This document shows positions 1-64,000 of a DNA stretch of 64,000 nucleotides, in pieces. This DNA comes from Methylobacterium nodulans ORS 2060 (GTDB lineage: Bacteria > Pseudomonadota > Alphaproteobacteria > Rhizobiales > Beijerinckiaceae). The DNA is taken from positions 62,001-126,000 of the forward strand of contig NC_011892.1 of NCBI RefSeq assembly GCF_000022085.1, given 5' to 3'. Numbering within the stretch: the first letter of the stretch is position 1; every line of letters begins with the position of its first letter. The position numbers and the translations under genes are program-made. Under the pieces are notes generated by a model. It worked only from the letters and a program-made list of their open reading frames with translations. It ran no database searches and had not been told where the DNA came from.

Positions 1-487
1 AGCCCAGGAAGGTCGCGAGCGGGATCGAGACCGTGAACGTCGCGAGGATGCGCGCCCGATACTCGTTCGGCAGCCAATAGGTCAGGTAGAGGATGGCGCC
101 CGGGAAAAAGCCGGCCTCGGCCGCCCCCAGGATGAACCGCATCGCGTAGAGCGAGTATGGCCCGATCACCAGGGCCATGCCCATCGTCACCAAGCCCCAG
201 GTGATCATGATCCTGGCGATCCACCGACGAGCGCCGACGCGTTGCAGCGCGAGATTGCTCGGCACCTCGACCAGGAAGTAGGAGACGAAGAACAGGCTCG
301 CCGCGAAGCCGAACATCGCAGGCGTGAGCCCGAGATCCTTGTTCATCTGCAGCGCAGCGAAGCCGACATTGACCCTGTCGAGCAGGGCGAAGAAGTAGCA
401 GACCATCAGGAACGGCACGAGGCGAAGAATCACCCGGCGCATGGTCGCTTTTTCGAGGGACTGCGGCGCTTGTTCAGGGACGCTCAC
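1..487 (-). CDS. MFS transporter, anion:cation symporter family (3' end outside window)
   Basis: This is the N-terminal part of a major facilitator permease, about 162 residues, running off the left edge. The start is a GTG at 487 preceded by GGAGG seven bases upstream. Visible family features are the opening helix ending in LLDRVNVGFAALQMN, a second helix with SYFLVEVPSN, and RVGARRWIARIMITWG. These are the signature of the phthalate/tartrate/glucarate type of organic-anion symporters. It is the last gene seen in the minus-strand operon that starts near 6650, 91 bases after the RraA-like gene. The related permease at 5316-6650 shows nearly the same motifs, so the operon carries two paralogous importers. 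The substrate is probably a hydroxy- or keto-carboxylate, by inference from the neighbours. Confidence 0.85.
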   Translation of the reverse strand, partial: MSVPEQAPQSLEKATMRRVILRLVPFLMVCYFFALLDRVNVGFAALQMNKDLGLTPAMFGFAASLFFVSYFLVEVPSNLALQRVGARRWIARIMITWGLVTMGMALVIGPYSLYAMRFILGAAEAGFFPGAILYLTYWLPNEYRARILATFTVSIPLATFLG

Positions 488-578
488 GTCCTGTCCTCCC
501 ATGGTCTTCCTGGATACGGCTCGCGCGATGCAGGTCGCCGTCTCTGTGCCTTCGGCTTTCCTGCCGTCCGCGGGCGGA

Positions 579-1253
579 TCAGATCCCTTCGCAGCCCGCG
601 TCCCGGAGGGCGCGCTCAACCCACGACCGGTCCACGGTGCCGGCCTTGATGGCCGCCATCGTCTTGGCCTCGTCCTGCTGCTTCTTGTTGGCTGCGGCGA
701 AGACGGCTTCCGTTTGATCGAAGGGCACGCACACGATCCCGTCGTCGTCGCCGACGATGAGGTCGCCTGGCTGGATCACCATCCCGTCCAGGGCGATCGT
801 GGCATTGATTTCGCCGGGCCCGTTCTTGTAGGGGCCGCGATGCGTGATGCCGGCCGCGAACACCGGCAGAGAATTTGCGCGGATCCACCCGTGATCGCGG
901 ACGGCACCGTTCACGATCACGCCCGCGACCCCGATCTGCTGCGCATGGGCGAGCATGAGCTCACCCATGATCGCGTTCGTCAGGTCACCACCTGCATCAA
1001 CGACGAGGACGTCGCCCGCGCTGGCGCGGTTCAGGGCCGCGTGCACCATCAGGTTGTCGCCCGGGCGCTGCTTGATGGTGAGCGCGGCGCCGGCCAGCAC
1101 GCCCCCCGCATGGAGCGGCCTGAGGCGGGGCCCGCCATGGACCATGCGGTTCATGGAGTCGCTGATATTCGCGACCGCGATGGCCTTGAACTTCTCGACC
1201 GTGGCCTCGTCGACCTTGCGGGTGCGGGGATGGATCTTGAACCCGATGGACAT
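579..1253 (-). CDS. RraA-like 4-hydroxy-4-methyl-2-oxoglutarate aldolase family protein
   Basis: The 224-residue protein belongs to the RraA/HMG-CHA aldolase family. Its characterised members are Mg2+-dependent class II aldolases that split 4-hydroxy-2-oxo-diacids to pyruvate plus an oxo-acid; relatives bind RNase E. The sequence shows NISDSMNR near residue 29, a GELM helix followed about twenty residues later by VNGAVRDHGWI, and GDLIVGDDDGIVCVP near residue 170. In the classical aldolases the Arg-Asp pair is followed two residues later by an acidic residue. Here that place is Trp, so activity as a textbook HMG aldolase is not assured. It sits 44 bases downstream of the NAD-dependent dehydrogenase in the same operon, which fits a lyase step in acid catabolism. 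Confidence 0.8.
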   Translation of the reverse strand: MSIGFKIHPRTRKVDEATVEKFKAIAVANISDSMNRMVHGGPRLRPLHAGGVLAGAALTIKQRPGDNLMVHAALNRASAGDVLVVDAGGDLTNAIMGELMLAHAQQIGVAGVIVNGAVRDHGWIRANSLPVFAAGITHRGPYKNGPGEINATIALDGMVIQPGDLIVGDDDGIVCVPFDQTEAVFAAANKKQQDEAKTMAAIKAGTVDRSWVERALRDAGCEGI

Positions 1254-1297
1254 GGCTGCTTTCTGAACAGTGAAACGGAGTGAGGGGCGAGGGACGG

Positions 1298-2212
1298 TCA
1301 GGCCGGCTCGGATCGCTTCAGGCCGGCCTTGAGCTCCATGGCGTCGAGCGCCTCCTGGTAGGTCCGCGGCACGACGCCCTTGAAGTGATCCTTGAGGCCG
1401 AGGCTCTCCTTCCAGCGCAGCCTCTTCGCGACGGCACGGGCCATGATCGGCTCCACCCCGGCGTCCTGAACGGCGTCGGCCGACATCTCGAGTTCCTCGG
1501 CGCGGCGCTTGGCGTGAATGGCTCCGGACGGAGTCAAGCTCTGCACGGTATCCATCCAGGGGCGCGCCAGCGTCTTGGAGGCGGAGGCGAGCACGATCTC
1601 GTCGATCCCATATTGGCGGGCCGCGAGCAGCATCTCGTCCGTCAGCGCCTCGATGCCCTTGATGAGGACGGAGCGGAGAATCTTGATCCCGGACGCCGTC
1701 CCGAGCACCGGACCCATGAACTCGATCTGCATGCCCCAGGGCACGAGCAGGTCACGCACGCGCTCGCCGGCGGGTCCGCTCGACAGCATCCGCATGGAGT
1801 AGCCGTGAAGCGGCGTCCCCTCGATCGAGCCGTCACCGAGAAGCGCACCGCTCGCCGCCAGCTTGTCGGCGACGCTTCTCTTGATCTTCGGGGTGGCGGA
1901 CGCGAAATCGAGGAAGGTGTGCCGGTTCGTCAGGACGGGTGCGAACGCGTCCGCGCTCTCCAGCGAGGACGCGCCGGGCGTCACGCTGAAGATCAGGTCG
2001 CTCGCATCCGCGAGCTCCGCGTTCGACCGCACCAGGGTGACGCCGGCGTCCCGCGCCCTGCTCTGGATGAGGTCGGCGTAAGGACCGTCGAAGGCGTATT
2101 TGTCGTAGCAGGCAATGGATTCGAGACCGGCTCCGCGCAGCCCCGCTCCGAGGGTGCTGCCGATCTCGCCGTACCCGACGAGGCCCAGCCTGAACTGCTT
2201 GCGGTCTGCCAT
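1298..2212 (-). CDS. NAD(P)-dependent dehydrogenase, 6-phosphogluconate/3-hydroxyisobutyrate type with DUF1932 C-terminus
   Basis: The 304-residue protein has an N-terminal Rossmann fold with GYGEIG at residues 13-18. The NADP-binding region is followed by an all-helical C-terminal domain resembling DUF1932 (GIKILRSVLIKGIEAL near 175). Members of this superfamily oxidise beta-hydroxyacids with NAD(P)+. The C-terminal helix bearing KILRSVLIKG corresponds to the segment that carries the catalytic lysine in the superfamily. It begins 30 bases after the stop of the FAD/Fe-S dehydrogenase and precedes the RraA-like gene, so it probably works on an intermediate of the same pathway. The physiological substrate cannot be named. 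Confidence 0.82.
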   Translation of the reverse strand: MADRKQFRLGLVGYGEIGSTLGAGLRGAGLESIACYDKYAFDGPYADLIQSRARDAGVTLVRSNAELADASDLIFSVTPGASSLESADAFAPVLTNRHTFLDFASATPKIKRSVADKLAASGALLGDGSIEGTPLHGYSMRMLSSGPAGERVRDLLVPWGMQIEFMGPVLGTASGIKILRSVLIKGIEALTDEMLLAARQYGIDEIVLASASKTLARPWMDTVQSLTPSGAIHAKRRAEELEMSADAVQDAGVEPIMARAVAKRLRWKESLGLKDHFKGVVPRTYQEALDAMELKAGLKRSEPA

Positions 2213-2242
2213 GACGTGCTCCTTGTCCTCAATGTGATCGGA

Positions 2243-5200
2243 TCAGCGCCGCGCTTCGGCCGGGCTGCGCTTCGCGGCGGCCACAACCTCGGCGCCGGCC
2301 GCCACGTGAGCGTGAAGGATCTCGACGGGATGCGGCAGCCGGACGCCGTCGATGAGCTTGGCCTGCAGGCGGCAGGAATAACCGTCGGCGACGAGTCGGC
2401 CCGACCGGCCCTTCTCGGCTACGGGCGCCGCCCAGCTGAGGCCGTAGATGCGCTCGGACATCGCCCGGTGCTCCGCCTCATGGCCGAAGGTGCCGGCCAT
2501 CCCGCAGCAGCCGGACGGCAGCGTCGAGAGGCCGAGCCCGAAAGCCGCGAAGACGGTTGACCACGCCGCCACGGCGGGCGGCGCGGTCGCCCGCTCGGTG
2601 CAGTGCGGGAGCAGCCAGTAGGTCTCTCTGTCGGGCGTTCGCGGCGCGCGTTCGAGACGGCCGGTGAGCCATTCCTGGACGAGCTGGACGCGCGGCACGT
2701 CGCGCCCGGGAAGAGCCTGCGGGTACTCCGACCGGTAGGTGAGCGTCATGGACGGATCGAGGCCGATGAGCGCGACGCCGGTCGCGGCAAGGCGGCCGAG
2801 GTCGGTCGCGCTCGCCGACGCGCGCCGCTCGAACCGGCCCAGGAAGCCGTGAACGTGCAGCGGTTTGCCGTTGGGCCGATAGGGCGCGAGCCAGGGCCGG
2901 ACTCCGATCCCGATCAGGAGATCGAGCAGGGCGAGCAGGACGGGCGTCTCGTAGTAGCTCGTGAATGCGTCCTGCACGACGACGACGCTCATCAGGCGCT
3001 CGGAGGCGGACAGCTTCGCCAAGACCTCCGCATTGGCGAGCGCCACGCCTCGACGCTCGATCTCCCGCCCGAGGTTCAGCCCGGACAGCCTCGGTGTGTG
3101 GACGAGCCCGATCGCGTCGGCGAGGCCGAGTGATGTCGCGCGATTGACGAGCCTCGGCGCCTTGGCCAGCCAGGGCACCAGCGCCTCCAGCGAAGCGACG
3201 ACGTGGTGGCGCAAGGGCCGCAGGTAACGGCCGTGATACAGCTCGAGGAACTTCGCCCGGAAGCTCGGGACGTCCACCTTGATGGGGCACTGGCCCGTGC
3301 AGGATTTGCAGGCCAGGCAGCCCGCCATGGCCTCGTGCACCTCGTGGGAGAAGTCGTCCTCCCGCCGGCGAAGCGTTGCGACGAGGCGGCCCGGGAAGGC
3401 GAGCCAGCCCGGCCGCGCGCGCAGCCGGATTGCCTCGACGAGAGGGTCGCAGCCCTCCGCGGCGAGCCGGCGCAGCCATTCGCGCATGAGCTGGGCGCGC
3501 CCCTTCGGGGAGTGCCGGCGCTCGCGCGTGCCCTTCCAGGAGGGGCACATGGCGTCGTCCGGATCCCAGTTGAAACAGGCTCCGTTGCCGTTGCAGTGGA
3601 GCGCCTCGTCGTAGCCGGCCCGCACTCCCGGCGGGATCGCGCGGTCGCGCTGGCCCTTGGTCGGCACGCCGTCGACGGTAAGCAGTGTGCCGCCCTCCGG
3701 CACGGCGATCTTGCCCGGGTTGAACTGGTGACGCGGATCGAAGGCGGCCTTTACGGATTGCAGCACCGGGTAGAGCGGGCCGAAGAACCGGGGCGAGAAC
3801 TCGGACCGCACACCCTTGCCGTGCTCGCCCCAGAGGAGCCCGCCGTAGCGCTGCGTCAGCGCGACGACGTCCTCCGTGACCTCGCGGATCAGGGCCTCGG
3901 CGCCCGGCGCCTTCATGTCGATCGCAGGCCGCACGTGCAGCACGCCCGCGTCCACGTGGCCGAACATCCCGTAATCGAGACCGCGCCGATCGAGCGCTGC
4001 CCGGAACTCCGCGATGAAGTCGGCGAGGTTCTCGGGCGGGACCGCGGTGTCCTCGACGAAGGCGATCGGCCGCTTGTCGCCCTTCATGCCGCCCAGGAGT
4101 CCGACCGACTTCTTGCGCATGTCCCAGATGCGATCGACGTCCATCTCCCCCCGCGCCACCGTGTAGCCGCGCCGCCCTCCGACAGGACCGGCCGCGTCCA
4201 GCGCCGCCGTGAGGCGTCCCACCGCCTCCTCGACCTCGGCGCCGCTGTTGCCGACGAACTCGATGAGATTGACGCCGTGCGCCCGCTCCCCGCCGTTTTC
4301 GGGGAAGAAGGATGCGACGCCTTCCCAGATGAGATCGCCTTGGGCGAGCGCCAGCACCGTGGAGTCGACCGTCTCGATCGACGCCGCCCCGAAGGATACG
4401 AGCGCCTGCGCGTCGCGGAGCGCTGCGTCGAAGCTGCCGTAGCGGAGATTGACCAGCGCCGCATGGCTCGGCAGCGGCAGGACGTTGAGCGTCGCCTCCG
4501 CCAGAAATCCGAGCGTTCCCTCCGAGCCACACAGGACGGCGTTGAGGTCGAACCGTCCGTCCGCGCGTCGGATGTGGGCGAGGTCGTATCCCGTGAGACA
4601 GCGGTTGAGAGGCGGAAACCGCTCAGTGATGAGTGCCGCGTTCTCGCGCTGGAGCCTGTCCACGTCGCGGTGGATGATGCCCACACGGTCGGATCGCGCT
4701 TGGATGGCTGCAAGTTCGGCCTCATCGAGGGGGCCTGAGTGCCAAACCGTTCCGTCAGACAGGACGGTCGTCAGTTCGAGCACGTGGTCACGCGTCTTGC
4801 CGTAGAGACAGGAGCCCTGGCCGCAGGCGTCGGTCGAGATCATGCCGCCGATCGTGGCGCGGTTGGAGGTCGAGAGCTCGGGCGCGAAGAAGAGCCCGAA
4901 AGGCTTGAGCGCCGCGTTGAGCTGGTCCTTGACGACGCCTGCCTCGACCCGCGCCGTGCGGCGTTCCGGATCGATCGCCACGATGCGGTTCATGTGCCGC
5001 GACAGGTCGACGACGAGCCCGTCCGTGAGGGACTGGCCGTTGGTACCGGTCCCGCCGCCGCGCGGCGCGATCCGAACCTCTGTGAAGCGCTCTTCTCCGA
5101 GGAGCGTCGCGATGCGCACGAGGTCGTCGAGGCCGCGCGGAAAGGCGATGGCCTGCGGCGTGAGCTGGTAGATCGAATTGTCCGTCGCCGCGACGGTTCG

Positions 5201-5341
5201 ATCGGCCGCGCCCACCGACAGGTCGCCCGCGAAGCCCCGCGCCCGCAACTCGGCGCAGAAGACCGCGTAGACCGACAGCGTGACGGGTTCGGGCGAGAGG
5301 CGCGGGATCATGGCGTCAGGCCGGGATCGCGGTTGCGACAT
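2243..5341 (-). CDS. FAD-linked oxidase / Fe-S oxidoreductase fusion (YdiJ-like D-2-hydroxyacid dehydrogenase)
   Basis: The 1032-residue flavoprotein matches the length and architecture of E. coli YdiJ, a D-2-hydroxyglutarate dehydrogenase. An FAD-binding PCMH domain has the glycine-rich loop GGGTGTNGQS at residues 95-104. It is followed by the GlcD-like oxidase C-domain with HVDAGVLHVRP. A GlpC-like Fe-S half contains CXXCXXCXXXCP (CLACKSCTGQCP) and a late CCG segment (LPSGCCGMAGTFGHE). It likely transfers electrons from a D-2-hydroxyacid to the quinone pool at the membrane. The first ATG at 5341 overlaps the upstream permease by 26 bases, which suggests translational coupling; an alternative ATG at 5311 avoids the overlap. 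Neither start has a strong Shine-Dalgarno sequence. The exact hydroxyacid is unknown. Confidence 0.88.
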   Translation of the reverse strand: MSQPRSRPDAMIPRLSPEPVTLSVYAVFCAELRARGFAGDLSVGAADRTVAATDNSIYQLTPQAIAFPRGLDDLVRIATLLGEERFTEVRIAPRGGGTGTNGQSLTDGLVVDLSRHMNRIVAIDPERRTARVEAGVVKDQLNAALKPFGLFFAPELSTSNRATIGGMISTDACGQGSCLYGKTRDHVLELTTVLSDGTVWHSGPLDEAELAAIQARSDRVGIIHRDVDRLQRENAALITERFPPLNRCLTGYDLAHIRRADGRFDLNAVLCGSEGTLGFLAEATLNVLPLPSHAALVNLRYGSFDAALRDAQALVSFGAASIETVDSTVLALAQGDLIWEGVASFFPENGGERAHGVNLIEFVGNSGAEVEEAVGRLTAALDAAGPVGGRRGYTVARGEMDVDRIWDMRKKSVGLLGGMKGDKRPIAFVEDTAVPPENLADFIAEFRAALDRRGLDYGMFGHVDAGVLHVRPAIDMKAPGAEALIREVTEDVVALTQRYGGLLWGEHGKGVRSEFSPRFFGPLYPVLQSVKAAFDPRHQFNPGKIAVPEGGTLLTVDGVPTKGQRDRAIPPGVRAGYDEALHCNGNGACFNWDPDDAMCPSWKGTRERRHSPKGRAQLMREWLRRLAAEGCDPLVEAIRLRARPGWLAFPGRLVATLRRREDDFSHEVHEAMAGCLACKSCTGQCPIKVDVPSFRAKFLELYHGRYLRPLRHHVVASLEALVPWLAKAPRLVNRATSLGLADAIGLVHTPRLSGLNLGREIERRGVALANAEVLAKLSASERLMSVVVVQDAFTSYYETPVLLALLDLLIGIGVRPWLAPYRPNGKPLHVHGFLGRFERRASASATDLGRLAATGVALIGLDPSMTLTYRSEYPQALPGRDVPRVQLVQEWLTGRLERAPRTPDRETYWLLPHCTERATAPPAVAAWSTVFAAFGLGLSTLPSGCCGMAGTFGHEAEHRAMSERIYGLSWAAPVAEKGRSGRLVADGYSCRLQAKLIDGVRLPHPVEILHAHVAAGAEVVAAAKRSPAEARR

Positions 5342-6650
5342 CGTCCCGCCGGACGAGGCGACCGAAGACGACCATCAGCGTTGCGCCAAACAGGAGGGAG
5401 CAGCCGACCGCGACGAGCGGCGCCGTGAACCCGCCCGAGAGGTCGCGAACGAAGCCGATCATGTAAGGCCCGACAAAGCCGCCCAGGTTGCCGATGGAGA
5501 CGATCATCGCGATCCCGCCCGCCGCCGCGCGGCCGGTGAGAAAGCTCGACGGGACGGCCCAGAAGGTCGCCACGAAGGAGTTGATGCCGACGACCGCGAT
5601 GCAGAGGGCGACGATCGTGAGGAGCGGCGATGAGGTGAAGGCGCTGGCCACCAGGGCGGCCGAGCCGACGAACAGCGAGATGGCGGGGTAGATCGTTCGA
5701 TCGCTGCCCCGGTCCGACATCCGGCCCCACACCACCATCGCGATTGCCCCGCAGAGGTAGGGGATCGCCGTGACGAACCCGACGACGGACGTGGCGAGGC
5801 CGAGTTGCTTGATGATCTGAGGCAGCCAGAGGCCGATGCCGAGTGACCCGATGATGGCACAGAAGTTGATGGTCGCGAGCGTCAGCACCCGCCAGTTCCG
5901 AAGAGCCTGAGCCAGCGTGAGGTTGTGCTTCTTCTCGATGGCGGCCTTCTCCGACGCGAGCCGGGAGACGAGGAAGTCGCGCTCTGGGGCGGACAGCCAG
6001 GCAGCCTTCTCGGGCTTGTCGGTCAGGACGAGGAGGCAGGCGACGCCGAGGATCACCGCAGGCGCAGCCTCAAGAACGAGGAGCCACTGCCATCCCTTGA
6101 GACCGAAGCCCTCGAGCTGGACCAAAGCGCCCGAGATCGGCGACCCGACGATGTTCGCGACCGGGATCCCCAGCAGGAACAGAGCCGTCGCCCTGGCCCG
6201 AACGGCGGAGGGGAACCACATGCTCAAGTAAAGAAATACACCAGGGACGAAGCCTGCCTCGCCGAGGCCGAGCAGGAACCGCGCGATGCCGAACTGAACC
6301 GGGCCTGTCACAAATGCAGTCGCGGCCGAGACAAGCCCCCAGGTGATCATGATCCGTGCGATCCAAAGCCGGGCCCCGACCCGCATCATGATCAGGTTGC
6401 TCGGGATCTCGGCGACGAAGTAGCCGAAGAAGAACAGGCCCGCTCCGACGCCGAAAGCCGTCGCGCTGAGGTCGATGTCCTTGTTCATCGTGAGCGCGGC
6501 GAAGCCGACATTCACGCGATCCAGGTAGCTGACGACGTAGCAGATGAAGAGGAACGGCAGAATGCGCCGCAGCATCTTGCGGTAGAGCGCGTGCTCGTCG
6601 ACCGCCGCCGTCTGAGCGAATGCCGGCTCCGCCGGGCGCCCCCATGCCAT
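5316..6650 (-). CDS. MFS transporter, anion:cation symporter family (organic acid importer)
   Basis: The 444-residue permease has about twelve hydrophobic helices. Signature segments are SYLDRVNVGFAALTMNKD, FAEIPSN-type helix 2 and RVGARLWIARIMITWG. A central hydrophilic loop follows helix 6. These place it in the ACS family (phthalate, tartrate and glucarate permeases). I chose the ATG at 6650 because AGGGAGAG lies just upstream; an in-frame ATG 39 bases earlier has no such site. It is the first gene of the minus-strand operon and runs into the FAD/Fe-S dehydrogenase with a 26-base overlap. It presumably imports the acid that the downstream enzymes oxidise and cleave. Confidence 0.87.
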   Translation of the reverse strand: MAWGRPAEPAFAQTAAVDEHALYRKMLRRILPFLFICYVVSYLDRVNVGFAALTMNKDIDLSATAFGVGAGLFFFGYFVAEIPSNLIMMRVGARLWIARIMITWGLVSAATAFVTGPVQFGIARFLLGLGEAGFVPGVFLYLSMWFPSAVRARATALFLLGIPVANIVGSPISGALVQLEGFGLKGWQWLLVLEAAPAVILGVACLLVLTDKPEKAAWLSAPERDFLVSRLASEKAAIEKKHNLTLAQALRNWRVLTLATINFCAIIGSLGIGLWLPQIIKQLGLATSVVGFVTAIPYLCGAIAMVVWGRMSDRGSDRTIYPAISLFVGSAALVASAFTSSPLLTIVALCIAVVGINSFVATFWAVPSSFLTGRAAAGGIAMIVSIGNLGGFVGPYMIGFVRDLSGGFTAPLVAVGCSLLFGATLMVVFGRLVRRDDVATAIPA

Positions 6651-7125
6651 GACGCTCTCTCCCTGGTGAATTTTGCAACGGCGTTTCATTTTGCGTACAT
6701 GGCATGGTTGCGCAGGTCAAGCGTCCACGGAGCGTTCGGGGGATACCTCGCCTTGGAGCTGCCTAAGCGAGCGCCTGCAAAGGTGATCAGGGTTCGGGTT
6801 CCCGAGGCGGACAAGTTGACCAACAAAGCGTCGCAATCATCGAGCTGGCGGTCCAGCGCTTTACGGACGATCCAGATCGCGCCACGAAGCCTGTGCATTG
6901 ATGCGAAGCACGCCCGGGACCTGTCACCGCATGCCACAAGACAGTTATGCTTCGGAATGTCGCATGCGGGCTGCGCTCTGACGGGACGCGCGCGTCAGGC
7001 CGAGACCGCTTCAAGCCTTGTCTCAGGTCTCTTCCCGGCCCGGTCGCATCGTTTGGTGACACGGGAAAGCGCGTTTAAAGGTTTCCCTTGGTGAGCCATC
7101 CGAACTGTGAGCGGACGAGAAACGA
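6651..7125. promoter_or_regulatory. Divergent intergenic region between catabolic operon and IclR gene
   Basis: There is no credible gene in these 475 bases. The region lies between two divergent starts, so it must hold the promoter of the minus-strand operon and probably that of the IclR gene. IclR proteins usually bind palindromes in such intergenic stretches. I could not single out a convincing operator by eye. The part nearest the regulator is less GC-rich than its surroundings. Confidence 0.45.
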
Positions 7126-7830
7126 ATGCCGAAAGAGGCTCGAAAGAGGCCCAAGCTTGAGGGCGTTGCCTCGGCCGAGAGGGTGTTGACGGTTTTGACT
7201 GCTTTTCGACGGGGCGACGACGCACTCGAATTATCGGAACTCGCCCGCCGCACATCGCTCGTTAAAAGCACCATCATGCGGCTGTGCATCTCGCTTGAGA
7301 AGTTCGACCTAATTGAACGCCTGGATGATGGACGGTATCGCCTGGGGGTTGAGGCCGCTCGCATCGGCTCCGTTTATCAGCAATCCTTTGCGTTGGAGGA
7401 ACGCGTTGTCCCCGTTCTGGAGCGCCTCGCCGCTGAGTCACTCGAGACGGCGTCGTTTTATATTCGTCGCGGAAATCAGAGGCTCTGCTTGTTCCGAGCA
7501 GATTCGCCGTACCCGCTCCGCATGAATGTTCGGCCGGGCGACATGCGGCCGATGGATAACTCGGCCATTGCGCAGGTGTTATCTATTTTCGGAGACCGAA
7601 TGCTGCCAAAGCAGAACGATGTAAAGCTTCCTATCTATACGTCAGGTGTCACCGATCCGCATGTTGCATCCCTTGCAATGCCGATCTTCGGCACCGAAAG
7701 ACGGCTCATCGGAGCACTCGCGTTGTCAGGTCCTTCGTCGCGTCTCACAGCTGAGCAGGCCAGCGTTTTAGAGCCGCGGTTACGGGACGCGGCCGAGCGT
7801 CTCTCATCCGAATTGGGCGCACAACTTTGA
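7126..7830 (+). CDS. IclR family transcriptional regulator
   Basis: The 234-residue regulator has an N-terminal winged helix-turn-helix (SAERVLTVLTAFRRGDDALELSELARRT, continuing to about residue 70). The C-terminal GAF-like effector domain contains the family's late AMPIFG...LIGALALSGP segment. IclR proteins bind small acids and control nearby catabolic operons, often by repression relieved by the substrate. The divergent position beside the permease/dehydrogenase operon makes that operon its likely target. Codon use is slightly less GC-rich than in the operon. The gene ends 17 bases before the outer end of a truncated IS6-like element, so anything that once followed has been replaced. Confidence 0.9.
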   Translation: MPKEARKRPKLEGVASAERVLTVLTAFRRGDDALELSELARRTSLVKSTIMRLCISLEKFDLIERLDDGRYRLGVEAARIGSVYQQSFALEERVVPVLERLAAESLETASFYIRRGNQRLCLFRADSPYPLRMNVRPGDMRPMDNSAIAQVLSIFGDRMLPKQNDVKLPIYTSGVTDPHVASLAMPIFGTERRLIGALALSGPSSRLTAEQASVLEPRLRDAAERLSSELGAQL

Positions 7831-7847
7831 ACAATAATACTTCTGTA

Positions 7848-8169
7848 GGGCCTGTCGCAAACGCGCTGACGTTCAGCAGCCGTTAGGCATACCCGTCCAA
7901 CTTGCCGCCTCCATCCCGGAAGCGGCCCATGATCCTCACCGCCCTCGCGCTCAAGCTGAAGCGCCAGGCCCGCGGCGACTTCACGAGTCGGCACTTCGAG
8001 GCCATGCTGATCGTCCAGGCCGTCTCCTGGTCCCTGCACGACGCCCAGAGCGACCGGGACATCGCGGAGATGCTGCTGGAGCGCGACCTGACTGTCGACC
8101 ACTCCACGATCAATCGCTGGGTGCTCGCCGACGCGCCCTCGATCGAGCGCCGGCTGCGCCAATTGAGCC
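7848..8169 (+). mobile_element. Truncated IS6-family element, left boundary of the 12-kb block
   Basis: The outer terminal repeat GGGCCTGTCGCAAACGCG lies at 7848-7865 and resembles IS6-family ends. The transposase N-terminus starts at 7929 (MILTALALKLKRQ) and runs through the recognisable DIAEMLLERDLTVDHSTINRW helix-turn-helix. It stops being IS6-like near 8169, where an unrelated transposase relic is joined, so the catalytic domain is missing. A second copy of the same 5' end, in opposite orientation, occurs at 19745-20025. The eight bases outside the two outer ends do not match, so no target duplication supports a simple composite transposon. Confidence 0.75.
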
Positions 8170-8319
8170 GGCTGGCACAACTCCCACGACCTCGTCGTGC
8201 CCGACACCATCAGCCTGCTGCGGCTGCCCTCCTGCGCGCCGGAACTCAACCCAGTCGAGAACGTCTGGCAGTTCCTACGCGACAACTGGCAAGGCGGTCA
8301 GATCTTCGCCTCCTATGGG
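8170..8319 (+). pseudogene. IS630-family transposase C-terminal fragment
   Basis: Translation from about 8170 gives GWHNSHDLVVPDTISLL, then PELNPVENVWQFLRDNW, the hallmark last catalytic-glutamate region of IS630/Tc1-like DDE transposases. Only about 50 codons remain. The left side is fused to an IS6 fragment and the right side to an IS91 fragment, so this is a stranded relic. Confidence 0.7.
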
Positions 8320-8516
8320 CTGGACGAGCGCGGGGTCACATTCCGCTGGAAGGATGACCGCGTCCGGGCCGGGGCGAGGGGCCGGGAGTGGATCAAGAGC
8401 CTGACGCTGTCGGCCGACGAGTTCATCCGCCGGTTCCTGCTGCACGTCCTGGCCGACGGATTCCACCGGATCCGCCACGACGGCTTGTTCGCCAGCAGGA
8501 CGCGGGCTGCTTCCCC
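8320..8516 (+). pseudogene. IS91-family transposase fragment
   Basis: The frame continues from the IS630 relic into RGVTFRWKDDR and then DEFIRRFLLHVLADGFHRIRH, typical of the C-terminal half of IS91 Y2 rolling-circle transposases. The two catalytic tyrosines are not in this piece. The homology fades near 8516, shortly before the convergent LysR gene. Confidence 0.7.
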
Positions 8517-8562
8517 TGCAAAATCCGGGCGCTGCTCGCTCCAGAGGCGCCTCTCGATCCGG

Positions 8563-9495
8563 TCAAGCCCGAGCCTGCCCGCGCCGCGCCGGCTCCACCC
8601 GGTCAGACTTCCAGCGCAGCGCCTCGACCAGCACGGCAAGAGCCTGGGCGGGTTGCCGGCGGCTCGGATAGTAGATGTGATAGCCGGAAAACGGCTCGCA
8701 CCAGTCCTCCAGCACCCGAACAAGCGCCCCGGTGTCCAGATGGGCCTGCACTCCGTCCTCGGGGAGATAGGCGATCCCGAACCCGTCGAGCGCAGCCAGC
8801 AGGATCAGCGTCACGGTGTTGAACACGAGCTGGCCCTCGACCCACACCCTGAGCTCGCGCCCGTCCTTCTCGAACTCCCAGGCATAGAGCCCGCCACGCG
8901 TTGGCAGCCGCAGGTTGATGCAGTCGTGAATGGTCAGGTCCTCCGGACGCTCCGGCTTTGAGCGACCGGCAAAATAGGCGGGCGCGGCGACGGCGGCCAT
9001 GCGCACGTCCGGCCCGATCCGCACCGCGGTCATGTCCTTGGCTACCGTGCCCCCGTAGCGCACGCCCGCGTCGAAGCGCTCGGCGACAATGTCGGTCAGG
9101 CCGTAGTCGACGGCAATCTCCACCTTGATGTCCGGGTATTCCGGCAAGACCCGCTTCAGGGTCGGCCAGAGCACCGTGTTCGCAGCATGCTCGGTGGCCG
9201 TGATGCGGACGGTGCCGGCGGGCTTGCCCCGGAGCTCCGCCAGCATGGCGAGCCCCGCCTCGATCTCCGCGAACCGCGGCCCCACCGCCTTGAGGAGGCG
9301 CTCCCCGGCTTCGGTCGGCGCGACGCTCCGGGTGGTCCGCGTGAGCAGCCGGACCCCCAAGCGCGCCTCAAGGCCGCGGACGGTCTGGCTGAGTGCCGGC
9401 TGCGACACCCCGAGCTGCGCAGCGGCCCGGGTGAAGCTGCCCGTGCGCGCGACGGCGATGAAGGCGAACAGGTCGTTCAGGCTCTCGCGCAACAT
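8563..9495 (-). CDS. LysR-type transcriptional regulator (paralogue A)
   Basis: The 310-residue protein carries the LysR helix-turn-helix at about residues 5-60 (FTRAAAQLGVSQPALSQTVRGLE). A periplasmic-binding-like effector domain follows, with EPFSGYHIYYPSRRQPAQAL near the C-terminus, a form common in the AaeR/DsdC-like subgroup. It is divergently arranged with the cupin-SDR operon, with 132 bases between. The start codon abuts a paired TCATAA element (9496-9514) that is also found in front of the second LysR gene of this block. The two regulators are close paralogues over their whole length. It probably senses a small carbonyl or aromatic compound and activates the divergent genes, by inference. 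Confidence 0.88.
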   Translation of the reverse strand: MLRESLNDLFAFIAVARTGSFTRAAAQLGVSQPALSQTVRGLEARLGVRLLTRTTRSVAPTEAGERLLKAVGPRFAEIEAGLAMLAELRGKPAGTVRITATEHAANTVLWPTLKRVLPEYPDIKVEIAVDYGLTDIVAERFDAGVRYGGTVAKDMTAVRIGPDVRMAAVAAPAYFAGRSKPERPEDLTIHDCINLRLPTRGGLYAWEFEKDGRELRVWVEGQLVFNTVTLILLAALDGFGIAYLPEDGVQAHLDTGALVRVLEDWCEPFSGYHIYYPSRRQPAQALAVLVEALRWKSDRVEPARRGQARA

Positions 9496-9514
9496 TCATA
9501 AGGCTCGCTCATAA
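9496..9514. promoter_or_regulatory. Putative LysR operator, TCATAA direct pair
   Basis: TCATAA occurs at 9496-9501 and again at 9509-9514, thirteen bases apart. The sequence between and around them (CGCTCATAA, then CTAATCC near 9534) is conserved in front of the paralogous LysR gene at 14222-14240. Conservation outside coding sequence next to two paralogous divergent regulators suggests a shared binding site. Confidence 0.55.
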
Positions 9515-9627
9515 CCCCATGTGCATCCCGGCATCTAATCCGGGTCGGGGCCAAGGGCTAGCTTGACTCGCGAGCATCCCCCGCAAACGCGGCGAGGCGG
9601 GGACACCCATCGGGACGGAGCGGCACC

Positions 9628-10050
9628 ATGGAGATCAAGCGCCTCGGCTCGCAGCCCTCGGGCAAGGGCCCGCAGGAGTGGTTCACCGGCACGGTCCGCG
9701 TCGACCCCCTGTTCGGCTCGTCCGAGCCGGCCCGCACGAGCGGCGCCCTCGTCACCTTCGAGCCCGGCGCCCGCACGGCTTGGCACACCCACCCGCTCGG
9801 CCAGACGCTCATCGTCACCGCCGGCTGCGGCTGGGTCCAGCGCGAGGGCGGCCCCATCGAGGAGATCCGCCCCGGGGATGTGGTCTGGTTCGAGCCGGGC
9901 GAGAAGCACTGGCACGGCGCCACTGCGACCATCGCGATGAGCCACATCGCCATCCAGGAGGCGCTCAACGGCAGCCCCGTCGAGTGGATGGAGAAGGCCC
10001 GCGACGACCAATACGCGTCCCCCGTCGCCCCAGCAAGCGGGCAGCACTGA
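9628..10050 (+). CDS. Cupin protein, manganese hydroxynitrile-lyase-like
   Basis: The 140-residue single-domain cupin has no signal peptide. The metal site can be read directly: His53, His55 and Gln59 in HTHPLGQ, and His94 in GEKHWHG, with His96 beside it. Gln in place of the usual cupin Glu, and these residue numbers, are the arrangement described for bacterial cupin hydroxynitrile lyases such as the Granulicella enzyme. Those enzymes add or remove cyanide on aldehydes using Mn. Ala40, Val42 and Gln110 are also as I remember them in that family. The gene leads an operon with two SDR genes. The natural substrate of this family is unclear, so detoxification or turnover of a carbonyl compound is only an inference. 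Confidence 0.82.
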
Positions 10051-10099
10051 CCATGCCGACCGCCCTCGCACCCATCACTCACTGAGAAGGAAGAAACCG

Positions 10100-10867
10100 A
10101 TGAGCGTGACGTATTCGTTCGAAGGACAGGTGGCCCTGGTGACGGGTGCCGCCATGGGCATGGGGCTGGCGACGGCCAAGGCGTTCGCCGAGGCAGGCGC
10201 GGCAGTCGTCCTGTCCGACACCAACGCGGACGCCCTGAAGTCCGCCACCGAGGGGTTGAAGGCGGCGGGCCATCGGGTGCTCGGCGTCCGGTGCGACGTC
10301 GCGAACGAGGCCGAGGTTGCCTCCATGATCGAGCGGACGGTCGAGACGTTCGGCCGGCTGGATGCAGCCTTCAACAATGCCGGTATCCAGATCCCGCCCG
10401 CCGACATCGTCGACGTGCCCAGCGAGGATTACGAGCGCGTGATGGCGGTCAACCTGCGCGGCGTGTGGAACTGCATGAAGCACGAGTTGCGCCAGATGCA
10501 GGCGCAGGGCAGCGGCGCCATCGTCAACTGCTCGTCGATCGGCGGCCTGAAAGGGTTGGAGTTCCTCGCCGCCTATCACGGCACGAAGCACGGCGTGATC
10601 GGGCTGACCAAGTGCGCGGCGCTTGAGAACGCGGCACGGGGCATCCGCGTCAATGCGGTCTGCCCGGGCACCATCGACACGCCGATGGTGGCCGCGATGG
10701 TGACGGAGCGGCCCGAGGCCATGGCGGAGATCATCAAGAAGCAGCCCATCGGGCGGCTCGGGCGGCCCGAGGAGGTCGCGTCCGCAGTGCTCTGGCTCTG
10801 CAGCGATGCGTCGAGCTTCGTGCTCGGCGTTGCCCTGTCCGTCGACGGCGGCTTCGCCGCGCACTGA
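10100..10867 (+). CDS. SDR family NAD(P)-dependent oxidoreductase
   Basis: The 255-residue classical short-chain dehydrogenase has the cofactor loop TGAAMGMG at residues 15-22 and NNAG at about 92-95. The catalytic set is Ser146, Tyr159 and Lys163. Asp40 after the second strand favours NAD over NADP. An SPVDGG-like C-terminus (VDGGFAAH) completes the fold. Enzymes of this type interconvert alcohols and carbonyls. It follows the cupin by 49 bases with GAGAAGGA upstream of the ATG, and its TGA overlaps the start of the next gene. A second SDR of the same subfamily lies at 12542-13315, so the operon contains a duplicated oxidoreductase. Confidence 0.9.
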   Translation: MSVTYSFEGQVALVTGAAMGMGLATAKAFAEAGAAVVLSDTNADALKSATEGLKAAGHRVLGVRCDVANEAEVASMIERTVETFGRLDAAFNNAGIQIPPADIVDVPSEDYERVMAVNLRGVWNCMKHELRQMQAQGSGAIVNCSSIGGLKGLEFLAAYHGTKHGVIGLTKCAALENAARGIRVNAVCPGTIDTPMVAAMVTERPEAMAEIIKKQPIGRLGRPEEVASAVLWLCSDASSFVLGVALSVDGGFAAH

Positions 10868-11376
10868 TGGGCCGTCCCATGCGACGCGGCATGTGGACGG
10901 CGACGCTTCTCACGACGACGGCGCTCGTCGTCCTGGCTGCTCAGGCCGGGCTCCACGGCGAGCCCGGGCCGGACCGGCGGCCGTCCTCACCCACGAGCCA
11001 GAGAGGGCATGCGATGGAGAGCGTTCGAATTCTGCTGGCCGGCGAGAGCGTCACCGCGACCCTGGAGGACGGCGAGGCGGCCCGCGCCTTCAAGGCGCTC
11101 CTGCCCCTGACGTTGAGCCTGACGGATTACAACGCGACCGAGAAGATCAGCGATCTCCCCAAGCGGCTGCCGACCCAGGGCGCGCCGGCGGGCTTCGATC
11201 CGGAACCCGGCGACCTCGCCTATTATGCGCCCTGGGGAAACCTGGCGGTCTTCTACAAGGACTTCGGCTACTCCCGGGGGCTCGTCCGCCTAGGCAAGCT
11301 GAGCCGCATCCCCGAAGCGTTCCGTGGTCCGGGTCCGGTAACCGTGACCATCGAAGCCGTCACGTCCCGCGAGTGA
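10867..11376 (+). CDS. Cyclophilin-like fold protein with N-terminal membrane/signal segment
   Basis: The 169-residue protein starts with a hydrophobic stretch (TATLLTTTALVVLAAQAG) that looks like a signal peptide or anchor. A domain from about residue 50 resembles the cyclophilin-like 2 family (MESVRILLAGESVTATLEDG, GDLAYYAPWGNLAVFYKDFG). Members of that family are small, of unknown biochemical role and frequently accompany oxidoreductases. The start ATG overlaps the SDR stop as TGATG, indicating translational coupling. An internal ATG at the MESV residue could give a cytoplasmic form. It is predicted to be periplasmic or membrane-tethered if the first start is used. Confidence 0.75.
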   Translation: MGRPMRRGMWTATLLTTTALVVLAAQAGLHGEPGPDRRPSSPTSQRGHAMESVRILLAGESVTATLEDGEAARAFKALLPLTLSLTDYNATEKISDLPKRLPTQGAPAGFDPEPGDLAYYAPWGNLAVFYKDFGYSRGLVRLGKLSRIPEAFRGPGPVTVTIEAVTSRE

Positions 11377-11386
11377 GCCGGCAGCG

Positions 11387-12460
11387 ATGATCGGACAGGT
11401 GATGTGCGCGACGCCCGGCCCGCGGCGGCTGGCCCGACGGGCAGCCCTGGGGCTCATCGTTCTGACCGGCGTCGCCGGCCTCGCTCCGGCGGGCCGTACG
11501 CAACCCGGCGAGGTGCCGCGCGCACTGGCCTACGACGCGCAGACGCGCGGGGCCGTGCCGATCCCGCCGGCCGAGCGCGGGCTTCAGACGGTGGTGGCCG
11601 AGCCCTGGTTCAAGGTGTCCGACGAGGGTGTGCCCCTGGAGGGGCCGGCCTTCGACCGGAACGGCAACCTGCTCTTCACCGACGCGGGCAGCGGACGCGT
11701 GTTCCGCCTCGCGCCGGACAGGCGCCTCTCCACTGTCGTGCCCGCGAACACTCTCGGGCTCGGCGGTCTCGCGGTTCATAAGGACGGGCGCATCTTCGCC
11801 GCCGGGACGGGCGGCTTCCGGCACGGCTCCGTCGTCGTCGTCTAGCCCGACGGCTCGGGGTTGCGGACGGTCGTGCCGCCGGAGGCGGGCTACGTGCCGA
11901 ACGACCTGGTGTTCGACGCCCGGGGCGGCTTCTACTTCACCGACTTCCGGGGCACCTCCACCGATCCGCAGGGCGGCGTCTACTACGTCTCGCCGGACCT
12001 CAAGACGGTCACGCCCGTCCTGCCGCACCTCGCGATGGCGAACGGCGTCGCGCTGAGCCCGGACGGCAAGACGCTCTGGGTGACGGAGTTCAGCCGGAAC
12101 CTCCTGCATCGGGTCGAGCTGGCGGATGCGACCACTCCCACACCGTTCGGGACGGCGGTCGCCTACCACTTCACCGGCTCCGCGCCGGACTCGATGCGCG
12201 CCGACGCCGACGGCAACCTCTACGTCGCCATGTACGGCCAGGGTCGCGTGCTGGCGTTCAACCGCAACGGCATCCCCATCGGGCAGGTGCTGCTGCCGGG
12301 GCGCGACGAGGGCCACAACCTGCGCTCCACCAGCATGGCCCTCAAGCCCGGGACCGACGACCTCTTCAACATCACGAACGACAGAGAGGGCGGGCAGGGC
12401 TCGACGGTCTTCCACGCCAGGGCATTCGCGAAGGCCCTGCCTCTCTACTCGCACCAGTAA
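11387..12460 (+). pseudogene. SMP-30/gluconolactonase-like protein interrupted by an in-frame TAG
   Basis: The frame encodes a secreted beta-propeller lactonase. An N-terminal RRLARRA-hydrophobic leader is followed by repeated blades (EGPAFDRNGNLLFTDAG, FDARGGFYFTDFRG, ANGVALSPDGKTLWVTE). The family hydrolyses sugar or other lactones and some use Ca2+. At 11843-11845 a TAG splits it after VVVV and the same frame resumes at once with PDGSGLRTVVPP, ending at 12460. A single base change accounts for the break, and no nearby start would rescue the second half. Without suppression the gene makes only a 152-residue piece. It sits in the cupin-SDR operon, so a lactone product is conceivable. Confidence 0.85.
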
Positions 12461-12541
12461 CGGTCGGATCGTCCGGACCTGTCGGGCGGCGTCCGCCTCG
12501 GAGCCCCACACCCCCACGATTCCCGCGAAGGAGAACAGCCC

Positions 12542-13315
12542 ATGACCACAATCCAGAACGACGGCTTTGCCGGCAAGGTCGCCTTCGTGACCGGCGCGAC
12601 GAGCGGCATCGGGCGCGCCACGGCCCTGGCCTTCGCCCGGGCGGGTGCGAGCGTGGCGCTCGCGGACGTGTCGCAGGAGGGCAGCCGCGAAGCGGCCCGC
12701 ATCATCGAGGAGGCGGGCGGGCGCGTCCTCGCCGTCCGGTGCGACGTGAGCAAGGCCGAGGACGTGAAGGCGGCGCTCGACAGGACGGTCGAGACGTTCG
12801 GGGGGCTCGACTTCGCCTTCAACAACGCCGGGGTCGAGCAGCCGGTCATGGCGGCCGCCGACATCGCGGACGAGGATTTCGACCGCATCGTCGCGGTCAA
12901 CCTGCGCGGCGTGTTCCTGTGCATGAAGCACCAGATCCCCCTGATGCTGCGCGGCGGGGGTGGCGCCATCGTGAACACCTCCTCGGGCGCCGGGGTGAAG
13001 GGCTTCGCCGGCCAGGCCGCGTACACCGCGACCAAGCATGGGGTGATCGGGATGACCAAGTGCGCGGCCCTCGACTACGCGAAGGAGAACATCCGGGTGA
13101 ACGCCATCTGCCCCGGCATCATCGACACCCCGATGATGCAGCGTTTCACGGGTGGGACCCCCGAGGGCGTGGCGCGGGTGGTCGCGCAGGAGCCGGTCGG
13201 CCGCATGGGCAAGCCCGAGGAGATCGCCGCCGCGGTCCTCTACCTGTGCTCGGCCCCGGCCGCCTTCGTGACCGGACACGCCATGGTGGTCGACGGCGGC
13301 CAGACGGTGGGCTGA
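12542..13315 (+). CDS. SDR family NAD(P)-dependent oxidoreductase (second copy)
   Basis: The 257-residue short-chain dehydrogenase has TGATSGIG at residues 17-24, NNAG near 94-97, and the triad Ser148, Tyr161 and Lys165. A C-terminal VVDGGQTVG follows. Asp42 after the second strand suggests NAD. It is clearly paralogous to the SDR at 10100-10867 (same CDV, ETFG, VNLRGV and CMKH segments) but diverged enough to be an old duplication. A GAAGGAGA site precedes the ATG. It is the last gene of this operon and converges with the second LysR gene, with twelve bases between the two ends. Confidence 0.9.
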
Positions 13316-13327
13316 CGCCGGGCCCGG

Positions 13328-14221
13328 TCAGCCCCGATGGCGCAATGCCTCGACCAGAACCGTGAAGGCCGGGGCAGCCTGGCGGCGGCTCGGATAGTAT
13401 AGATGGTAGCCGGGGAAGGGCTCGCACCAATCCTCCAACACCCGCACCAGCCGCCCCTCCGCAACCTGCGCCTGCACCTGGTCCTCGGGCAGGTACGCCA
13501 GCCCGAGCCCGGCCAGGGCCGCGTTCCGGATCAGATGCAGGCTGGTGAACACGAGCTGGCCCTCGACCCGTACGGCGAGCTCCCGCCCCGCTCGTCCGAA
13601 CTCCCAGGGATAGAACCCGCCGCGCGTCGGACGGCGCAGGTTGATGCACCTTTGGGCGGTCAGGTCCTCCGGCTGCTTGGGCTTGGGCCGGCCCTGGAAG
13701 TAGGCGGGCGCGCCGACCACGGCGATGCGCATGGGCGGCCCGATCCGCACCGCGACCATGTCCTTCTCGACGTGCTCGCCGATGCGCACGCCCGCGTCGA
13801 AGCGCTCGGCCACGATGTTCGTCAGGCTCTGCTCGGTGACGACCTCGACGGTGATGTCCGGGTAATCCGGCAGCAGCCGCTCCAGGGCCGGCCACAGGAC
13901 CGTCTCTGCCGCATGCTCGGGCGCCGTGATGCGGACGGTGCCGGCCGGCGTCTCCCGAAGCTCCGTCAACGCCGAGAGCTCGACCTCGATCTGCTCGAAC
14001 TGGGGGCCCACGATGCGCAGCAGGCGCTCGCCGGCCTCGGTCGGCGACACGCTGCGCGTGGAGCGGTTCAGCAACTGGAGCCCGAGCCGCGCCTCAAGCC
14101 CGTTCATGGCGTGGCTCAAGGCCGACTGGGTGACGCCCAGACGAGCCGCGGCGCGGGTGAAGCTCCCCTCCTGGGCCACGGTGGTGAAGGAGAGCAGGTC
14201 CGTCAGGTTCTCCCGCGCCAT
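13328..14221 (-). CDS. LysR-type transcriptional regulator (paralogue B)
   Basis: The 297-residue regulator has its helix-turn-helix at about residues 5-60 (FTRAAARLGVTQSALSHAMNGLE). Its effector domain ends in EPFPGYHLYYPSRRQ, closely matching paralogue A at 8563-9495. It is divergent from the PaoABC-type operon with 167 bases between. The paired TCATAA element at 14222-14240 touches its start codon, exactly as in paralogue A. This arrangement implies autoregulation and control of the aldehyde oxidoreductase genes, and possible cross-talk between the two regulators. Confidence 0.88.
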   Translation of the reverse strand: MARENLTDLLSFTTVAQEGSFTRAAARLGVTQSALSHAMNGLEARLGLQLLNRSTRSVSPTEAGERLLRIVGPQFEQIEVELSALTELRETPAGTVRITAPEHAAETVLWPALERLLPDYPDITVEVVTEQSLTNIVAERFDAGVRIGEHVEKDMVAVRIGPPMRIAVVGAPAYFQGRPKPKQPEDLTAQRCINLRRPTRGGFYPWEFGRAGRELAVRVEGQLVFTSLHLIRNAALAGLGLAYLPEDQVQAQVAEGRLVRVLEDWCEPFPGYHLYYPSRRQAAPAFTVLVEALRHRG

Positions 14222-14240
14222 TCATAACCTCCGCTCATAA
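14222..14240. promoter_or_regulatory. Putative LysR operator, TCATAA direct pair (second copy)
   Basis: TCATAA lies at 14222-14227 and 14235-14240 with the same thirteen-base period as at 9496-9514. Conserved CTAATCC and AAGGGCT follow within sixty bases in both regions, while the rest of the spacers has drifted. Confidence 0.55.
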
Positions 14241-14388
14241 GCCTAAGTGAATTCGAGCGCCTAATCCAGTTGTCCGAAGGGCTCTAGCTTCCTCGTCAAG
14301 GAAGGCGAGACCGACCGCGCAGCTCGTCGGGTCGCGACGCCCCATCGGCGATGACGACCCCGTCGCCGCGAACGGTCCGGAGGACGAT

Positions 14389-15024
14389 ATGGACGGTTCC
14401 AACGCGTTCGAACTGAACCGGAGAGACTTGATGGTCGGAGCATCCGCCACCGCGGCCCTTGGTGCCATGCCCTTGGCCGCGGGCGCCAAGCCCGCCGGCA
14501 CCGAAAGGCCCAACCTGGCAAAGGTCGTGTTCACGGTGAACGGCGAGCAGCGCGAACTCGAACTCGACATCCGAACCAGCCTGCTCGACGCCGTGCGCGA
14601 GCACCTGCACCTGACCGGCTCCAAGAAGGGCTGCGACCACGGCCAGTGCGGTGCCTGCACCATGATCGTCGACGGGCGGCGCATCAATGCCTGCCTGACG
14701 CTCGCCGTCATGCACCAGGGCAGCGAGGTCACCACCATCGAGGGACTCGGCCAGCCGGAGAACCTGCATCCGATGCAGGCCGCCTTCATCAAGCACGACG
14801 GCTACCAGTGCGGCTACTGCACGCCGGGCCAGATCTGCTCGGGCGTCGCAGTGCTCGCCGAGATCAAGGCCGGCATCCCGAGCCACGTCACCGCCGACCT
14901 CACCGCCACCCCCGAGGTGACGGAGACCGAGATCCGCGAGCGCATGAGCGGCAACATCTGCCGCTGTGGCGCCTACTCCAACATCGTCGCGGCCATGACC
15001 GAGGTCGCCGGGAGGCAGGCATGA
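14389..15024 (+). CDS. paoA: Aldehyde oxidoreductase 2Fe-2S subunit, PaoA type, Tat-exported
   Basis: The 211-residue iron-sulfur subunit of a xanthine-oxidase-family enzyme has a twin-arginine leader ([17 protein letters not shown]), so the complex is exported folded to the periplasm. A plant-type ferredoxin domain has Cys82, Cys87, Cys90 and Cys102. A second helical 2Fe-2S domain has Cys141 and Cys144 in CGYC and Cys191 and Cys193 in CRC. It passes electrons from the molybdenum centre to FAD. The stop overlaps the next start (ATGA). Order and sizes match E. coli paoABC, which oxidises aromatic and other aldehydes. The symbol rests on that architecture. Confidence 0.9.
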
Positions 15025-15971
15025 GGTCCTTCACCTACGAGCGCCCGAGCACGCCGGCCGAGGCCGCGGCGGCCGTCGCCCGCACGCCGGGCGCGAAGTT
15101 CATCGCCGGCGGCACGAACCTGCTCGACCTGATGAAGCTGCAGATCGAGACGCCGACCCACCTCGTCGACGTGAACGGGCTTTCCCTCGACCGCATCGAG
15201 CCGACGCCGGAGGGGGGCTTGCGCATCGGCGCGCTCATGCGCAACACCGACCTCGCCGCCGACCCGCGGGTGCGCAAGGATTACGCGGTGCTGAGCCGGG
15301 CGCTGCTCGCGGGCGCCTCGGGGCAGCTGCGCAACAAGGCCACCACCGCCGGCAATCTGATGCAGCGGACCCGCTGCCCGTACTTCTACGATACCGCCCA
15401 GCCCTGCAACAAACGGCAGCCGGGCTCGGGCTGCTCCGCCCTCGACGGGGTCAGCCGGCAGCTCGCGGTGATCGGGGGCAGTGACGCCTGCATCGCCACG
15501 AACCCCAGCGACATGGCGGTCGCCATGCGGGTTCTCGACGCGACGGTCGAGACCGTCGACGCCAAGGGCGCTGAGCGGACGATCCCGATGGCCGAGTTCC
15601 ACCGCCTGCCCGGCGACACGCCCGAGGTCGATACGACCCTGAAGCCGGGCGAGCTCATCACCGCGGTGACGCTGCCCAAGCCCCTCGGCGGGGCGCAGGT
15701 CTACCGCAAGGTGCGCGACCGCGCTTCTTATGCCTTCGCGTTGGTCTCGGTCGCCGCCGTGGTGCAGCCGGACGGCACGGGCCGCGTCGCCTTCGGCGGC
15801 TTAGCACACAAGCCCTGGCGGGTAGAGGCCGCCGAGGCCGACCTGCCGCGCGGGGCGAAGGCAGTGGCCGCCAGGCTCCTCGACGGAGCCAAGCCCACCC
15901 ACGACAACGCGTTCAAGCTGAAGCTCGCCGAGCGGACTCTCGGCGCGGCGCTCAAGCAAGCGAGGGCCTGA
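15021..15971 (+). CDS. paoB: Aldehyde oxidoreductase FAD-binding subunit, PaoB type
   Basis: The 316-residue protein starts at the ATG that overlaps the paoA stop. The FAD-binding loop reads [13 protein letters not shown]. The insertion containing [15 protein letters not shown] and GSGCSAL supplies the cysteines of the extra 4Fe-4S cluster characteristic of PaoB and 4-hydroxybenzoyl-CoA reductase-like medium subunits. A CO-dehydrogenase flavoprotein C-terminal domain follows. It accepts electrons from the 2Fe-2S subunit and hands them to the external acceptor. It has no leader of its own and would ride out with the Tat signal of PaoA. Confidence 0.9.
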
Positions 15972-15974
15972 GCC

Positions 15975-18194
15975 ATGAAGTTCGACACCCCCGCGGGCAC
16001 CAACCCCATCGACCAGCTCAAGGTCGTGGGCCGCGCTACCGACCGCATCGACGGCAAGTACAAGACCACCGGCACGGCGCCCTACGCCTACGAGCGCCAC
16101 GACGTCGTGCCGAACCAGGCCTACGGCTACGTGCTCGGCACTGGCATCGCCAAGGGCCGCGTCCGTGCGATGCACGTCGAGGAGGCCCGGCAGGCGCCCG
16201 GCGTCCTCGCCGTCGTCACGACGCTCGACACGCCTCGGCTCGGGCGCGGCATGTTGAACGCGGCCTACCTGTTCGGGGGACCGGAGGTTCAGCATTACCA
16301 CCAGGCGATCGCCGTCGTGGTGGCGGAGACCTTCGAGCAGGCCCGGGCGGCGGCGTTCCTCATCCGGGTCGACTACGCGCCGGAGGTCGGCCGCTTCGAC
16401 CTGGCCGCGGAGACGCCGTCCGCGCCGCCGGTCGGGGGCGACAGCGGGGAGGGCAGCGGCAGCAGCGGCAAGGAGCGCGTCGGCGACTTCGACGGCGCCT
16501 TCGCGCAGGCTCCCGTCACGCTCGACGAGACCTACACCACCGCCGACGAGAGCCACGCCATGATGGAGCCGCATGCGACCATCGCGGCCTGGGAGGGCGA
16601 CAAGCTCACGCTCTGGACCTCCAACCAGATGATCGCCTGGGCCAAGGGTAGCATCGCCAAGATCCTTGGCATCCCGAAGCAGAACGTCCGGGTCGACTCG
16701 CCCTATGTCGGCGGCGGTTTCGGGGGCAAGCTCTTCGTGCGCGCAGATGCGGTGCTCGCCGCACTGGGCGCGAAGGCGGCGCAACGCCCGGTCAAGGTGG
16801 CGCTGACGCGTCCGCTCATCCCCAACAACACCACGCACCGACCCGCCACCATCCAGCGCATCCGCATCGGCGCGACGAAGGACGGCACCATCACCGCCAT
16901 CGCGCACGAGAGCACGTCGGGCAACCTGCCGGACGGCAGCCCCGAGACGGCGGTGGACCAGACCAAGCTCCTCTACGCCGGCGCCAATCGCCTCACTGCC
17001 CTGCGGCTCGCCCATCTCGACCTTCCCGAGGGCAACGCCATGCGCGCGCCCGGCGAGGCACCGGGCATGATGGCGCTGGAAATCGCCATAGACGAGATGG
17101 CGGAGAAGCTGGGGCTGGATCCGGTGGAGTTCCGCATCCGCAACGACACCCAGGTCGATCCGAACCAGCCGGGGCGCCGCTTCTCCCATCGCGACCTCGT
17201 CGGCTGCCTCAGGCTCGGTGCCGAGCGGTTCGGCTGGGCCAAGCGCAACCCGATTCCTGGACAGGCTCGTGACGGGCAGTGGCTTGTCGGCATCGGAATG
17301 GCGGCCGGCTTCCGCAACAATCTCCTGGGCAAGTCCGGCGCGCGCGTCCGGCTCGACGCAGGCGGGACTGTGACGGTCGAGACCGACATGACCGACATCG
17401 GCACTGGCAGCTACACCATCATCGCCCAGACCGCGGCGGAGATGATGGGCGTGCCGCTCGACACGGTCGTCGTCCGGCTCGGCGATTCCGACTTCCCGGC
17501 TTCGGCCGGCTCCGGCGGCCAATGGGGCGCCAACAACTCGACCGCCGGGGTCTATGCGGCCTGTGTGCAGCTGCGCGAAGCGGTGGCGCAGCGGCTCGGC
17601 ATCAACTCGGCCGACGCCGTCTTCGCGGACGGCCAGGTCCGCTCGGGCAATCGCGTCGTGCCGCTCGGCGAGGCGGCGAGGGCGGGCGAACTCACCGCCG
17701 AGGACGCCATCGAGTACGGCGACCTCTCCAAGAAGCAGCAGCAATCGACCTTCGCTGGCCATTTCGTGGAGGTGGGCGTCGATGTCGACACCGCGGAGGT
17801 GCGGGTGCGGCGCATGCTGGCGGTCTGCGCGGCTGGGCGCATCCTCAACCCGAAATCGGCCCGCAGTCAGGTCATCGGCGGGATGACCATGGGCGTCGGC
17901 GCGGCGCTGATGGAGAAACTCTCGGTCGACAGGCGCCGCGGCTTCTTCGTCAACCACGACCTCGCCGGCTACGAGGTGCCGGTGCATGCCGACATCCCCC
18001 ACCAGGAGGTGATCTTCCTCGACGAGGTCGATCCGATGTCGTCCCCGATGAAGGCCAAGGGGGTGGGCGAGCTCGGCCTGTGCGGGGTGGGCGCTGCTGT
18101 GGCGAACGCGGTCTACAACGCCACGGGCGTGCGGGTGCGGGATTATCCCATCACCGTCGACAAGCTCCTCGACCGCATGCCGGACGCGGCGTGA
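15975..18194 (+). CDS. paoC: Aldehyde oxidoreductase molybdenum-binding subunit, PaoC type
   Basis: The 739-residue catalytic subunit has aldehyde oxidase a/b hammerhead and molybdopterin-binding domains. Visible motifs are VGGGFGGK near residue 246 and the active-site GVGELG with the catalytic base at Glu699. RAPGEAPG near residue 357 takes the place of the conserved Arg region next to the Mo centre. It hydroxylates aldehydes to carboxylic acids using molybdopterin cytosine dinucleotide. No XdhC/PaoD-type maturation gene was seen in the window, so insertion of sulfurated cofactor must rely on a gene elsewhere. It starts three bases after the paoB stop. A serine/glycine-rich loop near residues 156-166 is unusual but probably a surface insertion. 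Confidence 0.9.
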
Positions 18195-18214
18195 GGCGCG
18201 AGGGAGATCCGGCC

Positions 18215-18688
18215 ATGCGCGCCATGACCGCGTTGGCGACGTCGCTCCTTCTCGTGGCCGCGGCTGCCGCTGTGGCCGCGGAGGGAACGGTGACGGTCCA
18301 GCGAAGCGGCTCCCAGCCCTCTGCTAAGGGGGCCGCCGGACAGTTCACGGGTTCCGTGCGCGTCGACCCGCTGCTCAGGGAGGCGCCCCCGTTGCGAATG
18401 TCGGGGGCCCTCGTCACCTTCGAGCCGGGGGCTCGCACGGCGTGGCACACCCACCCACTTGGGCAGACCCTGATCGTCACCGCCGGGGCGGGCCGGGTCC
18501 AGCAATGGGGCGGCCCGATCCAGGAGATCCAGCCCGGCGACGTGGTGCGCATCCCGCCCGGCGTGAAGCACTGGCATGGGGCCGCGGCCACTGCCGGCAT
18601 GAGCCACATCGCCATTGCGGAGGCGCTCGACGGCAAGGTGGTCGACTGGATGGAGCACGTCACCGACACGCAGTACCGCGGCGAGTGA
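18215..18688 (+). CDS. Secreted cupin, hydroxynitrile-lyase-like
   Basis: The 157-residue protein has a clear signal peptide ending near [11 protein letters not shown]. The rest is a cupin closely related to that at 9628-10050, with metal ligands His78, His80, Gln84 and His119 plus His121. The start at 18215 follows GAGGCGCGAGGGAGA and gives the leader; no other start does. It lies 20 bases after paoC. A periplasmic cupin next to a periplasmic aldehyde oxidoreductase suggests the two act on the same carbonyl compound outside the cytoplasm, while the other copy acts inside. That pairing is an inference. Confidence 0.83.
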
Positions 18689-18731
18689 GCCAGCCGCCGC
18701 GGACCGGACCGAGAAAGGAAGCTGTCGTCTC

Positions 18732-19454
18732 ATGCGCCCCAAGATCATCTGCCACATGGTGAGCTCCATCGACGGGCGCCTCCATCCCAGCCGCTTCACG
18801 GTCCCGGCGGCCGGCGTGGACGGCGACCGTCTGCGGCGGCACTACGACGAGGTCGCGGCTCGCTTCGGGGCCCAAGGCTGGATGGTCGGGCGCAAGACCA
18901 TGCAGGAGATCGCGAAGGGCGCGGCACGGACACCGGCCGGCGCTGGCGTCTCCTCGCGTGAGCCGTTCGTCGGCAACCGCAAGGGCCGCGACCTCGCCGT
19001 GGCCATCGACCCCCACGGCAGGGTCCACTACGGGCAGGATCACGTCCTCGGCGACCACGTCGTCGCCGTGCTCTCGGAGGCGGTGTCCGACGCCTACCTC
19101 GCCGAACTGCGGGAGGACGGCGTGTCCTACCTGTTCGCGGGTCCGGACGGCACCGACCTCCGCCGCGCGATGGACGCCCTCGGCCAGACCTTCGGGGTGG
19201 AGACCATCCTGTTGCAGGGTGGTGCGAGCATCAACGGCGCCTTCCTGAAGCAACGGCTCATCGACGAGATCAGCCTGCTCATCCAACCGGCCATCGACGG
19301 CTTGGCCGGGGTGCCGAGCATCTTCGGATACGAGGGGAGCGCCGATGAGCGGCCGGGTGCTGGGCAGGCGCTTCGCCACCTGCACACCGAGACGCTTGAG
19401 GGCGGCATGGTCTGGTTGCGCTACCGCGTCGAGGACGCACCGGCTTTGGGGTGA
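18732..19454 (+). CDS. RibD C-terminal / dihydrofolate-reductase-like reductase
   Basis: The 240-residue protein belongs to the RibD C-domain family. It opens with KIICHMVSSIDGRL, has WMVGRKTMQEI near residue 51 and the NADPH-binding glycine segment LLQGGASINGAFL near 165. These enzymes reduce small heterocyclic or carbonyl substrates with NADPH; stand-alone members are mostly of unknown substrate. The ATG at 18732 follows GAAAGGAAG. It is the last gene of the PaoABC operon. A role in pterin or cofactor handling for the molybdoenzyme is possible but unproven. Confidence 0.8.
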   Translation: MRPKIICHMVSSIDGRLHPSRFTVPAAGVDGDRLRRHYDEVAARFGAQGWMVGRKTMQEIAKGAARTPAGAGVSSREPFVGNRKGRDLAVAIDPHGRVHYGQDHVLGDHVVAVLSEAVSDAYLAELREDGVSYLFAGPDGTDLRRAMDALGQTFGVETILLQGGASINGAFLKQRLIDEISLLIQPAIDGLAGVPSIFGYEGSADERPGAGQALRHLHTETLEGGMVWLRYRVEDAPALG

Positions 19455-19744
19455 GGATATCGACGTTCGGCAGCGCGTGCGGCGGGCGCGCTCCCCAATC
19501 GGCCACGTCTAAGCATGTCCCTCGATCGCCCCTCCCGGCGCGGGATCGGCTGCGATCCTGCGCGTGATCGCCCTGTTGCTCGCCGGCCCGCGCGTCTACG
19601 AGACCTGGATTCGGACCTCGATCACTACCGGCCGTGGGTCGTGCGCCTCTCTCAGGCGCCGCAGGATCGGCCGGGCGCCTCGCCGGGTCCGGGTCGCCGT
19701 TGCTGCGTTACCTTAGAGTAGAGGGCCGCCGCCATGCCGGGCCA
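19455..19744. other. Intergenic stretch without a supported gene
   Basis: The stretch holds no recognisable protein. A short frame reading IALLLAGPRVYETW near 19565 looks like a worn membrane-protein end, but there is nothing to anchor it. Confidence 0.4.
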
Positions 19745-20025
19745 TCACATCATCGCCGACCTCGACGAAGCCGATCTGCACATCGCAATGGCGAGCGGCG
19801 GATCAGCGAGCTCGTTGCCCAAACTCAGGGCGCAGCGCAGGGACCAGAAGACGGCCTGGACGATCAGGGCGGCCTCGAAGTGGCGGCCCTTGAAGTCGCC
19901 ATGGGCTTGGCGCTTCAGCTTGAGGGCGAGGGCGGTGAGGATCATGGCCGGCTCCGGGGCGGAGGCGGCAAGCTGGGCGGGTATGCCTAACGGCTGGTGA
20001 ACGTCACCGCGTTTGCGACAGGCCC
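19745..20025 (-). mobile_element. Truncated IS6-family element, right boundary of the 12-kb block
   Basis: The outer end at 20008-20025 is the exact reverse complement of the 18-base repeat at 7848-7865. The transposase N-terminus starts at 19945 (MILTALALKLKRQ) and is IS6-like for about 40 codons, then breaks into unrelated sequence near 19825. Similarity to the left copy at nucleotide level is high across the terminal region and the first codons. The copies face each other, so both intact ends point outward. Confidence 0.75.
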
Positions 20026-20109
20026 CCTTCGGCTGGATCGCCGGCCGGGGGGCCGCTTCGGCGCTCCGCGAGCAGACCGAGCAGCCGACCGCGGGTGAGC
20101 CGGCGGCGC

Positions 20110-20700
20110 TCAGTCCGACTGGTACATCCTGATCCGCGTCTTGAAGGAGGCGCGGATATGGGCGCGGGCGGCCTCCTCCGCGCCATCGCGGTCATGCACC
20201 CGGATCCGCGCCACGATGGCCGCGTGCTCGTCGACGGCTGGCTCCGCGCGGCCCGGCTCGGCGAGGGTGGTGCCGGCAAGCAGGACCAGGGACAGGCGCA
20301 TGTTCTCCAGCATGCCCTGCAGGAAGCGGTTGCGGGCGCAGGCGTGGATCTGCCGATGGAAGAGCCGGTTGGTCCGCGCGAGGATTCTCGGATCGTGGGT
20401 CAGCGTGCGGTCGCGGGCGACCATCTCTTCCAGCACGTCGATCTCGGTGTCGCTGGCGTGGGTGGCTGCGAGGCGAGCCGCCATGCCTTCGAGCACCTCC
20501 CGCAGGTCATAGAGCTCGGTCACCTGCGCGTATCCGAGCTTGGTGAGCGTGGCGCCGCGGTGCGGCTCGTGCGTGACGAGCCCATGGGATTCGAGCCGCG
20601 CCAGCGCCTCGCGGATCGGCGTCCGGCTGATCGCGAAGCGCTCGGCCAGCTCCGCCTCCCGCAGGGATTCGGACAGGGTCGCGGAGGCGGTTGACGCTAT
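20110..20700 (-). pseudogene. GntR/FCD family regulator lacking its N-terminus
   Basis: Reading down from about 20700 the frame gives LREAELAERFAISRTPIREAL, a GntR winged helix. It continues without a break into an FCD ligand-binding domain (TELYDLREVLEGMAARLAA, LFHRQIHACARNRFL) to a stop at 20110. The conserved start and the first helix (normally I..G.l.pGe) are missing and no ATG or GTG with a ribosome site precedes the helix. A GTG at 20523 would give only the FCD part. The truncation lies next to another gene remnant near 20750. Confidence 0.7.
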
Positions 20701-20804
20701 GCGGCAGGGCGTCGGATCAGGCCACGATTGAATCCGGCCTGACCCCGGTGCCTCGAACGCGTGGTGCCCTATTTCGTGTTCAACAAGGCCGACCTGAGGC
20801 TCAA

Positions 20805-20996
20805 ATGAAACGCGCTCTGATCATTTTTGCTGCTCCGCTCCTGATGACCGCAGGAACATCATGTGCGTATGCAAAAGATCCTTGGAAGAAATACTATAAG
20901 CAAGAGATGAAACAGGAGAAAGAGTTCTATAAGGCCCGCCGCAAAAGCGAGAAGGCTTGGCACAAATATCACAAGAAGTACGGTTACGATTGGTAG
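20805..20996 (+). CDS. Small basic secreted protein, function unknown
   Basis: The 63-residue protein has a signal peptide (MKRALIIFAAPLLMTAGTSCAYA). The mature part of about 40 residues is dominated by Lys, Tyr and Glu (KKYYKQEMKQEKEFYKARRK). The strongly alternating basic and aromatic composition and lower GC look real, and small proteins of this kind occur in Methylobacterium. I do not recognise a family. Just upstream the frame also reads VVPYFVFNKADLRLK, apparently the 3' end of another truncated gene. Confidence 0.6.
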   Translation: MKRALIIFAAPLLMTAGTSCAYAKDPWKKYYKQEMKQEKEFYKARRKSEKAWHKYHKKYGYDW

Positions 20997-21496
20997 GACC
21001 GCACCATATCAGGCGGATCGGCCAGACGAGAAGAGCCCGCCACGGCAGGACCGGGCGGGCTGAGAAGGGCACCATTGGGAGGAGTGCCAGACAACCACGC
21101 CGGCCGGCGCGGCGCCTTAACCTGGGCTACCAGCTTCAGCCCTATCGTTGCGGCCGTCACGCTGCCCTTCGATCCCCAGCCAGCTAGGCAGGGTGCCGTG
21201 ACCAGCGGACGGACAAAGACCTGTCGGTCCGGCCGCTGCACGCAAGACAGGCCCGCCACGGCAAGATCTATCCCGTCCTGAGCCCGCAGCCGTGCAGCGA
21301 CGGCCAGCAGACCTGCGCGATCGAGCCACCCTGCCATCTCGGGATCGTCCAGTTCCTGGGCACGCACGCTCAGGCTGGCGAACCGCCGCAGCAGGTACTG
21401 CACGTCGTCATTGATCAGCAGGCTCGGCGGTGGCGCGGCTTCCGCGGCCGGCGATGCGGCATGCCCGACGAAGCGCAGGTGTGAGGTCTCGGGCAT
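20984..21496 (-). CDS. Hypothetical protein
   Basis: The 170-residue frame has a convincing N-terminal half: a proline/alanine linker, then LLINDDVQYLLRRFASLSVRAQELDDPEM with helix-forming composition. The last 60 residues are low-complexity Pro/Ser and may be out of frame. It overlaps the end of the small secreted protein by thirteen bases. No family is recognised and its function is unknown. Confidence 0.45.
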   Translation of the reverse strand: MPETSHLRFVGHAASPAAEAAPPPSLLINDDVQYLLRRFASLSVRAQELDDPEMAGWLDRAGLLAVAARLRAQDGIDLAVAGLSCVQRPDRQVFVRPLVTAPCLAGWGSKGSVTAATIGLKLVAQVKAPRRPAWLSGTPPNGALLSPPGPAVAGSSRLADPPDMVRSYQS

Positions 21497-21634
21497 GCTG
21501 GCCGCCCCGCCAAATCAGGCTGGTAGAGCCTTGCTACCCTGCACTGCGCCCCTGGAGATGCAACCTCCAACCCGCTTGTGGACCGCCGCACTGCCCCCTA
21601 ATGTTAAAACATCAGTTAGAACGGAGGGGCTGCC

Positions 21635-21859
21635 ATGCTTGCGCTCAAGCTGACGGCGATCGGCAATTCGGTGGGCGTCATCCTGCCGAAGGAGGCGCTG
21701 AGCCGTCTCAAACTCGACAAGGGCGATACCGTGTATCTCACCGAGACGCCGGACGGCTATCGGATCACGCCCTATAACGAGGAATTCGAGACACAGATGA
21801 AAGCCGCCCGCGAGATCATGCGGCAGAACCGTGACGTTCTTCGCGAGCTTGCCAAGTAA
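21635..21859 (+). CDS. AbrB/MazE-type antitoxin
   Basis: The 74-residue protein has the SpoVT-AbrB swapped-hairpin DNA-binding fold: KLTAIGNSVGVILPKEALSRL, then GDTVYLTETPDG. The C-terminal helix (EFETQMKAAREIMRQNRDVLREL) would bind and block the toxin. It is directly followed by a Doc-type toxin gene. AbrB-type antitoxins pair with Doc toxins in many proteobacteria, although the textbook P1 partner is Phd. Autorepression through the AbrB domain is expected. The ATG is preceded by GGAGGGG. Confidence 0.85.
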   Translation: MLALKLTAIGNSVGVILPKEALSRLKLDKGDTVYLTETPDGYRITPYNEEFETQMKAAREIMRQNRDVLRELAK

Positions 21860-21869
21860 TTGGCAAGTA

Positions 21870-22250
21870 ATGCCGATCTGGATCATCAAAGAGGTCGTCC
21901 TCGCCGTTCACGACGAGCAACTGGCGGAGCACGGCGGTTCCTCGGGCGTGCGGGACGAGGGCGCCCTCGATTCCGCTTTGGCACGGCCTCAGAACAAAGA
22001 GGCTTACGGCTGCACCGACATCATGGAACTCGCGGCAGCCTATGCTTTCGGTGTGGCGCGCAATCATCCGTTCATCGACGGAAACAAGCGGACATCATTC
22101 GTAGTGACCTTGCTGTTTCTGCATATGAACGGATTTGTTCTGACAGCACCGCAGTCCGACCGGGTGACGACATGGCTGTCGATCGCGGCCGGCGAGATGG
22201 ACGAGGCCGCCATCGCGGCATGGCTGCGCGCGAACACGCGGCCGATCTAG
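21870..22250 (+). CDS. Death-on-curing (Doc/Fic) family toxin
   Basis: The 126-residue Fic-fold toxin carries the core motif NHPFIDGNKRTS, matching HxFx(D/E)GNKR. Doc enzymes inactivate EF-Tu by phosphorylation. An early GGSSGVRDEGALDSALARP segment is the family's typical N-terminus. The chosen ATG at 21870 lies ten bases after the antitoxin stop, in a short tandem repeat (CAAGTAATTGG, CAAGTAATGCC); a strong ribosome site is absent, which suggests coupling to the antitoxin. The pair may stabilise this mobile region. Confidence 0.88.
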   Translation: MPIWIIKEVVLAVHDEQLAEHGGSSGVRDEGALDSALARPQNKEAYGCTDIMELAAAYAFGVARNHPFIDGNKRTSFVVTLLFLHMNGFVLTAPQSDRVTTWLSIAAGEMDEAAIAAWLRANTRPI

Positions 22251-22357
22251 GGTCTGGACTCGATCAGATCGAAGGCCTCGGGTTGGGGGAAAGCGAACCA
22301 TCATGGTCAGGCAGCCTGTCGGTTGCATGAGACCCGCGATCAGCATAGGTTGCGTGA

Positions 22358-22471
22358 ATGGACCTTGACCCCCTCTTCAAAGCGCTGGCCGATCCGACGC
22401 GTCGCCGTCTGCTGGACGAGCTCGCACTGCGGGACGGTCAGACGCTGTTCGAGTTGCACGCCCGCTTGGTT
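22358..22471 (+). pseudogene. ArsR-family regulator, 5' fragment
   Basis: Thirty-eight codons (MDLDPLFKALADPTRRRLLD then ELALRDGQTLFELHARLV) are the beginning of an ArsR winged-helix regulator. The reading then enters the hairpin repeat at 22471 and stops, so the DNA-recognition helix is missing. Confidence 0.75.
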
Positions 22472-22537
22472 AGATGCCGTAATGGGCCTGCCGCCAGGGT
22501 GTAGCGAGGCGGGGCGGCAGGCCCATTACGGCATCTA
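22471..22537. repeat. Perfect 25-bp inverted repeat (hairpin) next to the IS1182-like element
   Basis: The arms 22471-22495 and 22513-22537 are exact reverse complements, separated by 17 bases; each begins or ends with TAGATGCCGTAATGGG and its complement. The hairpin interrupts the ArsR fragment and abuts the left end of the IS1182-like element. It may be a small palindromic repeat that served as insertion target, or a relic of another element. Confidence 0.75.
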
Positions 22538-22594
22538 GGAGCCCGTCCGAGTAAGTACCTCGACGGCGGCGCTTTGGGATGATTCACTCGGCTC

Positions 22595-23929
22595 ATGGCC
22601 AAGGTGTTTCGCTCCTGGGACGTCGATCAGGGCTGGCTGCTGCCACCCTCGCTGCATGAGTTCGTGCCGCCCGGGCACATGGCGCACTTCGTGCGCGATA
22701 CGGTGCGCGAGGCGCTCGACCTCTCAGCCATTCTCGACACCTACACCGAGGAGCGCGGCTACCCGCCCTACCATCCCGGCATGATGGTGGCCCTGCTCCT
22801 CTACGGCTACAGCCGCGGTCTGTACTCGTCGCGTCAGCTCGCCCGCGCCTGCGAGGAGCGGGTTGACTTCATGGCCGTGACCGGCCTGAACCGGCCCGAC
22901 TTCCGCACCATCGCTGACTTCCGCAAGCGGCATCTGACGGCGCTCTCGGACCTGTTCGTGCAGGTGCTGCGGCTGTGCCGGGCGGCCGGGCTGGTCGGCT
23001 TTGCCCACGTGGCGGTGGACGGCACCAAGCTGAAGGCCAACGCCTCGCGCCACAAGGCGATGAGCTACGGCCGGATGAAGGCGGCCGAGTCGACGCTGGC
23101 CGCCGAGGTCGAGGCTTGGCTGGATCAAGCGCGCGAGGCCGACGCGGCGGAGGATCGGGCTCATGGGACCGACCATCGTGGCGACGAGACACCGGCCTGG
23201 ATGGCCGACAAGCAGCGGCGGCTGGAGACGATCCGCGCCGCCAAGGCCGCGTTGGAGGCAGAGGCTGCCGATCCGCCCGATCCGGAGGACGAGGACGGGC
23301 CGGGGGCCTCGTCGGGCATGCGCTGGCAAGGTCGGCCCTTGCGGGGCGAGGACGGCGGTCCGCCCGACCGGGCGCAGCGCAACTTCACCGACCCGGACAG
23401 CCGCATCCTGCCCACGCGCGACGGGTTCGTGCAGGGCTACAACGGCCAGATTGCGGTTGATGCGGCCCATCAGGTGATCGTCGCGCATCGGCTCGTGACG
23501 AACCCCGCCGACTCGCGCGCTCTCGTGCCGCTCGTCGACGGCGTCTGCACCCATCTCGGGCGCAAGCCGCGGGAGGTCTCCGGAGATGCCGGCTTTGCCA
23601 CCGAGGCGAACCTGGCCGCGCTGCAGGAGCGACGGATCACAGCCTATCTCGCTCCGGGCCGTGCCCGTCACGGCGAGGCGGATGCAGCAGGTCGCCGGAG
23701 GCTGACGAAGATGCCCCTGATGAGCGCGATGGCCGTCCGCCTGAAGCGGGCTGGGCGCCGGAGCCGTTACCGTCTCAGGAAGCAGGTCGTCGAGCCGGTG
23801 TTCGGGCAGATCAAGCAGGCCAGAGGCTTCCGACAGTTCCTGCTACGTGGGCTCGATCAGGTCCGCGGCGAGTGGGCGATGATCTGCACCGCCCATAACC
23901 TCCTGAAGCTGGCGCAGGCCGCGCGCTGA
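22595..23929 (+). CDS. IS1182 family transposase
   Basis: The 444-residue DDE transposase has the IS1182 N-terminal region (FVPPGHMAHFVRDTVREALD) and SRQLARACEERVDFMAVTG. The catalytic aspartate region is HVAVDGTKLKANASRHKAM, and a late region with QVVEPVFGQIKQARGF carries the catalytic glutamate. Length is normal and no frameshift is visible, so it may still be active. The nested IS5-family element lies 40 bases beyond its stop and does not touch the gene. Confidence 0.92.
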   Translation: MAKVFRSWDVDQGWLLPPSLHEFVPPGHMAHFVRDTVREALDLSAILDTYTEERGYPPYHPGMMVALLLYGYSRGLYSSRQLARACEERVDFMAVTGLNRPDFRTIADFRKRHLTALSDLFVQVLRLCRAAGLVGFAHVAVDGTKLKANASRHKAMSYGRMKAAESTLAAEVEAWLDQAREADAAEDRAHGTDHRGDETPAWMADKQRRLETIRAAKAALEAEAADPPDPEDEDGPGASSGMRWQGRPLRGEDGGPPDRAQRNFTDPDSRILPTRDGFVQGYNGQIAVDAAHQVIVAHRLVTNPADSRALVPLVDGVCTHLGRKPREVSGDAGFATEANLAALQERRITAYLAPGRARHGEADAAGRRRLTKMPLMSAMAVRLKRAGRRSRYRLRKQVVEPVFGQIKQARGFRQFLLRGLDQVRGEWAMICTAHNLLKLAQAAR

Positions 23930-23969
23930 GCCTGTGGCGCAGGAGCCATCCGCCCAGATCTCAACCTTA

Positions 23970-24893
23970 GAGTCCGTTGGGAAAGGGTGGCCAAGAGAAA
24001 ATGCGGGATGATAGAGCATGTCTGCTCGTCTCGAATGGATGAATGGCCCCTCCTTGGTCTGGACCGCTGCAAATCGGCCGCGCTATGATCGTCGCAGCCA
24101 GAGATACCCGAGTGATATGACGAACGACGAGTGGCTCACCCTGGAGCCACTGCTTCCTGTCGCGGAGGGGATCGGGCGGCCCCGGACCTATCCTATTCGG
24201 GACATCATGAACGGCATCCGCTACGTGCAGCGGTACGGCATTCCCTGGGATGCCATGCCAAAGGATCTGCCGCCCGCCAGTCTCTGCTACGATTACTGGC
24301 GGTTGCTCACCGATGGCGGCCACATGGACCGGATCAACCATCATCTCGTGATGAGGGATCGTGAGAAGTCCGGGAAAGAAGCCAGTCCAACGCTGGCGAT
24401 TGTGGATGCCCAGGCGGTGAAGTGTGACGCCCCGCAAGGCGAGCGCGGGTACGATGCGGCGAAACAAGTGCTGGGGCGCAAGCGGCATCTGGCGGTCGAC
24501 AGCGACGGACGCCTGCTTGCGGTGATGATCACTCCGGCCAACGTTCAGGATCAAGAGGGCGGGATCCCGCTCGTCAAGCGCTTGGTTCGTCTCTGTCCCT
24601 GGATCAAGACAATCGTGGTGGACGGTGGGTACAAGGCCCGTTTCATTGAGGCGGTTCAGGCTGGCACGAGCCGTGTCGTGGAAGTGGTCGTACGGCCGCA
24701 ATTTGGGAAGGGCTTTGTGCTTCTGCCGAAACGATGGCGGATTGAGCAAAGCATCGGCGCTCTCACGGTGTCGCGCCGTCTCAAGCTGGATTACGATACG
24801 CTGCTTCACATCTCGGCGGCGGCTATGCTTTTCGCCTCTATAACTCGGCTTCTCGCGTCAATCACTATGAAATGACCCTTTCCCAACGGACTC
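23970..24893 (+). mobile_element. IS5-family insertion sequence with TTA target duplication
   Basis: The 19-base perfect terminal repeats are GAGTCCGTTGGGAAAGGGT (23970-23988) and its complement (24875-24893). TTA flanks both ends (23967-23969 and 24894-24896). The element is 924 bp and carries one transposase gene. It inserted into the 3' non-coding part of the IS1182-like element. Confidence 0.9.
24018..24875 (+). CDS. IS5 family transposase
   Basis: The 285-residue transposase has DEWLTLEPLLPVAEGIGRPRTY at the N-terminus, the first catalytic Asp in AIVDAQAVK, the second in IVVDGGYK, and the Glu in RWRIEQSIG. The stop codon overlaps the first bases of the right terminal repeat. The frame is complete and the ends are perfect, so this is probably a recent and potentially active copy. 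RBS and ATG lie near 24018; an internal ATG near 24117 is possible. Confidence 0.92.
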   Translation: MSARLEWMNGPSLVWTAANRPRYDRRSQRYPSDMTNDEWLTLEPLLPVAEGIGRPRTYPIRDIMNGIRYVQRYGIPWDAMPKDLPPASLCYDYWRLLTDGGHMDRINHHLVMRDREKSGKEASPTLAIVDAQAVKCDAPQGERGYDAAKQVLGRKRHLAVDSDGRLLAVMITPANVQDQEGGIPLVKRLVRLCPWIKTIVVDGGYKARFIEAVQAGTSRVVEVVVRPQFGKGFVLLPKRWRIEQSIGALTVSRRLKLDYDTLLHISAAAMLFASITRLLASITMK

Positions 24894-24935
24894 TTAGTCC
24901 CAACGCATCAAACCGTTACTCGGACGGGCTCCTAG

Positions 24936-25170
24936 CTGTCGCAGACGAACGCGATAGACATCGAAGAAGCGGTAGCGGCGCGCCTCGATGGCCAGCAGCA
25001 TCACAAGGAGCATGGCGAACAGGAGCACCCCATGATGGGCAGTAGGGCTTGAGAGCGAGACCGACAGCATGGCGCGATAACCGTGATCGCCCAGTTCGTG
25101 GTGCGGTCGATGCGGTCGCGCCAGCCGGTTGTGCGGCCCATTTCAGCTCGATAGTAGTGAGCAACAACCG
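24936..25170 (-). pseudogene. DUF2270-domain membrane protein remnant
   Basis: Reading down from about 25170, one frame gives YYRAEMGRTTGWRDRIDR then TTNWAITV. After a one-base deletion near 25075 another frame gives MLSVSLSSPTAHHGVLLFAM and LLAIEARRYRFFDVYRVR. Both are typical of DUF2270 inner-membrane proteins. The gene ends abruptly at the IS1182-like right end. It is non-functional because of both the frameshift and the truncation. Confidence 0.75.
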
Positions 25171-25291
25171 TGCTGACTTCTGTTGAGGTACTAGGAAGTG
25201 GGAGTTGGGCGGCGACAGGATGGGTGTCCTGCGAAGTATTAGAGAGTTAACCTATGCCCATGGTGATTCTCCTGATAAGTAATTGGATTAG

Positions 25292-25429
25292 CGGTACGCC
25301 TCCGTGTCTGGGTGGGTCGAGAGCCTGGAGCGCGACCGCGACCGGCTGGTGCGCCTCGAGGATCAGGTGCGGATCGCGACGGACCTGCTGCGGGAGATCC
25401 GCCAGGAGATCCGGGCGCCGCGCCGCTGA
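25292..25429 (+). pseudogene. 3' fragment of an unknown coiled-coil protein
   Basis: The frame reads WVESLERDRDRLVRLEDQ, then VRIATDLLREIRQEIRAPRR, and a TGA at 25427. The strongly helical, charged C-terminus has no visible start. It is probably the tail of a truncated gene. No family is assigned. Confidence 0.4.
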
Positions 25430-25443
25430 CCTGCTGCGCCAGG

Positions 25444-25584
25444 GGGCTTGTCACGTTGGGCCAGTATAGGCCGTTGCGGCCCAAAACGGCGCCGCCCCGG
25501 CCCGGTAAGTCGTTGAAATTGCACGAACCGCTGCGGCTCGGCTCGCCAGTAGAGGCAAGTAACCAAGCCCAACGTGACAAGCCC
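25444..25584. repeat. Candidate 141-bp MITE with 18-bp terminal inverted repeats
   Basis: GGGCTTGTCACGTTGGGC at 25444-25461 and its perfect reverse complement at 25567-25584 bound a short GC-rich core with no gene. The first nine bases GGGCTTGTC also start the IS6-like terminus at 56301. No clear target duplication was seen. It is a non-autonomous element by structure alone. Confidence 0.65.
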
Positions 25585-25586
25585 GT

Positions 25587-25662
25587 GGCGACCACCTCCT
25601 CGTCAGCGTGCACGGCCTGATGGCCGCCCTCCAGCATGCGCCGCTTCCAGGAGAACAACAGT
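25587..25662 (-). pseudogene. IS3-family OrfA fragment
   Basis: About 25 codons (FSWKRRMLEGGHQAVHADEE) match the middle of an IS3 OrfA, the same segment as in the relic near 29329. The fragment is abutted by a candidate MITE on one side and an IS701 relic on the other. Confidence 0.5.
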
Positions 25663-25680
25663 CCAGAGGAACCCGCCTTC

Positions 25681-25887
25681 CAGACTGGCAATGAAGTACT
25701 GTAGCTGATCGTCTCCGGAAAGCTCCAGGCGCCGACCAATCGGCTGCCGGCTCACGCGTCCCCCCGGCCCGAGTAGACCGCGCAGGTAGAACGGGGCCCA
25801 GCGTCGGCGGGTCTTGCGACTCATTACGGCGAGGAAGGGCGCCAGCCACGTATCGAGATCCTGAGCGTGAGGGTCGGCATCGGACAT
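25681..25887 (-). pseudogene. IS701-family transposase N-terminal fragment
   Basis: From the ATG at 25887 the frame reads DLDTWLAPFLAVMSRKTRRR, then WAPFYLRGLLGPGGR and DQLQYFIAS, the normal beginning of IS701 transposases. Homology stops near 25681; the DDE core is missing. Confidence 0.7.
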
Positions 25888-25956
25888 CGCGACCTCCCGT
25901 GGCAGCCTGACTCGGAAGGGAAACGCACAACACCTCCCAAGCGCCCAGGTAGTACT

Positions 25957-25994
25957 AGAGCCGTGGCCGTTTCGGTTGAAACGGCCACGGCTCT
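25957..25994. repeat. Perfect 17-bp stem, 4-base loop hairpin
   Basis: AGAGCCGTGGCCGTTTC (25957-25973), loop GGTT, then the exact complement to 25994. The T-rich run that follows is interrupted, so it is a weak terminator candidate. It may instead be an IS end or a REP-like sequence. It lies just upstream of the IS701 relic start. Confidence 0.6.
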
Positions 25995-26344
25995 TCAGTC
26001 TTTGATTTTTCCGCTCCCTTGCGCCGAACCGGCCTCCACTTCGGCGGCGGGGGGGCTCCAGCACCCCGATCTTCCGAAATAAGGCCAAGTTTAAATCGAG
26101 GAAAAATATTTCACAATGTCAACCCAATATGCGAGGCTATCGATAAATCAGAACTATTTCTTATATATGAAAGCTTCCGACAGGCTCAAGTGTTTCTGCT
26201 AAGTCTCAACTGATGCCTTGGCGCCGCTCCCGACCGCTTGTACACTCAGTGCCTAAGTGGCGGCAGGCATCCTGCCGCTCGGCTTCGCTCCCTTTGGCCT
26301 ATCTGACGGCCTGAGGCGAGCGAGAGTTCTCGGAGGAGGAGTAA
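25995..26344. other. AT-rich intergenic region before the SPW gene
   Basis: The stretch contains an AT-rich segment (about 26080-26210) unlike its surroundings and no convincing gene. It probably contains the promoter for the SPW-repeat gene. Confidence 0.35.
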
Positions 26345-26713
26345 ATGAGAGCCATCGAGAACGAAAACGGAGGCATCTTCCTGAACGGGCTATGCGTCGC
26401 CTGCGGTGTCATCCTCTCCCTGATGCCATGGTACCTTGAGCTCGGCAGCGGGACCTATGCCGCGCGGAATGCATGGATCTGCGGGGGCCTGATCGCCATC
26501 GTTGGGCTGATGGCTATCAGCCTGTCCTACGACTGGGAAGAGTACCTCAATCTCGCTATCGGCCTTTGGGTGGCCGTCGCCCCGTGGGTGCTCGGCTTTG
26601 CGGCGGTCACGCATGCCATGTGGACCCATGTTGTGGTTGGGGTCACTGTGGCTGCCCTGGCCGGGCTGGAGCTCTGGCGTCTTTACCAGGTCCCAACGGC
26701 GCGTTCCGTATGA
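26345..26713 (+). CDS. SPW-repeat integral membrane protein
   Basis: The 122-residue protein has four hydrophobic helices and two copies of the SPW-like motif: SLMPWYLELGSG near residue 25 and VAPWVLGFAA near residue 80, each followed by an Ala/Asn-Trp turn. The family is found in the inner membrane of many bacteria and its biochemical role is unknown. A strong GGAGGAGGAG site lies six bases before the ATG at 26345. It stands alone between relics. Confidence 0.85.
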   Translation: MRAIENENGGIFLNGLCVACGVILSLMPWYLELGSGTYAARNAWICGGLIAIVGLMAISLSYDWEEYLNLAIGLWVAVAPWVLGFAAVTHAMWTHVVVGVTVAALAGLELWRLYQVPTARSV

Positions 26714-26833
26714 CCCCCGCCATCCGAGCGATCCGTTCGGGCGCGCTGCATCCACCGCCTCGGGCAACATGGCTTGGGCGCGGAAAGGAAGAATGGTCAA
26801 TCTCAGCCAGCTGGCCGCCGGTCTCTTTTCGTC

Positions 26834-26920
26834 GCGGCAGCCGAGGCCTACCGCATGCGCGTCGTCGGCATTGTCCTCAGCGGCTATGGAAATGACGGCG
26901 CCGAGGATTTGCGCGTCATG
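26834..26920 (+). pseudogene. CheB methylesterase fragment
   Basis: About 29 codons reading RMRVVGIVLSGYGNDGAEDL match the last catalytic segment (GTGxDGA-like) of CheB-type protein-glutamate methylesterases. Nothing else of the protein is present. Confidence 0.5.
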
Positions 26921-26938
26921 CCGGGCGTGGCGCTCACG

Positions 26939-27175
26939 TACTGGTACGAGCTACTGGTACGAGCCGGAGCTGCTTTGAAGCTATGCCACACAACAGGGTG
27001 GAGGCTTTTTGCACATTCAGACCGGCATATGAGCAGACCGGCATATGAGACGGTTCGTCTCCCCTCGGGCGAGCATTCGGCCAAGGACTATTGTTGGATA
27101 AGAAACTTCAATTTTCCTGGATACGGCCGGAGGGGCCATGCTCCGGCTATGGATGTCTGGGCTATGAATGTCTGG
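26939..27175. repeat. Cluster of short tandem duplications
   Basis: Three independent direct duplications are visible. TACTGGTACGAG lies at 26939 and 26952. CAGACCGGCATATGAG lies exactly in tandem at 27018-27033 and 27034-27049. GGCTATG(G/A)ATGTCTGG is repeated near 27147 and 27163. There is no gene here. Confidence 0.65.
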
Positions 27176-27370
27176 GGCTGCCCAAAGCGTCCGGCGACGC
27201 TCATCAGGTCGGCGGCGAGGATTTCATAGGTCTCTTGGCATCTCACTTCAGTCGATTGACCTCAACATCTCCACCAAGGTCAGATAAGCTGATACGAGAT
27301 TTATAACGACGAAAACGCCACATGTCTGAGGGATTTCTGAAACTTCTATATCGATCGAAAGAGACTTTCA

Positions 27371-28411
27371 ATGTTCAGTCTTGCGCCTCATTCCGCCTCA
27401 AGTTGGCTTAAGAACCTGAACGTGCTGAGCAAGACCACGGAGTACTTTCCGGGGGTCCTTTTTAGCGTCACAATAGGCATGGCTGCGACCTTTGTATCGG
27501 GTGCCTATGGTGGACCGACCGTTCTCTTCGCGTTGCTCCTGGGAATGGCGTTTAACTTCATCTCGACCGAGTCTCGACTCGCGCCCGGCGTAGTCTTCTC
27601 AGCACGCACAATCTTGCGAATTGGTGTGGCTGCCCTGGGCGCTCGGATCACAGCCGAGCAAGTATTGGGTCTTGGCTGGTCGACGCTTGTCGGCGTAGCG
27701 GCGGCTGTTGCGCTCACAATCGGGTTTGGCATGGCGGCCGCCAGGCTGCTTGGCCTCAAGACTCAATTCGGCGTTCTCACCGCAGGTGCGGTGGCGATCT
27801 GCGGCGCGTCTGCAGCGGCAGCTATTGCTGCCGTGCTGCCGCGGCATGAAATGCATGAACGCGATACTGTCTTCACCATTATCGCTGTTACGACGTTGAG
27901 TACTATCGCTATGGTCGTCTATCCAGTAGTCAGCCGAATGTTTCACTTTTCGCATGCCGATGCAGGCGTGTTTCTCGGCGGAACTATCCACGATGTGGCG
28001 CAAGTAGTTGGCGCTGGTTACAGTGTCTCACCTGAAACTGGGGACATAGCCACGATAATTAAACTTCTTCGTGTTGCTCTTCTTGTTCCAGCTGTTCTTT
28101 CCATATCGATACTCACCAGTCGGATTCAGGCTGGAGCTGGGCCGGCTGCAAAACCTCCAGCGCTCGTACCGAGTTTTCTTGTTGCATTTATCGTAATTGT
28201 GATACTCAATAGCTTCCACTTTATTCCGCCGATCGTTCAATCCACTCTCAGCGATCTGTCTCGGTGGTGCATAGTAATCGCGATTGCGGCGCTCGGCGCC
28301 AAGACCTCGCTCGCCGCACTCGCTCAAGTTGGCCATCGTGCGATGGCCCTGATGGTAGCGGAGACGGCTTTCATCGCGCTGTTCGTGCTGGTGTTGGTGC
28401 ATGTGGGATAA
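27371..28411 (+). CDS. yeiH: YeiH family putative sulfate/sulfite exporter
   Basis: The 346-residue membrane protein of the YeiH/UPF0324 family has about ten helices. Conserved segments are AICGASAAAAIAAVLP near residue 143 and the HDVAQVVGAG loop near 208. Proteins of this family are annotated as sulfate exporters and are linked to taurine and sulfite metabolism. Here it lies upstream of the methanesulfonate region, which releases sulfite, so export of sulfite or sulfate is a coherent role. GC is clearly lower than in the flanking IS elements, in line with the msm genes. AAAGAGA precedes the start. Confidence 0.88.
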   Translation: MFSLAPHSASSWLKNLNVLSKTTEYFPGVLFSVTIGMAATFVSGAYGGPTVLFALLLGMAFNFISTESRLAPGVVFSARTILRIGVAALGARITAEQVLGLGWSTLVGVAAAVALTIGFGMAAARLLGLKTQFGVLTAGAVAICGASAAAAIAAVLPRHEMHERDTVFTIIAVTTLSTIAMVVYPVVSRMFHFSHADAGVFLGGTIHDVAQVVGAGYSVSPETGDIATIIKLLRVALLVPAVLSISILTSRIQAGAGPAAKPPALVPSFLVAFIVIVILNSFHFIPPIVQSTLSDLSRWCIVIAIAALGAKTSLAALAQVGHRAMALMVAETAFIALFVLVLVHVG

Positions 28412-28626
28412 GGGACATGCGCTTTGGGAGCGAAGCGAAAAGGCTTTTTAGGCATTCAGGCATCTCTCCGTTTGCAGCATGGCGGTTACGCAGGAATAGC
28501 CGTAACGGCCGTGCTCGGACGCCAGCGCAATGATGGCGCCTGACGCCAGAATCCTGGCCACAGCGCTCCAAGTAATTGGAGACGCCAACGAGATCCCCCA
28601 CCGAGACGGCTAAGTCTGCTGGCAGG

Positions 28627-28818
28627 TTAACGACCGCCTCCGAGATCCGATAGCACTCCGTCCGTGTTCTCCTTCTCGGAGAGCGTTTCATTGAGAAGGC
28701 ACTCCGCTTTGCTCTGTCCAAGCTGCTTGGCCGAAGCGATCAGCGTGCCGTAGCGCGTGATTTCGTACTGCTCAACAGCCTCCGCGGCAGCAATGAGGCA
28801 TGCGCTACACGGCTTCAT
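28627..28818 (-). pseudogene. DUF892/YciF-like ferritin-fold protein, C-terminal fragment
   Basis: The frame reads IAAAEAVEQYEITRYGTLIA, then SAKQLGQSKAECLLNETLSE, the last two helices of YciE/YciF stress proteins. The first two-thirds are missing, replaced by an IS3 relic upstream. Confidence 0.6.
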
Positions 28819-28829
28819 CGTGCACCCGG

Positions 28830-29470
28830 CCGGGACGAAGGGCAGTATGGGGTGTGAGCGTGACCGCGTTCGCCCGCAAGATGCGCAGCACCCGCGTGGC
28901 GTTCACGGCCGCGCCCCGGGCGCGCGGCACCCGGTTCAGGAGTGCAGTGATCCAGCGATAGCCGTAGCTCAGGCACTCGACCACGAGCTGGCGGATGGTG
29001 GGCAGGAGCGCCGCGTCCTCCGGCTTGCGGCAGGGACTGCGTGGCTGGGCCGGCCTGCGCACACGCTCGATCAGGCTGGAGCGAGCAACCCCGAGCGTGT
29101 CAGCGACGGCCTTCATCGGGAAGCGCCCATTGGAGCGCTCCAGGACGGCAGCAACAACGCTGGTTTTTTTTACCCGGGCGGCATCGAGTGCCTCCTTAAG
29201 CACTTCGACTTCCATCGTCTTGCGGCCGAGCAGGCGCTCCAGGTCACGCGCGCCGCTCAAGCTCCGGACGCGGCTGGCACGGACTGCGTCCTTGTCGGCC
29301 GCCACCGACTCGTGCCCACCCTCGATCATGCGGCGTTTTCAGCGGAACAGGTGGTTGGGCGAGATCCCGGTCTGCCGAGCAACCAGCGATACTGAGGACC
29401 CGGGCTGCATCGTCTGTTCGACCAAGCGCACCTTCTCAGCCGTGCTCCAGCATTGACGGCGCTGGAAGAA
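28830..29470 (-). pseudogene. Degenerate IS3-family transposase
   Basis: Reading down from 29470: RRQCWSTAEKVRLVEQTMQP and ARQTGISPNHLFR of the OrfA helix-turn-helix. A TGA at 29330-29332 replaces the conserved Trp, then KRRMIEGGHES and LERLLGRKTMEVEVLKEAL follow. The start of OrfB (FPMKAVADTLGVARSSLIERV) is present, but the integrase core is lacking. A run of eight T at 29164-29171 lies in the region where IS3 elements frameshift. Confidence 0.65.
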
Positions 29471-29601
29471 CGTGAGCACCCCGACGCAGGACCGGCGGGG
29501 CCGTTCGGATCGGAAGCCATAGTCGTATCCATAGGCCGATGCCTATGCCATATCGAGCTATGCTGCCTGTCCGCTCGAAAAAGGGTGCGGTGCACGTACA
29601 A

Positions 29602-29879
29602 AGCTCAGCACGTGTTTATCGCGGCCGAAGAGGCAGTCAGCGTGCCACCGGCGCTCGAAGCTAGGCATATTTTGGCTATCGTTCAATAAATACTCTGAAT
29701 TATCTATGCCCAACCGAATAAGCCATACTGTAGCGTTGGTGAGGTCAAGGTTCGCCTGGAACGTTGAGCATCTTTACGGACCGAGCTGGCCTTCCCGAGG
29801 TTTACGTACACCCTTGCTGTTGACCAGCCCGGGTATCACGACCTGGTGCTTCCATGTTACATGCAGAACGGGGCTGGTG
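29602..29879. other. Intergenic region upstream of the LysR gene
   Basis: There is no gene here. The base composition is lower in GC than that of the neighbouring IS relic, and the region likely contains the promoter of the LysR gene. Confidence 0.35.
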
Positions 29880-30935
29880 ATGTTTTTGCGTCAATTCGAA
29901 TATCTGCTCGCGGTGGCCGACGAAGAGCATTTCGGGCGAGCTGCCGATCGCTGCCATGTCACTCAGCCGACCCTCTCGGTCGCCATCAAGCACCTGGAAT
30001 CGGAACTTGGCGTGCAGATTTTTGTGCGAGGGAGAGGCCACCGGCTTCACGGACTGACGCCAGACGGCGAGTTGATCATCAAATGGGCTCGCAAGGTGGT
30101 AACCCTTTGCGAGGGGATGCGCGCCGAGATTGCGGCCAAGCATGGCAACTCTCCTAGTCGCCTACGAGTGGGGGTGACACCCTCGATGTCGCCAGTCTTG
30201 CCTGTTCTGCTCCAGCTCGTTCGCGCGGAGCATCCAGAGATAATCACGGATGTGCATTGCATCAACAATGAAGTTATTAGAACGGGGTTGAGCAAATTAC
30301 TTCTCGATGTGGCTTTCACTTATCTCGATGATGACGAAGTTGGTCGCTATAAGACGTTGAAGATTTGCACCGAGAAGCTCAGCCTTTTAGTGCCAGATGT
30401 GGCGGAGTTTGCTGATCAGACCAGTATTTCATGGCATGAGGCGGCCAAGATGCCACTCGCGCTGCTGCGACCAAATTTGCACGAGCGCCACTTTATCGAC
30501 GGAGTGTTTGCAAGTGTAGGCTGTCACCCAATGGTCCGAGCCGAATCAGGGTCCATTATGCACCTGATGTTTCAGGTACAATTCGGCGGATTGTGCACGA
30601 TTATACCAGAACATTTTACCCTTATGCCAGGTCTGCACCGCGGAACGAAAGCGCTTCAGCTTATTGATCCCGTGGTGAGCCGGGAGGTCGGCTTGCTCTG
30701 GGCCGAGGATGAGGTCATGACTCCTCTGGCTAATCTGCTAGTCAGCGCCATGAAAGACCTTAACAAGCGAGGTGGTCTGGAAACGATCCTCATGAATATT
30801 GGATTGGAGCCTTGTTTCCGGGGTCAGCGGGATGCCCACGCTCCGTCGATCGGGGCGCCGTTTCTGGCCTCGCCGGAGTGCGACTTAGCAACTGCCCGTA
30901 GCAAACCACCAAGTGATGAAATAGTTTGGCTGTGA
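29880..30935 (+). CDS. LysR-type transcriptional regulator
   Basis: The 351-residue regulator starts at the ATG at 29880 (MFLRQFEYLLAVADEEHFGR); longer in-frame starts upstream lack the family's beginning. The helix-turn-helix is AADRCHVTQPTLSVAIKHLE and the effector domain begins near residue 90 (RLRVGVTPSMSPVLPVLL). A C-terminal tail of about 50 residues after IGLEP is unusual and may have been picked up when downstream sequence changed. It lies between yeiH and the formate dehydrogenase genes. LysR genes are neighbours of both yeiH (YeiE, sulfite-responsive) and of formate dehydrogenase operons elsewhere, so either could be its target. Confidence 0.87.
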   Translation: MFLRQFEYLLAVADEEHFGRAADRCHVTQPTLSVAIKHLESELGVQIFVRGRGHRLHGLTPDGELIIKWARKVVTLCEGMRAEIAAKHGNSPSRLRVGVTPSMSPVLPVLLQLVRAEHPEIITDVHCINNEVIRTGLSKLLLDVAFTYLDDDEVGRYKTLKICTEKLSLLVPDVAEFADQTSISWHEAAKMPLALLRPNLHERHFIDGVFASVGCHPMVRAESGSIMHLMFQVQFGGLCTIIPEHFTLMPGLHRGTKALQLIDPVVSREVGLLWAEDEVMTPLANLLVSAMKDLNKRGGLETILMNIGLEPCFRGQRDAHAPSIGAPFLASPECDLATARSKPPSDEIVWL

Positions 30936-31145
30936 TAGAATGTGGCCAGGGACGCGCGTCAGGTTGTGACCGGATTGACATCCGTAGCGCCTTTTCAAGC
31001 GGCCGATGTCGCGTAGGGCCGCATCCGGTGCGGCTGGGTGGGGAACCACGTTGCAGCGGAGTCCGGCATCTCACCACGTATGGAGATGCACACCTCTAAT
31101 AACCTCCTCGGTTTCCAACACTCGTCCAACCAGGTCAACGACCTA

Positions 31146-32283
31146 GTGCACTGACGCATTCAGAGGATTCACCTCGGCCGTGAGCCGTGCGAGTCTGAAG
31201 GCATGGCTCAGACCGTCTGTGTGATCCCGAGTGACGCCGATCTGGCGCGCCTGTCGGCCATCGTCAATGACCGCGCTCGTCCCCTCAAGCACCTCCAGTG
31301 CGCCCACATCATCCTGCTCTCGGCCGAGCGCTTGGCTGTCCTGGAGGTTGCCCAGCGGGCGGGCGTCAGCCGACCCGCCGTCTGGCGCTGGCAGCAACGC
31401 TACGCCGAGGAGGGCGTAGACGGCCTCTTGCGCGACAAGACCCGCCCGCCCGGCAAGCCGCCCCACTCCACCGACACGGTCGCCGAGGTTCTGGCGCTGA
31501 CCTGCTCCGAACCGCCCGGCGCGGTCACCCACTGGACCGGCCGCGCCGTCGCTGACACGGTCGGGATCTCACTGCGCTCCGTCCAGCGCATCTGGGACGC
31601 GCATCGCCTGCAGCCGCACCGGGTGCGCAGCTTCAAGCGCTCCTCCGATCCCGCCTTCGCCGAGAAGGTGGAGGACATTGTCGGCCTGGACATGGACCCG
31701 CCGCGCCATGCGGTCGTGCTCTCGCTGGACGAGACGTCCCAGATCCAGGCGCTGGAACGCACCCGCCCCAGCCGAGCTGTGAAGCCGGGTCGGCCCGAGA
31801 CCCAGACCCACGACGATCACCGGCACGGCACGACCACGCTGTTTGCAGCCCTCAACGTCCTGGAGGGCACCGTGATCGGCCGCTGTATGCAGCGGCATCG
31901 CCATGACGAGTTCCTGCGCTTCCTCAACACCATCGAGGCGGCGGTGCCAGGAGGCGAAGCTGATCCACGTGATCCTGGACAACTATGCTACCCACAAGCA
32001 CCCGAAAGTGCGCGCTTGGCTGGCGCGGCATCCGCGTTGGACCTTCCACTTCTTCCCGACCTCTGGCTCGTGGATAATGCTGTTGAGGGCTTCTTCTCGG
32101 CTCTCACCCAGCGACGGCTCAGGCGTGGCAGCTTCAGCGGGATCGTGGATCTCCAGGCGGCGATCAACCGCTCCATCGCCGAGCACAACGACAGGCCGAA
32201 GCCTTTCGTCTGGACCAAGCCGGCCGCGGCCATCTTCGACGCCGTCAACCGCAATGCTGCACCATCTGTTTGAGTCAGTGCAC
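31146..32283 (+). mobile_element. IS630-family insertion sequence between TA dinucleotides
   Basis: The terminal repeats GTGCACTGAC (31146-31155) and GTCAGTGCAC (32274-32283) are flanked on both sides by TA and then complementary C/G, as expected for IS630 insertion at TA. The transposase inside carries two frame errors. Confidence 0.85.
31203..32273 (+). pseudogene. IS630 family transposase with two compensating frameshifts
   Basis: The frame is open for 356 codons. It shows the helix-turn-helix (AVLEVAQRAGVSRPAVWRW), the first catalytic Asp in LSLDETSQIQALE, and the final AVEGFFSALTQRRLRRG. Between about 31950 and 32075 it reads nonsense while the next frame carries the conserved AKLIHVILDNYATHKHPKVR with the second catalytic Asp. 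One frameshift enters and a second leaves, so the protein is long but lacks an active-site residue. Confidence 0.85.
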
Positions 32284-32378
32284 TAGCGAGTTTCGCGACC
32301 ACCAGTTGGGAGGTTTTTGGAGGTGTCCAGATGGCACTCCGAGGACTGTCGGTCCGCGGAGTGTTTCAATTTCTCCGG

Positions 32379-35345
32379 TTACTCCGCGGCGATTGAGGAG
32401 GCGGCGAGCGGCACCACCCGGGTGGCGCAGAACTTGAATTCCGGGATCTTGCCCAGCGGGTCGAGCGCCGGGTTGGTGAGCAGATTCGCGGCCGCCTCCG
32501 CGTAGCAGAACGGCATGAACACCATGCCCTCCGGCACGTCCCGGTCGGAGCGCACCGTCACCTCCACCGCGCCGCGCCGGGTCTCCAGCCGGATCCGGTC
32601 GCCCGGACCCACCCCCAAGCGGCCGAGTTCGCGCGGGGCCAGGAAGGCCACCGCCTCGGGCTCGAGCGCGTCGAGCACGCCCGCGCGCCGCGTCATCGAG
32701 CCCGTGTGCCAATGCTCCAGCACGCGGCCCGTCGAGAGCACCATCGGGAACTCGCTGTCGGGCACCTCGTCCGGCGGCACGATCGCGGCCGGCACGATCT
32801 TGGCCCGCCCGCTCTCGGTCGGGAAGCCGGCGTAGAAGATGATCTCGTTCCCGGGCTCGTCCGGGGCATCGACCGGGTAGGTCACCGCCCCCTCGCGCTC
32901 CAGCCGCTCCCAGGTGATGTTCTTGAGCGACGGCATCACCCGCGTCATCTCGGCAAAGACGTCGGCCGGGCCGCGATAGTCCCAGGCCAGGCCCATGCGG
33001 CGCGCCAGCTCCTGGATGATCCACCAGTCCTGGCGCGCCTCGCCCGGCGGGGGCACCACCGGGCGGGCCATCTGCACCCGCCGGTCGGTATTGGTGAAGG
33101 TGCCGGCCTTCTCGGCGAAGGCCGAGGCCGGCAGCACCACGTCGGCGTGGAAGGCGGTCTCGGTCAGGAACAGATCCTGCACCACGAGGTGGTCGAGCCG
33201 CGCCAGGGCGCCGCGGGCGTGGTTGAGGTCGGGATCCGACATCGCCGGATTCTCGCCCTCGACATACAGGCCGCGGATCTCACCGGCATGGATCGCCTTC
33301 ATGATCTCGACCACGGTCAGGCCCTGCTGGGGATCGAGGGACTGGCCCCAGAAGGTCTCGAACAGCTCCCGCACCGCCTTCTTCTCGACCGACTGGTAGT
33401 CGGGATAGACCATCGGGATCAGGCCGGCGTCGGAGGCGCCCTGGACGTTGTTCTGGCCGCGCAGCGGGTGCAGGCCGGTGCCGGGCCGGCCGATCTGGCC
33501 GGTGGTGAGCGCCAGCGCGATCAGGCAGCGGGAATTGTCCGTGCCGTGCACATGCTGGCTCACCCCCATGCCCCAGAAGATGATCGAGGCCCGCGAGCGG
33601 GCGTAGAGCCGCGCCACCTCGCGCAGGGTCTCGGCCGGGATGCCGCAGACGGGGGCCATCCGCTCGGGCGTGAATTCGCGGATGCGCTCCTTCAGCGCGT
33701 CGAAGTTCTCGGTGTAGCCGGCGATGTACTGCTGGTCGGTGAGCCCCTCCGCCACGATCACGTTCAGCATCGCGTTCAGCATCGCCACGTCGGTGCCGGG
33801 CTTGAAGGCGAGGTGGCGATGGGCATGGCGCGACAGCACCTGCCGGCGCGGATCCATGATGATGAGCTTGGCGCCCCGCTCCTTCACGGCATTCTTGATG
33901 AAGGTGGCGGCGACCGGGTGGTTCACGGTCGGGTTCGCCCCGATGATGACGATCACCTCCGCGTCGAGGGCGGCCGAGAACGGGGCCGAGACGGCGCCCG
34001 AGTTCAGCCCCTCCATCAGCGCCGCCACCGAGGAGGCGTGGCAGAGCCGGGTGCAGTGGTCGACGTTGTTGCTGCCGAAGCCGAGCCGGACCAGCTTCTG
34101 GAACAGGTAGGCTTCCTCGTTCGAGCCCTTGGCCGAGCCGAAGCCGGCGAGCGCGTGGCGCCCGTGCGCCTCGCGGATCCGCCGCAGGCCGCCCGCCGCG
34201 CGCTCCAGCGCCTCCTCCCAGGTCGCCTCGCGGAAATGCGTCCAGGGATTGGCCGGATCGACCTGGTCGTTGGCGTCCTTCGGGACGTTGTCGAGGCGGA
34301 TCAGCGGCCTCGTCAGCCGGTGGGGATGGTGGACGTAGTCGAAGCCGAAGCGCCCCTTGACGCAGAGCCGGTTGTGGTTGGCCGGGCCGTCAATGCCCTC
34401 GGCGTAGACGATGCGGTCGTCCTTGACCTTGTAGGAGACCTGGCAGCCGACGCCGCAATAGGGGCAGAGCGAATCGACCGCGCGGTCCGGATAGACCACG
34501 CGCTCCTGCGCCTCGTTGAGGTAGGCGGCCGGCATCAGCGCGCCGGTCGGGCAGGCCTGGACGCACTCGCCGCAGGCCACGCAGGTCGACTGGCCCATCG
34601 GGTCGTCGAAGTCGAACACCACCTTGGCGTCGGCATTGCGGTAGGCCATGCCGATCACGTCGTTGACCTGGACCTCGCGGCAGGCGCGGACGCAGAGGTT
34701 GCACTGGATGCAGGCATCGAGGTTCACCCGCATGGCCGGATGGCTCGCATCCGGCTGCCAGCGCGCCTCGGACGGGAAGCGGCTCTGCGTCACCCCGACG
34801 CCATCGGCCTGGGCCCAGAAATGCGAGTCCGGGTCGTGCGAGGTCGCGCGCTCCGGCTGGTCGGCGACGAGGAGCTCCATCACCATGGCGCGGGCCTTCA
34901 CGGCCCGGTCGCTCTGGGTCTTCACCTTCATGCCGACGGCCGGCACGCGCTTGCAGGAGGCGGCGAGCACGCGCTCGCCCTCGATCTCCACCATGCAGGC
35001 GCGGCAATTGCCGTCCGGCCGGTAGCCCGGCGCGGGCTTGTGGCAGAGATGCGGGATGGGATTGCCGAGGCGCTGGGCCACGGCCCACAGCGTCTCGCCG
35101 GGGCGCGCCTCGACCGGCTCCCCGTCGAGTTCGAACACCACGCCCGGGATGCCCGCCGGCATCTCGCGCAGGGACAGGGTGCCGCTGGGCGCCGGCCCGG
35201 CCTGGCCGCCGGCCTTGGTGCCCTGCGAAGAGGCGCCGCCCGCCTGCGGCCGGCCCCCTGAGCCGCCGGCATCCTGCGGGGCGGACGGGCCGGTCACGAG
35301 CGGGTCGCTGCCGGCCGGATTGCTGTTCTGGGTGCCGCTGCTCAT
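32379..35345 (-). CDS. fdh1A: NAD-dependent formate dehydrogenase alpha subunit (Fdh1A type)
   Basis: The 988-residue catalytic subunit matches the size and layout of the tungsten/molybdenum Fdh1A of Methylobacterium. A glycine/serine linker (about 10-55) precedes a 2Fe-2S domain with Cys101, Cys114, Cys117 and Cys131. Two 4Fe-4S motifs follow (Cys212/215/218/222 and Cys255/258/261/265), then the CPYCGVGC cluster (Cys294/297/301 and Cys328). The active-site metal ligand is Cys435 followed by His436 in TRLCHASS, so this is a cysteine, not a selenocysteine, enzyme. It oxidises formate to CO2 and passes electrons to the beta subunit. It lies 31 bases downstream of fdh1B, transcribed toward the IS630 element. 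Confidence 0.93.
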   Translation of the reverse strand: MSSGTQNSNPAGSDPLVTGPSAPQDAGGSGGRPQAGGASSQGTKAGGQAGPAPSGTLSLREMPAGIPGVVFELDGEPVEARPGETLWAVAQRLGNPIPHLCHKPAPGYRPDGNCRACMVEIEGERVLAASCKRVPAVGMKVKTQSDRAVKARAMVMELLVADQPERATSHDPDSHFWAQADGVGVTQSRFPSEARWQPDASHPAMRVNLDACIQCNLCVRACREVQVNDVIGMAYRNADAKVVFDFDDPMGQSTCVACGECVQACPTGALMPAAYLNEAQERVVYPDRAVDSLCPYCGVGCQVSYKVKDDRIVYAEGIDGPANHNRLCVKGRFGFDYVHHPHRLTRPLIRLDNVPKDANDQVDPANPWTHFREATWEEALERAAGGLRRIREAHGRHALAGFGSAKGSNEEAYLFQKLVRLGFGSNNVDHCTRLCHASSVAALMEGLNSGAVSAPFSAALDAEVIVIIGANPTVNHPVAATFIKNAVKERGAKLIIMDPRRQVLSRHAHRHLAFKPGTDVAMLNAMLNVIVAEGLTDQQYIAGYTENFDALKERIREFTPERMAPVCGIPAETLREVARLYARSRASIIFWGMGVSQHVHGTDNSRCLIALALTTGQIGRPGTGLHPLRGQNNVQGASDAGLIPMVYPDYQSVEKKAVRELFETFWGQSLDPQQGLTVVEIMKAIHAGEIRGLYVEGENPAMSDPDLNHARGALARLDHLVVQDLFLTETAFHADVVLPASAFAEKAGTFTNTDRRVQMARPVVPPPGEARQDWWIIQELARRMGLAWDYRGPADVFAEMTRVMPSLKNITWERLEREGAVTYPVDAPDEPGNEIIFYAGFPTESGRAKIVPAAIVPPDEVPDSEFPMVLSTGRVLEHWHTGSMTRRAGVLDALEPEAVAFLAPRELGRLGVGPGDRIRLETRRGAVEVTVRSDRDVPEGMVFMPFCYAEAAANLLTNPALDPLGKIPEFKFCATRVVPLAASSIAAE

Positions 35346-35376
35346 GGTGTCGCTTCCGCTGCCGAACCCGCAATCC

Positions 35377-37080
35377 CTACTCGGCCGCCACGGGCCGCGG
35401 GGTCGGGAAGAGGTCCGGGAAATATTTGATGAGGCTGGTGACGGGATTCGCGGCCGCCTGCCCCAAGCCGCAGATCGAGGCGTCGCGCATGCATTGCGAG
35501 AGCTCGCCGAGGAGGTCGGTGTCCCAGACCCCCTGCTCCATCAGCCGGCGCGCCTTGCGGGTGCCGACCCGGCAGGGCGTGCATTGGCCGCAGGATTCGT
35601 CCTCGAAGAACCGCATCAGGTTGAGGGCGGCGCCCCGCAGATCGTCCTGGTCCGAGAGCACCACCACCGCGGCCGAGCCGATGAAGCAGCCGTATTTCTC
35701 GAGCGTGCCGAAATCGAGCGGGATGTCGTCCATGGCGGCCGGCAGGATGCCGCCCGAGGCGCCCCCCGGCAGGTAGGCCGCGAAGCGGTGGCCCGCGGCC
35801 ATGCCGCCGCAGAACTCGTCGATGAGCTCGCGGATGGTGAGGCCGGCCGGCGCGAGCTTCACGCCGGGCGCGGCCACCCGGCCCGAGACCGAGTAGGAGC
35901 GCAGCCCGGTGCGGCCGTTGCGGCCGTGGCTCTTCCACCAGGCGGCCCCCTTCTCGATCAGGTCGCGCACCCAGTAGAGGGTCTCGACGTTGTTGATCAG
36001 CGTCGGGCGCCCGAACAGGCCGACCTGGAACGGGAAAGGCGGCTTGTGGCGCGGCAGCCCGCGCTTGCCCTCGAGGCTCTCGATCATCGAGGATTCCTCG
36101 CCGCAGATATAGGCCCCGGCCCCGCGGCGCAGGTGGATGCGCGGGCCGCCCGGCGGGAGCTTGGCGAGCTCGCGGGCCAGGATCGCGCGGGCGATCGGGT
36201 ACTCGTCGCGGATGTAGAGGTAGATCTCCGCGGCCTCGACCACATGGGCGCCGATCAGCGTGCCTTCGAGGAAGCGGTGCGGATCGGTGTTGAGGTAGAG
36301 CTGGTCCTTGAAGGTGCCGGGCTCGCCCTCGTCGCCGTTGACCGCCATCAGCCGCGGCCCCGGCTCGCCGCGCACCGAGCGCCATTTGCGCCCGGTCGGG
36401 AAGCCCGCCCCGCCGAGCCCCTTCAGCGCCCCATCGTCGAGGATGGCGAGCACCGCCTCGACCGTCAGCTCGCCGGCGCGCAGGCGCTCCAGGGTGCGGT
36501 AGCCGCCCGCCGCCCGGTAGGCGTCGTAGTCCACGTAGTCGGGGATGTGCGGGTGGGTGTCGCCGGCCGCGACCGCCGCCTTCACGCGCTCGGGCGTGGC
36601 CCGGGGCAGGAAGTTGTGGCCGACCTCCGCCGCCGGGGCGTGATCGCAGAGGCCGACGCAGGGCGCGCGCACGACGCGCACCGGCCCGCCGATCTCGGCC
36701 TGCAGGGTGGCGAGCAGCGCCTCGGCCCCGTGCATCGCGCAGGTGAGACTGTCGCAGACGCGCACCGTCAGGGCCGGAACCGCCGCCTCGCCCTCCTTCA
36801 CCACGTCGAAATGGGCATAGAAGGTGGCGGTCTCGAACACCTCCGCGAAGGCGAGCCCCATCTCGTCGGCGAGCGCCGCGAGATGGGGAGCGCTGATCTG
36901 GCCATAGGTGTCCTGGATGAGGTGAAGGTGCTCGATCAGGAGGTCGCGGCGGCGCGGCGCCTCGCCGAGCAGGGCGGCGATCTCCGCCTTGGCGCGCGGG
37001 TCGACCTGGCGCCCCTTCGGCACGGGCCTGGCCCGCTCGCGGCCCCGTCCGGGATGTTCGAAGCGCTGTACGCGCGACAC
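35377..37080 (-). CDS. fdh1B: NAD-dependent formate dehydrogenase beta subunit (Fdh1B type)
   Basis: The 567-residue diaphorase subunit fuses a NuoE-like thioredoxin-fold 2Fe-2S domain (about 1-160, with CDSLTCAMHGAE and APCVGLCDHAPA) to a NuoF-like domain. The latter shows the NADH/FMN loop GGAGFPTGRKW, GAGAYICGEESSMIESLEGK and the 4Fe-4S motif ESCGQCTPCRVGTRK near the C-terminus. It reduces NAD+ with electrons from formate. Order and size match fdh1B of Methylobacterium. In this island the NADH would feed MsmD. GC and codon use are like the chromosome-type genes of the genus, higher than in the msm genes. Confidence 0.93.
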   Translation of the reverse strand: MSRVQRFEHPGRGRERARPVPKGRQVDPRAKAEIAALLGEAPRRRDLLIEHLHLIQDTYGQISAPHLAALADEMGLAFAEVFETATFYAHFDVVKEGEAAVPALTVRVCDSLTCAMHGAEALLATLQAEIGGPVRVVRAPCVGLCDHAPAAEVGHNFLPRATPERVKAAVAAGDTHPHIPDYVDYDAYRAAGGYRTLERLRAGELTVEAVLAILDDGALKGLGGAGFPTGRKWRSVRGEPGPRLMAVNGDEGEPGTFKDQLYLNTDPHRFLEGTLIGAHVVEAAEIYLYIRDEYPIARAILARELAKLPPGGPRIHLRRGAGAYICGEESSMIESLEGKRGLPRHKPPFPFQVGLFGRPTLINNVETLYWVRDLIEKGAAWWKSHGRNGRTGLRSYSVSGRVAAPGVKLAPAGLTIRELIDEFCGGMAAGHRFAAYLPGGASGGILPAAMDDIPLDFGTLEKYGCFIGSAAVVVLSDQDDLRGAALNLMRFFEDESCGQCTPCRVGTRKARRLMEQGVWDTDLLGELSQCMRDASICGLGQAAANPVTSLIKYFPDLFPTPRPVAAE

Positions 37081-37317
37081 GTCGTGCTCCCCAATGCAAG
37101 CGACACGGCTGCTCTAACTTCTCACGTAATAACACCGCCGCAGCATCGCCCAGTCCCAGCATCGCGTCGGTGGCGGCCCTTGGCTCCCGCCCAATAGGAA
37201 CCCGCGTCTTTGCTTATCCGACAGCCCGCGACTGTGGCGCAGGAATCATCGCGACCGGTTACCTCGCGTTCGAAAGAGGGGCGGGATCAGCCACTGATTA
37301 GCAGTGACTTCTATGCG

Positions 37318-38070
37318 TCAGGCCTCCTTCAGAAACTGCGCCACGCGATCCTCGCCGCCGTGGGCCGGGATTTGCGAGACCGGAAGGACCGATTCCCCCG
37401 CACCAGCGGCCGAACCACCTTGGCCGCGCCGGATGTAAAAGAACGGCTCCGGCAACTCTGCCCTGCCGGTCCTAAAGCCGAGAATGCGATCTCCACTCGC
37501 GCCCGCCTCAAGGCTCAGATCGTCAGGACGTACCGTGACAGTTTGCTTCTGCTCCGGTTGCGACTTGTCGATTGTTCGTGCAATCACCGAGGCCGCGTTC
37601 GAGAACCACGCCGTGAGCACGCGCAATTCGTTCTCGTACGCCTCTGGTGAGAATTCGACTGCGTCTCCGGACATCAAACCAGAGACATCGTACGGCAGCG
37701 CCTTTGAGAACCGCTCGCGATCCATCCCGCGATGAAGCAGCTCAACGAGGAGCCATGCTTCGACATGTGCTGGTGAATGCTCCTCAACATGAAGCGGATG
37801 GCTCACCGCTTCGCCGCCTTCTCGGAACTGTAAGACCAGTTCTGGCAAACGTAACTCAAGGTCAAGATCCCGCCCGAGAGGGTGAGTTGTGATCGCGTTA
37901 CGAGCATTATGCCATTCTAGCGTTGGCATGGCGCCGTTGCCCTGCGAACCATAGCTCCGCTCAATCCGAGCGAGCCATTGGACAAGGCTGTGCACCTGAT
38001 GGCGTGCCTCCTCCAGCCGCCGTGGATCGTGTGCAGTTGCAACGGGCCAATTTTCCGGGACCATCCTCAT
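37318..38070 (-). CDS. Hypothetical protein
   Basis: The 250-residue protein has no signal peptide or membrane segment. The middle (YDVSGLMSGDAVEFSPEAYE, NELRVLTAWFSNAASVIAR) and an Asp/Glu-rich composition look like a soluble folded protein, and the end (RVAQFLKEA) falls cleanly at a stop. I do not recognise a family. It lies between fdh1B and the amidohydrolase, in the same direction as both, with lower GC. A role in the sulfonate island is possible only by position. Confidence 0.6.
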   Translation of the reverse strand: MRMVPENWPVATAHDPRRLEEARHQVHSLVQWLARIERSYGSQGNGAMPTLEWHNARNAITTHPLGRDLDLELRLPELVLQFREGGEAVSHPLHVEEHSPAHVEAWLLVELLHRGMDRERFSKALPYDVSGLMSGDAVEFSPEAYENELRVLTAWFSNAASVIARTIDKSQPEQKQTVTVRPDDLSLEAGASGDRILGFRTGRAELPEPFFYIRRGQGGSAAGAGESVLPVSQIPAHGGEDRVAQFLKEA

Positions 38071-38134
38071 CCCTCCCTAGCCATTCGGGGGTTCGTCACA
38101 TTTCTTGCGCAGGGCTGCTCCGCGGAGCGTCTGT

Positions 38135-38998
38135 TCAGGCGCCCAATCCGAGGCCGAGGACCCGGTTCGCGTTCCGCCAAAGGGCTGCATCAAGAGCATC
38201 CGGCGAGAGGCCGAGTGCCATGAAGTCGTCGACTCCCTGCTTCATGGGGCGGAACGGGAAGGAACTCCCGAACAGGAACTGGTCTTTCATGAAGCCGTTG
38301 GCAGCTTCAATGTAGAGCCGTCCGCCCGGCGAGAAAGTGTACATGTCAGGCGAGACGTAGACGTTTTCGTTGCGGAAAGCAACTGTGATAATGGCGTCGA
38401 TGTGCGGGTAAAACCCATGTGAGCAGATGATAGGTAACTTTGGGAAAGTCTTAGCAATCCGGTCCACCGCGAACGGATCATTGAGACGCAGGTCTGGGGT
38501 GGTCGGCCCTGACATCACGAAGACTGGCACACCGAGCTCCTGGCACAGCTCGTAGAGCGGCATCAGGCGCTCGTCATCCGCGCGCATTGGACTCCCGTAG
38601 AAACCGGCATCGAGGTTAATGCCCTTCATGCCGAGCTCTGACACGGCGCGACGTGCTTCCGCCACAGCTTTCTCGCGACCGAGGTCGGTTGGGTCGACCG
38701 AAGCGATGCCGATCAGGCGCTTCGGGTTATGGCGCGCGACCGCGGCGAGATCGTCGTTGCTGATCCGAACCCCGGGAACGCTGCGGGCGACCATCACGGC
38801 GGCAGTGATGCCAGCCGCATCCATCTCCCCAACAAAGCCCTCGACGCTTTGACCCCGGGCGAAGTGGTCGATTTCCTTAGTTCCTACCCGGCGGTTGAGC
38901 CAGCGCACGACGCCGTATTCGGGCGTGTCAGGTGTGGCTCCGAAGAAGGGATGCAGGAAGGAGGGCCGGCTCCGCATGTCCACGATAGGTTTCGCCAT
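38135..38998 (-). CDS. Amidohydrolase-2 family protein
   Basis: The 287-residue protein is of the amidohydrolase-2 (ACMSD-like) TIM-barrel family. Recognisable segments are KGINLDAGFYGSPM, PVFVMSGPTTPDLR, the metal-site region PIICSHGFYPHID, YVSPDMYTF, and the late FGSSFPFRPMKQGVDDF before the final helix. The usual N-terminal HXH metal motif is not present: the N-terminus reads IVDMRSRPSFLHPFFG. The metal site may therefore be altered. The family contains decarboxylases and hydrolases. It precedes the MFS transporter gene on the map and both are transcribed leftward, so transport and a hydrolytic or decarboxylase step may be linked. Confidence 0.82.
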   Translation of the reverse strand: MAKPIVDMRSRPSFLHPFFGATPDTPEYGVVRWLNRRVGTKEIDHFARGQSVEGFVGEMDAAGITAAVMVARSVPGVRISNDDLAAVARHNPKRLIGIASVDPTDLGREKAVAEARRAVSELGMKGINLDAGFYGSPMRADDERLMPLYELCQELGVPVFVMSGPTTPDLRLNDPFAVDRIAKTFPKLPIICSHGFYPHIDAIITVAFRNENVYVSPDMYTFSPGGRLYIEAANGFMKDQFLFGSSFPFRPMKQGVDDFMALGLSPDALDAALWRNANRVLGLGLGA

Positions 38999-39120
38999 TG
39001 ACTTTACTCCTCAGCGTTGATGAGAGCCAACGAGCGGAGCACGTGCGTGCGCGCTCACCGCCGGCCCGATTCCCTTTATTCAGTCTGAGCTAAACCTGGC
39101 CGGATGCCACACTCACCGGG

Positions 39121-39150
39121 AAAAATGCCGGGCCCAAAAGGCCCGGCTTT
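39121..39150 (-). terminator. Rho-independent terminator after the MFS gene
   Basis: On the minus strand GCCGGGCC, a short loop and GGCCCGGC are followed by ATTTTT, about 45 bases beyond the stop of the MFS transporter. Stem GC is high and the T-run is clear. Confidence 0.8.
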
Positions 39151-39192
39151 CGAGTGGGCAGCCCCGGAGGAGAAGGGCGCACAAGTCCAACG

Positions 39193-40554
39193 TCAGTGAG
39201 ATCCCGCCTCATGGAGTTCGAGCACCTGGTCGTCCTCGTTCTTGAGGACGTGATCAACCTCGGTTTGGTCGAGCGTCTCAGGCCCGAGCAGATACGCGGC
39301 CAAGGCGAACAGCAGAACGACACAAGAGTACTTCATGGCGTCGCCCATGCCGCCCGGCGTCAAGCTGGCGAGCCAGCCGATCGCAATCGGAGCAAAAATG
39401 GACGGAAACCGACCGAGCGCCACTGACCAGCCGTAGCCAGACCCGCGGATCTCCGTTGGGAAGAGTTCCGCCACATGCACCATGCCGATGGCCCAAGAAC
39501 CTCCAATGCCACCAAACGCCAAGACTCCACAGATGACGAACAGCGGAATCGAGGTTGTCGAGAACATCACCCACAGAGAGCCGGCTAGAACAAGCAATGT
39601 GATAGCGCCAGCTCGCTTGCGGCCGATGTAATCAGAGAGGTGGCCGCAAAAGATAGAAAAACCAAACATCGAGAGATTGAACAGGCCGAGCGTGGCAACG
39701 GCGACCGTGGTGCTCATTTTCAGGGTCGAGACCATGAACGGCACTGCAAACACCGTCTCAGCATAGTAGATTCCTGCGAGAGAGGTGTAGATCAGGGCTC
39801 CCCACATCACGTTGCGCCGCAGCCTCGGGCTAGTTTTAAGTGATGTAAAGAAAGAGGCCCGCTTTAGCTTCGCCTTCTTCAAGCGCTCTATCGTTGCTGT
39901 GTAGCTCGGGCTTTCCTCCAACTGCATCCGAACGAACAGAATAAGGATCGCAGGCAAGATCGCGAGGAAGTACATTGCGCGCCAGCCAAGCCACTCGAGA
40001 ATGAGTGCAGAAACAATCGCTGCGTACACCACCCCAAGGGCATAGCCCGCGAACATGAGGCCTGCACCTAAGCCACGCTTCTTGCTATCCCATGATTCCA
40101 CGACATAGGGGACGCCGACCGTCAGTTCTCCCCCGCCGCCGAGCCCGGTGAGGAAGCGGCCGATCGCAAACTGGACAGGGGTGACGGCAAGCCCGGTTAG
40201 CGCAGTGACGCTGCCATAGGCGAAAATCGAAAAGCCAAGCGTTACTTTTCTACCGAAGCGATCGCCCAGCATGCCGAACACGCAACTGCCCAGCATGTAT
40301 CCGACGATGAAGATCGATCCGATTGCTCCCATTGTCTTCACATCGACGCCGAATTCTACAGCGATGAGCCCGAGGGTCATGCCGTAGATGTTGATTGCGT
40401 AAGCGTCGAAGAGGTAGCCGAGAGTGGCCGCCAGCGTGATGACGTTGCGAGCCTTCTTCGTGATATTAGGCTTGTCCGGGTCGTGAAGGTCGATCAACTC
40501 AGCCGAGCCGGGTGGCTGGCTCGGGGGTTTTGCGCTGCTCCTTAGGGATAGCAT
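39193..40554 (-). CDS. MFS transporter, metabolite:H+ symporter type
   Basis: The 453-residue permease of twelve helices has the MFS loop-2 motif GMLGDRFGRKVTLG and its second copy GHLSDYIGRKRAG. FLTGLGGGGELTVGVPYVVE in helix 4-5 is typical of the sugar/aromatic-acid:H+ symporter group. FPTEIRGSGYGW lies in helix 10-11. It is divergent from msmABCD across 1.28 kb. The ABC importer MsmEFGH known from other methanesulfonate users is not seen in this window, so this permease is a candidate methanesulfonate importer. That assignment is an inference from position only. Confidence 0.87.
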   Translation of the reverse strand: MLSLRSSAKPPSQPPGSAELIDLHDPDKPNITKKARNVITLAATLGYLFDAYAINIYGMTLGLIAVEFGVDVKTMGAIGSIFIVGYMLGSCVFGMLGDRFGRKVTLGFSIFAYGSVTALTGLAVTPVQFAIGRFLTGLGGGGELTVGVPYVVESWDSKKRGLGAGLMFAGYALGVVYAAIVSALILEWLGWRAMYFLAILPAILILFVRMQLEESPSYTATIERLKKAKLKRASFFTSLKTSPRLRRNVMWGALIYTSLAGIYYAETVFAVPFMVSTLKMSTTVAVATLGLFNLSMFGFSIFCGHLSDYIGRKRAGAITLLVLAGSLWVMFSTTSIPLFVICGVLAFGGIGGSWAIGMVHVAELFPTEIRGSGYGWSVALGRFPSIFAPIAIGWLASLTPGGMGDAMKYSCVVLLFALAAYLLGPETLDQTEVDHVLKNEDDQVLELHEAGSH

Positions 40555-40643
40555 GATACTGTTTCCTCCTGCTTCGATTCTTGGGTTTCAAGTATCTCAA
40601 GTATCCATGCGGTGTTTTTTTATTTGATACCGTCTTGCACCAG

Positions 40644-40675
40644 GCACCAGCGCGTTAGTTGCACCAGCGCGTTAG
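40644..40675. repeat. Tandem pair GCACCAGCGCGTTAG upstream of the MFS gene
   Basis: The 15-base unit occurs at 40644-40658 and 40661-40675, a 17-base period, about 90 bases before the MFS start. It could be a paired protein-binding site or a chance duplication. Confidence 0.6.
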
Positions 40676-41065
40676 ATGTTAGCTATTACACTTTTTCTAA
40701 TATATTATCTTCAAATATCCTCAAATATGGCTATGATTGCGTCCGTACTAGTTCTGTCGTTTTGCTCTTTTGCTCTCTATTGTCAGATTTTGAGCCCATG
40801 TGTTGTTGTGTGCCGAGATGTCCTTGAGACGCTTGGCGGGACTCTCTCGCCTTTGCTCAAGGGGCTGTCGTGCTGTGGCGCCTTCATCCGCTTCCGCTCA
40901 GAGCCGTAAAACGGACTGAGTTGAGGATTGCCTCTCCGGAAGCGATAGAACCAGTTACGCTTCCCGTTGCGCCGCATCACGCACTCGAATAGGCACAGTG
41001 GCCCGAAACCGTATCTCAGGCTAATTCTTTTTTGATAGCTAACGATAGTTGGCGTCTATAAGAAC

Positions 41066-41141
41066 CTGAGTGATGCGCTGCCCGCAGTGCGCGCGCCCAA
41101 TGTCTGAGTGATGCGCTGCCCGCAGTGCGCGCGCCCAATGT
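41066..41141. repeat. Perfect 38-bp tandem duplication
   Basis: The 38 bases at 41066-41103, beginning CTGAGTGATGCGCTGCCCG, are repeated without change at 41104-41141. The duplication is in non-coding DNA upstream of msmA and looks recent. Confidence 0.8.
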
Positions 41142-41836
41142 GGGTGTAAGCTTGGCGAGCATAAGACACGGTTGTGAGCTGGGACCGGGCTGATCAGAAA
41201 TCGGCACACTCGGTTGGCTTGAGCACTGCCGCCCAGCTGGCGAGCATTGGTCGCCCAGCTGGCACTTTGCCGTTATCACTGGAGGAGCAGAGATGCTGAC
41301 CGCCGCACGGTTGGCGATGCTGCCGCCGATCGAGTGCTGCTGGCCCAAGCGGGGTGACGTCGCAGGATCGGCGCTGCACGATTATGGCGATCCGGTCTAC
41401 CGGTTTGCTTGAGCAGGAGTGTGCCCGCAAGGTGGATCATAGACGGGATCCTGTACGATGCCCGCCACTTGGTCACGAGGCTCCGCCGTAATATCGCAAA
41501 AACACCAAGGAGTTAAACGGCTAAGATCAACTTGGCGCACAAGCTAATCAGAGCGGCGCAGGCTATGGTAGAATAAGAAATATCAATTATCCAAAGCACA
41601 ACAGAAGGACCATGTTTCAGCATGACGATGCCCGGGCTGCTCGCGGTACCCGGCAGCCTTCAGCGGATCAGCGGTCCTAACGCCAACACGGCCGCCCTCT
41701 AGCTCCGCTTGACGTTGTCCAGCCCGCGCATCACGGCCCAATGCCTGCGCCTTGATCACTGCTGAGGTCCGCGGAAAACCAGGGCTCCGCAGTGCTCAAT
41801 CCGCAGAGGACACCCAGAACCCGAGGAGGAGCGTGA

Positions 41837-43081
41837 ATGCCCGCGAGAAACTACCAGCAATGGACCGCAAATCCACCCCTGCAGACGGGTGAGTGGATCG
41901 ACAGCCGACTCTACACCGATCAAGAGATCTTCGAGGAAGAGCTGGAGAAGATCTTCAAGCATACCTGGGTCCCCGTCTGTCACGAGTCCGAGCTGCCGAA
42001 GCCCTACGACTTCCGCACCACCAGCATCGCCAATGAACCGATTGTCGTCTGCCGCGGTCCCGACAACGTCGTACGTGCCTTCCTCAATGTCTGCCCGCAT
42101 CGTGGCATGATCATCGAGCGTCGTCCCTCCGGCAGCTTCTACGAGGCCTCGGCTTCGGGCAATCCGAAGCGGATGACCTGCATGTTCCATGCCTGGCAGT
42201 TCGACCTGAAGGGCAACTGCGTCTACGTCAGCCGCGAGAAGGAGGGCTACCAGGACCGCCTCAGCAAGGAGGATGTCGGGCTGCGGCGACTGCGCTGCGA
42301 GGTGAAGTTCGGCGGTTTCGTCTGGGTGAGCCTGGACGACAATCCCGTTCCCCTGGAGGATTGGGCGGGTGCCCCATTCGAATGCCTGCGCAAGACGCTC
42401 GATGCGGAGCCTCTCGAGGTCTTCCACTACCACAAGGCTATCGTCGACACGAACTACAAGCTCTGGCACGATACGAACTGTGAATTCTATCACGACTTCA
42501 TGCACTACCACAATCGTGTCACCGGCTTTAACGACGCGTACTTCGCCAGAAAGAACGAAGCCTTTGAACACGGTCATATCGTGGTCGGCACCTTCGAGGT
42601 GAACTACGATCAATACGAAGGCTTCGAGAGCCGCGCCGGACTATCATTCCCGTATCTGCCGCCGAACCAGTGGTACATGATCGATCTGTTCCCCGGCATG
42701 AACTTCAACCTCCGGGGCTCGGCTCTGCGCTGCGACGTTGTCACGCCACTCGGTCCGAACAAGACGATGATCGAGTTCCGCGGTCTGGGGCTCAAGAGCG
42801 ACACGAAGGAGGAGCGTCAGACCCGCATCAATCACCACAATTCGATCTGGGGTCCGTTCGGCCGCAACCTGCACGAGGACCTGATCGGCGTGCAGGGGCA
42901 AGGCACCACGATGCGACCCGGCTCCGAACCGCGCCGCATTCTGCACGGACGCCACGAGAATCAGACCATCCACGACGAGAACGGTATGCGCCACTACTAC
43001 GACGAGTGGGGCCGGTGGATGAACCGTTTGCCGCGCGACCCGTCGAAACCCTACGCGCCGCCGGCTGTCGCGGCCGAGTAG
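41837..43081 (+). CDS. msmA: Methanesulfonate monooxygenase hydroxylase, large subunit
   Basis: The 414-residue Rieske oxygenase alpha subunit has the Rieske motif Cys86-x-His88 and Cys115-x2-His118. The 26 residues between the pairs (normally 15-17) are the peculiarity described for MsmA. The mononuclear iron region is NCEFYHDFMHYHN (about 214-226). Length equals that of MsmA of Methylosulfonomonas. The enzyme hydroxylates methanesulfonate; the product falls apart to formaldehyde and sulfite. It leads a four-gene cluster (msmABCD) of the canonical order and sizes. A GAGGAGGAG site precedes the ATG. GC is lower than in the nearby formate dehydrogenase genes, suggesting acquisition. Confidence 0.93.
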   Translation: MPARNYQQWTANPPLQTGEWIDSRLYTDQEIFEEELEKIFKHTWVPVCHESELPKPYDFRTTSIANEPIVVCRGPDNVVRAFLNVCPHRGMIIERRPSGSFYEASASGNPKRMTCMFHAWQFDLKGNCVYVSREKEGYQDRLSKEDVGLRRLRCEVKFGGFVWVSLDDNPVPLEDWAGAPFECLRKTLDAEPLEVFHYHKAIVDTNYKLWHDTNCEFYHDFMHYHNRVTGFNDAYFARKNEAFEHGHIVVGTFEVNYDQYEGFESRAGLSFPYLPPNQWYMIDLFPGMNFNLRGSALRCDVVTPLGPNKTMIEFRGLGLKSDTKEERQTRINHHNSIWGPFGRNLHEDLIGVQGQGTTMRPGSEPRRILHGRHENQTIHDENGMRHYYDEWGRWMNRLPRDPSKPYAPPAVAAE

Positions 43082-43269
43082 AGCACGCCGCGAGCTTACC
43101 TGACGGGGCTCCCCGCCCCGTCAGACTCCGCCCGGCAGCGCGCGACGGAACCGATCTCGGTCAATGCGGCCTGAGACGATCTCGATTCCGAAGCGCATTC
43201 GAGCAATCAGGATCCGGTCCATACACGCCAGCCTTGAAATGAACCGGAGGATAAAGGGAGGAAGAGGCA

Positions 43270-43806
43270 ATGGGAACCTCGATGTTGACCGGCAGCGACA
43301 CAGCACGGGCCGGTTCGTACCTCGACCAGCGGCAGACGCTTGCCCGCGATGCGATTTACCAGGCGAGCCTGCTTCTGGATGATCAGCGCTGGAATGACTG
43401 GCTTGCACTCTGCGCAGAGGACTTCACCTACGACATCAAGTCGTGGAGTCCAGAGATCAACTACGATATGACCTATTTGCACGCCTCGCGCAAGGATCTT
43501 GACAGTCTGATCCGCCTGCTGCCCAAGCACAACACTGACCATTCGCCGCTGACCCGCCACACCAGTGTCTACACGGTCGAGATCTCCCCTGACGGGACAA
43601 CGGCTCAGACGGTCTCCTCGGTTGTGATCTTCCAACACATGCTTGACGGCACGAACTCTCACATCGACGCGGGCGAGAGCCGGCTGTTCCTGGTCGGCAA
43701 GTACTATGACCAGCTTCGGTTCGACGATGCAGGCGTGAAGTTCGTCTCGCGCGAGGTCAGGCTGCTCAACCGCCGCCTCGACAAAGGCTCCCACTGGCCA
43801 CTCTAG
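43270..43806 (+). CDS. msmB: Methanesulfonate monooxygenase hydroxylase, small subunit
   Basis: The 178-residue ring-hydroxylating-oxygenase beta subunit has the NTF2-like/cystatin-type fold. Typical features are the early YQASLLLDDQRWNDWLALCA, then FTYDIKSWSPEINYDM. The late FLVGKYYDQLRF and SREVRLLNRRLD follow the family pattern. It scaffolds the alpha subunits rather than binding iron. It lies 188 bases after msmA with GGAGGATAAAGGGAGG before the ATG. The stop is inside a small tandem repeat (CCACTCTAGG, CCACTCTATG). Confidence 0.9.
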   Translation: MGTSMLTGSDTARAGSYLDQRQTLARDAIYQASLLLDDQRWNDWLALCAEDFTYDIKSWSPEINYDMTYLHASRKDLDSLIRLLPKHNTDHSPLTRHTSVYTVEISPDGTTAQTVSSVVIFQHMLDGTNSHIDAGESRLFLVGKYYDQLRFDDAGVKFVSREVRLLNRRLDKGSHWPL

Positions 43807-43959
43807 GCCACTCTATGAGGCCGTCGCCAGCGAGTGCAAAGGTGATCCCGCCGCCTTCTTGGCGGCCAATCTTGTTCAGAACGAAGGGGCGCGTGCGGAT
43901 ACGGAGCGAAGCCCCACACCTACAATCGGCGGGCACGTACAAGCGGAAGCGGAGGTTTT

Positions 43960-44328
43960 ATGGGCTGGAGGTATTTATGCGAAGCGGCTGAGGTTGCCGA
44001 GAACTCGCTGAAGCTCGTCGATGCCGACGGCGTCCGCATCGTCGTGGCGAATTATGGTGGCGGATTCCGGGCTATTCCACCGGTCTGTCCCCACATGGAG
44101 GAGCCACTCGAGGAATCGGGTGTCATCGCCAATTGCGTCCTGACCTGCACCAAACACCTGTGGGCGTGGGACTTGCGCAGCCTCGACATGGTCGGCGAGG
44201 CCGAGAAGCCGCTCAAGACCTATGAGGTTAAGCAGGAGGGCGGACGCCTTCTGGCTCTCGTCGACGAGGAGCTAACCTACGACTTTGAGGAAGACACCGG
44301 CGATGACGACGACGACTTTTTCAAATGA
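43960..44328 (+). CDS. msmC: Methanesulfonate monooxygenase Rieske ferredoxin
   Basis: The 122-residue Rieske ferredoxin has CPH and CTKH spaced by 17 residues ([11 protein letters not shown] ... [12 protein letters not shown]), giving the two Cys and two His ligands. It shuttles electrons from the reductase to the hydroxylase. A very acidic tail ([14 protein letters not shown]) is notable. Size and position match MsmC. The gene overlaps the start of msmD by 26 bases. Confidence 0.9.
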
Positions 44329-45445
44329 CTCAGGCCCGGTGGTCAGCCAGTTCGAGTCCTTGCCGCGCTCTGATACGAATGATCGGGACGACCAGAGCCG
44401 CCGTTGGAACGTAGAAGTTCAATCGAAATCGGGCACACTCGCCTTTACCTGCGAGCCGAATGAGAACTTGCTTTACGCAGGGTTGCGACAGGGTCTGACG
44501 CTTCCATATGAGTGCGCCACCGGAACCTGCGGCACTTGCCGTGCCCGGGTCGCTTCCGGGAGCGTTGCTGTCGGGTGGGAAGCCGCGCCCGGCCATAAAG
44601 GGCTCAAGCGCGACAAGGGCGACATCCTGATGTGCCAGACACGGCCGCAAAGTGATTGCGTGCTGCGTGTGCCGGCCCACGTCCACACCTCCCCGCGGCA
44701 CGCCGTTCCGCGACACCACAGCGCCGTGATTGACTGCGTCCGGCACCTGACTCAGGACGTGATCCACTTTGAGATCTCACTGAACGACCCCATGAGCTTC
44801 GATGCCGGCCAGTTCGTCGTCCTGCGCGCGCCTCACCTGCAGGGAATGCGGGCATACTCAATGGTGAACTTCGCGACGGAAACCCGTCGCCTCGAGCTTG
44901 TGATCAAACGCAAGCCCGGCGGCGGCTTCGGAAACTGGATTTTCGAAGCATCACGGGAAGGACAGACCGTTGATGTGTTCGGCCCGCTCGGCCGAGCGAC
45001 ATTTCATCCTGAGGAAAATTACGATCTGCTGATGATTGCCGGCGGCTCCGGCATTGCTGGCATGATGTCAATTCTTTCACGGGCAGTGCAGGAGGATTAC
45101 TTCAGCAGCCACAAGGGTTACGTGTTCTTCGGAGTGCGTACGCTGGACGATAGCTTTTACTTGGCAGATTTCAGCGAACACGTTGCGGCTGCGAATGGAA
45201 ATCTGGAAGTCACCCTGGCCATATCGGACGAGGCGGTGGCTTCTCCTGTTCATCCCGGCCATCCTCATGTCCGAGTCGTTGAGGGGTTGGTCCACGAGGT
45301 CTGCGCGCGTGCGATGAAGGGGCGTTACGACAACGTCATGAGCTACATCGCCGGACCGCCGCCTATGGTCGACGGCGCGCTCCGAACCCTCATCATCGAG
45401 GGCCGCATGACGCCGGATCGGATCCGGTACGACAAGTTCGGCTGA
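44303..45445 (+). CDS. msmD: Methanesulfonate monooxygenase reductase
   Basis: The 380-residue NADH:ferredoxin reductase has an N-terminal plant-type 2Fe-2S domain ([13 protein letters not shown], later MCQTRP). It is followed by an FAD domain (RAYSMVNF) and an NAD-binding domain ([14 protein letters not shown], late [10 protein letters not shown]). I take the ATG at 44303, preceded by GAGGAAG, as the start; a longer form from 44285 is possible. It passes NADH electrons to MsmC. The 26-base overlap with msmC implies coupled translation. The last residues (YDKFG) end ten bases before the exporter gene. Confidence 0.9.
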
Positions 45446-45454
45446 GGTGGTTCT

Positions 45455-46207
45455 TTGGACGCTGCGGCGAGTATGACGGCCACGCTTCTTAGCCTCGGGC
45501 TAGTGAGCGGTCTCATGATCGGCTGCGTGGGGATTGGCGGGGTCATCTTAGTGCCTGTCATGACCCTTGGGATTGGCATCCCAATCGGCACCGCAATCGC
45601 GGCGGCAATGGCAGGCTACGTTCTGACTGGCCTCTCTGGAACGCTGGTCTTTGGTCGGAATGGCTCAATACGCTGGACACTCGCACTCAGCCTGTGTCTT
45701 GGTGCAGCACCAGGAGCTCTGCTCGGCGCCTGGGCCAGCGGCGCCATAAATGCGCATATTATTGAGATGCTCATTGCGGCGCTCGCCATTATGTCGGGCC
45801 TGTACAATCTTCGTGGCAACAGCGTGGTCGATACACCCCCGTTGGCCCTTGGTACGCTTGGCTTTGTCGCCATGGGAGCCTGCGTCGGCCTGTTGTCGGC
45901 AGTGACAGGTACCGGCGGGCCGGTGATCCTGGTTCCCTTGCTGCTGACATTTGGCTATCCGGTGCTCACGGCGGTTGGGCTTGGCCAAGCGATCCAGCTG
46001 CCTGTCGCCGCCCTTGCGACCCTAGGCGCCTACGCCTTCGGTTCTCTCGACATCTACCTCAGCGTACTTCTCTCGATCGGCCTAGCCGTGGGCAGTACAG
46101 TTGGCGCTGGGGTTGCTCACCATGTTCCGCGCGCCACTCTGCGGACAATAGCCGCCTCCGTGCTTATTGCGACCGGGGCCTTCATCATATTTCGGCTAGT
46201 GATCTGA
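45455..46207 (+). CDS. TauE/SafE family sulfite exporter
   Basis: The 250-residue membrane protein has seven to eight helices. The duplicated TauE motif GVGIGGVILVPVM-type (SGLMIGCVGIGGVILVPVMT) lies near residue 20 and its second copy (LLSAVTGTGGPVILVPLLL) near residue 150. TauE/SafE proteins export sulfite or sulfoacetate from cells that cleave sulfonates. The start is probably the TTG at 45455, preceded by GAGGTGG; an ATG at 45473 is the alternative. Directly after msmD, it is well placed to remove the sulfite made by the monooxygenase. Confidence 0.9.
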   Translation: MDAAASMTATLLSLGLVSGLMIGCVGIGGVILVPVMTLGIGIPIGTAIAAAMAGYVLTGLSGTLVFGRNGSIRWTLALSLCLGAAPGALLGAWASGAINAHIIEMLIAALAIMSGLYNLRGNSVVDTPPLALGTLGFVAMGACVGLLSAVTGTGGPVILVPLLLTFGYPVLTAVGLGQAIQLPVAALATLGAYAFGSLDIYLSVLLSIGLAVGSTVGAGVAHHVPRATLRTIAASVLIATGAFIIFRLVI

Positions 46208-46472
46208 CCATATCCAGGGAGCGTACGTTATCCCATCCTGACGCTACTCAATTGGCCAGAGTCACAGCCAAACCAAGCAGAAAGGATAGAAGATGCCCAT
46301 CGAATATCAACCCAATCTAATAACAGTTGCAGACCGCGATTTTTGAATGACAAACGGAAATCTAAAATAGGCGCATCCGCAGGAGTTATGCATTTCATCA
46401 AGTATGGGCTCTTACAGTCCATTTGACCTCAAAGAACGTTGTTGAATTTTGGTCGCGCCAGGAGAGGGCTCT

Positions 46473-47768
46473 ATGTCAAATCTAGTCGCTCCGTCAGCTT
46501 CCTCAGTAACTCTTCGCTCCAGGGCGCGCGAACGGCGTCAGATTGGAGGAAGTCCTTTGCTTGACAGGCGAGAGCTCTTGAGACGCGCCGGGCTAGGCGC
46601 CGTTGTGTTTAGCGGCACCACGCTCGTATCGCCGCTGCGCGGGCTAGCGGACGAACTGGCGCGGCTGCCGTTCGGCAACGGCGAGCGCCCGCTCGTCGCC
46701 TATCCGGGCAAGCGCCCGCTCTTGGAGATGACCAGCCGGCCGCCGCAGCTCGAGACCCCCTTCGGCATCTTCGACGAGGGCGTGATCACCCCCAACGACG
46801 CCTTCTTCGTGCGCTACCACCTCGCCGACCTCCCGACCGCCATCGACCCCGACAGCTTCCGCCTGGAGGTCACGGGCCATGTCGAGACCCCGCTCTCGCT
46901 CTCGCTGGCCGAGCTGCGGGCGCTGCCGGGCAGCGAGGTCGTCGCGGTCAACCAGTGCTCGGGCAATTCGCGCGGCTTCGTCGCGCCGCGGGTCGCCGGC
47001 GGCCAGCTCGCCAACGGCGCCATGGGCAATGCCCGCTGGGCCGGCGTGCCGCTGCGCAGCGTGCTCGACAAGGCCGGCCTGCGCCGCGGCGCCGTGCAGG
47101 TCGCCTTCGAGGGCCTCGACGGGCCGGTGCTCCCGGCCACACCCGACTACGCCAAGGCGCTCGACCTCGACCACGCCCGCGACGGCGAGGTGCTGCTGGC
47201 CTATGCGATGAACGGCGCGGAGCTGCCCTGGCTCAACGGCTATCCCTTGCGCCTGGTGGTGCCGGGCTATTACGGCACCTACTGGGTCAAGCACCTGAAC
47301 CGCATCACGGTGCTCGATCAGCCGTTCGAGAGCTTCTGGATGAAGTCGGCCTACCGGATTCCGGCCAATGCGTGCGCCTGCACGGAGCCGGGCCAGGCGC
47401 CCACGGCCACGGTGCCGATCGGGCGCTACAACGTCCGCTCCTTCGTCACCAACCTCGCCGACGGGGCGCGGGTGCCCGCGGGCGAGACCCTGTTGCGCGG
47501 CATCGCCTTCGACGGCGGCTCCGGCGTGACGGAGGTCGCGGTCTCGACCGATGACGGCCGCACCTGGAGGCGGGCGGCGCTCGGTGAGGATCTCGGGCGC
47601 TACTCCTTCCGGCCCTGGAGCCTGCGGGTCGATCTGGCGCCGGGGGCGCATGCGATCCGGGTGCGCGCGACGAACCGGATCGGGCAGACGCAGCCGCTCG
47701 ACCCTCTGTGGAACCCGGCCGGCTACATGCGCAACGTCGTCGAGACCACCCGGGTGCAGGCGGCGTGA
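46473..47768 (+). CDS. sorA: Sulfite dehydrogenase molybdopterin subunit (SorA type)
   Basis: The 431-residue sulfite-oxidase-fold enzyme has a Tat-like leader (DRRELLRRAGLGAVVFSG), so it acts in the periplasm. The Mo ligand is Cys162 in VAVNQCSGNSRGF. The C-terminal Mo-co dimerisation domain includes VSTDDGRTWRRA. It oxidises sulfite to sulfate and reduces cytochrome c. The ATG at 46473 follows AGGAGAGGG. The first 50 codons are markedly less GC-rich than the rest; from about 46630 the sequence turns to GC-rich codon use. A recombination joint inside the leader is likely. sorB follows eight bases later. Confidence 0.92.
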   Translation: MSNLVAPSASSVTLRSRARERRQIGGSPLLDRRELLRRAGLGAVVFSGTTLVSPLRGLADELARLPFGNGERPLVAYPGKRPLLEMTSRPPQLETPFGIFDEGVITPNDAFFVRYHLADLPTAIDPDSFRLEVTGHVETPLSLSLAELRALPGSEVVAVNQCSGNSRGFVAPRVAGGQLANGAMGNARWAGVPLRSVLDKAGLRRGAVQVAFEGLDGPVLPATPDYAKALDLDHARDGEVLLAYAMNGAELPWLNGYPLRLVVPGYYGTYWVKHLNRITVLDQPFESFWMKSAYRIPANACACTEPGQAPTATVPIGRYNVRSFVTNLADGARVPAGETLLRGIAFDGGSGVTEVAVSTDDGRTWRRAALGEDLGRYSFRPWSLRVDLAPGAHAIRVRATNRIGQTQPLDPLWNPAGYMRNVVETTRVQAA

Positions 47769-47776
47769 GAGAGGCG

Positions 47777-48103
47777 ATGATGACGAAGCGATTCCTGACC
47801 GCCGCCGCGGCCGCGGGCCTGCTCGCCGGAGGCGCGGCGTTGGCCGGGCCGCGCACCTACGCGCTGCCCGAGCCAACGGCGCAGCTGAAGGAGCCGAGGG
47901 ACAAGGCGCACGCAGCCGGGTACGAGGCCACGCAGGCCAACTGCCTGACCTGCCACTCGGTCGACTACATCGCCATACAGCCGCCCGGGAAAGGCCGAGC
48001 CTTCTGGGACGCCGAGGTGACCAAGATGATCAAGGTCTACGGCGCCCCGATCAGCGAGGCCGACGCCAAGGTCATCGCCGCCTACCTGGCCGCGGTGTAT
48101 TAA
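47777..48103 (+). CDS. sorB: Cytochrome c subunit of sulfite dehydrogenase (SorB type)
   Basis: The 108-residue monohaem cytochrome has a signal peptide ending in GGAALAG. The haem motif is CLTCH (Cys56, Cys59, His60) and the probable axial ligand is Met84 in TKMIKVYG. It accepts electrons from SorA and passes them to the respiratory chain. The start is the first of two adjacent ATG codons, preceded by GAGAGGCG. Length and arrangement match SorB. Confidence 0.9.
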   Translation: MMTKRFLTAAAAAGLLAGGAALAGPRTYALPEPTAQLKEPRDKAHAAGYEATQANCLTCHSVDYIAIQPPGKGRAFWDAEVTKMIKVYGAPISEADAKVIAAYLAAVY

Positions 48104-48309
48104 CATCGGCCTTTCGGGAAGACGGCACGCGATTGAGTGAGATTTCCGCTGCGCGCCCGAGCGCTTTTTCGTACATAGCCGCCGGAAAAGGCTCCGGAGA
48201 GGGCACCAATGCGTGTATCAGGCTTAGATGCGCCCAGTACTTGCTACAATGCAGCAGGGGAAATTAGGCCTAATCGACCGTTTGCAAGAGGAGGCCGGGG
48301 CGGTGTCGG

Positions 48310-48396
48310 GTAAGCGCTGCCATCAGGCCACGGCTCTGAGGGCTTGTGCGCGCGGGTAGGCCCAAGGCCGCAACTCGTCAATGCGGCCGTTCGGAT
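48310..48396 (-). pseudogene. 3' end of an older IS66 TnpC
   Basis: The reverse strand from 48396 reads PNGRIDELRPWAYP, then RAQALRAVA and a stop, the usual last residues of IS66 TnpC. A GTAAGCGCTG terminal repeat lies at 48309-48318. The TnpA/TnpB part of the older element appears on the far side of the intact IS66, so the middle was lost. Confidence 0.7.
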
Positions 48397-48409
48397 GTAA
48401 GCGTCTTCC

Positions 48410-49927
48410 TCAGGCCACATCCCTGAGCGTGGGCGTGACCGGGTAGGCCCAGGGCAGCAGCTCGTCGATGCGGCTGTTGGGATGGCCCTCGATGATGCGG
48501 GTGATCACGTCGGCAAGATAGGCCTGCGGTCCGACGCCCGTGAGCTTGCAGGTCTCGATCAGCGAGGCGATCACCGCCCAGTGCGCGGCCCCGCCATCCG
48601 AGCCGGCGAAGAGAGCATTCTTTCTCGTCAGGGCCAGGGGACGGATCGCGCGCTCGACCACGTTGGTGTCGAGTTCGACCCGCCCGTCATCGAGGAACAG
48701 GCTCAGGCCAGCCCAGCGGCTCAGCGCGTAGCGGATCGCTTCGGCCAGCTTGCTCTTCTGGCTGATGAGGGCGAGCTTCTCCCGCAGCCAGGGCTCTAGG
48801 GCCTCCAGGATGGGACGGCTGCGCGCCTGACGTGCGGTGCGGCGCTCCTCGGCAGGACGGCCGCGGATCTCGGCCTCGATCCGGTAAAGGCCCGCGATGC
48901 GCGTGAGCACCTCGGCCGCGATCGGCCCATCAAGATCGTAGAACGCCCGCCGTACATGGCTCCAGCAGTAGGCGAGCCGGACCTCGCCTTGCCTGGCCAG
49001 CGCCTTGTAGCCGTCATAGCCATCGACCTGCAGCACGCCCCGGAAGCCGGCAAGATGCGCGATGGGCTGCTTGGCCGTGCGGTCGGGTGCGTAGACGTAG
49101 GCAACGCCCGGCGGATCGGTGCCGCCCCAGGGCCGGTCGTCGCGGGCATACGCCCAGAGCTGGCCTGTCTTGGTGCGGCCGCGTCCGGGATCGAGCACCG
49201 GCGCGCTGGTCTCGTCGGCAAACAGCTTGCCCGAAGCCTTCAGCCTCCCCAGCAGCCGCGCGTGGACCGGCCGCAGCAGGAACGCAGCACGGCCGACCCA
49301 ATCCGCGAGCGTCGAGCGGTCGAGAGCTATGCCCTGACGCGCGAAGATCTGTGCCTGACGATAGAGTGGCAGGTGGTCGGCGTACTTGGCGACGAGCACG
49401 TGCGCGACGAGGTCGTCGGTGGGCAACCCGCCCTCGATCAGCCGCGCCGGCGCGGACGCCTGCAGCACAATAGCCTCGCAGGCACGGCACGCGTAACGCG
49501 GGCGCCGGATCACAATGACCCGGACTTGGGCCGGTACGATGTCGAGGCGCTCGGACACGTCCTCGCCGATCCGGTGCAGGCTGCCCGAGCAGCAGGGGCA
49601 GACGGGGCTCTCGATGTCGACCACGCGCTCGACGCGCGGCAGATGGGCGGGCAGGGCCCCGCGATTGTTGCGCCGGCGCGCTGTACGCTCGGCCCTCACC
49701 GCCGGCGCGGTTTCCTCGGCCGCAAGACCCTCGGCTTCGACCTGCTCGGCCTCCTCCAGCCCGAGCAGGAGCTGGTCCTCGGGCAGGCTCTCGGCGCGAC
49801 GGCCGAAGCGATGACGCTGCATCGCCTTGATGATCTGGCGCAGCCGCTCGTTCTCGGCCCGCTCCTCGGCGAGCAGCGCCTTGAGCGTCTCGGGATCGTC
49901 GGGCGAGGGTGAAGCAGGCGCAGCCAC
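48410..49927 (-). CDS. tnpC: IS66 family transposase TnpC
   Basis: The 505-residue DDE transposase has an N-terminal leucine-rich helix (LKALLAEERAENERLRQII) and a zinc-finger-like region with CPCCSGSLHRIGEDVSE. The catalytic core shows LLQVDGYDGYKAL-type YDGYKAL and AYCWSHVRRAF. A C-terminal DGRVELDTNVVERAIRPLA follows. It has full length and no frame defect. Confidence 0.93.
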   Translation of the reverse strand: MAAPASPSPDDPETLKALLAEERAENERLRQIIKAMQRHRFGRRAESLPEDQLLLGLEEAEQVEAEGLAAEETAPAVRAERTARRRNNRGALPAHLPRVERVVDIESPVCPCCSGSLHRIGEDVSERLDIVPAQVRVIVIRRPRYACRACEAIVLQASAPARLIEGGLPTDDLVAHVLVAKYADHLPLYRQAQIFARQGIALDRSTLADWVGRAAFLLRPVHARLLGRLKASGKLFADETSAPVLDPGRGRTKTGQLWAYARDDRPWGGTDPPGVAYVYAPDRTAKQPIAHLAGFRGVLQVDGYDGYKALARQGEVRLAYCWSHVRRAFYDLDGPIAAEVLTRIAGLYRIEAEIRGRPAEERRTARQARSRPILEALEPWLREKLALISQKSKLAEAIRYALSRWAGLSLFLDDGRVELDTNVVERAIRPLALTRKNALFAGSDGGAAHWAVIASLIETCKLTGVGPQAYLADVITRIIEGHPNSRIDELLPWAYPVTPTLRDVA

Positions 49928-49994
49928 AAAGCGGATTAGATCAGATCACTCAGCCACTTACCAGTACGACGTCCCCTCGCGCCGTTCTTTTTGC

Positions 49995-50351
49995 TCAGCC
50001 TGCCACCGCTGGCGCGCTCACCTGACGAGCCTCGTGGACACGCTTCCAGTCCAGCCCTTCGAGCAGGGCCGAGAGCTGCGCAGCCGTGAGGCGCACGACG
50101 CCGTCCTGAGCCTTCGGCCAGCAGAATTGACCGTCCTCCAGACGCTTGGCCGCGAGAACCACCCCGCTCCCATCCCAGAACAAAAGCTTGGTCCGATCTG
50201 CCCGCTTCGAGCGGAACACATAGACCGTGCCGGAGAACGGATCCGCTCCCATCGCCTCGCGCACCAGCGCGGCCAGCCCGTCGATACCTTTGCGGAAGTC
50301 CACCGGCCGCGTCGCCAGCATCACGCGCACTGTCCCAGCCGGCCCGATCAT
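49995..50351 (-). CDS. tnpB: IS66 family accessory protein TnpB
   Basis: The 118-residue protein has the whole IS66 Orf2 signature: RVMLATRPVDFRKGIDGLAA, DPFSGTVYVFRSKRADRTK, LFWDGSGVVLAAKRLE. It is required for transposition in this family, with unknown biochemistry. Its start overlaps the tnpA stop by four bases. Confidence 0.92.
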   Translation of the reverse strand: MIGPAGTVRVMLATRPVDFRKGIDGLAALVREAMGADPFSGTVYVFRSKRADRTKLLFWDGSGVVLAAKRLEDGQFCWPKAQDGVVRLTAAQLSALLEGLDWKRVHEARQVSAPAVAG

Positions 50352-50812
50352 GCCGAGACCTTCAGCGCCCGGATCACCGCCGCAATCTGAGCCTCGCTCG
50401 CCTCCCCGCCGATGCGGACCGTGGCGCCAGCTACTTCGACCTCAATGCCGTGACAGCCGTGGCGCCAACGCGGCTTGGGGCTCGTCTCTGCACACGCCGG
50501 CTCCTGCGGTTCCGAGATCAGCACGGCCGGCACGAACCGCAGCTCGGCCTGCTGATCATCCATCGCCGCTTGGCGCGCCAAGCGCCGCCACGTGAACAGC
50601 TGCGAGGCGCTCAGGCCATGCCGGCGCGCTACCGCGCTGATCGAGGTGTTCGGCGCCTCGCTCTCGGCGACAATGGCCGCCTTCTCATCCTCCGACCACG
50701 TCCGCCGCCGGCCGGCCCCGGTGAACAGCTCCAGGCGCCGGACCGGCTCCGACATAGCCATACGCTCTGACATCGACATAGGACGGAGCTCCTGACCCGC
50801 TCCGTATCCCAT
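50348..50812 (-). CDS. tnpA: IS66 family accessory protein TnpA
   Basis: The 154-residue protein has the helix-turn-helix RRRTWSEDEKAAIVAESEAP, then ISAVARRHGLSASQLFTWRR, and a C-terminal GIEVEVAGATVRIGGEAS strand region. Several ATG codons near the N-terminus (50812, 50776 and others) leave the precise start open. Confidence 0.9.
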   Translation of the reverse strand: MGYGAGQELRPMSMSERMAMSEPVRRLELFTGAGRRRTWSEDEKAAIVAESEAPNTSISAVARRHGLSASQLFTWRRLARQAAMDDQQAELRFVPAVLISEPQEPACAETSPKPRWRHGCHGIEVEVAGATVRIGGEASEAQIAAVIRALKVSA

Positions 50813-50855
50813 GCTCAGCCGAGCTCCCGAAAGGTGCCTCCAAAACGACGCTTAC

Positions 50856-51096
50856 GTGAGGGCCAGAGAAAGCGGCCCTTCTCCAATCTTTTCGCGTAGA
50901 GCGATAGCCCGAGACCGTGATGCCAGAGACATTTGATCAGATCACCGCGCCGGCCGCGGAACACGGAGAGATCCCCGGCGTGCGGATCGCGCCCGAGCGC
51001 CTCCTGCCCCTGCAGGCAGAGGCCGTTCATGCCGCGGCGCATGTCGGTGTGGCCGCTGGCGATCCAGACCCGGACGCCCGAGGGGACCGGGATCAT
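50856..51096 (-). pseudogene. IS66 TnpB of the older element, truncated
   Basis: The frame gives RVWIASGHTDMRRGMNGLCL, then DLIKCLWHHGLGLSLYAKRL and GRFLWPS, after which the intact IS66 begins. About two-thirds of TnpB remains. Its start overlaps the upstream tnpA stop. Confidence 0.8.
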
Positions 51097-51518
51097 CGCC
51101 CCTCCAACACAGCCAGCACGCGGGCCGGCGCCTCGGCCTCCACGCTGGCATCGACGACGATGCGCCGGCCTTTGCCCAGCACGATCACCATGCGGCTCGA
51201 AGTCGACGATGATCGGGAGGTCTCGGCCCGCTCTCTGGTGGGCTCCGGCGCGGGCACGACCACCGCCGGCACGAAGGTCGGCGTTACTGCCGGGGCCGAC
51301 CGGCTCGCCGCGAAGGCACGCCGCCAGGTCAGGAGCAGCGAGCGCGAGATGCCGTAGCGACGTGCGGTGGCGGAGACCAAGCGCGGCCTCTGCAGGCTCT
51401 CCCGCACCACCTTGAGCTTCTCGTCCTCCGACCAGCAGCGACGCCGGCCGGTCTCAACAATCTCGAGGCGCCTGAGGCGCGCACTGTGCGTATGACTGTC
51501 CATACGCACTGTTCTCAA
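51093..51518 (-). CDS. IS66 TnpA of the older element
   Basis: The 141-residue protein has the same fold as the other TnpA (RRRCWSEDEKLKVVRESLQR, ATARRYGISRSLLLTWRR) but is clearly a different IS66 lineage. It is complete but without a functional tnpB or tnpC partner. The start could be the ATG at 51518 or 51503. Confidence 0.8.
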   Translation of the reverse strand: MRTVRMDSHTHSARLRRLEIVETGRRRCWSEDEKLKVVRESLQRPRLVSATARRYGISRSLLLTWRRAFAASRSAPAVTPTFVPAVVVPAPEPTRERAETSRSSSTSSRMVIVLGKGRRIVVDASVEAEAPARVLAVLEGR

Positions 51519-51732
51519 CGGCCGATCATCTGCCCCGCAAGGCGGTCCTCTGCGGAGGGATACGTAACGACCAGGCGCTCGCGCAGATTAACAGACAACG
51601 CTGACCGCATGGCAGCCCCCTTGCGAAAGCCGCGCATCGATCAGAACCAGGCCGGACCGACTACCCGTCCCGACTCAGACCGCTCGGGCACCGCTCTAGT
51701 CCGACAGGCCGCCACGAAGACAGCCCGCCGGA
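51519..51732. other. Intergenic stretch
   Basis: No gene is visible, nor a clear right-hand IS66 end for the older copy. GC falls toward the following cluster. Confidence 0.35.
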
Positions 51733-51987
51733 TCAAATTAGGCTGCGTTGAGAAGGCAATTCAGCGGATTCGATGCCTTCCTGCTCCCGTAGCTTTGTCA
51801 CTAGCTTAGAAGCCGCTGCGTCATCAGTGACTTCAGCATACCAGAGTCGCCGCAGTGCCGGTTTGGTTGCCTTAGGACTGATTCTCCCGACGTTGCTGAC
51901 GCCGGCAAGATTCTTGATATGGTCGCGGATCTCGTCCTGCACTTTCTCTGGTGTATGCGCGCCAAATTTGAACATTACACTTTTCAT
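51733..51987 (-). CDS. Small protein, peptidase-inhibitor-like (inferred)
   Basis: The 84-residue protein follows the S8 peptidase stop by four bases on the same strand. The pattern of short strands and helices (VMFKFGAHTPEKVQDEIRDH, AEVTDDAAASKLVTKLREQ, GIESAELPSQRSLI) resembles the subtilisin propeptide/I9 inhibitor fold, in which the C-terminal tail lies in the protease cleft. A trans-acting chaperone or immunity role for the S8 domain is an inference. The alternative is an unrelated ferredoxin-fold protein. GC is lower than that of the IS elements. Confidence 0.6.
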   Translation of the reverse strand: MKSVMFKFGAHTPEKVQDEIRDHIKNLAGVSNVGRISPKATKPALRRLWYAEVTDDAAASKLVTKLREQEGIESAELPSQRSLI

Positions 51988-51991
51988 TGAT

Positions 51992-52449
51992 CTACCGCCC
52001 TGCTTGAAGTAGCCTGGACAGATTTATCCGGCCTGTACCGTAGTCCACACTGAAGTCGCTTCCATTCATAGCGGGTACCTTATCAGCGGACTCCATCAGC
52101 GCTTGCCTGACTTGCGCAGGCGTCGGCTTTTCGTTGGCAGCGATACCCTTGGCGATGAAAAGGGCAGCGCACCCCGTGACATGTGGTGCCGCCATCGAAG
52201 TTCCATCCCAGGCATCATAATTAATCTCCCGGCGCACAGGCACCCCCAGCTTTGGCCGCCTGTCGGAGCCGAACACGACTCCAAAAGCCGTTTGACCGGG
52301 GTAGGCGGGGAGCGTCGACCAGATTGCCTTGCCAGGTGCTGCCACCGAGATGTGATTACCGCTGTTTGAAAACATGGTGACCCGATCGTCCAGTCCGGTA
52401 GCGCCAACCGCGATGATACCAGGGATTGCTGCTGGATAGGACGTTGGGC
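51992..52449 (-). pseudogene. S8 (subtilisin) peptidase C-terminal part, separated by inversion
   Basis: The minus-strand frame starts in SPTSYPAAIPGIIAVGATG. It continues through FSNSGNHISVAAPGKAI and the catalytic serine block GTSMAAPHVTGCAALF, ending at 51992 with GTGRINLSRLLQAGR. The Asp and His of the triad are not on this strand; they lie in the inverted segment 52450-53855. Joining the frames at the TGCCA/TGGCA repeats gives NERQYG then SPTSYPAAIPG in frame. Longer minus-strand frames beyond 52455 are antisense of the inverted NlpC sequence. Confidence 0.85.
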
Positions 52450-53855
52450 TGCCACAAACCCGCGGCTCCGCTTCCCAGATGGCTCCATCAACCAGCACGA
52501 CTGGGCACGTGCCTCGGGATTAGAAAAGTCAACGATCACCGAAGCTATGAGTAAAGACGGTGTCGTTCGGATTGCATTCCTCCGCCCCCAGGACTCACGA
52601 AAGGGTATTGGTCACGTCGTCTTAATCAATAACGGCAAGACGCTAGAGTCGCATGGTGGGGTCGGCCCGGACTCTCGCGACTGGACGGGGGCAAACTGGC
52701 AGGCGAAGGCTTTCGTCTATGTCCTTGCGCGCAAGGCCCAGGTCACCGCAGTGGGAGCGGAGCCTATGGCGGCGCAGCCAATTTTGGCTGATGTTCAGGT
52801 CGTGGGGGCACCGGCCGTCATCGGGCGCAGCGACGCGATCACGACTGGTCGAATAATGTCAAACGTGTTCACAACAGCTTCTCTGCCAGAACATCACGAC
52901 GCGCTCCTAATCGTCAACATGCGGCAGGAGACGATGCAGGTCGCCCCCGCAATGGCAATGGCTGCAATGCCACCACCTCCCGAGACAGAGGGCTTGAGTG
53001 CGCTTTCATTCTTCGAACGGGCTGGGCAGGTAAAGAGAATTGTGCCGCTGCGCCGGAGCGAGCAAGCGGGCAATGCTCCTCTACGAATGGCAGCCGCCTC
53101 AGCGTTGATGTTCGCAGCACAACCCCCCGAAAATACTGACGCAGCAGCTGCTGTGCGCTTCATCGAGATGAAGCGCGAGCAAGACACCCAGCAACTCCAC
53201 ACTGCCCTCGCCGCCGATCCAAATGTTCTCTCGGTTTCCCGTGTGCCTGTCCGTTATCTCACGGCACGCAGGACCTCCCGCACTCGGCTCGCCGGAGGAG
53301 GCATTGGCATCGAGGCGGCACCGCCAACCGGATCGGTTTTGTGGGATCTCGAGAAGATCCGGTGGCAAGAGGCCCGTCGTGCTGAAGGCTTTATGGAAGC
53401 TGGCAATGTGCGGGTAGCCGTCTTCGATACGGGTATTGACGATGGGCATACCGAGCTAAAAATTGACCAATACTATTGGCGTCACCCCGACCTTACAAGA
53501 CCGGTGTCAAACCGAGACATCATTGGACACGGCACTCACGTCTCCGGGATAATTGCGGCACTGATCGGCCGCGGCGTGTCAGTTCAAGGTATATGCGACT
53601 GCAAACTTGATGTTTGGAAAATTTTTGATGACGAACCAACATATGCGCCGGGTCAAGGCGCCTTTGTATACTACGTGAACCCGATTATGTATCGCCGTGC
53701 CTTGGCGGACTGTGTCGAAAATCCGCCGGACGTGCTCAATCTTAGCATTGGTGGACCCGCCGCTCCGGATGCTACGGAGAGAGACTTGTTTGACCAACTC
53801 ATTGAGGCAGGCGTTACAATCTGCGCCGCGATGGGTAACGAACGGCAGTATGGCA
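52450..53855 (+). pseudogene. Inverted 1.4-kb segment: NlpC/P60 second half plus S8 peptidase first half
   Basis: On the plus strand the frame reads ATNPRLRFPDGSINQHDW, then SKDGVVRIAFLRPQ and GHVVLINNGKTLESHGG, the second half of an NlpC/P60 domain with its catalytic His region. A Pro/Ala linker and a propeptide-like stretch lead into a subtilisin domain: Asp in VAVFDTGIDDGH, His in GHGTHVSG, oxyanion Asn in CAAMGNERQYG. The frame stays open to 54070, but beyond 53855 it is antisense of the lysozyme/NlpC gene. The ends are TGCCA (52450-52454) and TGGCA (53851-53855). Both missing halves sit on the opposite strand just outside. Confidence 0.87.
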
Positions 53856-54919
53856 AGGCGAACGGCTTCTCTCACGAAGCCGCTGCAATCGACCTGCGTG
53901 AAGTCGCGCCCCGGCACGGCTTCGAGAAATGGTACCTTTTTACCAAGTCCATAGGTGACGCGCGGATGCGCGTTTCGGCAGGCATCAAGAAATTCCTACG
54001 CCCGAGAAATGTCGAGATTGATGGCCCCGATCGCTGCAAAGGTTGGACTGTCGAGCGAGGCGTCATCTGATGCTCCAGGAGCACCGAGGTTGGCGAGAAA
54101 CCGGGCTGTCTCAAAATCTGCGGTCTCGTTCGTGTCACTGTTACCTGGAGCACCCGGGTCATCCTCGTCCGCAGCTATTCCTGATTCTTCGAACGCGACG
54201 AAGCTTAGTCCGGCTCCAGCACCGCTGAACGCAACGGCTGGAGTTACCGCAGTCGCAGCCGCCTCTTCGCAATAGGGCAGAAGGCGCATAACGTCTCGGG
54301 CGTATTGTTGCGCCTTTGGGCCAGAGCCGTTGTAGGCCCGGACGGCGTCTTGGATATCGCCCGTGATCTGCACCTTCTTGGTGAGTTCAGAAACGGCACG
54401 GTTGACGCACTCTTTGAAATTGTACCACTTCCTTTCTCTGAAGAAACCTTCGTCCGTCCGAACATATTGCAGGTCGTACTGGAATATGTCATAGCCCTTG
54501 TAGACTATGGACGCTGGGTTGAGGCCGCGGGCCATCCGCGCTTTGTTCGTCTCCCCTATAAGGAGATCCGTAAAAGCCTCGCCGTAGGATAGCCGGAACT
54601 GCGCTGTGTTCGTAGGAAATGCGCTTCGCGGTGCACCGGCAACATCGCCGCTCGCGTCATAAACGCAAAGCCCAAGGATCTCGGTCGCCGGCCTATGTGG
54701 GGTGAGCGGCAGCCAGTACATGCCGGCCTCCCTACACGCAATGGCGCATAGTAGTGGCACAGTGAACGGAGTCGACCTAACAGCATCCGCCAGATCGGAC
54801 CGGAAATTGGCTATCATCCAGCGCGTGACACCCTGCGCGACGTCCTGTTCGGTATGCGCCCTTGTTGCCATCATACCAGCTTCGGCTATCTCGTTCTCAC
54901 CCCGGAGATCGTCAATCAT
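53856..54919 (-). pseudogene. Lysozyme-like domain plus NlpC/P60 first half, with in-frame TAG
   Basis: From the ATG at 54919 (AAGGAGG upstream) the frame encodes a lysozyme-like domain (VPLLCAIACREAGMYWLPLT, then AVRAYNGSGPKAQQYARDV) and an Ala/Gly/Asp-rich linker. A TAG at 53996-53998 ends it after 307 residues. The same frame resumes with EFLDACRNAHPRVTYGLGKK and the NlpC/P60 catalytic-cysteine block VDCSGFVREAVRLA, which is cut at 53856 by the inverted segment. The 307-residue product may still be made. The undisturbed gene would encode one protein of about 975 residues combining two wall-hydrolase domains and a protease. No signal peptide is seen. Confidence 0.83.
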
Positions 54920-55055
54920 GGCCCCATGCTCCTCCTTGTGATGACCTTAGCTTGGCTGATCGCAGTCACTCCAGGTGGTCGCGCAATGCGCCCGTTTCGC
55001 TTACATTCTGGAATGGATGCGAGCCGATCGCACCGGGTAGTTGTGTCTTTTCATA

Positions 55056-55694
55056 CTATTTCAGCTTGACGGCGCGCAGCCCCCCCACAATGACCTCAGA
55101 GGCAACGCCAGCTAGGAACAATCCCGCATAGTCGGAAAGACCTCCGGATCCGAAGGTTTCTGCTGTTCCAGATCCACCATATTGCTGCAATACAAAGACG
55201 ATAGTAAGCGCGGCCAGCGTTAGAACTACAATAACAGGCAACATCCAATCATAAATATCTTGAAGCGGAACTGGAGACACGCCTGCGACCCATCTCAGAA
55301 AGCAAAGTTGGCGTCCAATTTGCTTTGCAGTATTTTGGCTGGCGACGGAACTAAACGTGGAGCCGGTTGCCATGCCGAGACTGCTCCTTGCAGCATCTAC
55401 GTCCGTTTCCAACTTATAGACCTCAGGTTGCAGCGATGCAGCATCGCCGGTGCGAGCAGCAAGGCGTCTTCGCAGACTGTCCAACCGTATTTGCAATGGC
55501 GCGCGCTGGGCGGGGTCGGTGACGCCCTCGAGGTTTCGATCAATATCGTTGAGCCAGTCGAGCAGCTGTAGCCGCGCAATCACCTTAGGATCGTAGACAA
55601 GTTGCGAAAAACGTCCGAGCACGATCCCGCAAAGGGCCGTGAGCAGTGCCCAGAACGCAGAGGCGCGGATTCGGAATTCTACTGGCACTCTCAA
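55056..55694 (-). CDS. Membrane protein with coiled-coil loop, function unknown
   Basis: The 212-residue protein has an N-terminal membrane helix (AFWALLTALCGIVLG). A soluble, helix-rich region of about 120 residues follows (DPAQRAPLQIRLDSLRRRLA). Then come a second helix (WMLPVIVVLTLAALTIVFVL) and a third (YAGLFLAGVASEVIVGGL). The start at 55694 would be a TTG; no ATG fits. It lies between a secreted protein and the lysozyme/NlpC/S8 gene, all on the minus strand. The topology suggests a cytoplasmic or periplasmic sensor loop anchored by a pore-like hairpin, but the family is not recognised. Confidence 0.65.
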   Translation of the reverse strand: MRVPVEFRIRASAFWALLTALCGIVLGRFSQLVYDPKVIARLQLLDWLNDIDRNLEGVTDPAQRAPLQIRLDSLRRRLAARTGDAASLQPEVYKLETDVDAARSSLGMATGSTFSSVASQNTAKQIGRQLCFLRWVAGVSPVPLQDIYDWMLPVIVVLTLAALTIVFVLQQYGGSGTAETFGSGGLSDYAGLFLAGVASEVIVGGLRAVKLK

Positions 55695-55724
55695 TACAGC
55701 TTTGCCCGACGTTGTAAGGCTTAA

Positions 55725-56204
55725 CTACCCCGTGTAGAGGCCGGCGCGAAGACCTCTGTTTGGAAGTTTCAACTGGAGAGCCACTGTCTGACCCGGCTGA
55801 AGTTCTATCCGCTGAGGCATTGAGAGCAGGCTGGTGTCGCCGAGCGCCACAGCAGGTCCGTTGGTAGGCATAAACTCAGGGGTAATTGTGAGCAATTGCG
55901 GACCATCATTAATAATGGGAATCACAGCGACATTATCTCGGACGACACTTGGAGCGAAAACGCCCGATAGCCAACATCTCGAAAGTAGACAGTCGGCACC
56001 GATTAAACGAATAATATTTGTTGAATTAAGCAGCTTCAAAGCAGATTTTTCATCGGCATGAGCAGTGTTTACAAGCAATCCTAGAAAGAGAGTAAAAATT
56101 TGAAAAAAACTTCTCCTCTTGCCAAAGTATGGGTGGGCGCCCATCTTCCTGAAAAGATGTCCTTTACTGAATAAGCGGTGGGACTCGGGATCTGGGCGTA
56201 TCAT
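55725..56204 (-). CDS. Secreted or membrane-anchored beta-rich protein, function unknown
   Basis: The 159-residue protein has a start at 56204 preceded by GGGAGGTGAGC. After a basic region a hydrophobic segment ends in LFLGLLVNTAHA, a probable signal peptidase site. The mature part is rich in short strands (NVAVIPIINDGPQLLTITPE, IELQPGQTVALQLKLPNR) and recalls Ig-like or DUF-type periplasmic domains without a clear match. It is the first gene of the minus-strand cluster leading to the wall hydrolase/protease. A later ATG at 56144 would give a more standard signal peptide. Confidence 0.6.
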   Translation of the reverse strand: MIRPDPESHRLFSKGHLFRKMGAHPYFGKRRSFFQIFTLFLGLLVNTAHADEKSALKLLNSTNIIRLIGADCLLSRCWLSGVFAPSVVRDNVAVIPIINDGPQLLTITPEFMPTNGPAVALGDTSLLSMPQRIELQPGQTVALQLKLPNRGLRAGLYTG

Positions 56205-56300
56205 GCTCACCTCCCACCTCACCATAGAAGCGTGAAATTGCGAAGATTGCAACCCTGGCGAGATTATGGATGGCTGGAGCTCTTGATAGTGGCTGCGGCG

Positions 56301-56566
56301 GGGCTTGTCGCAGACTCGGAGGCGAGCCGCGGAAGGGGCCTAATGGTCCCGCTTTCATGCAGGAGGCGAGCCGCTGGTTCTGCTCGCACACGGTCCATGT
56401 GCCCGCGAACCCGAAGTCCTTGCGCAGCCACAGCATGGCCGCGAAGCCCTGGACCGTGCGCCGGGCCGTGGTGAACGAGCGGAAGTCACCCACCCGCGGC
56501 ATCGGCCGCTTGACCCGGAAGTGGTCGCTCGCGATCCCTTGCTGCAGGGGCTTGGTGACATGGTGA
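56301..56566 (-). pseudogene. IS6-family transposase C-terminal fragment with terminal repeat
   Basis: The minus frame reads VTKPLQQGIASDHFRVKRPM, then FRSFTTARRTVQGFAAMLWL, the usual end of IS6 transposases. GGGCTTGTCGCAGAC at 56301-56315 is the outer repeat, similar to but not identical with the ends at 7848 and 20025. The first two-thirds of the gene are missing. Confidence 0.7.
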
Positions 56567-56639
56567 GTGGGCGCGTGGGGCAGCAGGCCGTCCTCCCGGC
56601 TCGCGGCGAGGGCCGGCGGGTTGGGAGGCGATGGGCACC

Positions 56640-56779
56640 GGAACGGCGCGGTCCGCGACCGCTCGCAGGTTTTCAACCCGAAGACGGAGACCTGGACGAA
56701 GCGGAACGCCGACACCGGCCGCTTCATGGACGGAAAGAAGGACGGCACCCCCTTCAAGGGCGTGCGCAAGGAGCGCTGA
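56640..56779 (+). pseudogene. Small conserved protein, 5'-truncated
   Basis: The frame ending at 56779 reads RDRSQVFNPKTETWTKRNAD, then TGRFMDGKKDGTPFKGVRKE, a short conserved module I associate with small uncharacterised proteins of this genus. No start codon is visible; the IS6 fragment lies directly upstream. Confidence 0.5.
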
Positions 56780-56843
56780 GGCGCTCAAGGCGGGCTCGTC
56801 GCGTGATGGGCTCGCAACCTCATGCCCTCACGTAAGGCGGATC

Positions 56844-58406
56844 ATGGCCAAAAACATCGTGGTCTTCTCGGACGGCACGGGGCAGGACGGCGGCGTCCGC
56901 CCCGAGCAGCGCGTCAGCAACGTCTACAAGATGTATCGGGTCTGCAAGGTCGGGCCTGAGAGCGGCATCGATCCGGCGGAGCAGGTCGCGTTCTACGATC
57001 CGGGGCTGGGCACCGACATCGGCGCCACGGCCCTGACGGCGCCCGTCAGGTTCGTGCAGAAGATGGCCGCCTCCGTCTCGGGGCGGGGCATTACCACGAA
57101 CATCGCCGACTGCTACCGCTTCATCATCGACCATTACGAGCCGGGTGACCGCATCTACCTGATCGGCTTCAGCCGCGGCGCCTACACGGTCCGGTGCGTG
57201 GCGAACCTCCTCATGTACTGCGGTGTGCCGACCAAGGGCGCCGGCGGTCCGCTGCTGCGCTTCTGCAAGATGACACGGGACATCGCGCGCGAGGCCGTCG
57301 AGACGGTGTTGGAGCATGGTGCTGGCCACCCCCGGAAGGACTTCGATGCGGAGCGGCACGAACTCGCCCGACGGTTTCGGGCCAAGTACGGCTCGGACCA
57401 TGACGACGGCGACGGGAAGTCCAACGTCGAGCCTTACTTCATCGGCACCTTCGACACGGTCGCTGCCTTGGGGGTCGCCGGCCCGAAGCGCACCCTGATC
57501 AAGGCTGGCTTGGCAGCGGCGGTGGTCATCCCACTGGCCATTGTCATCGCGGTGACGTCAGCCGTGGTCGGAGGCATCTCGTACCTGTTCGACGGTCCCT
57601 TCTGGCAGGCCGACCTGATCACCTCCGGCGTCCTCGTCGTCGCGTCGGCGGCGGTCGCCTTCGCGGTGCGACGGCACCTCGTGGCCGCGAAGACCAAGAC
57701 CATCACCGATTGGCCGTCGCCCGGCGAGAAGAGGAGCCACGTCGCGGAGTGGAAGGGCGAGAACTTCGACCGCCTGCTCAGCGCCCAGGTCGGCTACGCC
57801 CGCGCCGCCATCGCCATCGACGAGCGGCGCAAGGACTTCGACCGCGTGAAATGGGGTCCGACCGAGACCCCGCCGCCGCGGGCGCCCGGCGCGCCCGACC
57901 AATTCCGGCAGTTCTGGTTTGCGGGCAACCACTCCGACATCGGCGGCAGCTACGACGAGACCGAGTCCCGCCTGTCCGACATCGCGCTCAAGTGGATGCT
58001 GGAGCAGGCCGTCGGCATCCCGGATGGCCTCAAGGTGGATGGTATGCCGACGATGGCGGATCCCATGCATCCCGTCGAGGTGATGCAGATCCCGCGGCTG
58101 CGGCTGCATCCCTCCGCAGCCGGCGTGCAGCACTGCGAGGTCGCCGGCATGCGCGACGCCATCGAAGAGCGCATGTCGGCCTCGTGGGTGCCTGGCTGGG
58201 TGCGGCGCTGGGCGCAGGGCAAGACCTGGGAGACCAAGGACCGGGAGATCAGGCCCGACGCGACGGTGCACCCGAGCGTCGACGAACGCTTTGCCCTTCC
58301 CGCTGTCGTGCAGTGCGACGGTCTTGCCTCCTACCGACCGGCCCCGCTGGCGAACCACGTCCGGTTCAAGGACCGTTACGGGCCTCAGCCGAAACCCACC
58401 GCGTGA
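56844..58406 (+). CDS. DUF2235 alpha/beta-hydrolase with internal membrane hairpin
   Basis: The 520-residue protein starts with KNIVVFSDGTGQDGG, the family's opening. The nucleophile elbow is GFSRGAYT (Ser110), an acidic residue follows in YFIGTFDTVAALG, and a His lies in FAGNHSDIGGSY. Two hydrophobic helices interrupt the hydrolase (about 219-248 and 258-276), so the enzyme is probably tethered to the inner membrane. DUF2235 proteins include phospholipase-type T6SS effectors (Tle1) and cytoplasmic members of unknown role. Here no T6SS gene is near. The gene is followed 18 bases later by a decayed SLATT-domain gene, a combination that hints at a conflict or stress system. Confidence 0.85.
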   Translation: MAKNIVVFSDGTGQDGGVRPEQRVSNVYKMYRVCKVGPESGIDPAEQVAFYDPGLGTDIGATALTAPVRFVQKMAASVSGRGITTNIADCYRFIIDHYEPGDRIYLIGFSRGAYTVRCVANLLMYCGVPTKGAGGPLLRFCKMTRDIAREAVETVLEHGAGHPRKDFDAERHELARRFRAKYGSDHDDGDGKSNVEPYFIGTFDTVAALGVAGPKRTLIKAGLAAAVVIPLAIVIAVTSAVVGGISYLFDGPFWQADLITSGVLVVASAAVAFAVRRHLVAAKTKTITDWPSPGEKRSHVAEWKGENFDRLLSAQVGYARAAIAIDERRKDFDRVKWGPTETPPPRAPGAPDQFRQFWFAGNHSDIGGSYDETESRLSDIALKWMLEQAVGIPDGLKVDGMPTMADPMHPVEVMQIPRLRLHPSAAGVQHCEVAGMRDAIEERMSASWVPGWVRRWAQGKTWETKDREIRPDATVHPSVDERFALPAVVQCDGLASYRPAPLANHVRFKDRYGPQPKPTA

Positions 58407-58424
58407 ACCAGTCGGACAGGGCTG

Positions 58425-58708
58425 ATGGAAGATTTCACCTCGCTTGAGGACCAAGTCCGGGAGTGCTTCGGACGCGTGGTCTATACGCACAAGACGCATG
58501 AATAGATGGCCGACAACTGCAGCAACACGCTGCGACGCCTGAAGCTGGCCCAGATCGCGCTCTCGGCGCTCACGTCGTCCGGGGTGCGTCGAGCATCTTC
58601 GTCGACAGGCCCGAGTTGAAGATCGGAGCCGCTTTCCTGTCGTTCTTTACCGTCTGGATTTTGAGCTACATGAAGGGCTTCGATCCGGGCGGTACGGCGC
58701 AGAAGCAA
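58425..58708 (+). pseudogene. SLATT-type 2TM effector gene, broken
   Basis: From the ATG at 58425 the frame reads MEDFTSLEDQVRECFGRVVY and THKTHE, then TAG at 58503. It resumes with MADNCSNTLRRLKLAQIALS ALTSSG as the first membrane helix, shifts frame near 58590, and continues as IFVDRPELKIGAAFLSFFTV WILSYMKGFDPGG, the second helix. This is the start of a SLATT (SMODS/SLOG-associated 2TM) protein. It is cut off near 58708 by IS3 sequence, so three separate lesions are present. Confidence 0.7.
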
Positions 58709-58799
58709 TTACCCAGGGGGTGGCGCATGGCTCCGGGGCGAGGGAGGCGGCGGGCCGGATGCGCTTGCCGAGAGGCGGGCGAGCTAATTCCCTGCCGGT

Positions 58800-59148
58800 A
58801 TGGGACGATCCGAGCTTGAGCGACGCCGGCAGGCGGTTGCTGGCATCCGAGAGAAGTACGGTCTCTCGGAGCGCCACGCCTGTCGGATCGTCGGTCAGCA
58901 CCGGGGCACGCACCGCTACGTGCCCACCGTGCCGGCCGACGAGGATGCGCTGACCTGCGCCATCATCGCCCTGGCGTCCGAGTACGGGCGCTATGGCTAC
59001 CGCCGCGTGACCGCGCTGCTGCAGGCAGCCGGGTGGCAGGTGGGCAAGGATCGGGTGCAGCGGATCTGGCGTCGCGAGGGGCTGAAGGTCCCGCAGAAAC
59101 ACCGGCCGCGTGGACGGCTGTGGCTGAAGGGCGGATTGGACTTGCTCC
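58800..59148 (+). pseudogene. IS3-family OrfB N-terminal fragment
   Basis: The frame begins GRSELERRRQAVAGIREKYG, then YGRYGYRRVTALLQAAGWQV and RVQRIWRREGLKVPQKHRPR, the region before the integrase core of an IS407-type OrfB. It ends at the tail of an oppositely oriented IS3 relic. Confidence 0.7.
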
Positions 59149-59151
59149 GGA

Positions 59152-59241
59152 TTAGTGGAGAGCGGTTTGGCTGGCGCTGCGCCTTTCGAACTGGGCAGGG
59201 CTGACGTAATCCAGCGCCGAGTGGCGGCGTACCGGGTTGTA
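59152..59241 (-). pseudogene. IS3 OrfB C-terminal piece, separated by recombinase element
   Basis: The minus strand reads YNPVRRHSALDYVSPAQFER and a stop at 59152. It is the exact continuation of the OrfB at 61887-62629, which ends in RYIDGFYN; the two share TACAA at the junction. Confidence 0.8.
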
Positions 59242-59590
59242 CAACCTCTCACCACAAGACCCATAGTACCGGCGCGGGCGACGAGGTCGTCGTGGTCTAC
59301 GCGTGGCACCCGTGGGCCGGGCGCGCCGTCTGCGTCCACGAGGTGATCGAGCGCACGACCGGCGCGGCGGCGCGCTGCTCGCTCGCGGACGCGCCCATCG
59401 TCCGCCCTCAGGAACTCCCGGTCTGGATGCTCGATCCCGTTGCGTGCCGCACGATGCAGGCGACGGCGCAGCCGGTCGCGGCCATGTCCGCGCTGATGAG
59501 CTTGCACGCCCTCCTCGCCGCTGCGACGGGCGGCCAGCACCGCGCCCCGAGCCGAGCCCGGCTAGCATCGCCCGAGTCCCCGGGAGATCG
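59242..59590 (+). CDS. Recombinase-associated accessory protein
   Basis: The frame reads GAGDEVVVVYAWHPWAGRAV CVHEVIERTTG, then DAPIVRPQELPVWMLDPVAC. This is a conserved protein found upstream of large serine recombinases in rhizobial and Methylobacterium elements, of unknown function. No ATG precedes the homology; a GTG at 59292 is the only start inside. The natural stop seems lost, since the frame runs on to 59807 over the next genes, so the coordinates given are those of the conserved part. Confidence 0.5.
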
Positions 59591-59592
59591 TC

Positions 59593-59814
59593 ATGCCTCA
59601 TCCTCCGCGCCGACCGCGCCGGTCGGACCCGCAACTCGAACTCGGTTTAACGAGCGGGCCATCGACCCCGACAGCGCCGCCGGCCTGAGGCGACCTGCCG
59701 GAGGCGACCCAGCAGACCCTCACCCGTCTCCTGACCCACCTGCTCGTCGCGCACGCCCGCGGCGCCGATCCGCAGCCGGGCGCCCGAGCCGGAGGCAGCC
59801 CCGATGAGCGCTGA
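59593..59814 (+). pseudogene. Small recombinase-associated protein with in-frame TGA
   Basis: From the ATG at 59593 the frame gives RRSDPQLELGLTSGPSTPTA PPA, a TGA, then [25 protein letters not shown] to a stop overlapping the recombinase start. The stop sits where related sequences, as I remember them, have Trp. Confidence 0.5.
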
Positions 59815-61862
59815 GAAGATCGGCCCGCAGCACCGGGCCCGCAAAGCCGTGCTCTACGTCCGCCAGTCCTCGGCGCATCAGGTCCAGCACAACCGTGAGA
59901 GCCAGGCGCTGCAGTACGCCATGCGCGAGCGGCTTGCGGGGCTCGGCTTTGCTGAGATCGAGGTGATCGACGAGGACCTCGGCTGCTCGGCCGCCGGCGG
60001 GACGCCCCGCGCCGGCTTCGAGCGCATGGTCGCCGAGGTGTGCCTGGGCAAGGTCGGCGCGGTCGCCGCCCGTGAGGTCTCGCGCTTTGCCCGCAACAGC
60101 CGCGACTGGCAGCAGCTCGTGGAGATGTGCCGCGTCGTCGATACCCTGCTTGTTGATCAGGAGACGATCTACGCGCCTCGCCTCGGCAACGACCGCCTGC
60201 TCCTGGGGCTCAAGGGCAGCCTCAACGAGTACGAGCTCGACCTTCTGCGCCAGCGCTCGCTGGCGGCGCGCTACGAGAAGGCCCACCGCGGCGAGCTCGT
60301 GGTCGCGGCCCCCGTGGGCTTCATCAAGGTCGGAGCCCGGCTCGAGATGGATCCTGATCGGCGCGTGCAGGCGGCGATCCGGCTTGCCATCGACAAGGTG
60401 GCCGAACTCGGCAGCGTGCGTCAGGCGCTGCTCTGGTTCCTGGAGCACGGGCTCGATCTGCCGACCCGCGTCAACGCCGGTCCGGTCGTCTGGCGCCGCC
60501 CCCGCTACTCGACGCTTCGCGCGTTCATTGCCAATCCCGCCTATGGCGGCGCCTACGCCTACGGTCGCAGCCGCGTCACCGCCAGCTACGACGCGGCCGG
60601 AGCCAAGGCGCGGGCGCGGCGCACGCCTCGTTCGGAATGGCTGGCGTTGAAGCCTGGCGCGCATGAAGGTTACGTGGCGTGGGAGCGGGCGGAGGCGATC
60701 CGGGCGATGGTGAGCGAGAACGTCCCGGCAAGTTCCCGCGGCGCGCCCAAGCTCGGCGCGGCGCTGCTCTCGGGGCTGCGGCCGCTGCGGGCGCAAGCTG
60801 AACGTGCAGTACACGGGGGCCAAGGGACAGATCCCGCGCTACGCCTGCGTGCGCGGGCGGATCGACTACGGCGAGCCGAACTGCATCGCCTTTGGGGGCC
60901 TGCGCGTCGACGACGTGGTGGAGTCAGCGCTCCTGTCTGTCGTGCAGCCGGCCGCGGTTGAGGCGGCGCGAGCGGCCGAGGCACAGGCGAACACGCGGCG
61001 CGACGAGGCCCGCGCGGCCATGGTGCGCGACCTGGAGGCGGCACGCTTCGCGGCCGACCGCGCCTTCCGGCAGTACGATGCCGCTGATCCCGAGAACCGC
61101 CTGGTGACCGGCGAACTCGAGGCGCGTTGGAACCGGGCTCTGGCCCGAGTGGGCGCTTGCGAGGCGCGCATCGCCGAGCACGAAGCGGCCACTCCGCGGC
61201 CCGCCCTCGCTCCTGCGGCGCTCGAGACGCTGGCCGCGGACCTGCGCGGTATCTGGTCGGCACCGACAACGGATGCCCGGCTCAAGAAGCGGATCGTGCG
61301 CACTGTCCTCCACGAGGCCGTTGCTGACCTCGACGAGGCGCGGGCCGAGATCGTGCTGACGCTGCACTGGGTGGGCGGCGCCCACACCGAGCACCGCCTG
61401 CCACGCCGCCGGCGCGGCCAGCGCACCAGCACGCCCGCCGACGTGGTTGAGGCCGTGCGCGCGCTGGCGCTGATCGCGCGTGACGACGTGATCGCGGGCG
61501 TGCTCAATCGCAACGGCGTGAGGACAGGGCACGGCAACCGCTTCACGCGCGAGCGCGTCACGGCGCTGCGCTCGCACTACCGCATTCCGGTGTTCCGCGC
61601 GGGCGCAGAGGGAGAGGAGCCCTGGCTGAACCTGAGCCAGGCAGCCGCCCTCGTCGGGGTGGCCGCGCGCACGCTTCGTCTGGCGGCGGAACGGGGCGAG
61701 GTCGATGCGGTGCATCCTCTCGCAGACGGACCCTGGGTGTTCAGCCGAGCCGCTCTCGACAGCCCGGCCGCCCGGGCCCTCGCGCAGGGGACGCTGAACC
61801 GCAGCAAACACCCCGCGGTACCGGATCCGGCGCAGCAAAGCCTCTTCGCATCAACAGCATAG
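59804..61862 (+). pseudogene. Large serine recombinase with one frameshift
   Basis: The first frame (59804 to about 60785) has the resolvase domain with the catalytic serine in [19 protein letters not shown] and [16 protein letters not shown], then the recombinase domain ([20 protein letters not shown]). Near 60785 a small deletion shifts the frame. The second frame carries the zinc-ribbon end ([10 protein letters not shown]), [17 protein letters not shown], a long coiled-coil and a helix-turn-helix (LNLSQAAALVGVAARTLRLA). The catalytic half alone could still be made. Full length would be about 685 residues. It likely catalysed insertion of this element. Confidence 0.82.
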
Positions 61863-61886
61863 CGAGATGTGCGTTCTGATGAGCAA

Positions 61887-62629
61887 TTGTAGAAGCCGTC
61901 GATGTAACGAGCCAGGGCCTCGCTCGCCTCGGCTCGGGTGTGGAACACGGTGCGCCAGACCAACTCGCTTTTCAGCGTCTTGAAGAAGCTCTCGGCCATG
62001 GCGTTGTCGTAACAGTTCCCCTTGCCTGACATCGAGATCAGAATGCCGTTCTTTTTGAGTTCGGCCTGGTACTCGGTCGAGAAATATTGGCTGCTGCGAT
62101 CTGAATGATGGATCAGGCCGCCTGATGGTCCGCGAACAGCAAAAGCTCGTCGCAGTGCCGTGAGCGCCAACTCTTTGTGGAGCCGGTCGCTGGCCGCCCA
62201 ACCGACCACGCGCCGCGCGAACAGATCGATGACAACAGCGAGGTACAACCAGCCCTCCCTTGTCCAGAGGTAGGAGATGTCGGCCGCCCACTTCTCGTCC
62301 GGACGCGCGGCCGTGAAGTCCAGCTCGAGCAGGTTGGGCGCGACCGGGAAGGCGTGCTGGCTGTCGGTGGTGTGCCGAAAGCGGCGCGGCTGGCGAGCAC
62401 GCAACCCGTTTTCCCGCATCAGCCGCGCAGTGCGGCGGCGGCCGACGCTCAGCCCCTGGTCCTGAAGCTCGCGCGTCATCCGCGGGCTGCCGTAGGTCTC
62501 ATTGGAAAGCGCGAAGGCCGAGCGGACGTGCGCCAGCAGCACGAGGTCCTCGCGCTGGCGCCGACAGGCAGGACGGCTCCTCCAGGCGAAGTAGCTGCTC
62601 TGGCTGGCGTTCCTCGCAGGACACGCCAC
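61887..62629 (-). pseudogene. IS3 OrfB (N-terminal and catalytic part), split by recombinase element
   Basis: The integrase-type transposase shows ETYGSPRMTRELQDQGLSVG, DFTAARPDEKWAADISYLWT (first Asp), GLIHHSDRSSQYFSTEYQ (second Asp) and ISMSGKGNCYDNAMAESFF (Glu). It is complete up to RYIDGFYN, after which it is interrupted at the TTGTA sequence. The missing tail lies at 59152-59241. OrfA is not found upstream. Confidence 0.85.
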
Positions 62630-62639
62630 CCGCCGGCCT

Positions 62640-63476
62640 GTTCCTGAACTCGCCCCACGACCTTGAGGCGCACTACGCTCACACCGACACGATCTACTGG
62701 GTCGGCTACAAGGCTCACCTGACCGAGACCTGCGACGACGACCGCCCGCATCTCATCACGCACGTCTAGACAAGCCCCGCGCCCGCCGCCGATCACCGGA
62801 TGATCACGCCGGCTCACGAGGCCTTGGCCGATAAGGACCTGCTCCCGGCCCAGCACCTCGTCGACACTGGCTACACCGATGCCGGGCTGCTGATCGAAGC
62901 CCGGCAGCGCTTCGGGGTCGACCTGATCGGCCCCGTCAGGCGCGACGTGCGCTGGCGGGCTCAGGCCGGAGGTCGCTTCGCCATCGCGGCGTTCCGGATC
63001 GATTGGACGGCCGAGCGGGTGACCTGCCCGCGGGGCGTCCAAAGCTCCAGCTGGTCACCAGCTCTCGACAGCCGCGGGACACCGGGCATCACGGTGAAGT
63101 TCTCTCGACGCGACTGCCAGCCCTGCCCGGATCGCGTCGATTGCGCCGGTCCGAGCGCGACGCGCCGGCTGATGTCGCTGCGCCCGCAGGCGCGTCACGA
63201 GGCGCTCGCCCAGGCGCGCCAGCGCCAGGACACGGCCGCGTTCGCCCACCTCTACGCCCAGCGTGCCGGCATCGAGGCCACGCTTTCGCTGGCGGTCCGC
63301 CGCTTAGGCCTGCGCCGGGCGCGCTATGCCGGCTTGGCCAAGGTTTGATTGCAGCATATCGCAACGGCCGCCGCGCTGAACCTCACCGCATCGTCCGCTG
63401 GATCCTGGGCGAACCGATCGCCCCGACCCGCCGCAGTCATTTCGGCCGCCTGCTCGCGCCCGCTGCAGCCGGCTGA
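62640..63476 (+). pseudogene. IS1182-family transposase C-terminal fragment with two stops
   Basis: The frame reads AHTDTIYWVGYKAHLTETCD, then ITHV, TAG at 62767-62769, TSPAPAADHRM and ALADKDLLPAQHLVDTGYTD. Later come RAGIEATLSLAVRRLGLRRA and LAKV, a TGA, and LQHIATAAALNL in the same frame. Each stop falls on one codon of conserved sequence. The N-terminal half is absent. Confidence 0.75.
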
Positions 63477-63764
63477 CTTCGCCAGCGGTATCAAACTCGG
63501 CGATGAACCAGTTTCGCGGGTCAGGACCAGCCTCCGGCGCATGAACGCCGAGACGAGGCCACTTCGCGATGGCGCGTTCAAAGCTCGCTGCAATTGCGAA
63601 CGTCCCATTAATCAGTGTGTCGCACGCCAGGTTCAAAATGGAGTTGCGCCAGGACCGGCGATGCGTTCGGGCGTGGCGGCGGCGCGTCACCCGGCGGAGA
63701 GGCGCAAGCGTCGGCTGGCGAGCAACGGATCCGGATTTTCAATGCGTGTTCAACGGAGACGGGG
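63477..63764. other. Intergenic stretch before the patatin gene
   Basis: A minus-strand frame over 63480-63690 reads FAIAASFERAIAKWPRLGVH but has no recognisable family. The plus strand should carry the promoter of the patatin gene. Confidence 0.3.
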
Positions 63765-64000
63765 ATGGCAAAGGACCCTATCGGCGAGGCGAAGCCCAAT
63801 TGTGTGTTGGTGCTGCAGGGCGGGGGCGCGCTTGGCGCCTACCATATCGGCGCCTATCAGGCTCTTTCAGAAGGCGGCTTCGAGCCGGACTGGTTCTCTG
63901 GCATTTCGATCGGGGCGATCAATGCCGCGGTACTCGCCGGCAACCAGCCGGCCGACCGCCTTGCCAAGCTTGAGGCGCTCTGGCACGCGATCTCCTGGCC
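63765..64000 (+). CDS. Patatin-like phospholipase (3' end outside window)
   Basis: The first 78 residues of a patatin-family lipase are present: the oxyanion loop QGGGALGAY at about residue 19 and the nucleophile elbow GISIGAINAAV (Ser in GxSxG). The catalytic Asp would lie beyond the window. Patatins hydrolyse phospholipids or other acyl esters. Members with this start often sit beside 3-hydroxybutyrate metabolism genes in alphaproteobacteria, but the neighbour is not visible. The ATG at 63765 follows GGAGACGGGG. Confidence 0.85.
   Translation, partial: MAKDPIGEAKPNCVLVLQGGGALGAYHIGAYQALSEGGFEPDWFSGISIGAINAAVLAGNQPADRLAKLEALWHAISW

Follow-up and report, generated by a model that had tools for sequence, protein, structure and literature searches.

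Results

A hydrolase gene in three pieces

The window, as we call the whole 64,000-nucleotide stretch of Methylobacterium nodulans ORS 2060 DNA analysed here, corresponds to positions 62001-126000 of contig C5 (487,734 bases), in a genome of 8,839,022 bases and 8 contigs. It holds the parts of a single hydrolase gene, which now lie on both strands (Table 1; window coordinates throughout).

Table 1. Parts of the disrupted gene and its downstream ORF
Feature	Coordinates	Strand	Remarks
Putative lysozyme-like module (N-terminal) and linker	53999..54919	-	307 codons, open; ends at the in-frame TAG
In-frame TAG stop	53996..53998	-	upstream of the inverted segment; no stop here in either intact relative
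NlpC/P60-like domain, first part with the Cys	53856..53995	-	original strand
GTG codon	53917	-	first in-frame start past the TAG
Inverted segment, 1406 bp	52450..53855	+	His-bearing remainder of the NlpC/P60-like domain, middle region and first part of S8
Left junction, TGCCA	52450..52454	+	
Right junction, TGGCA	53851..53855	+	5-bp inverted match to the left junction
Last part of the S8 domain, bearing the catalytic Ser	51992..52449	-	original strand
Small downstream ORF, 84 aa	51733..51987	-	no interruption; L014 has an ORF of 65% identity behind its intact gene

An earlier note on this DNA had claimed a 1.4-kb inversion, and tblastn searches with intact orthologues bear this out for the sequence as assembled, the middle of the gene being inverted relative to intact relatives. 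The minus strand carries residues 21-388, which run from 54946 down to about 53856. The alignment then passes to the plus strand, where residues 388 to about 854 occupy 52451 to about 53855, and returns to the minus strand for the last part, residues from about 854 to 1002, at about 52449 to 52004. All three pieces match intact proteins, with 63-76% identity and each with an E value below 1e-72, and on this comparison of sequences the inversion is more than a chance arrangement. The NlpC-like Cys was left on the minus strand while its His was carried off. In S8, the inverted segment carries Asp, His and the oxyanion Asn and has taken them away from the Ser, which stayed behind. The split of the S8 domain had been described correctly: Pfam S8 positions 3-157 are found on the plus-strand ORF and positions 160-288 on the minus-strand ORF. 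Thus, the Peptidase S8 domain (PF00082) of the window lies over two strands, with Asp, His and Ser not in one chain, whereas in intact relatives the three residues belong to a single chain.

The reading frame holds a second lesion. Read from 54919 on the minus strand, the frame is stopped at codon 308 (nucleotide offset 921) by a TAG. This stop precedes the inverted segment by 140 bases and falls in the linker that leads to the NlpC-like part; relatives read on at this point in the orthologue comparison. This TAG was overlooked in the earlier reading of the locus. The span of 2928 bases does equal the 976 codons counted there, but with the TAG inside it is not a single open frame. The agreement of frames across the junctions is upheld by arithmetic from the tblastn coordinates, according to which base 52451 would be in phase 0 of the minus frame. 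Re-inversion, which had been said to restore both reading frames, returns the order of the pieces but gives no full-length protein, because the TAG lies upstream of the segment. The gene therefore carries two lesions, the inversion and the TAG, where its relatives are uninterrupted.

The junction sequences lie at the positions given in the earlier note. Inverted identity between the two junctions extends over 5 bp, and since random pairs of ends in the gene reach 5 bp or more in 0.58% of trials, this match probably took part in the inversion. A longer imperfect junction repeat was considered and rejected: 20 of 55 flanking positions are alike, against a background mean of 14.0 (s.d. 3.2), and 4.7% of random pairs reach 20. 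A repeat scan of 51500-55500 found neither repeat families nor inverted pairs of at least 12 bp at the junctions. An RNA element was likewise rejected, there being no Rfam match at the gathering threshold in 48000-60000.

Domains and protein family

Sequence support for the lysozyme label given to the N-terminal part is absent in Pfam, PHROGs and the PDB, and structural modelling gives it modest, not decisive support from the fold, with a predicted lysozyme-like domain at model residues 22-225 that would be complete before the linker bearing the TAG. The candidate fold is that of g-type lysozymes and lytic transglycosylases, whose mark would be a shared catalytic Glu. The model of the intact homologue P0121 is poor (mean pLDDT 52, pTM 0.35), and the best 50 of its 559 structural matches are nearly all subtilisins. 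When four intact family proteins were scanned with the NlpC/P60 profile (PF00877, curated cut-off 23 bits), L014 and P0122 scored 13.5 and 12.9 bits, and at E up to 1 neither P0132 nor P0135 was matched. In all 24 aligned homologues the Cys and His of NlpC type are invariant.

The family is modular. Among nine homologues scanned, five (P0145, P0147, P0152, P0153 and P0155) carry a different hydrolase domain ahead of S8, the alternatives being Rv2525c-like, GH46, Peptidase_M74 and Amidase_3. The libraries searched hold no specific name for the intact lysozyme-like/NlpC-like/S8 family, and in the open-licence PMC literature we found no paper with all the terms of the lysozyme-like/NlpC/S8 combination together. 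On pseudogenes and inversion in M. nodulans, the same literature yielded one genome paper, PMC2680597.

Intact relatives and the ancestral arrangement

The earlier note had proposed looking for the uninverted full-length protein in relatives, and it exists there: intact genes are held by Methylobacterium sp. 4-46 (P0121), Methylobacterium sp. WSM2598 (L014) and the same-genus genome G036 (L003). The two intact same-genus orthologues, L014 (1002 codons) and L003 (1004 codons), are each one uninterrupted frame, and collinear homologues add to them. The alignment comprised the first 24 of 75 proteins found (P0121-P0144, 968-1092 aa), all of which keep Cys348, His414, Asp684, His718, Asn821 and Ser911 (P0121 numbering). 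Since the order is collinear through both junction points in all 24 of these full-length homologues, the arrangement in the window is, as judged from the alignment, the derived one.

At E 1e-20 or better, four of 111 genomes of the genus gave a match, the window's own included. Two of the four have full uninterrupted genes (99-100% identical to the query), one matches over residues 281-481 only, and in the window's own genome the gene is in three pieces. The ancestral state thus rests on two close relatives with the whole gene, one fragment and more distant homologues. A separate search of relatives gave matches in 11 of 99 genomes, mostly weak S8 matches.

The intact P0121 and L014 each have the same parts as the window gene, but in one frame. 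L014 also shares the small downstream ORF with the window locus; this ORF has no Pfam match over the cut-off and is perhaps a partner of the protease. The pieces of the gene (51992-54919) have a GC content of 0.58-0.59, lower than that of the window (0.65) and of the uninterrupted L014 gene (0.68), which suggests a different recent history.

Neighbourhood, plasmids and recombinases

At 48410-51518 lies what appears to be an IS66 element inside another IS66 element. The first set is tnpA at 51518-51093 with a 93-codon tnpB at 51096-50815, and a second set of ORFs (50812-48410) follows in the order tnpA-tnpB-tnpC. IS66 families were matched by both ORFs of the first set and by the transposase, and the two middle ORFs are named by their place only. 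An IS-mediated inversion was considered and rejected, as these genes coincide with neither junction and no junction repeat is present in 51500-55500. On the other side of the gene, ORF 56631-58406 carries a T6SS Tle1-like phospholipase domain (PF09994, 219.7 bits).

Twelve plasmid records of near identity match window positions 48000-56000, and of the 13 places matched the 12 listed all fall in 48444-50387, which is the IS66 part. A more distant DNA search of plasmids returned seven records, none of which covers 80% of the gene. With the plus-strand ORF as protein query, 79 plasmid records were found (69 Sinorhizobium; 20 of the 79 listed), none covering 80%, and its N-terminal 104 residues match only Rhizobium sp. 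TH2 and Methylobacterium indicum among plasmids, both partially.

A nearby invertase, which the earlier note had proposed to look for, was sought with recombinase profiles, and no dedicated one was found in the window. The genome has 31 PF00239 matches, one of them in the window (59846-60295), about 6 kb away, and 30 PF00589 (tyrosine recombinase) matches, none of them in the window. The serine recombinase ORF (59804-60961, PF00239 and PF07508) belongs to a stretch of 2.66 kb (about 59236-61898) with two further copies on contig C7, printed as 100% identical, making three in the genome. Because the stretch recurs in this way, the recombinase reads as a mobile element's own enzyme, and the three-copy stretch is probably a recently active mobile element.

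Age of the probable loss

Outside the two lesions, the 970 codons examined contain no other stop, and no frameshift was seen in any piece, each aligning with relatives in one frame. In all four pieces dN (0.08-0.26) is lower than dS (1.3-2.9, near saturation), which reflects the time before the loss and cannot date it. Single substitutions that give a stop make up 2.8% of those possible in the gene sequence, so that after 100 neutral substitutions (3.4% divergence) the probability of no further stop is 0.06; if the TAG is counted as a neutral stop, the probability of at most one is 0.23 at 3.4% and 0.08 at 5.2% divergence. These bounds assume that every piece is neutral and are weaker if the N-terminal part is still under selection. 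Given the stop-free codons and these probabilities, the loss is probably recent relative to the split from the relatives, which supports loosely the view that the inversion is very recent.

Discussion

In this work, we have examined a gene whose parts are all present and whose order is not that of its relatives. We consider it highly probable that this is a young pseudogene, produced by a one-off inversion at short homology together with a nonsense mutation. The ancestral gene would have encoded one protein with lysozyme-like, NlpC/P60-like, middle and S8 subtilase regions. The TAG would be a nonsense mutation in the linker preceding the NlpC-like part, and illegitimate (short-homology) recombination at the 5-bp shared ends would have produced the simple 1406-bp inversion. 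By parting the NlpC-like Cys from its His, and the S8 Asp and His from the Ser, the inversion would leave neither enzyme made. The two lesions may have arisen in either order, and had the TAG preceded the inversion, the inversion would have been neutral. In E. coli mutation-accumulation experiments, spontaneous inversions that were verified are rare but do arise, with one in 67 wild-type lines and one in 37 mutS lines (PMC10292909). As in other pseudogenes formed by a one-off inversion and a nonsense mutation, we find here a simple inversion, an early stop and intact orthologues in relatives; the window gene differs in that both breakpoints lie inside a single gene, so the lesion is easily seen and all pieces are present.

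The clean fit of the frames, from which a switch had been suspected, is expected for any length-preserving inversion of a once-intact gene and does not speak for a switch. Since an inversion leaves the length unchanged, the frame outside it is preserved in every case, and an interior once in frame will always fit. What the fit does indicate is a simple inversion without later indels.

Intragenic inversions are reportedly treated by Chanin et al. (2024), as cited in PMC11868660. A reversible phase switch, in which a recombinase flips the 1.4-kb segment in a fraction of the population and turns the protease/wall hydrolase on and off, would agree with a simple inversion whose frame is conserved in the pieces. 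It could draw on the serine recombinase about 6 kb away or, in trans, on the products of the other PF00239 and PF00589 matches of the genome. Nothing found points to such a trans-acting enzyme, the nearby one belongs to the stretch repeated on another contig, no tyrosine-recombinase match lies in the window, and the aligned homologues are uniformly collinear. Site-specific, phase-variable intragenic invertons resemble the window gene in that the inversion lies within coding sequence, but they have inverted repeats of 10-40 nt and an invertase, as described in PMC11892184, whereas here the shared ends are 5 bp, no dedicated invertase was found in the window, and the upstream TAG bars a complete working product in both orientations. 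We therefore regard the on/off switch as very improbable. Flipping at a low rate, by short homology or a recombinase in trans, with the flipped form giving a separate NlpC-like/S8 protein from GTG 53917, is extremely improbable; if true, it would make the locus a split switchable pair, in which the lysozyme-like part is constant and the protease part varies.

The arrangement is known from one assembly, in which an assembly or base-calling error could lie behind either lesion, and a flipped piece would also look like an inversion that conserves the frame. Yet repeats of at least 12 bp that might cause a misjoin are absent from the junctions and the region's DNA matches only itself in the genome, so that it is unlikely that the real DNA is not inverted. 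Compatible with the pseudogene reading is an accepted split, in which the lysozyme-like part would work alone and the rest would be debris. The stop falls in the linker after a lysozyme-like domain that is complete in the model, the 307 codons are open with dN 0.25 against dS 2.3, and P0149, P0150, P0151 and P0154, at 558-586 aa, have no precomputed S8 domain, although by consensus these keep the NlpC-like part and some may be fragments. From these sequences we consider the accepted split possible but doubtful; the open N-terminal codons may still yield a lysozyme-like protein of 307 residues.

What does the locus tell us? Read as a young pseudogene, it offers a clear case, open to checking, in which an inversion wholly within one gene accounts for the gene's loss, and a reminder that conservation of the frame, expected of any simple inversion, is by itself no sign of a switch. 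More interesting than the broken gene is the intact family, in which a lysozyme-like or other hydrolase module is joined to a subtilase, and which may merit a study of its own.
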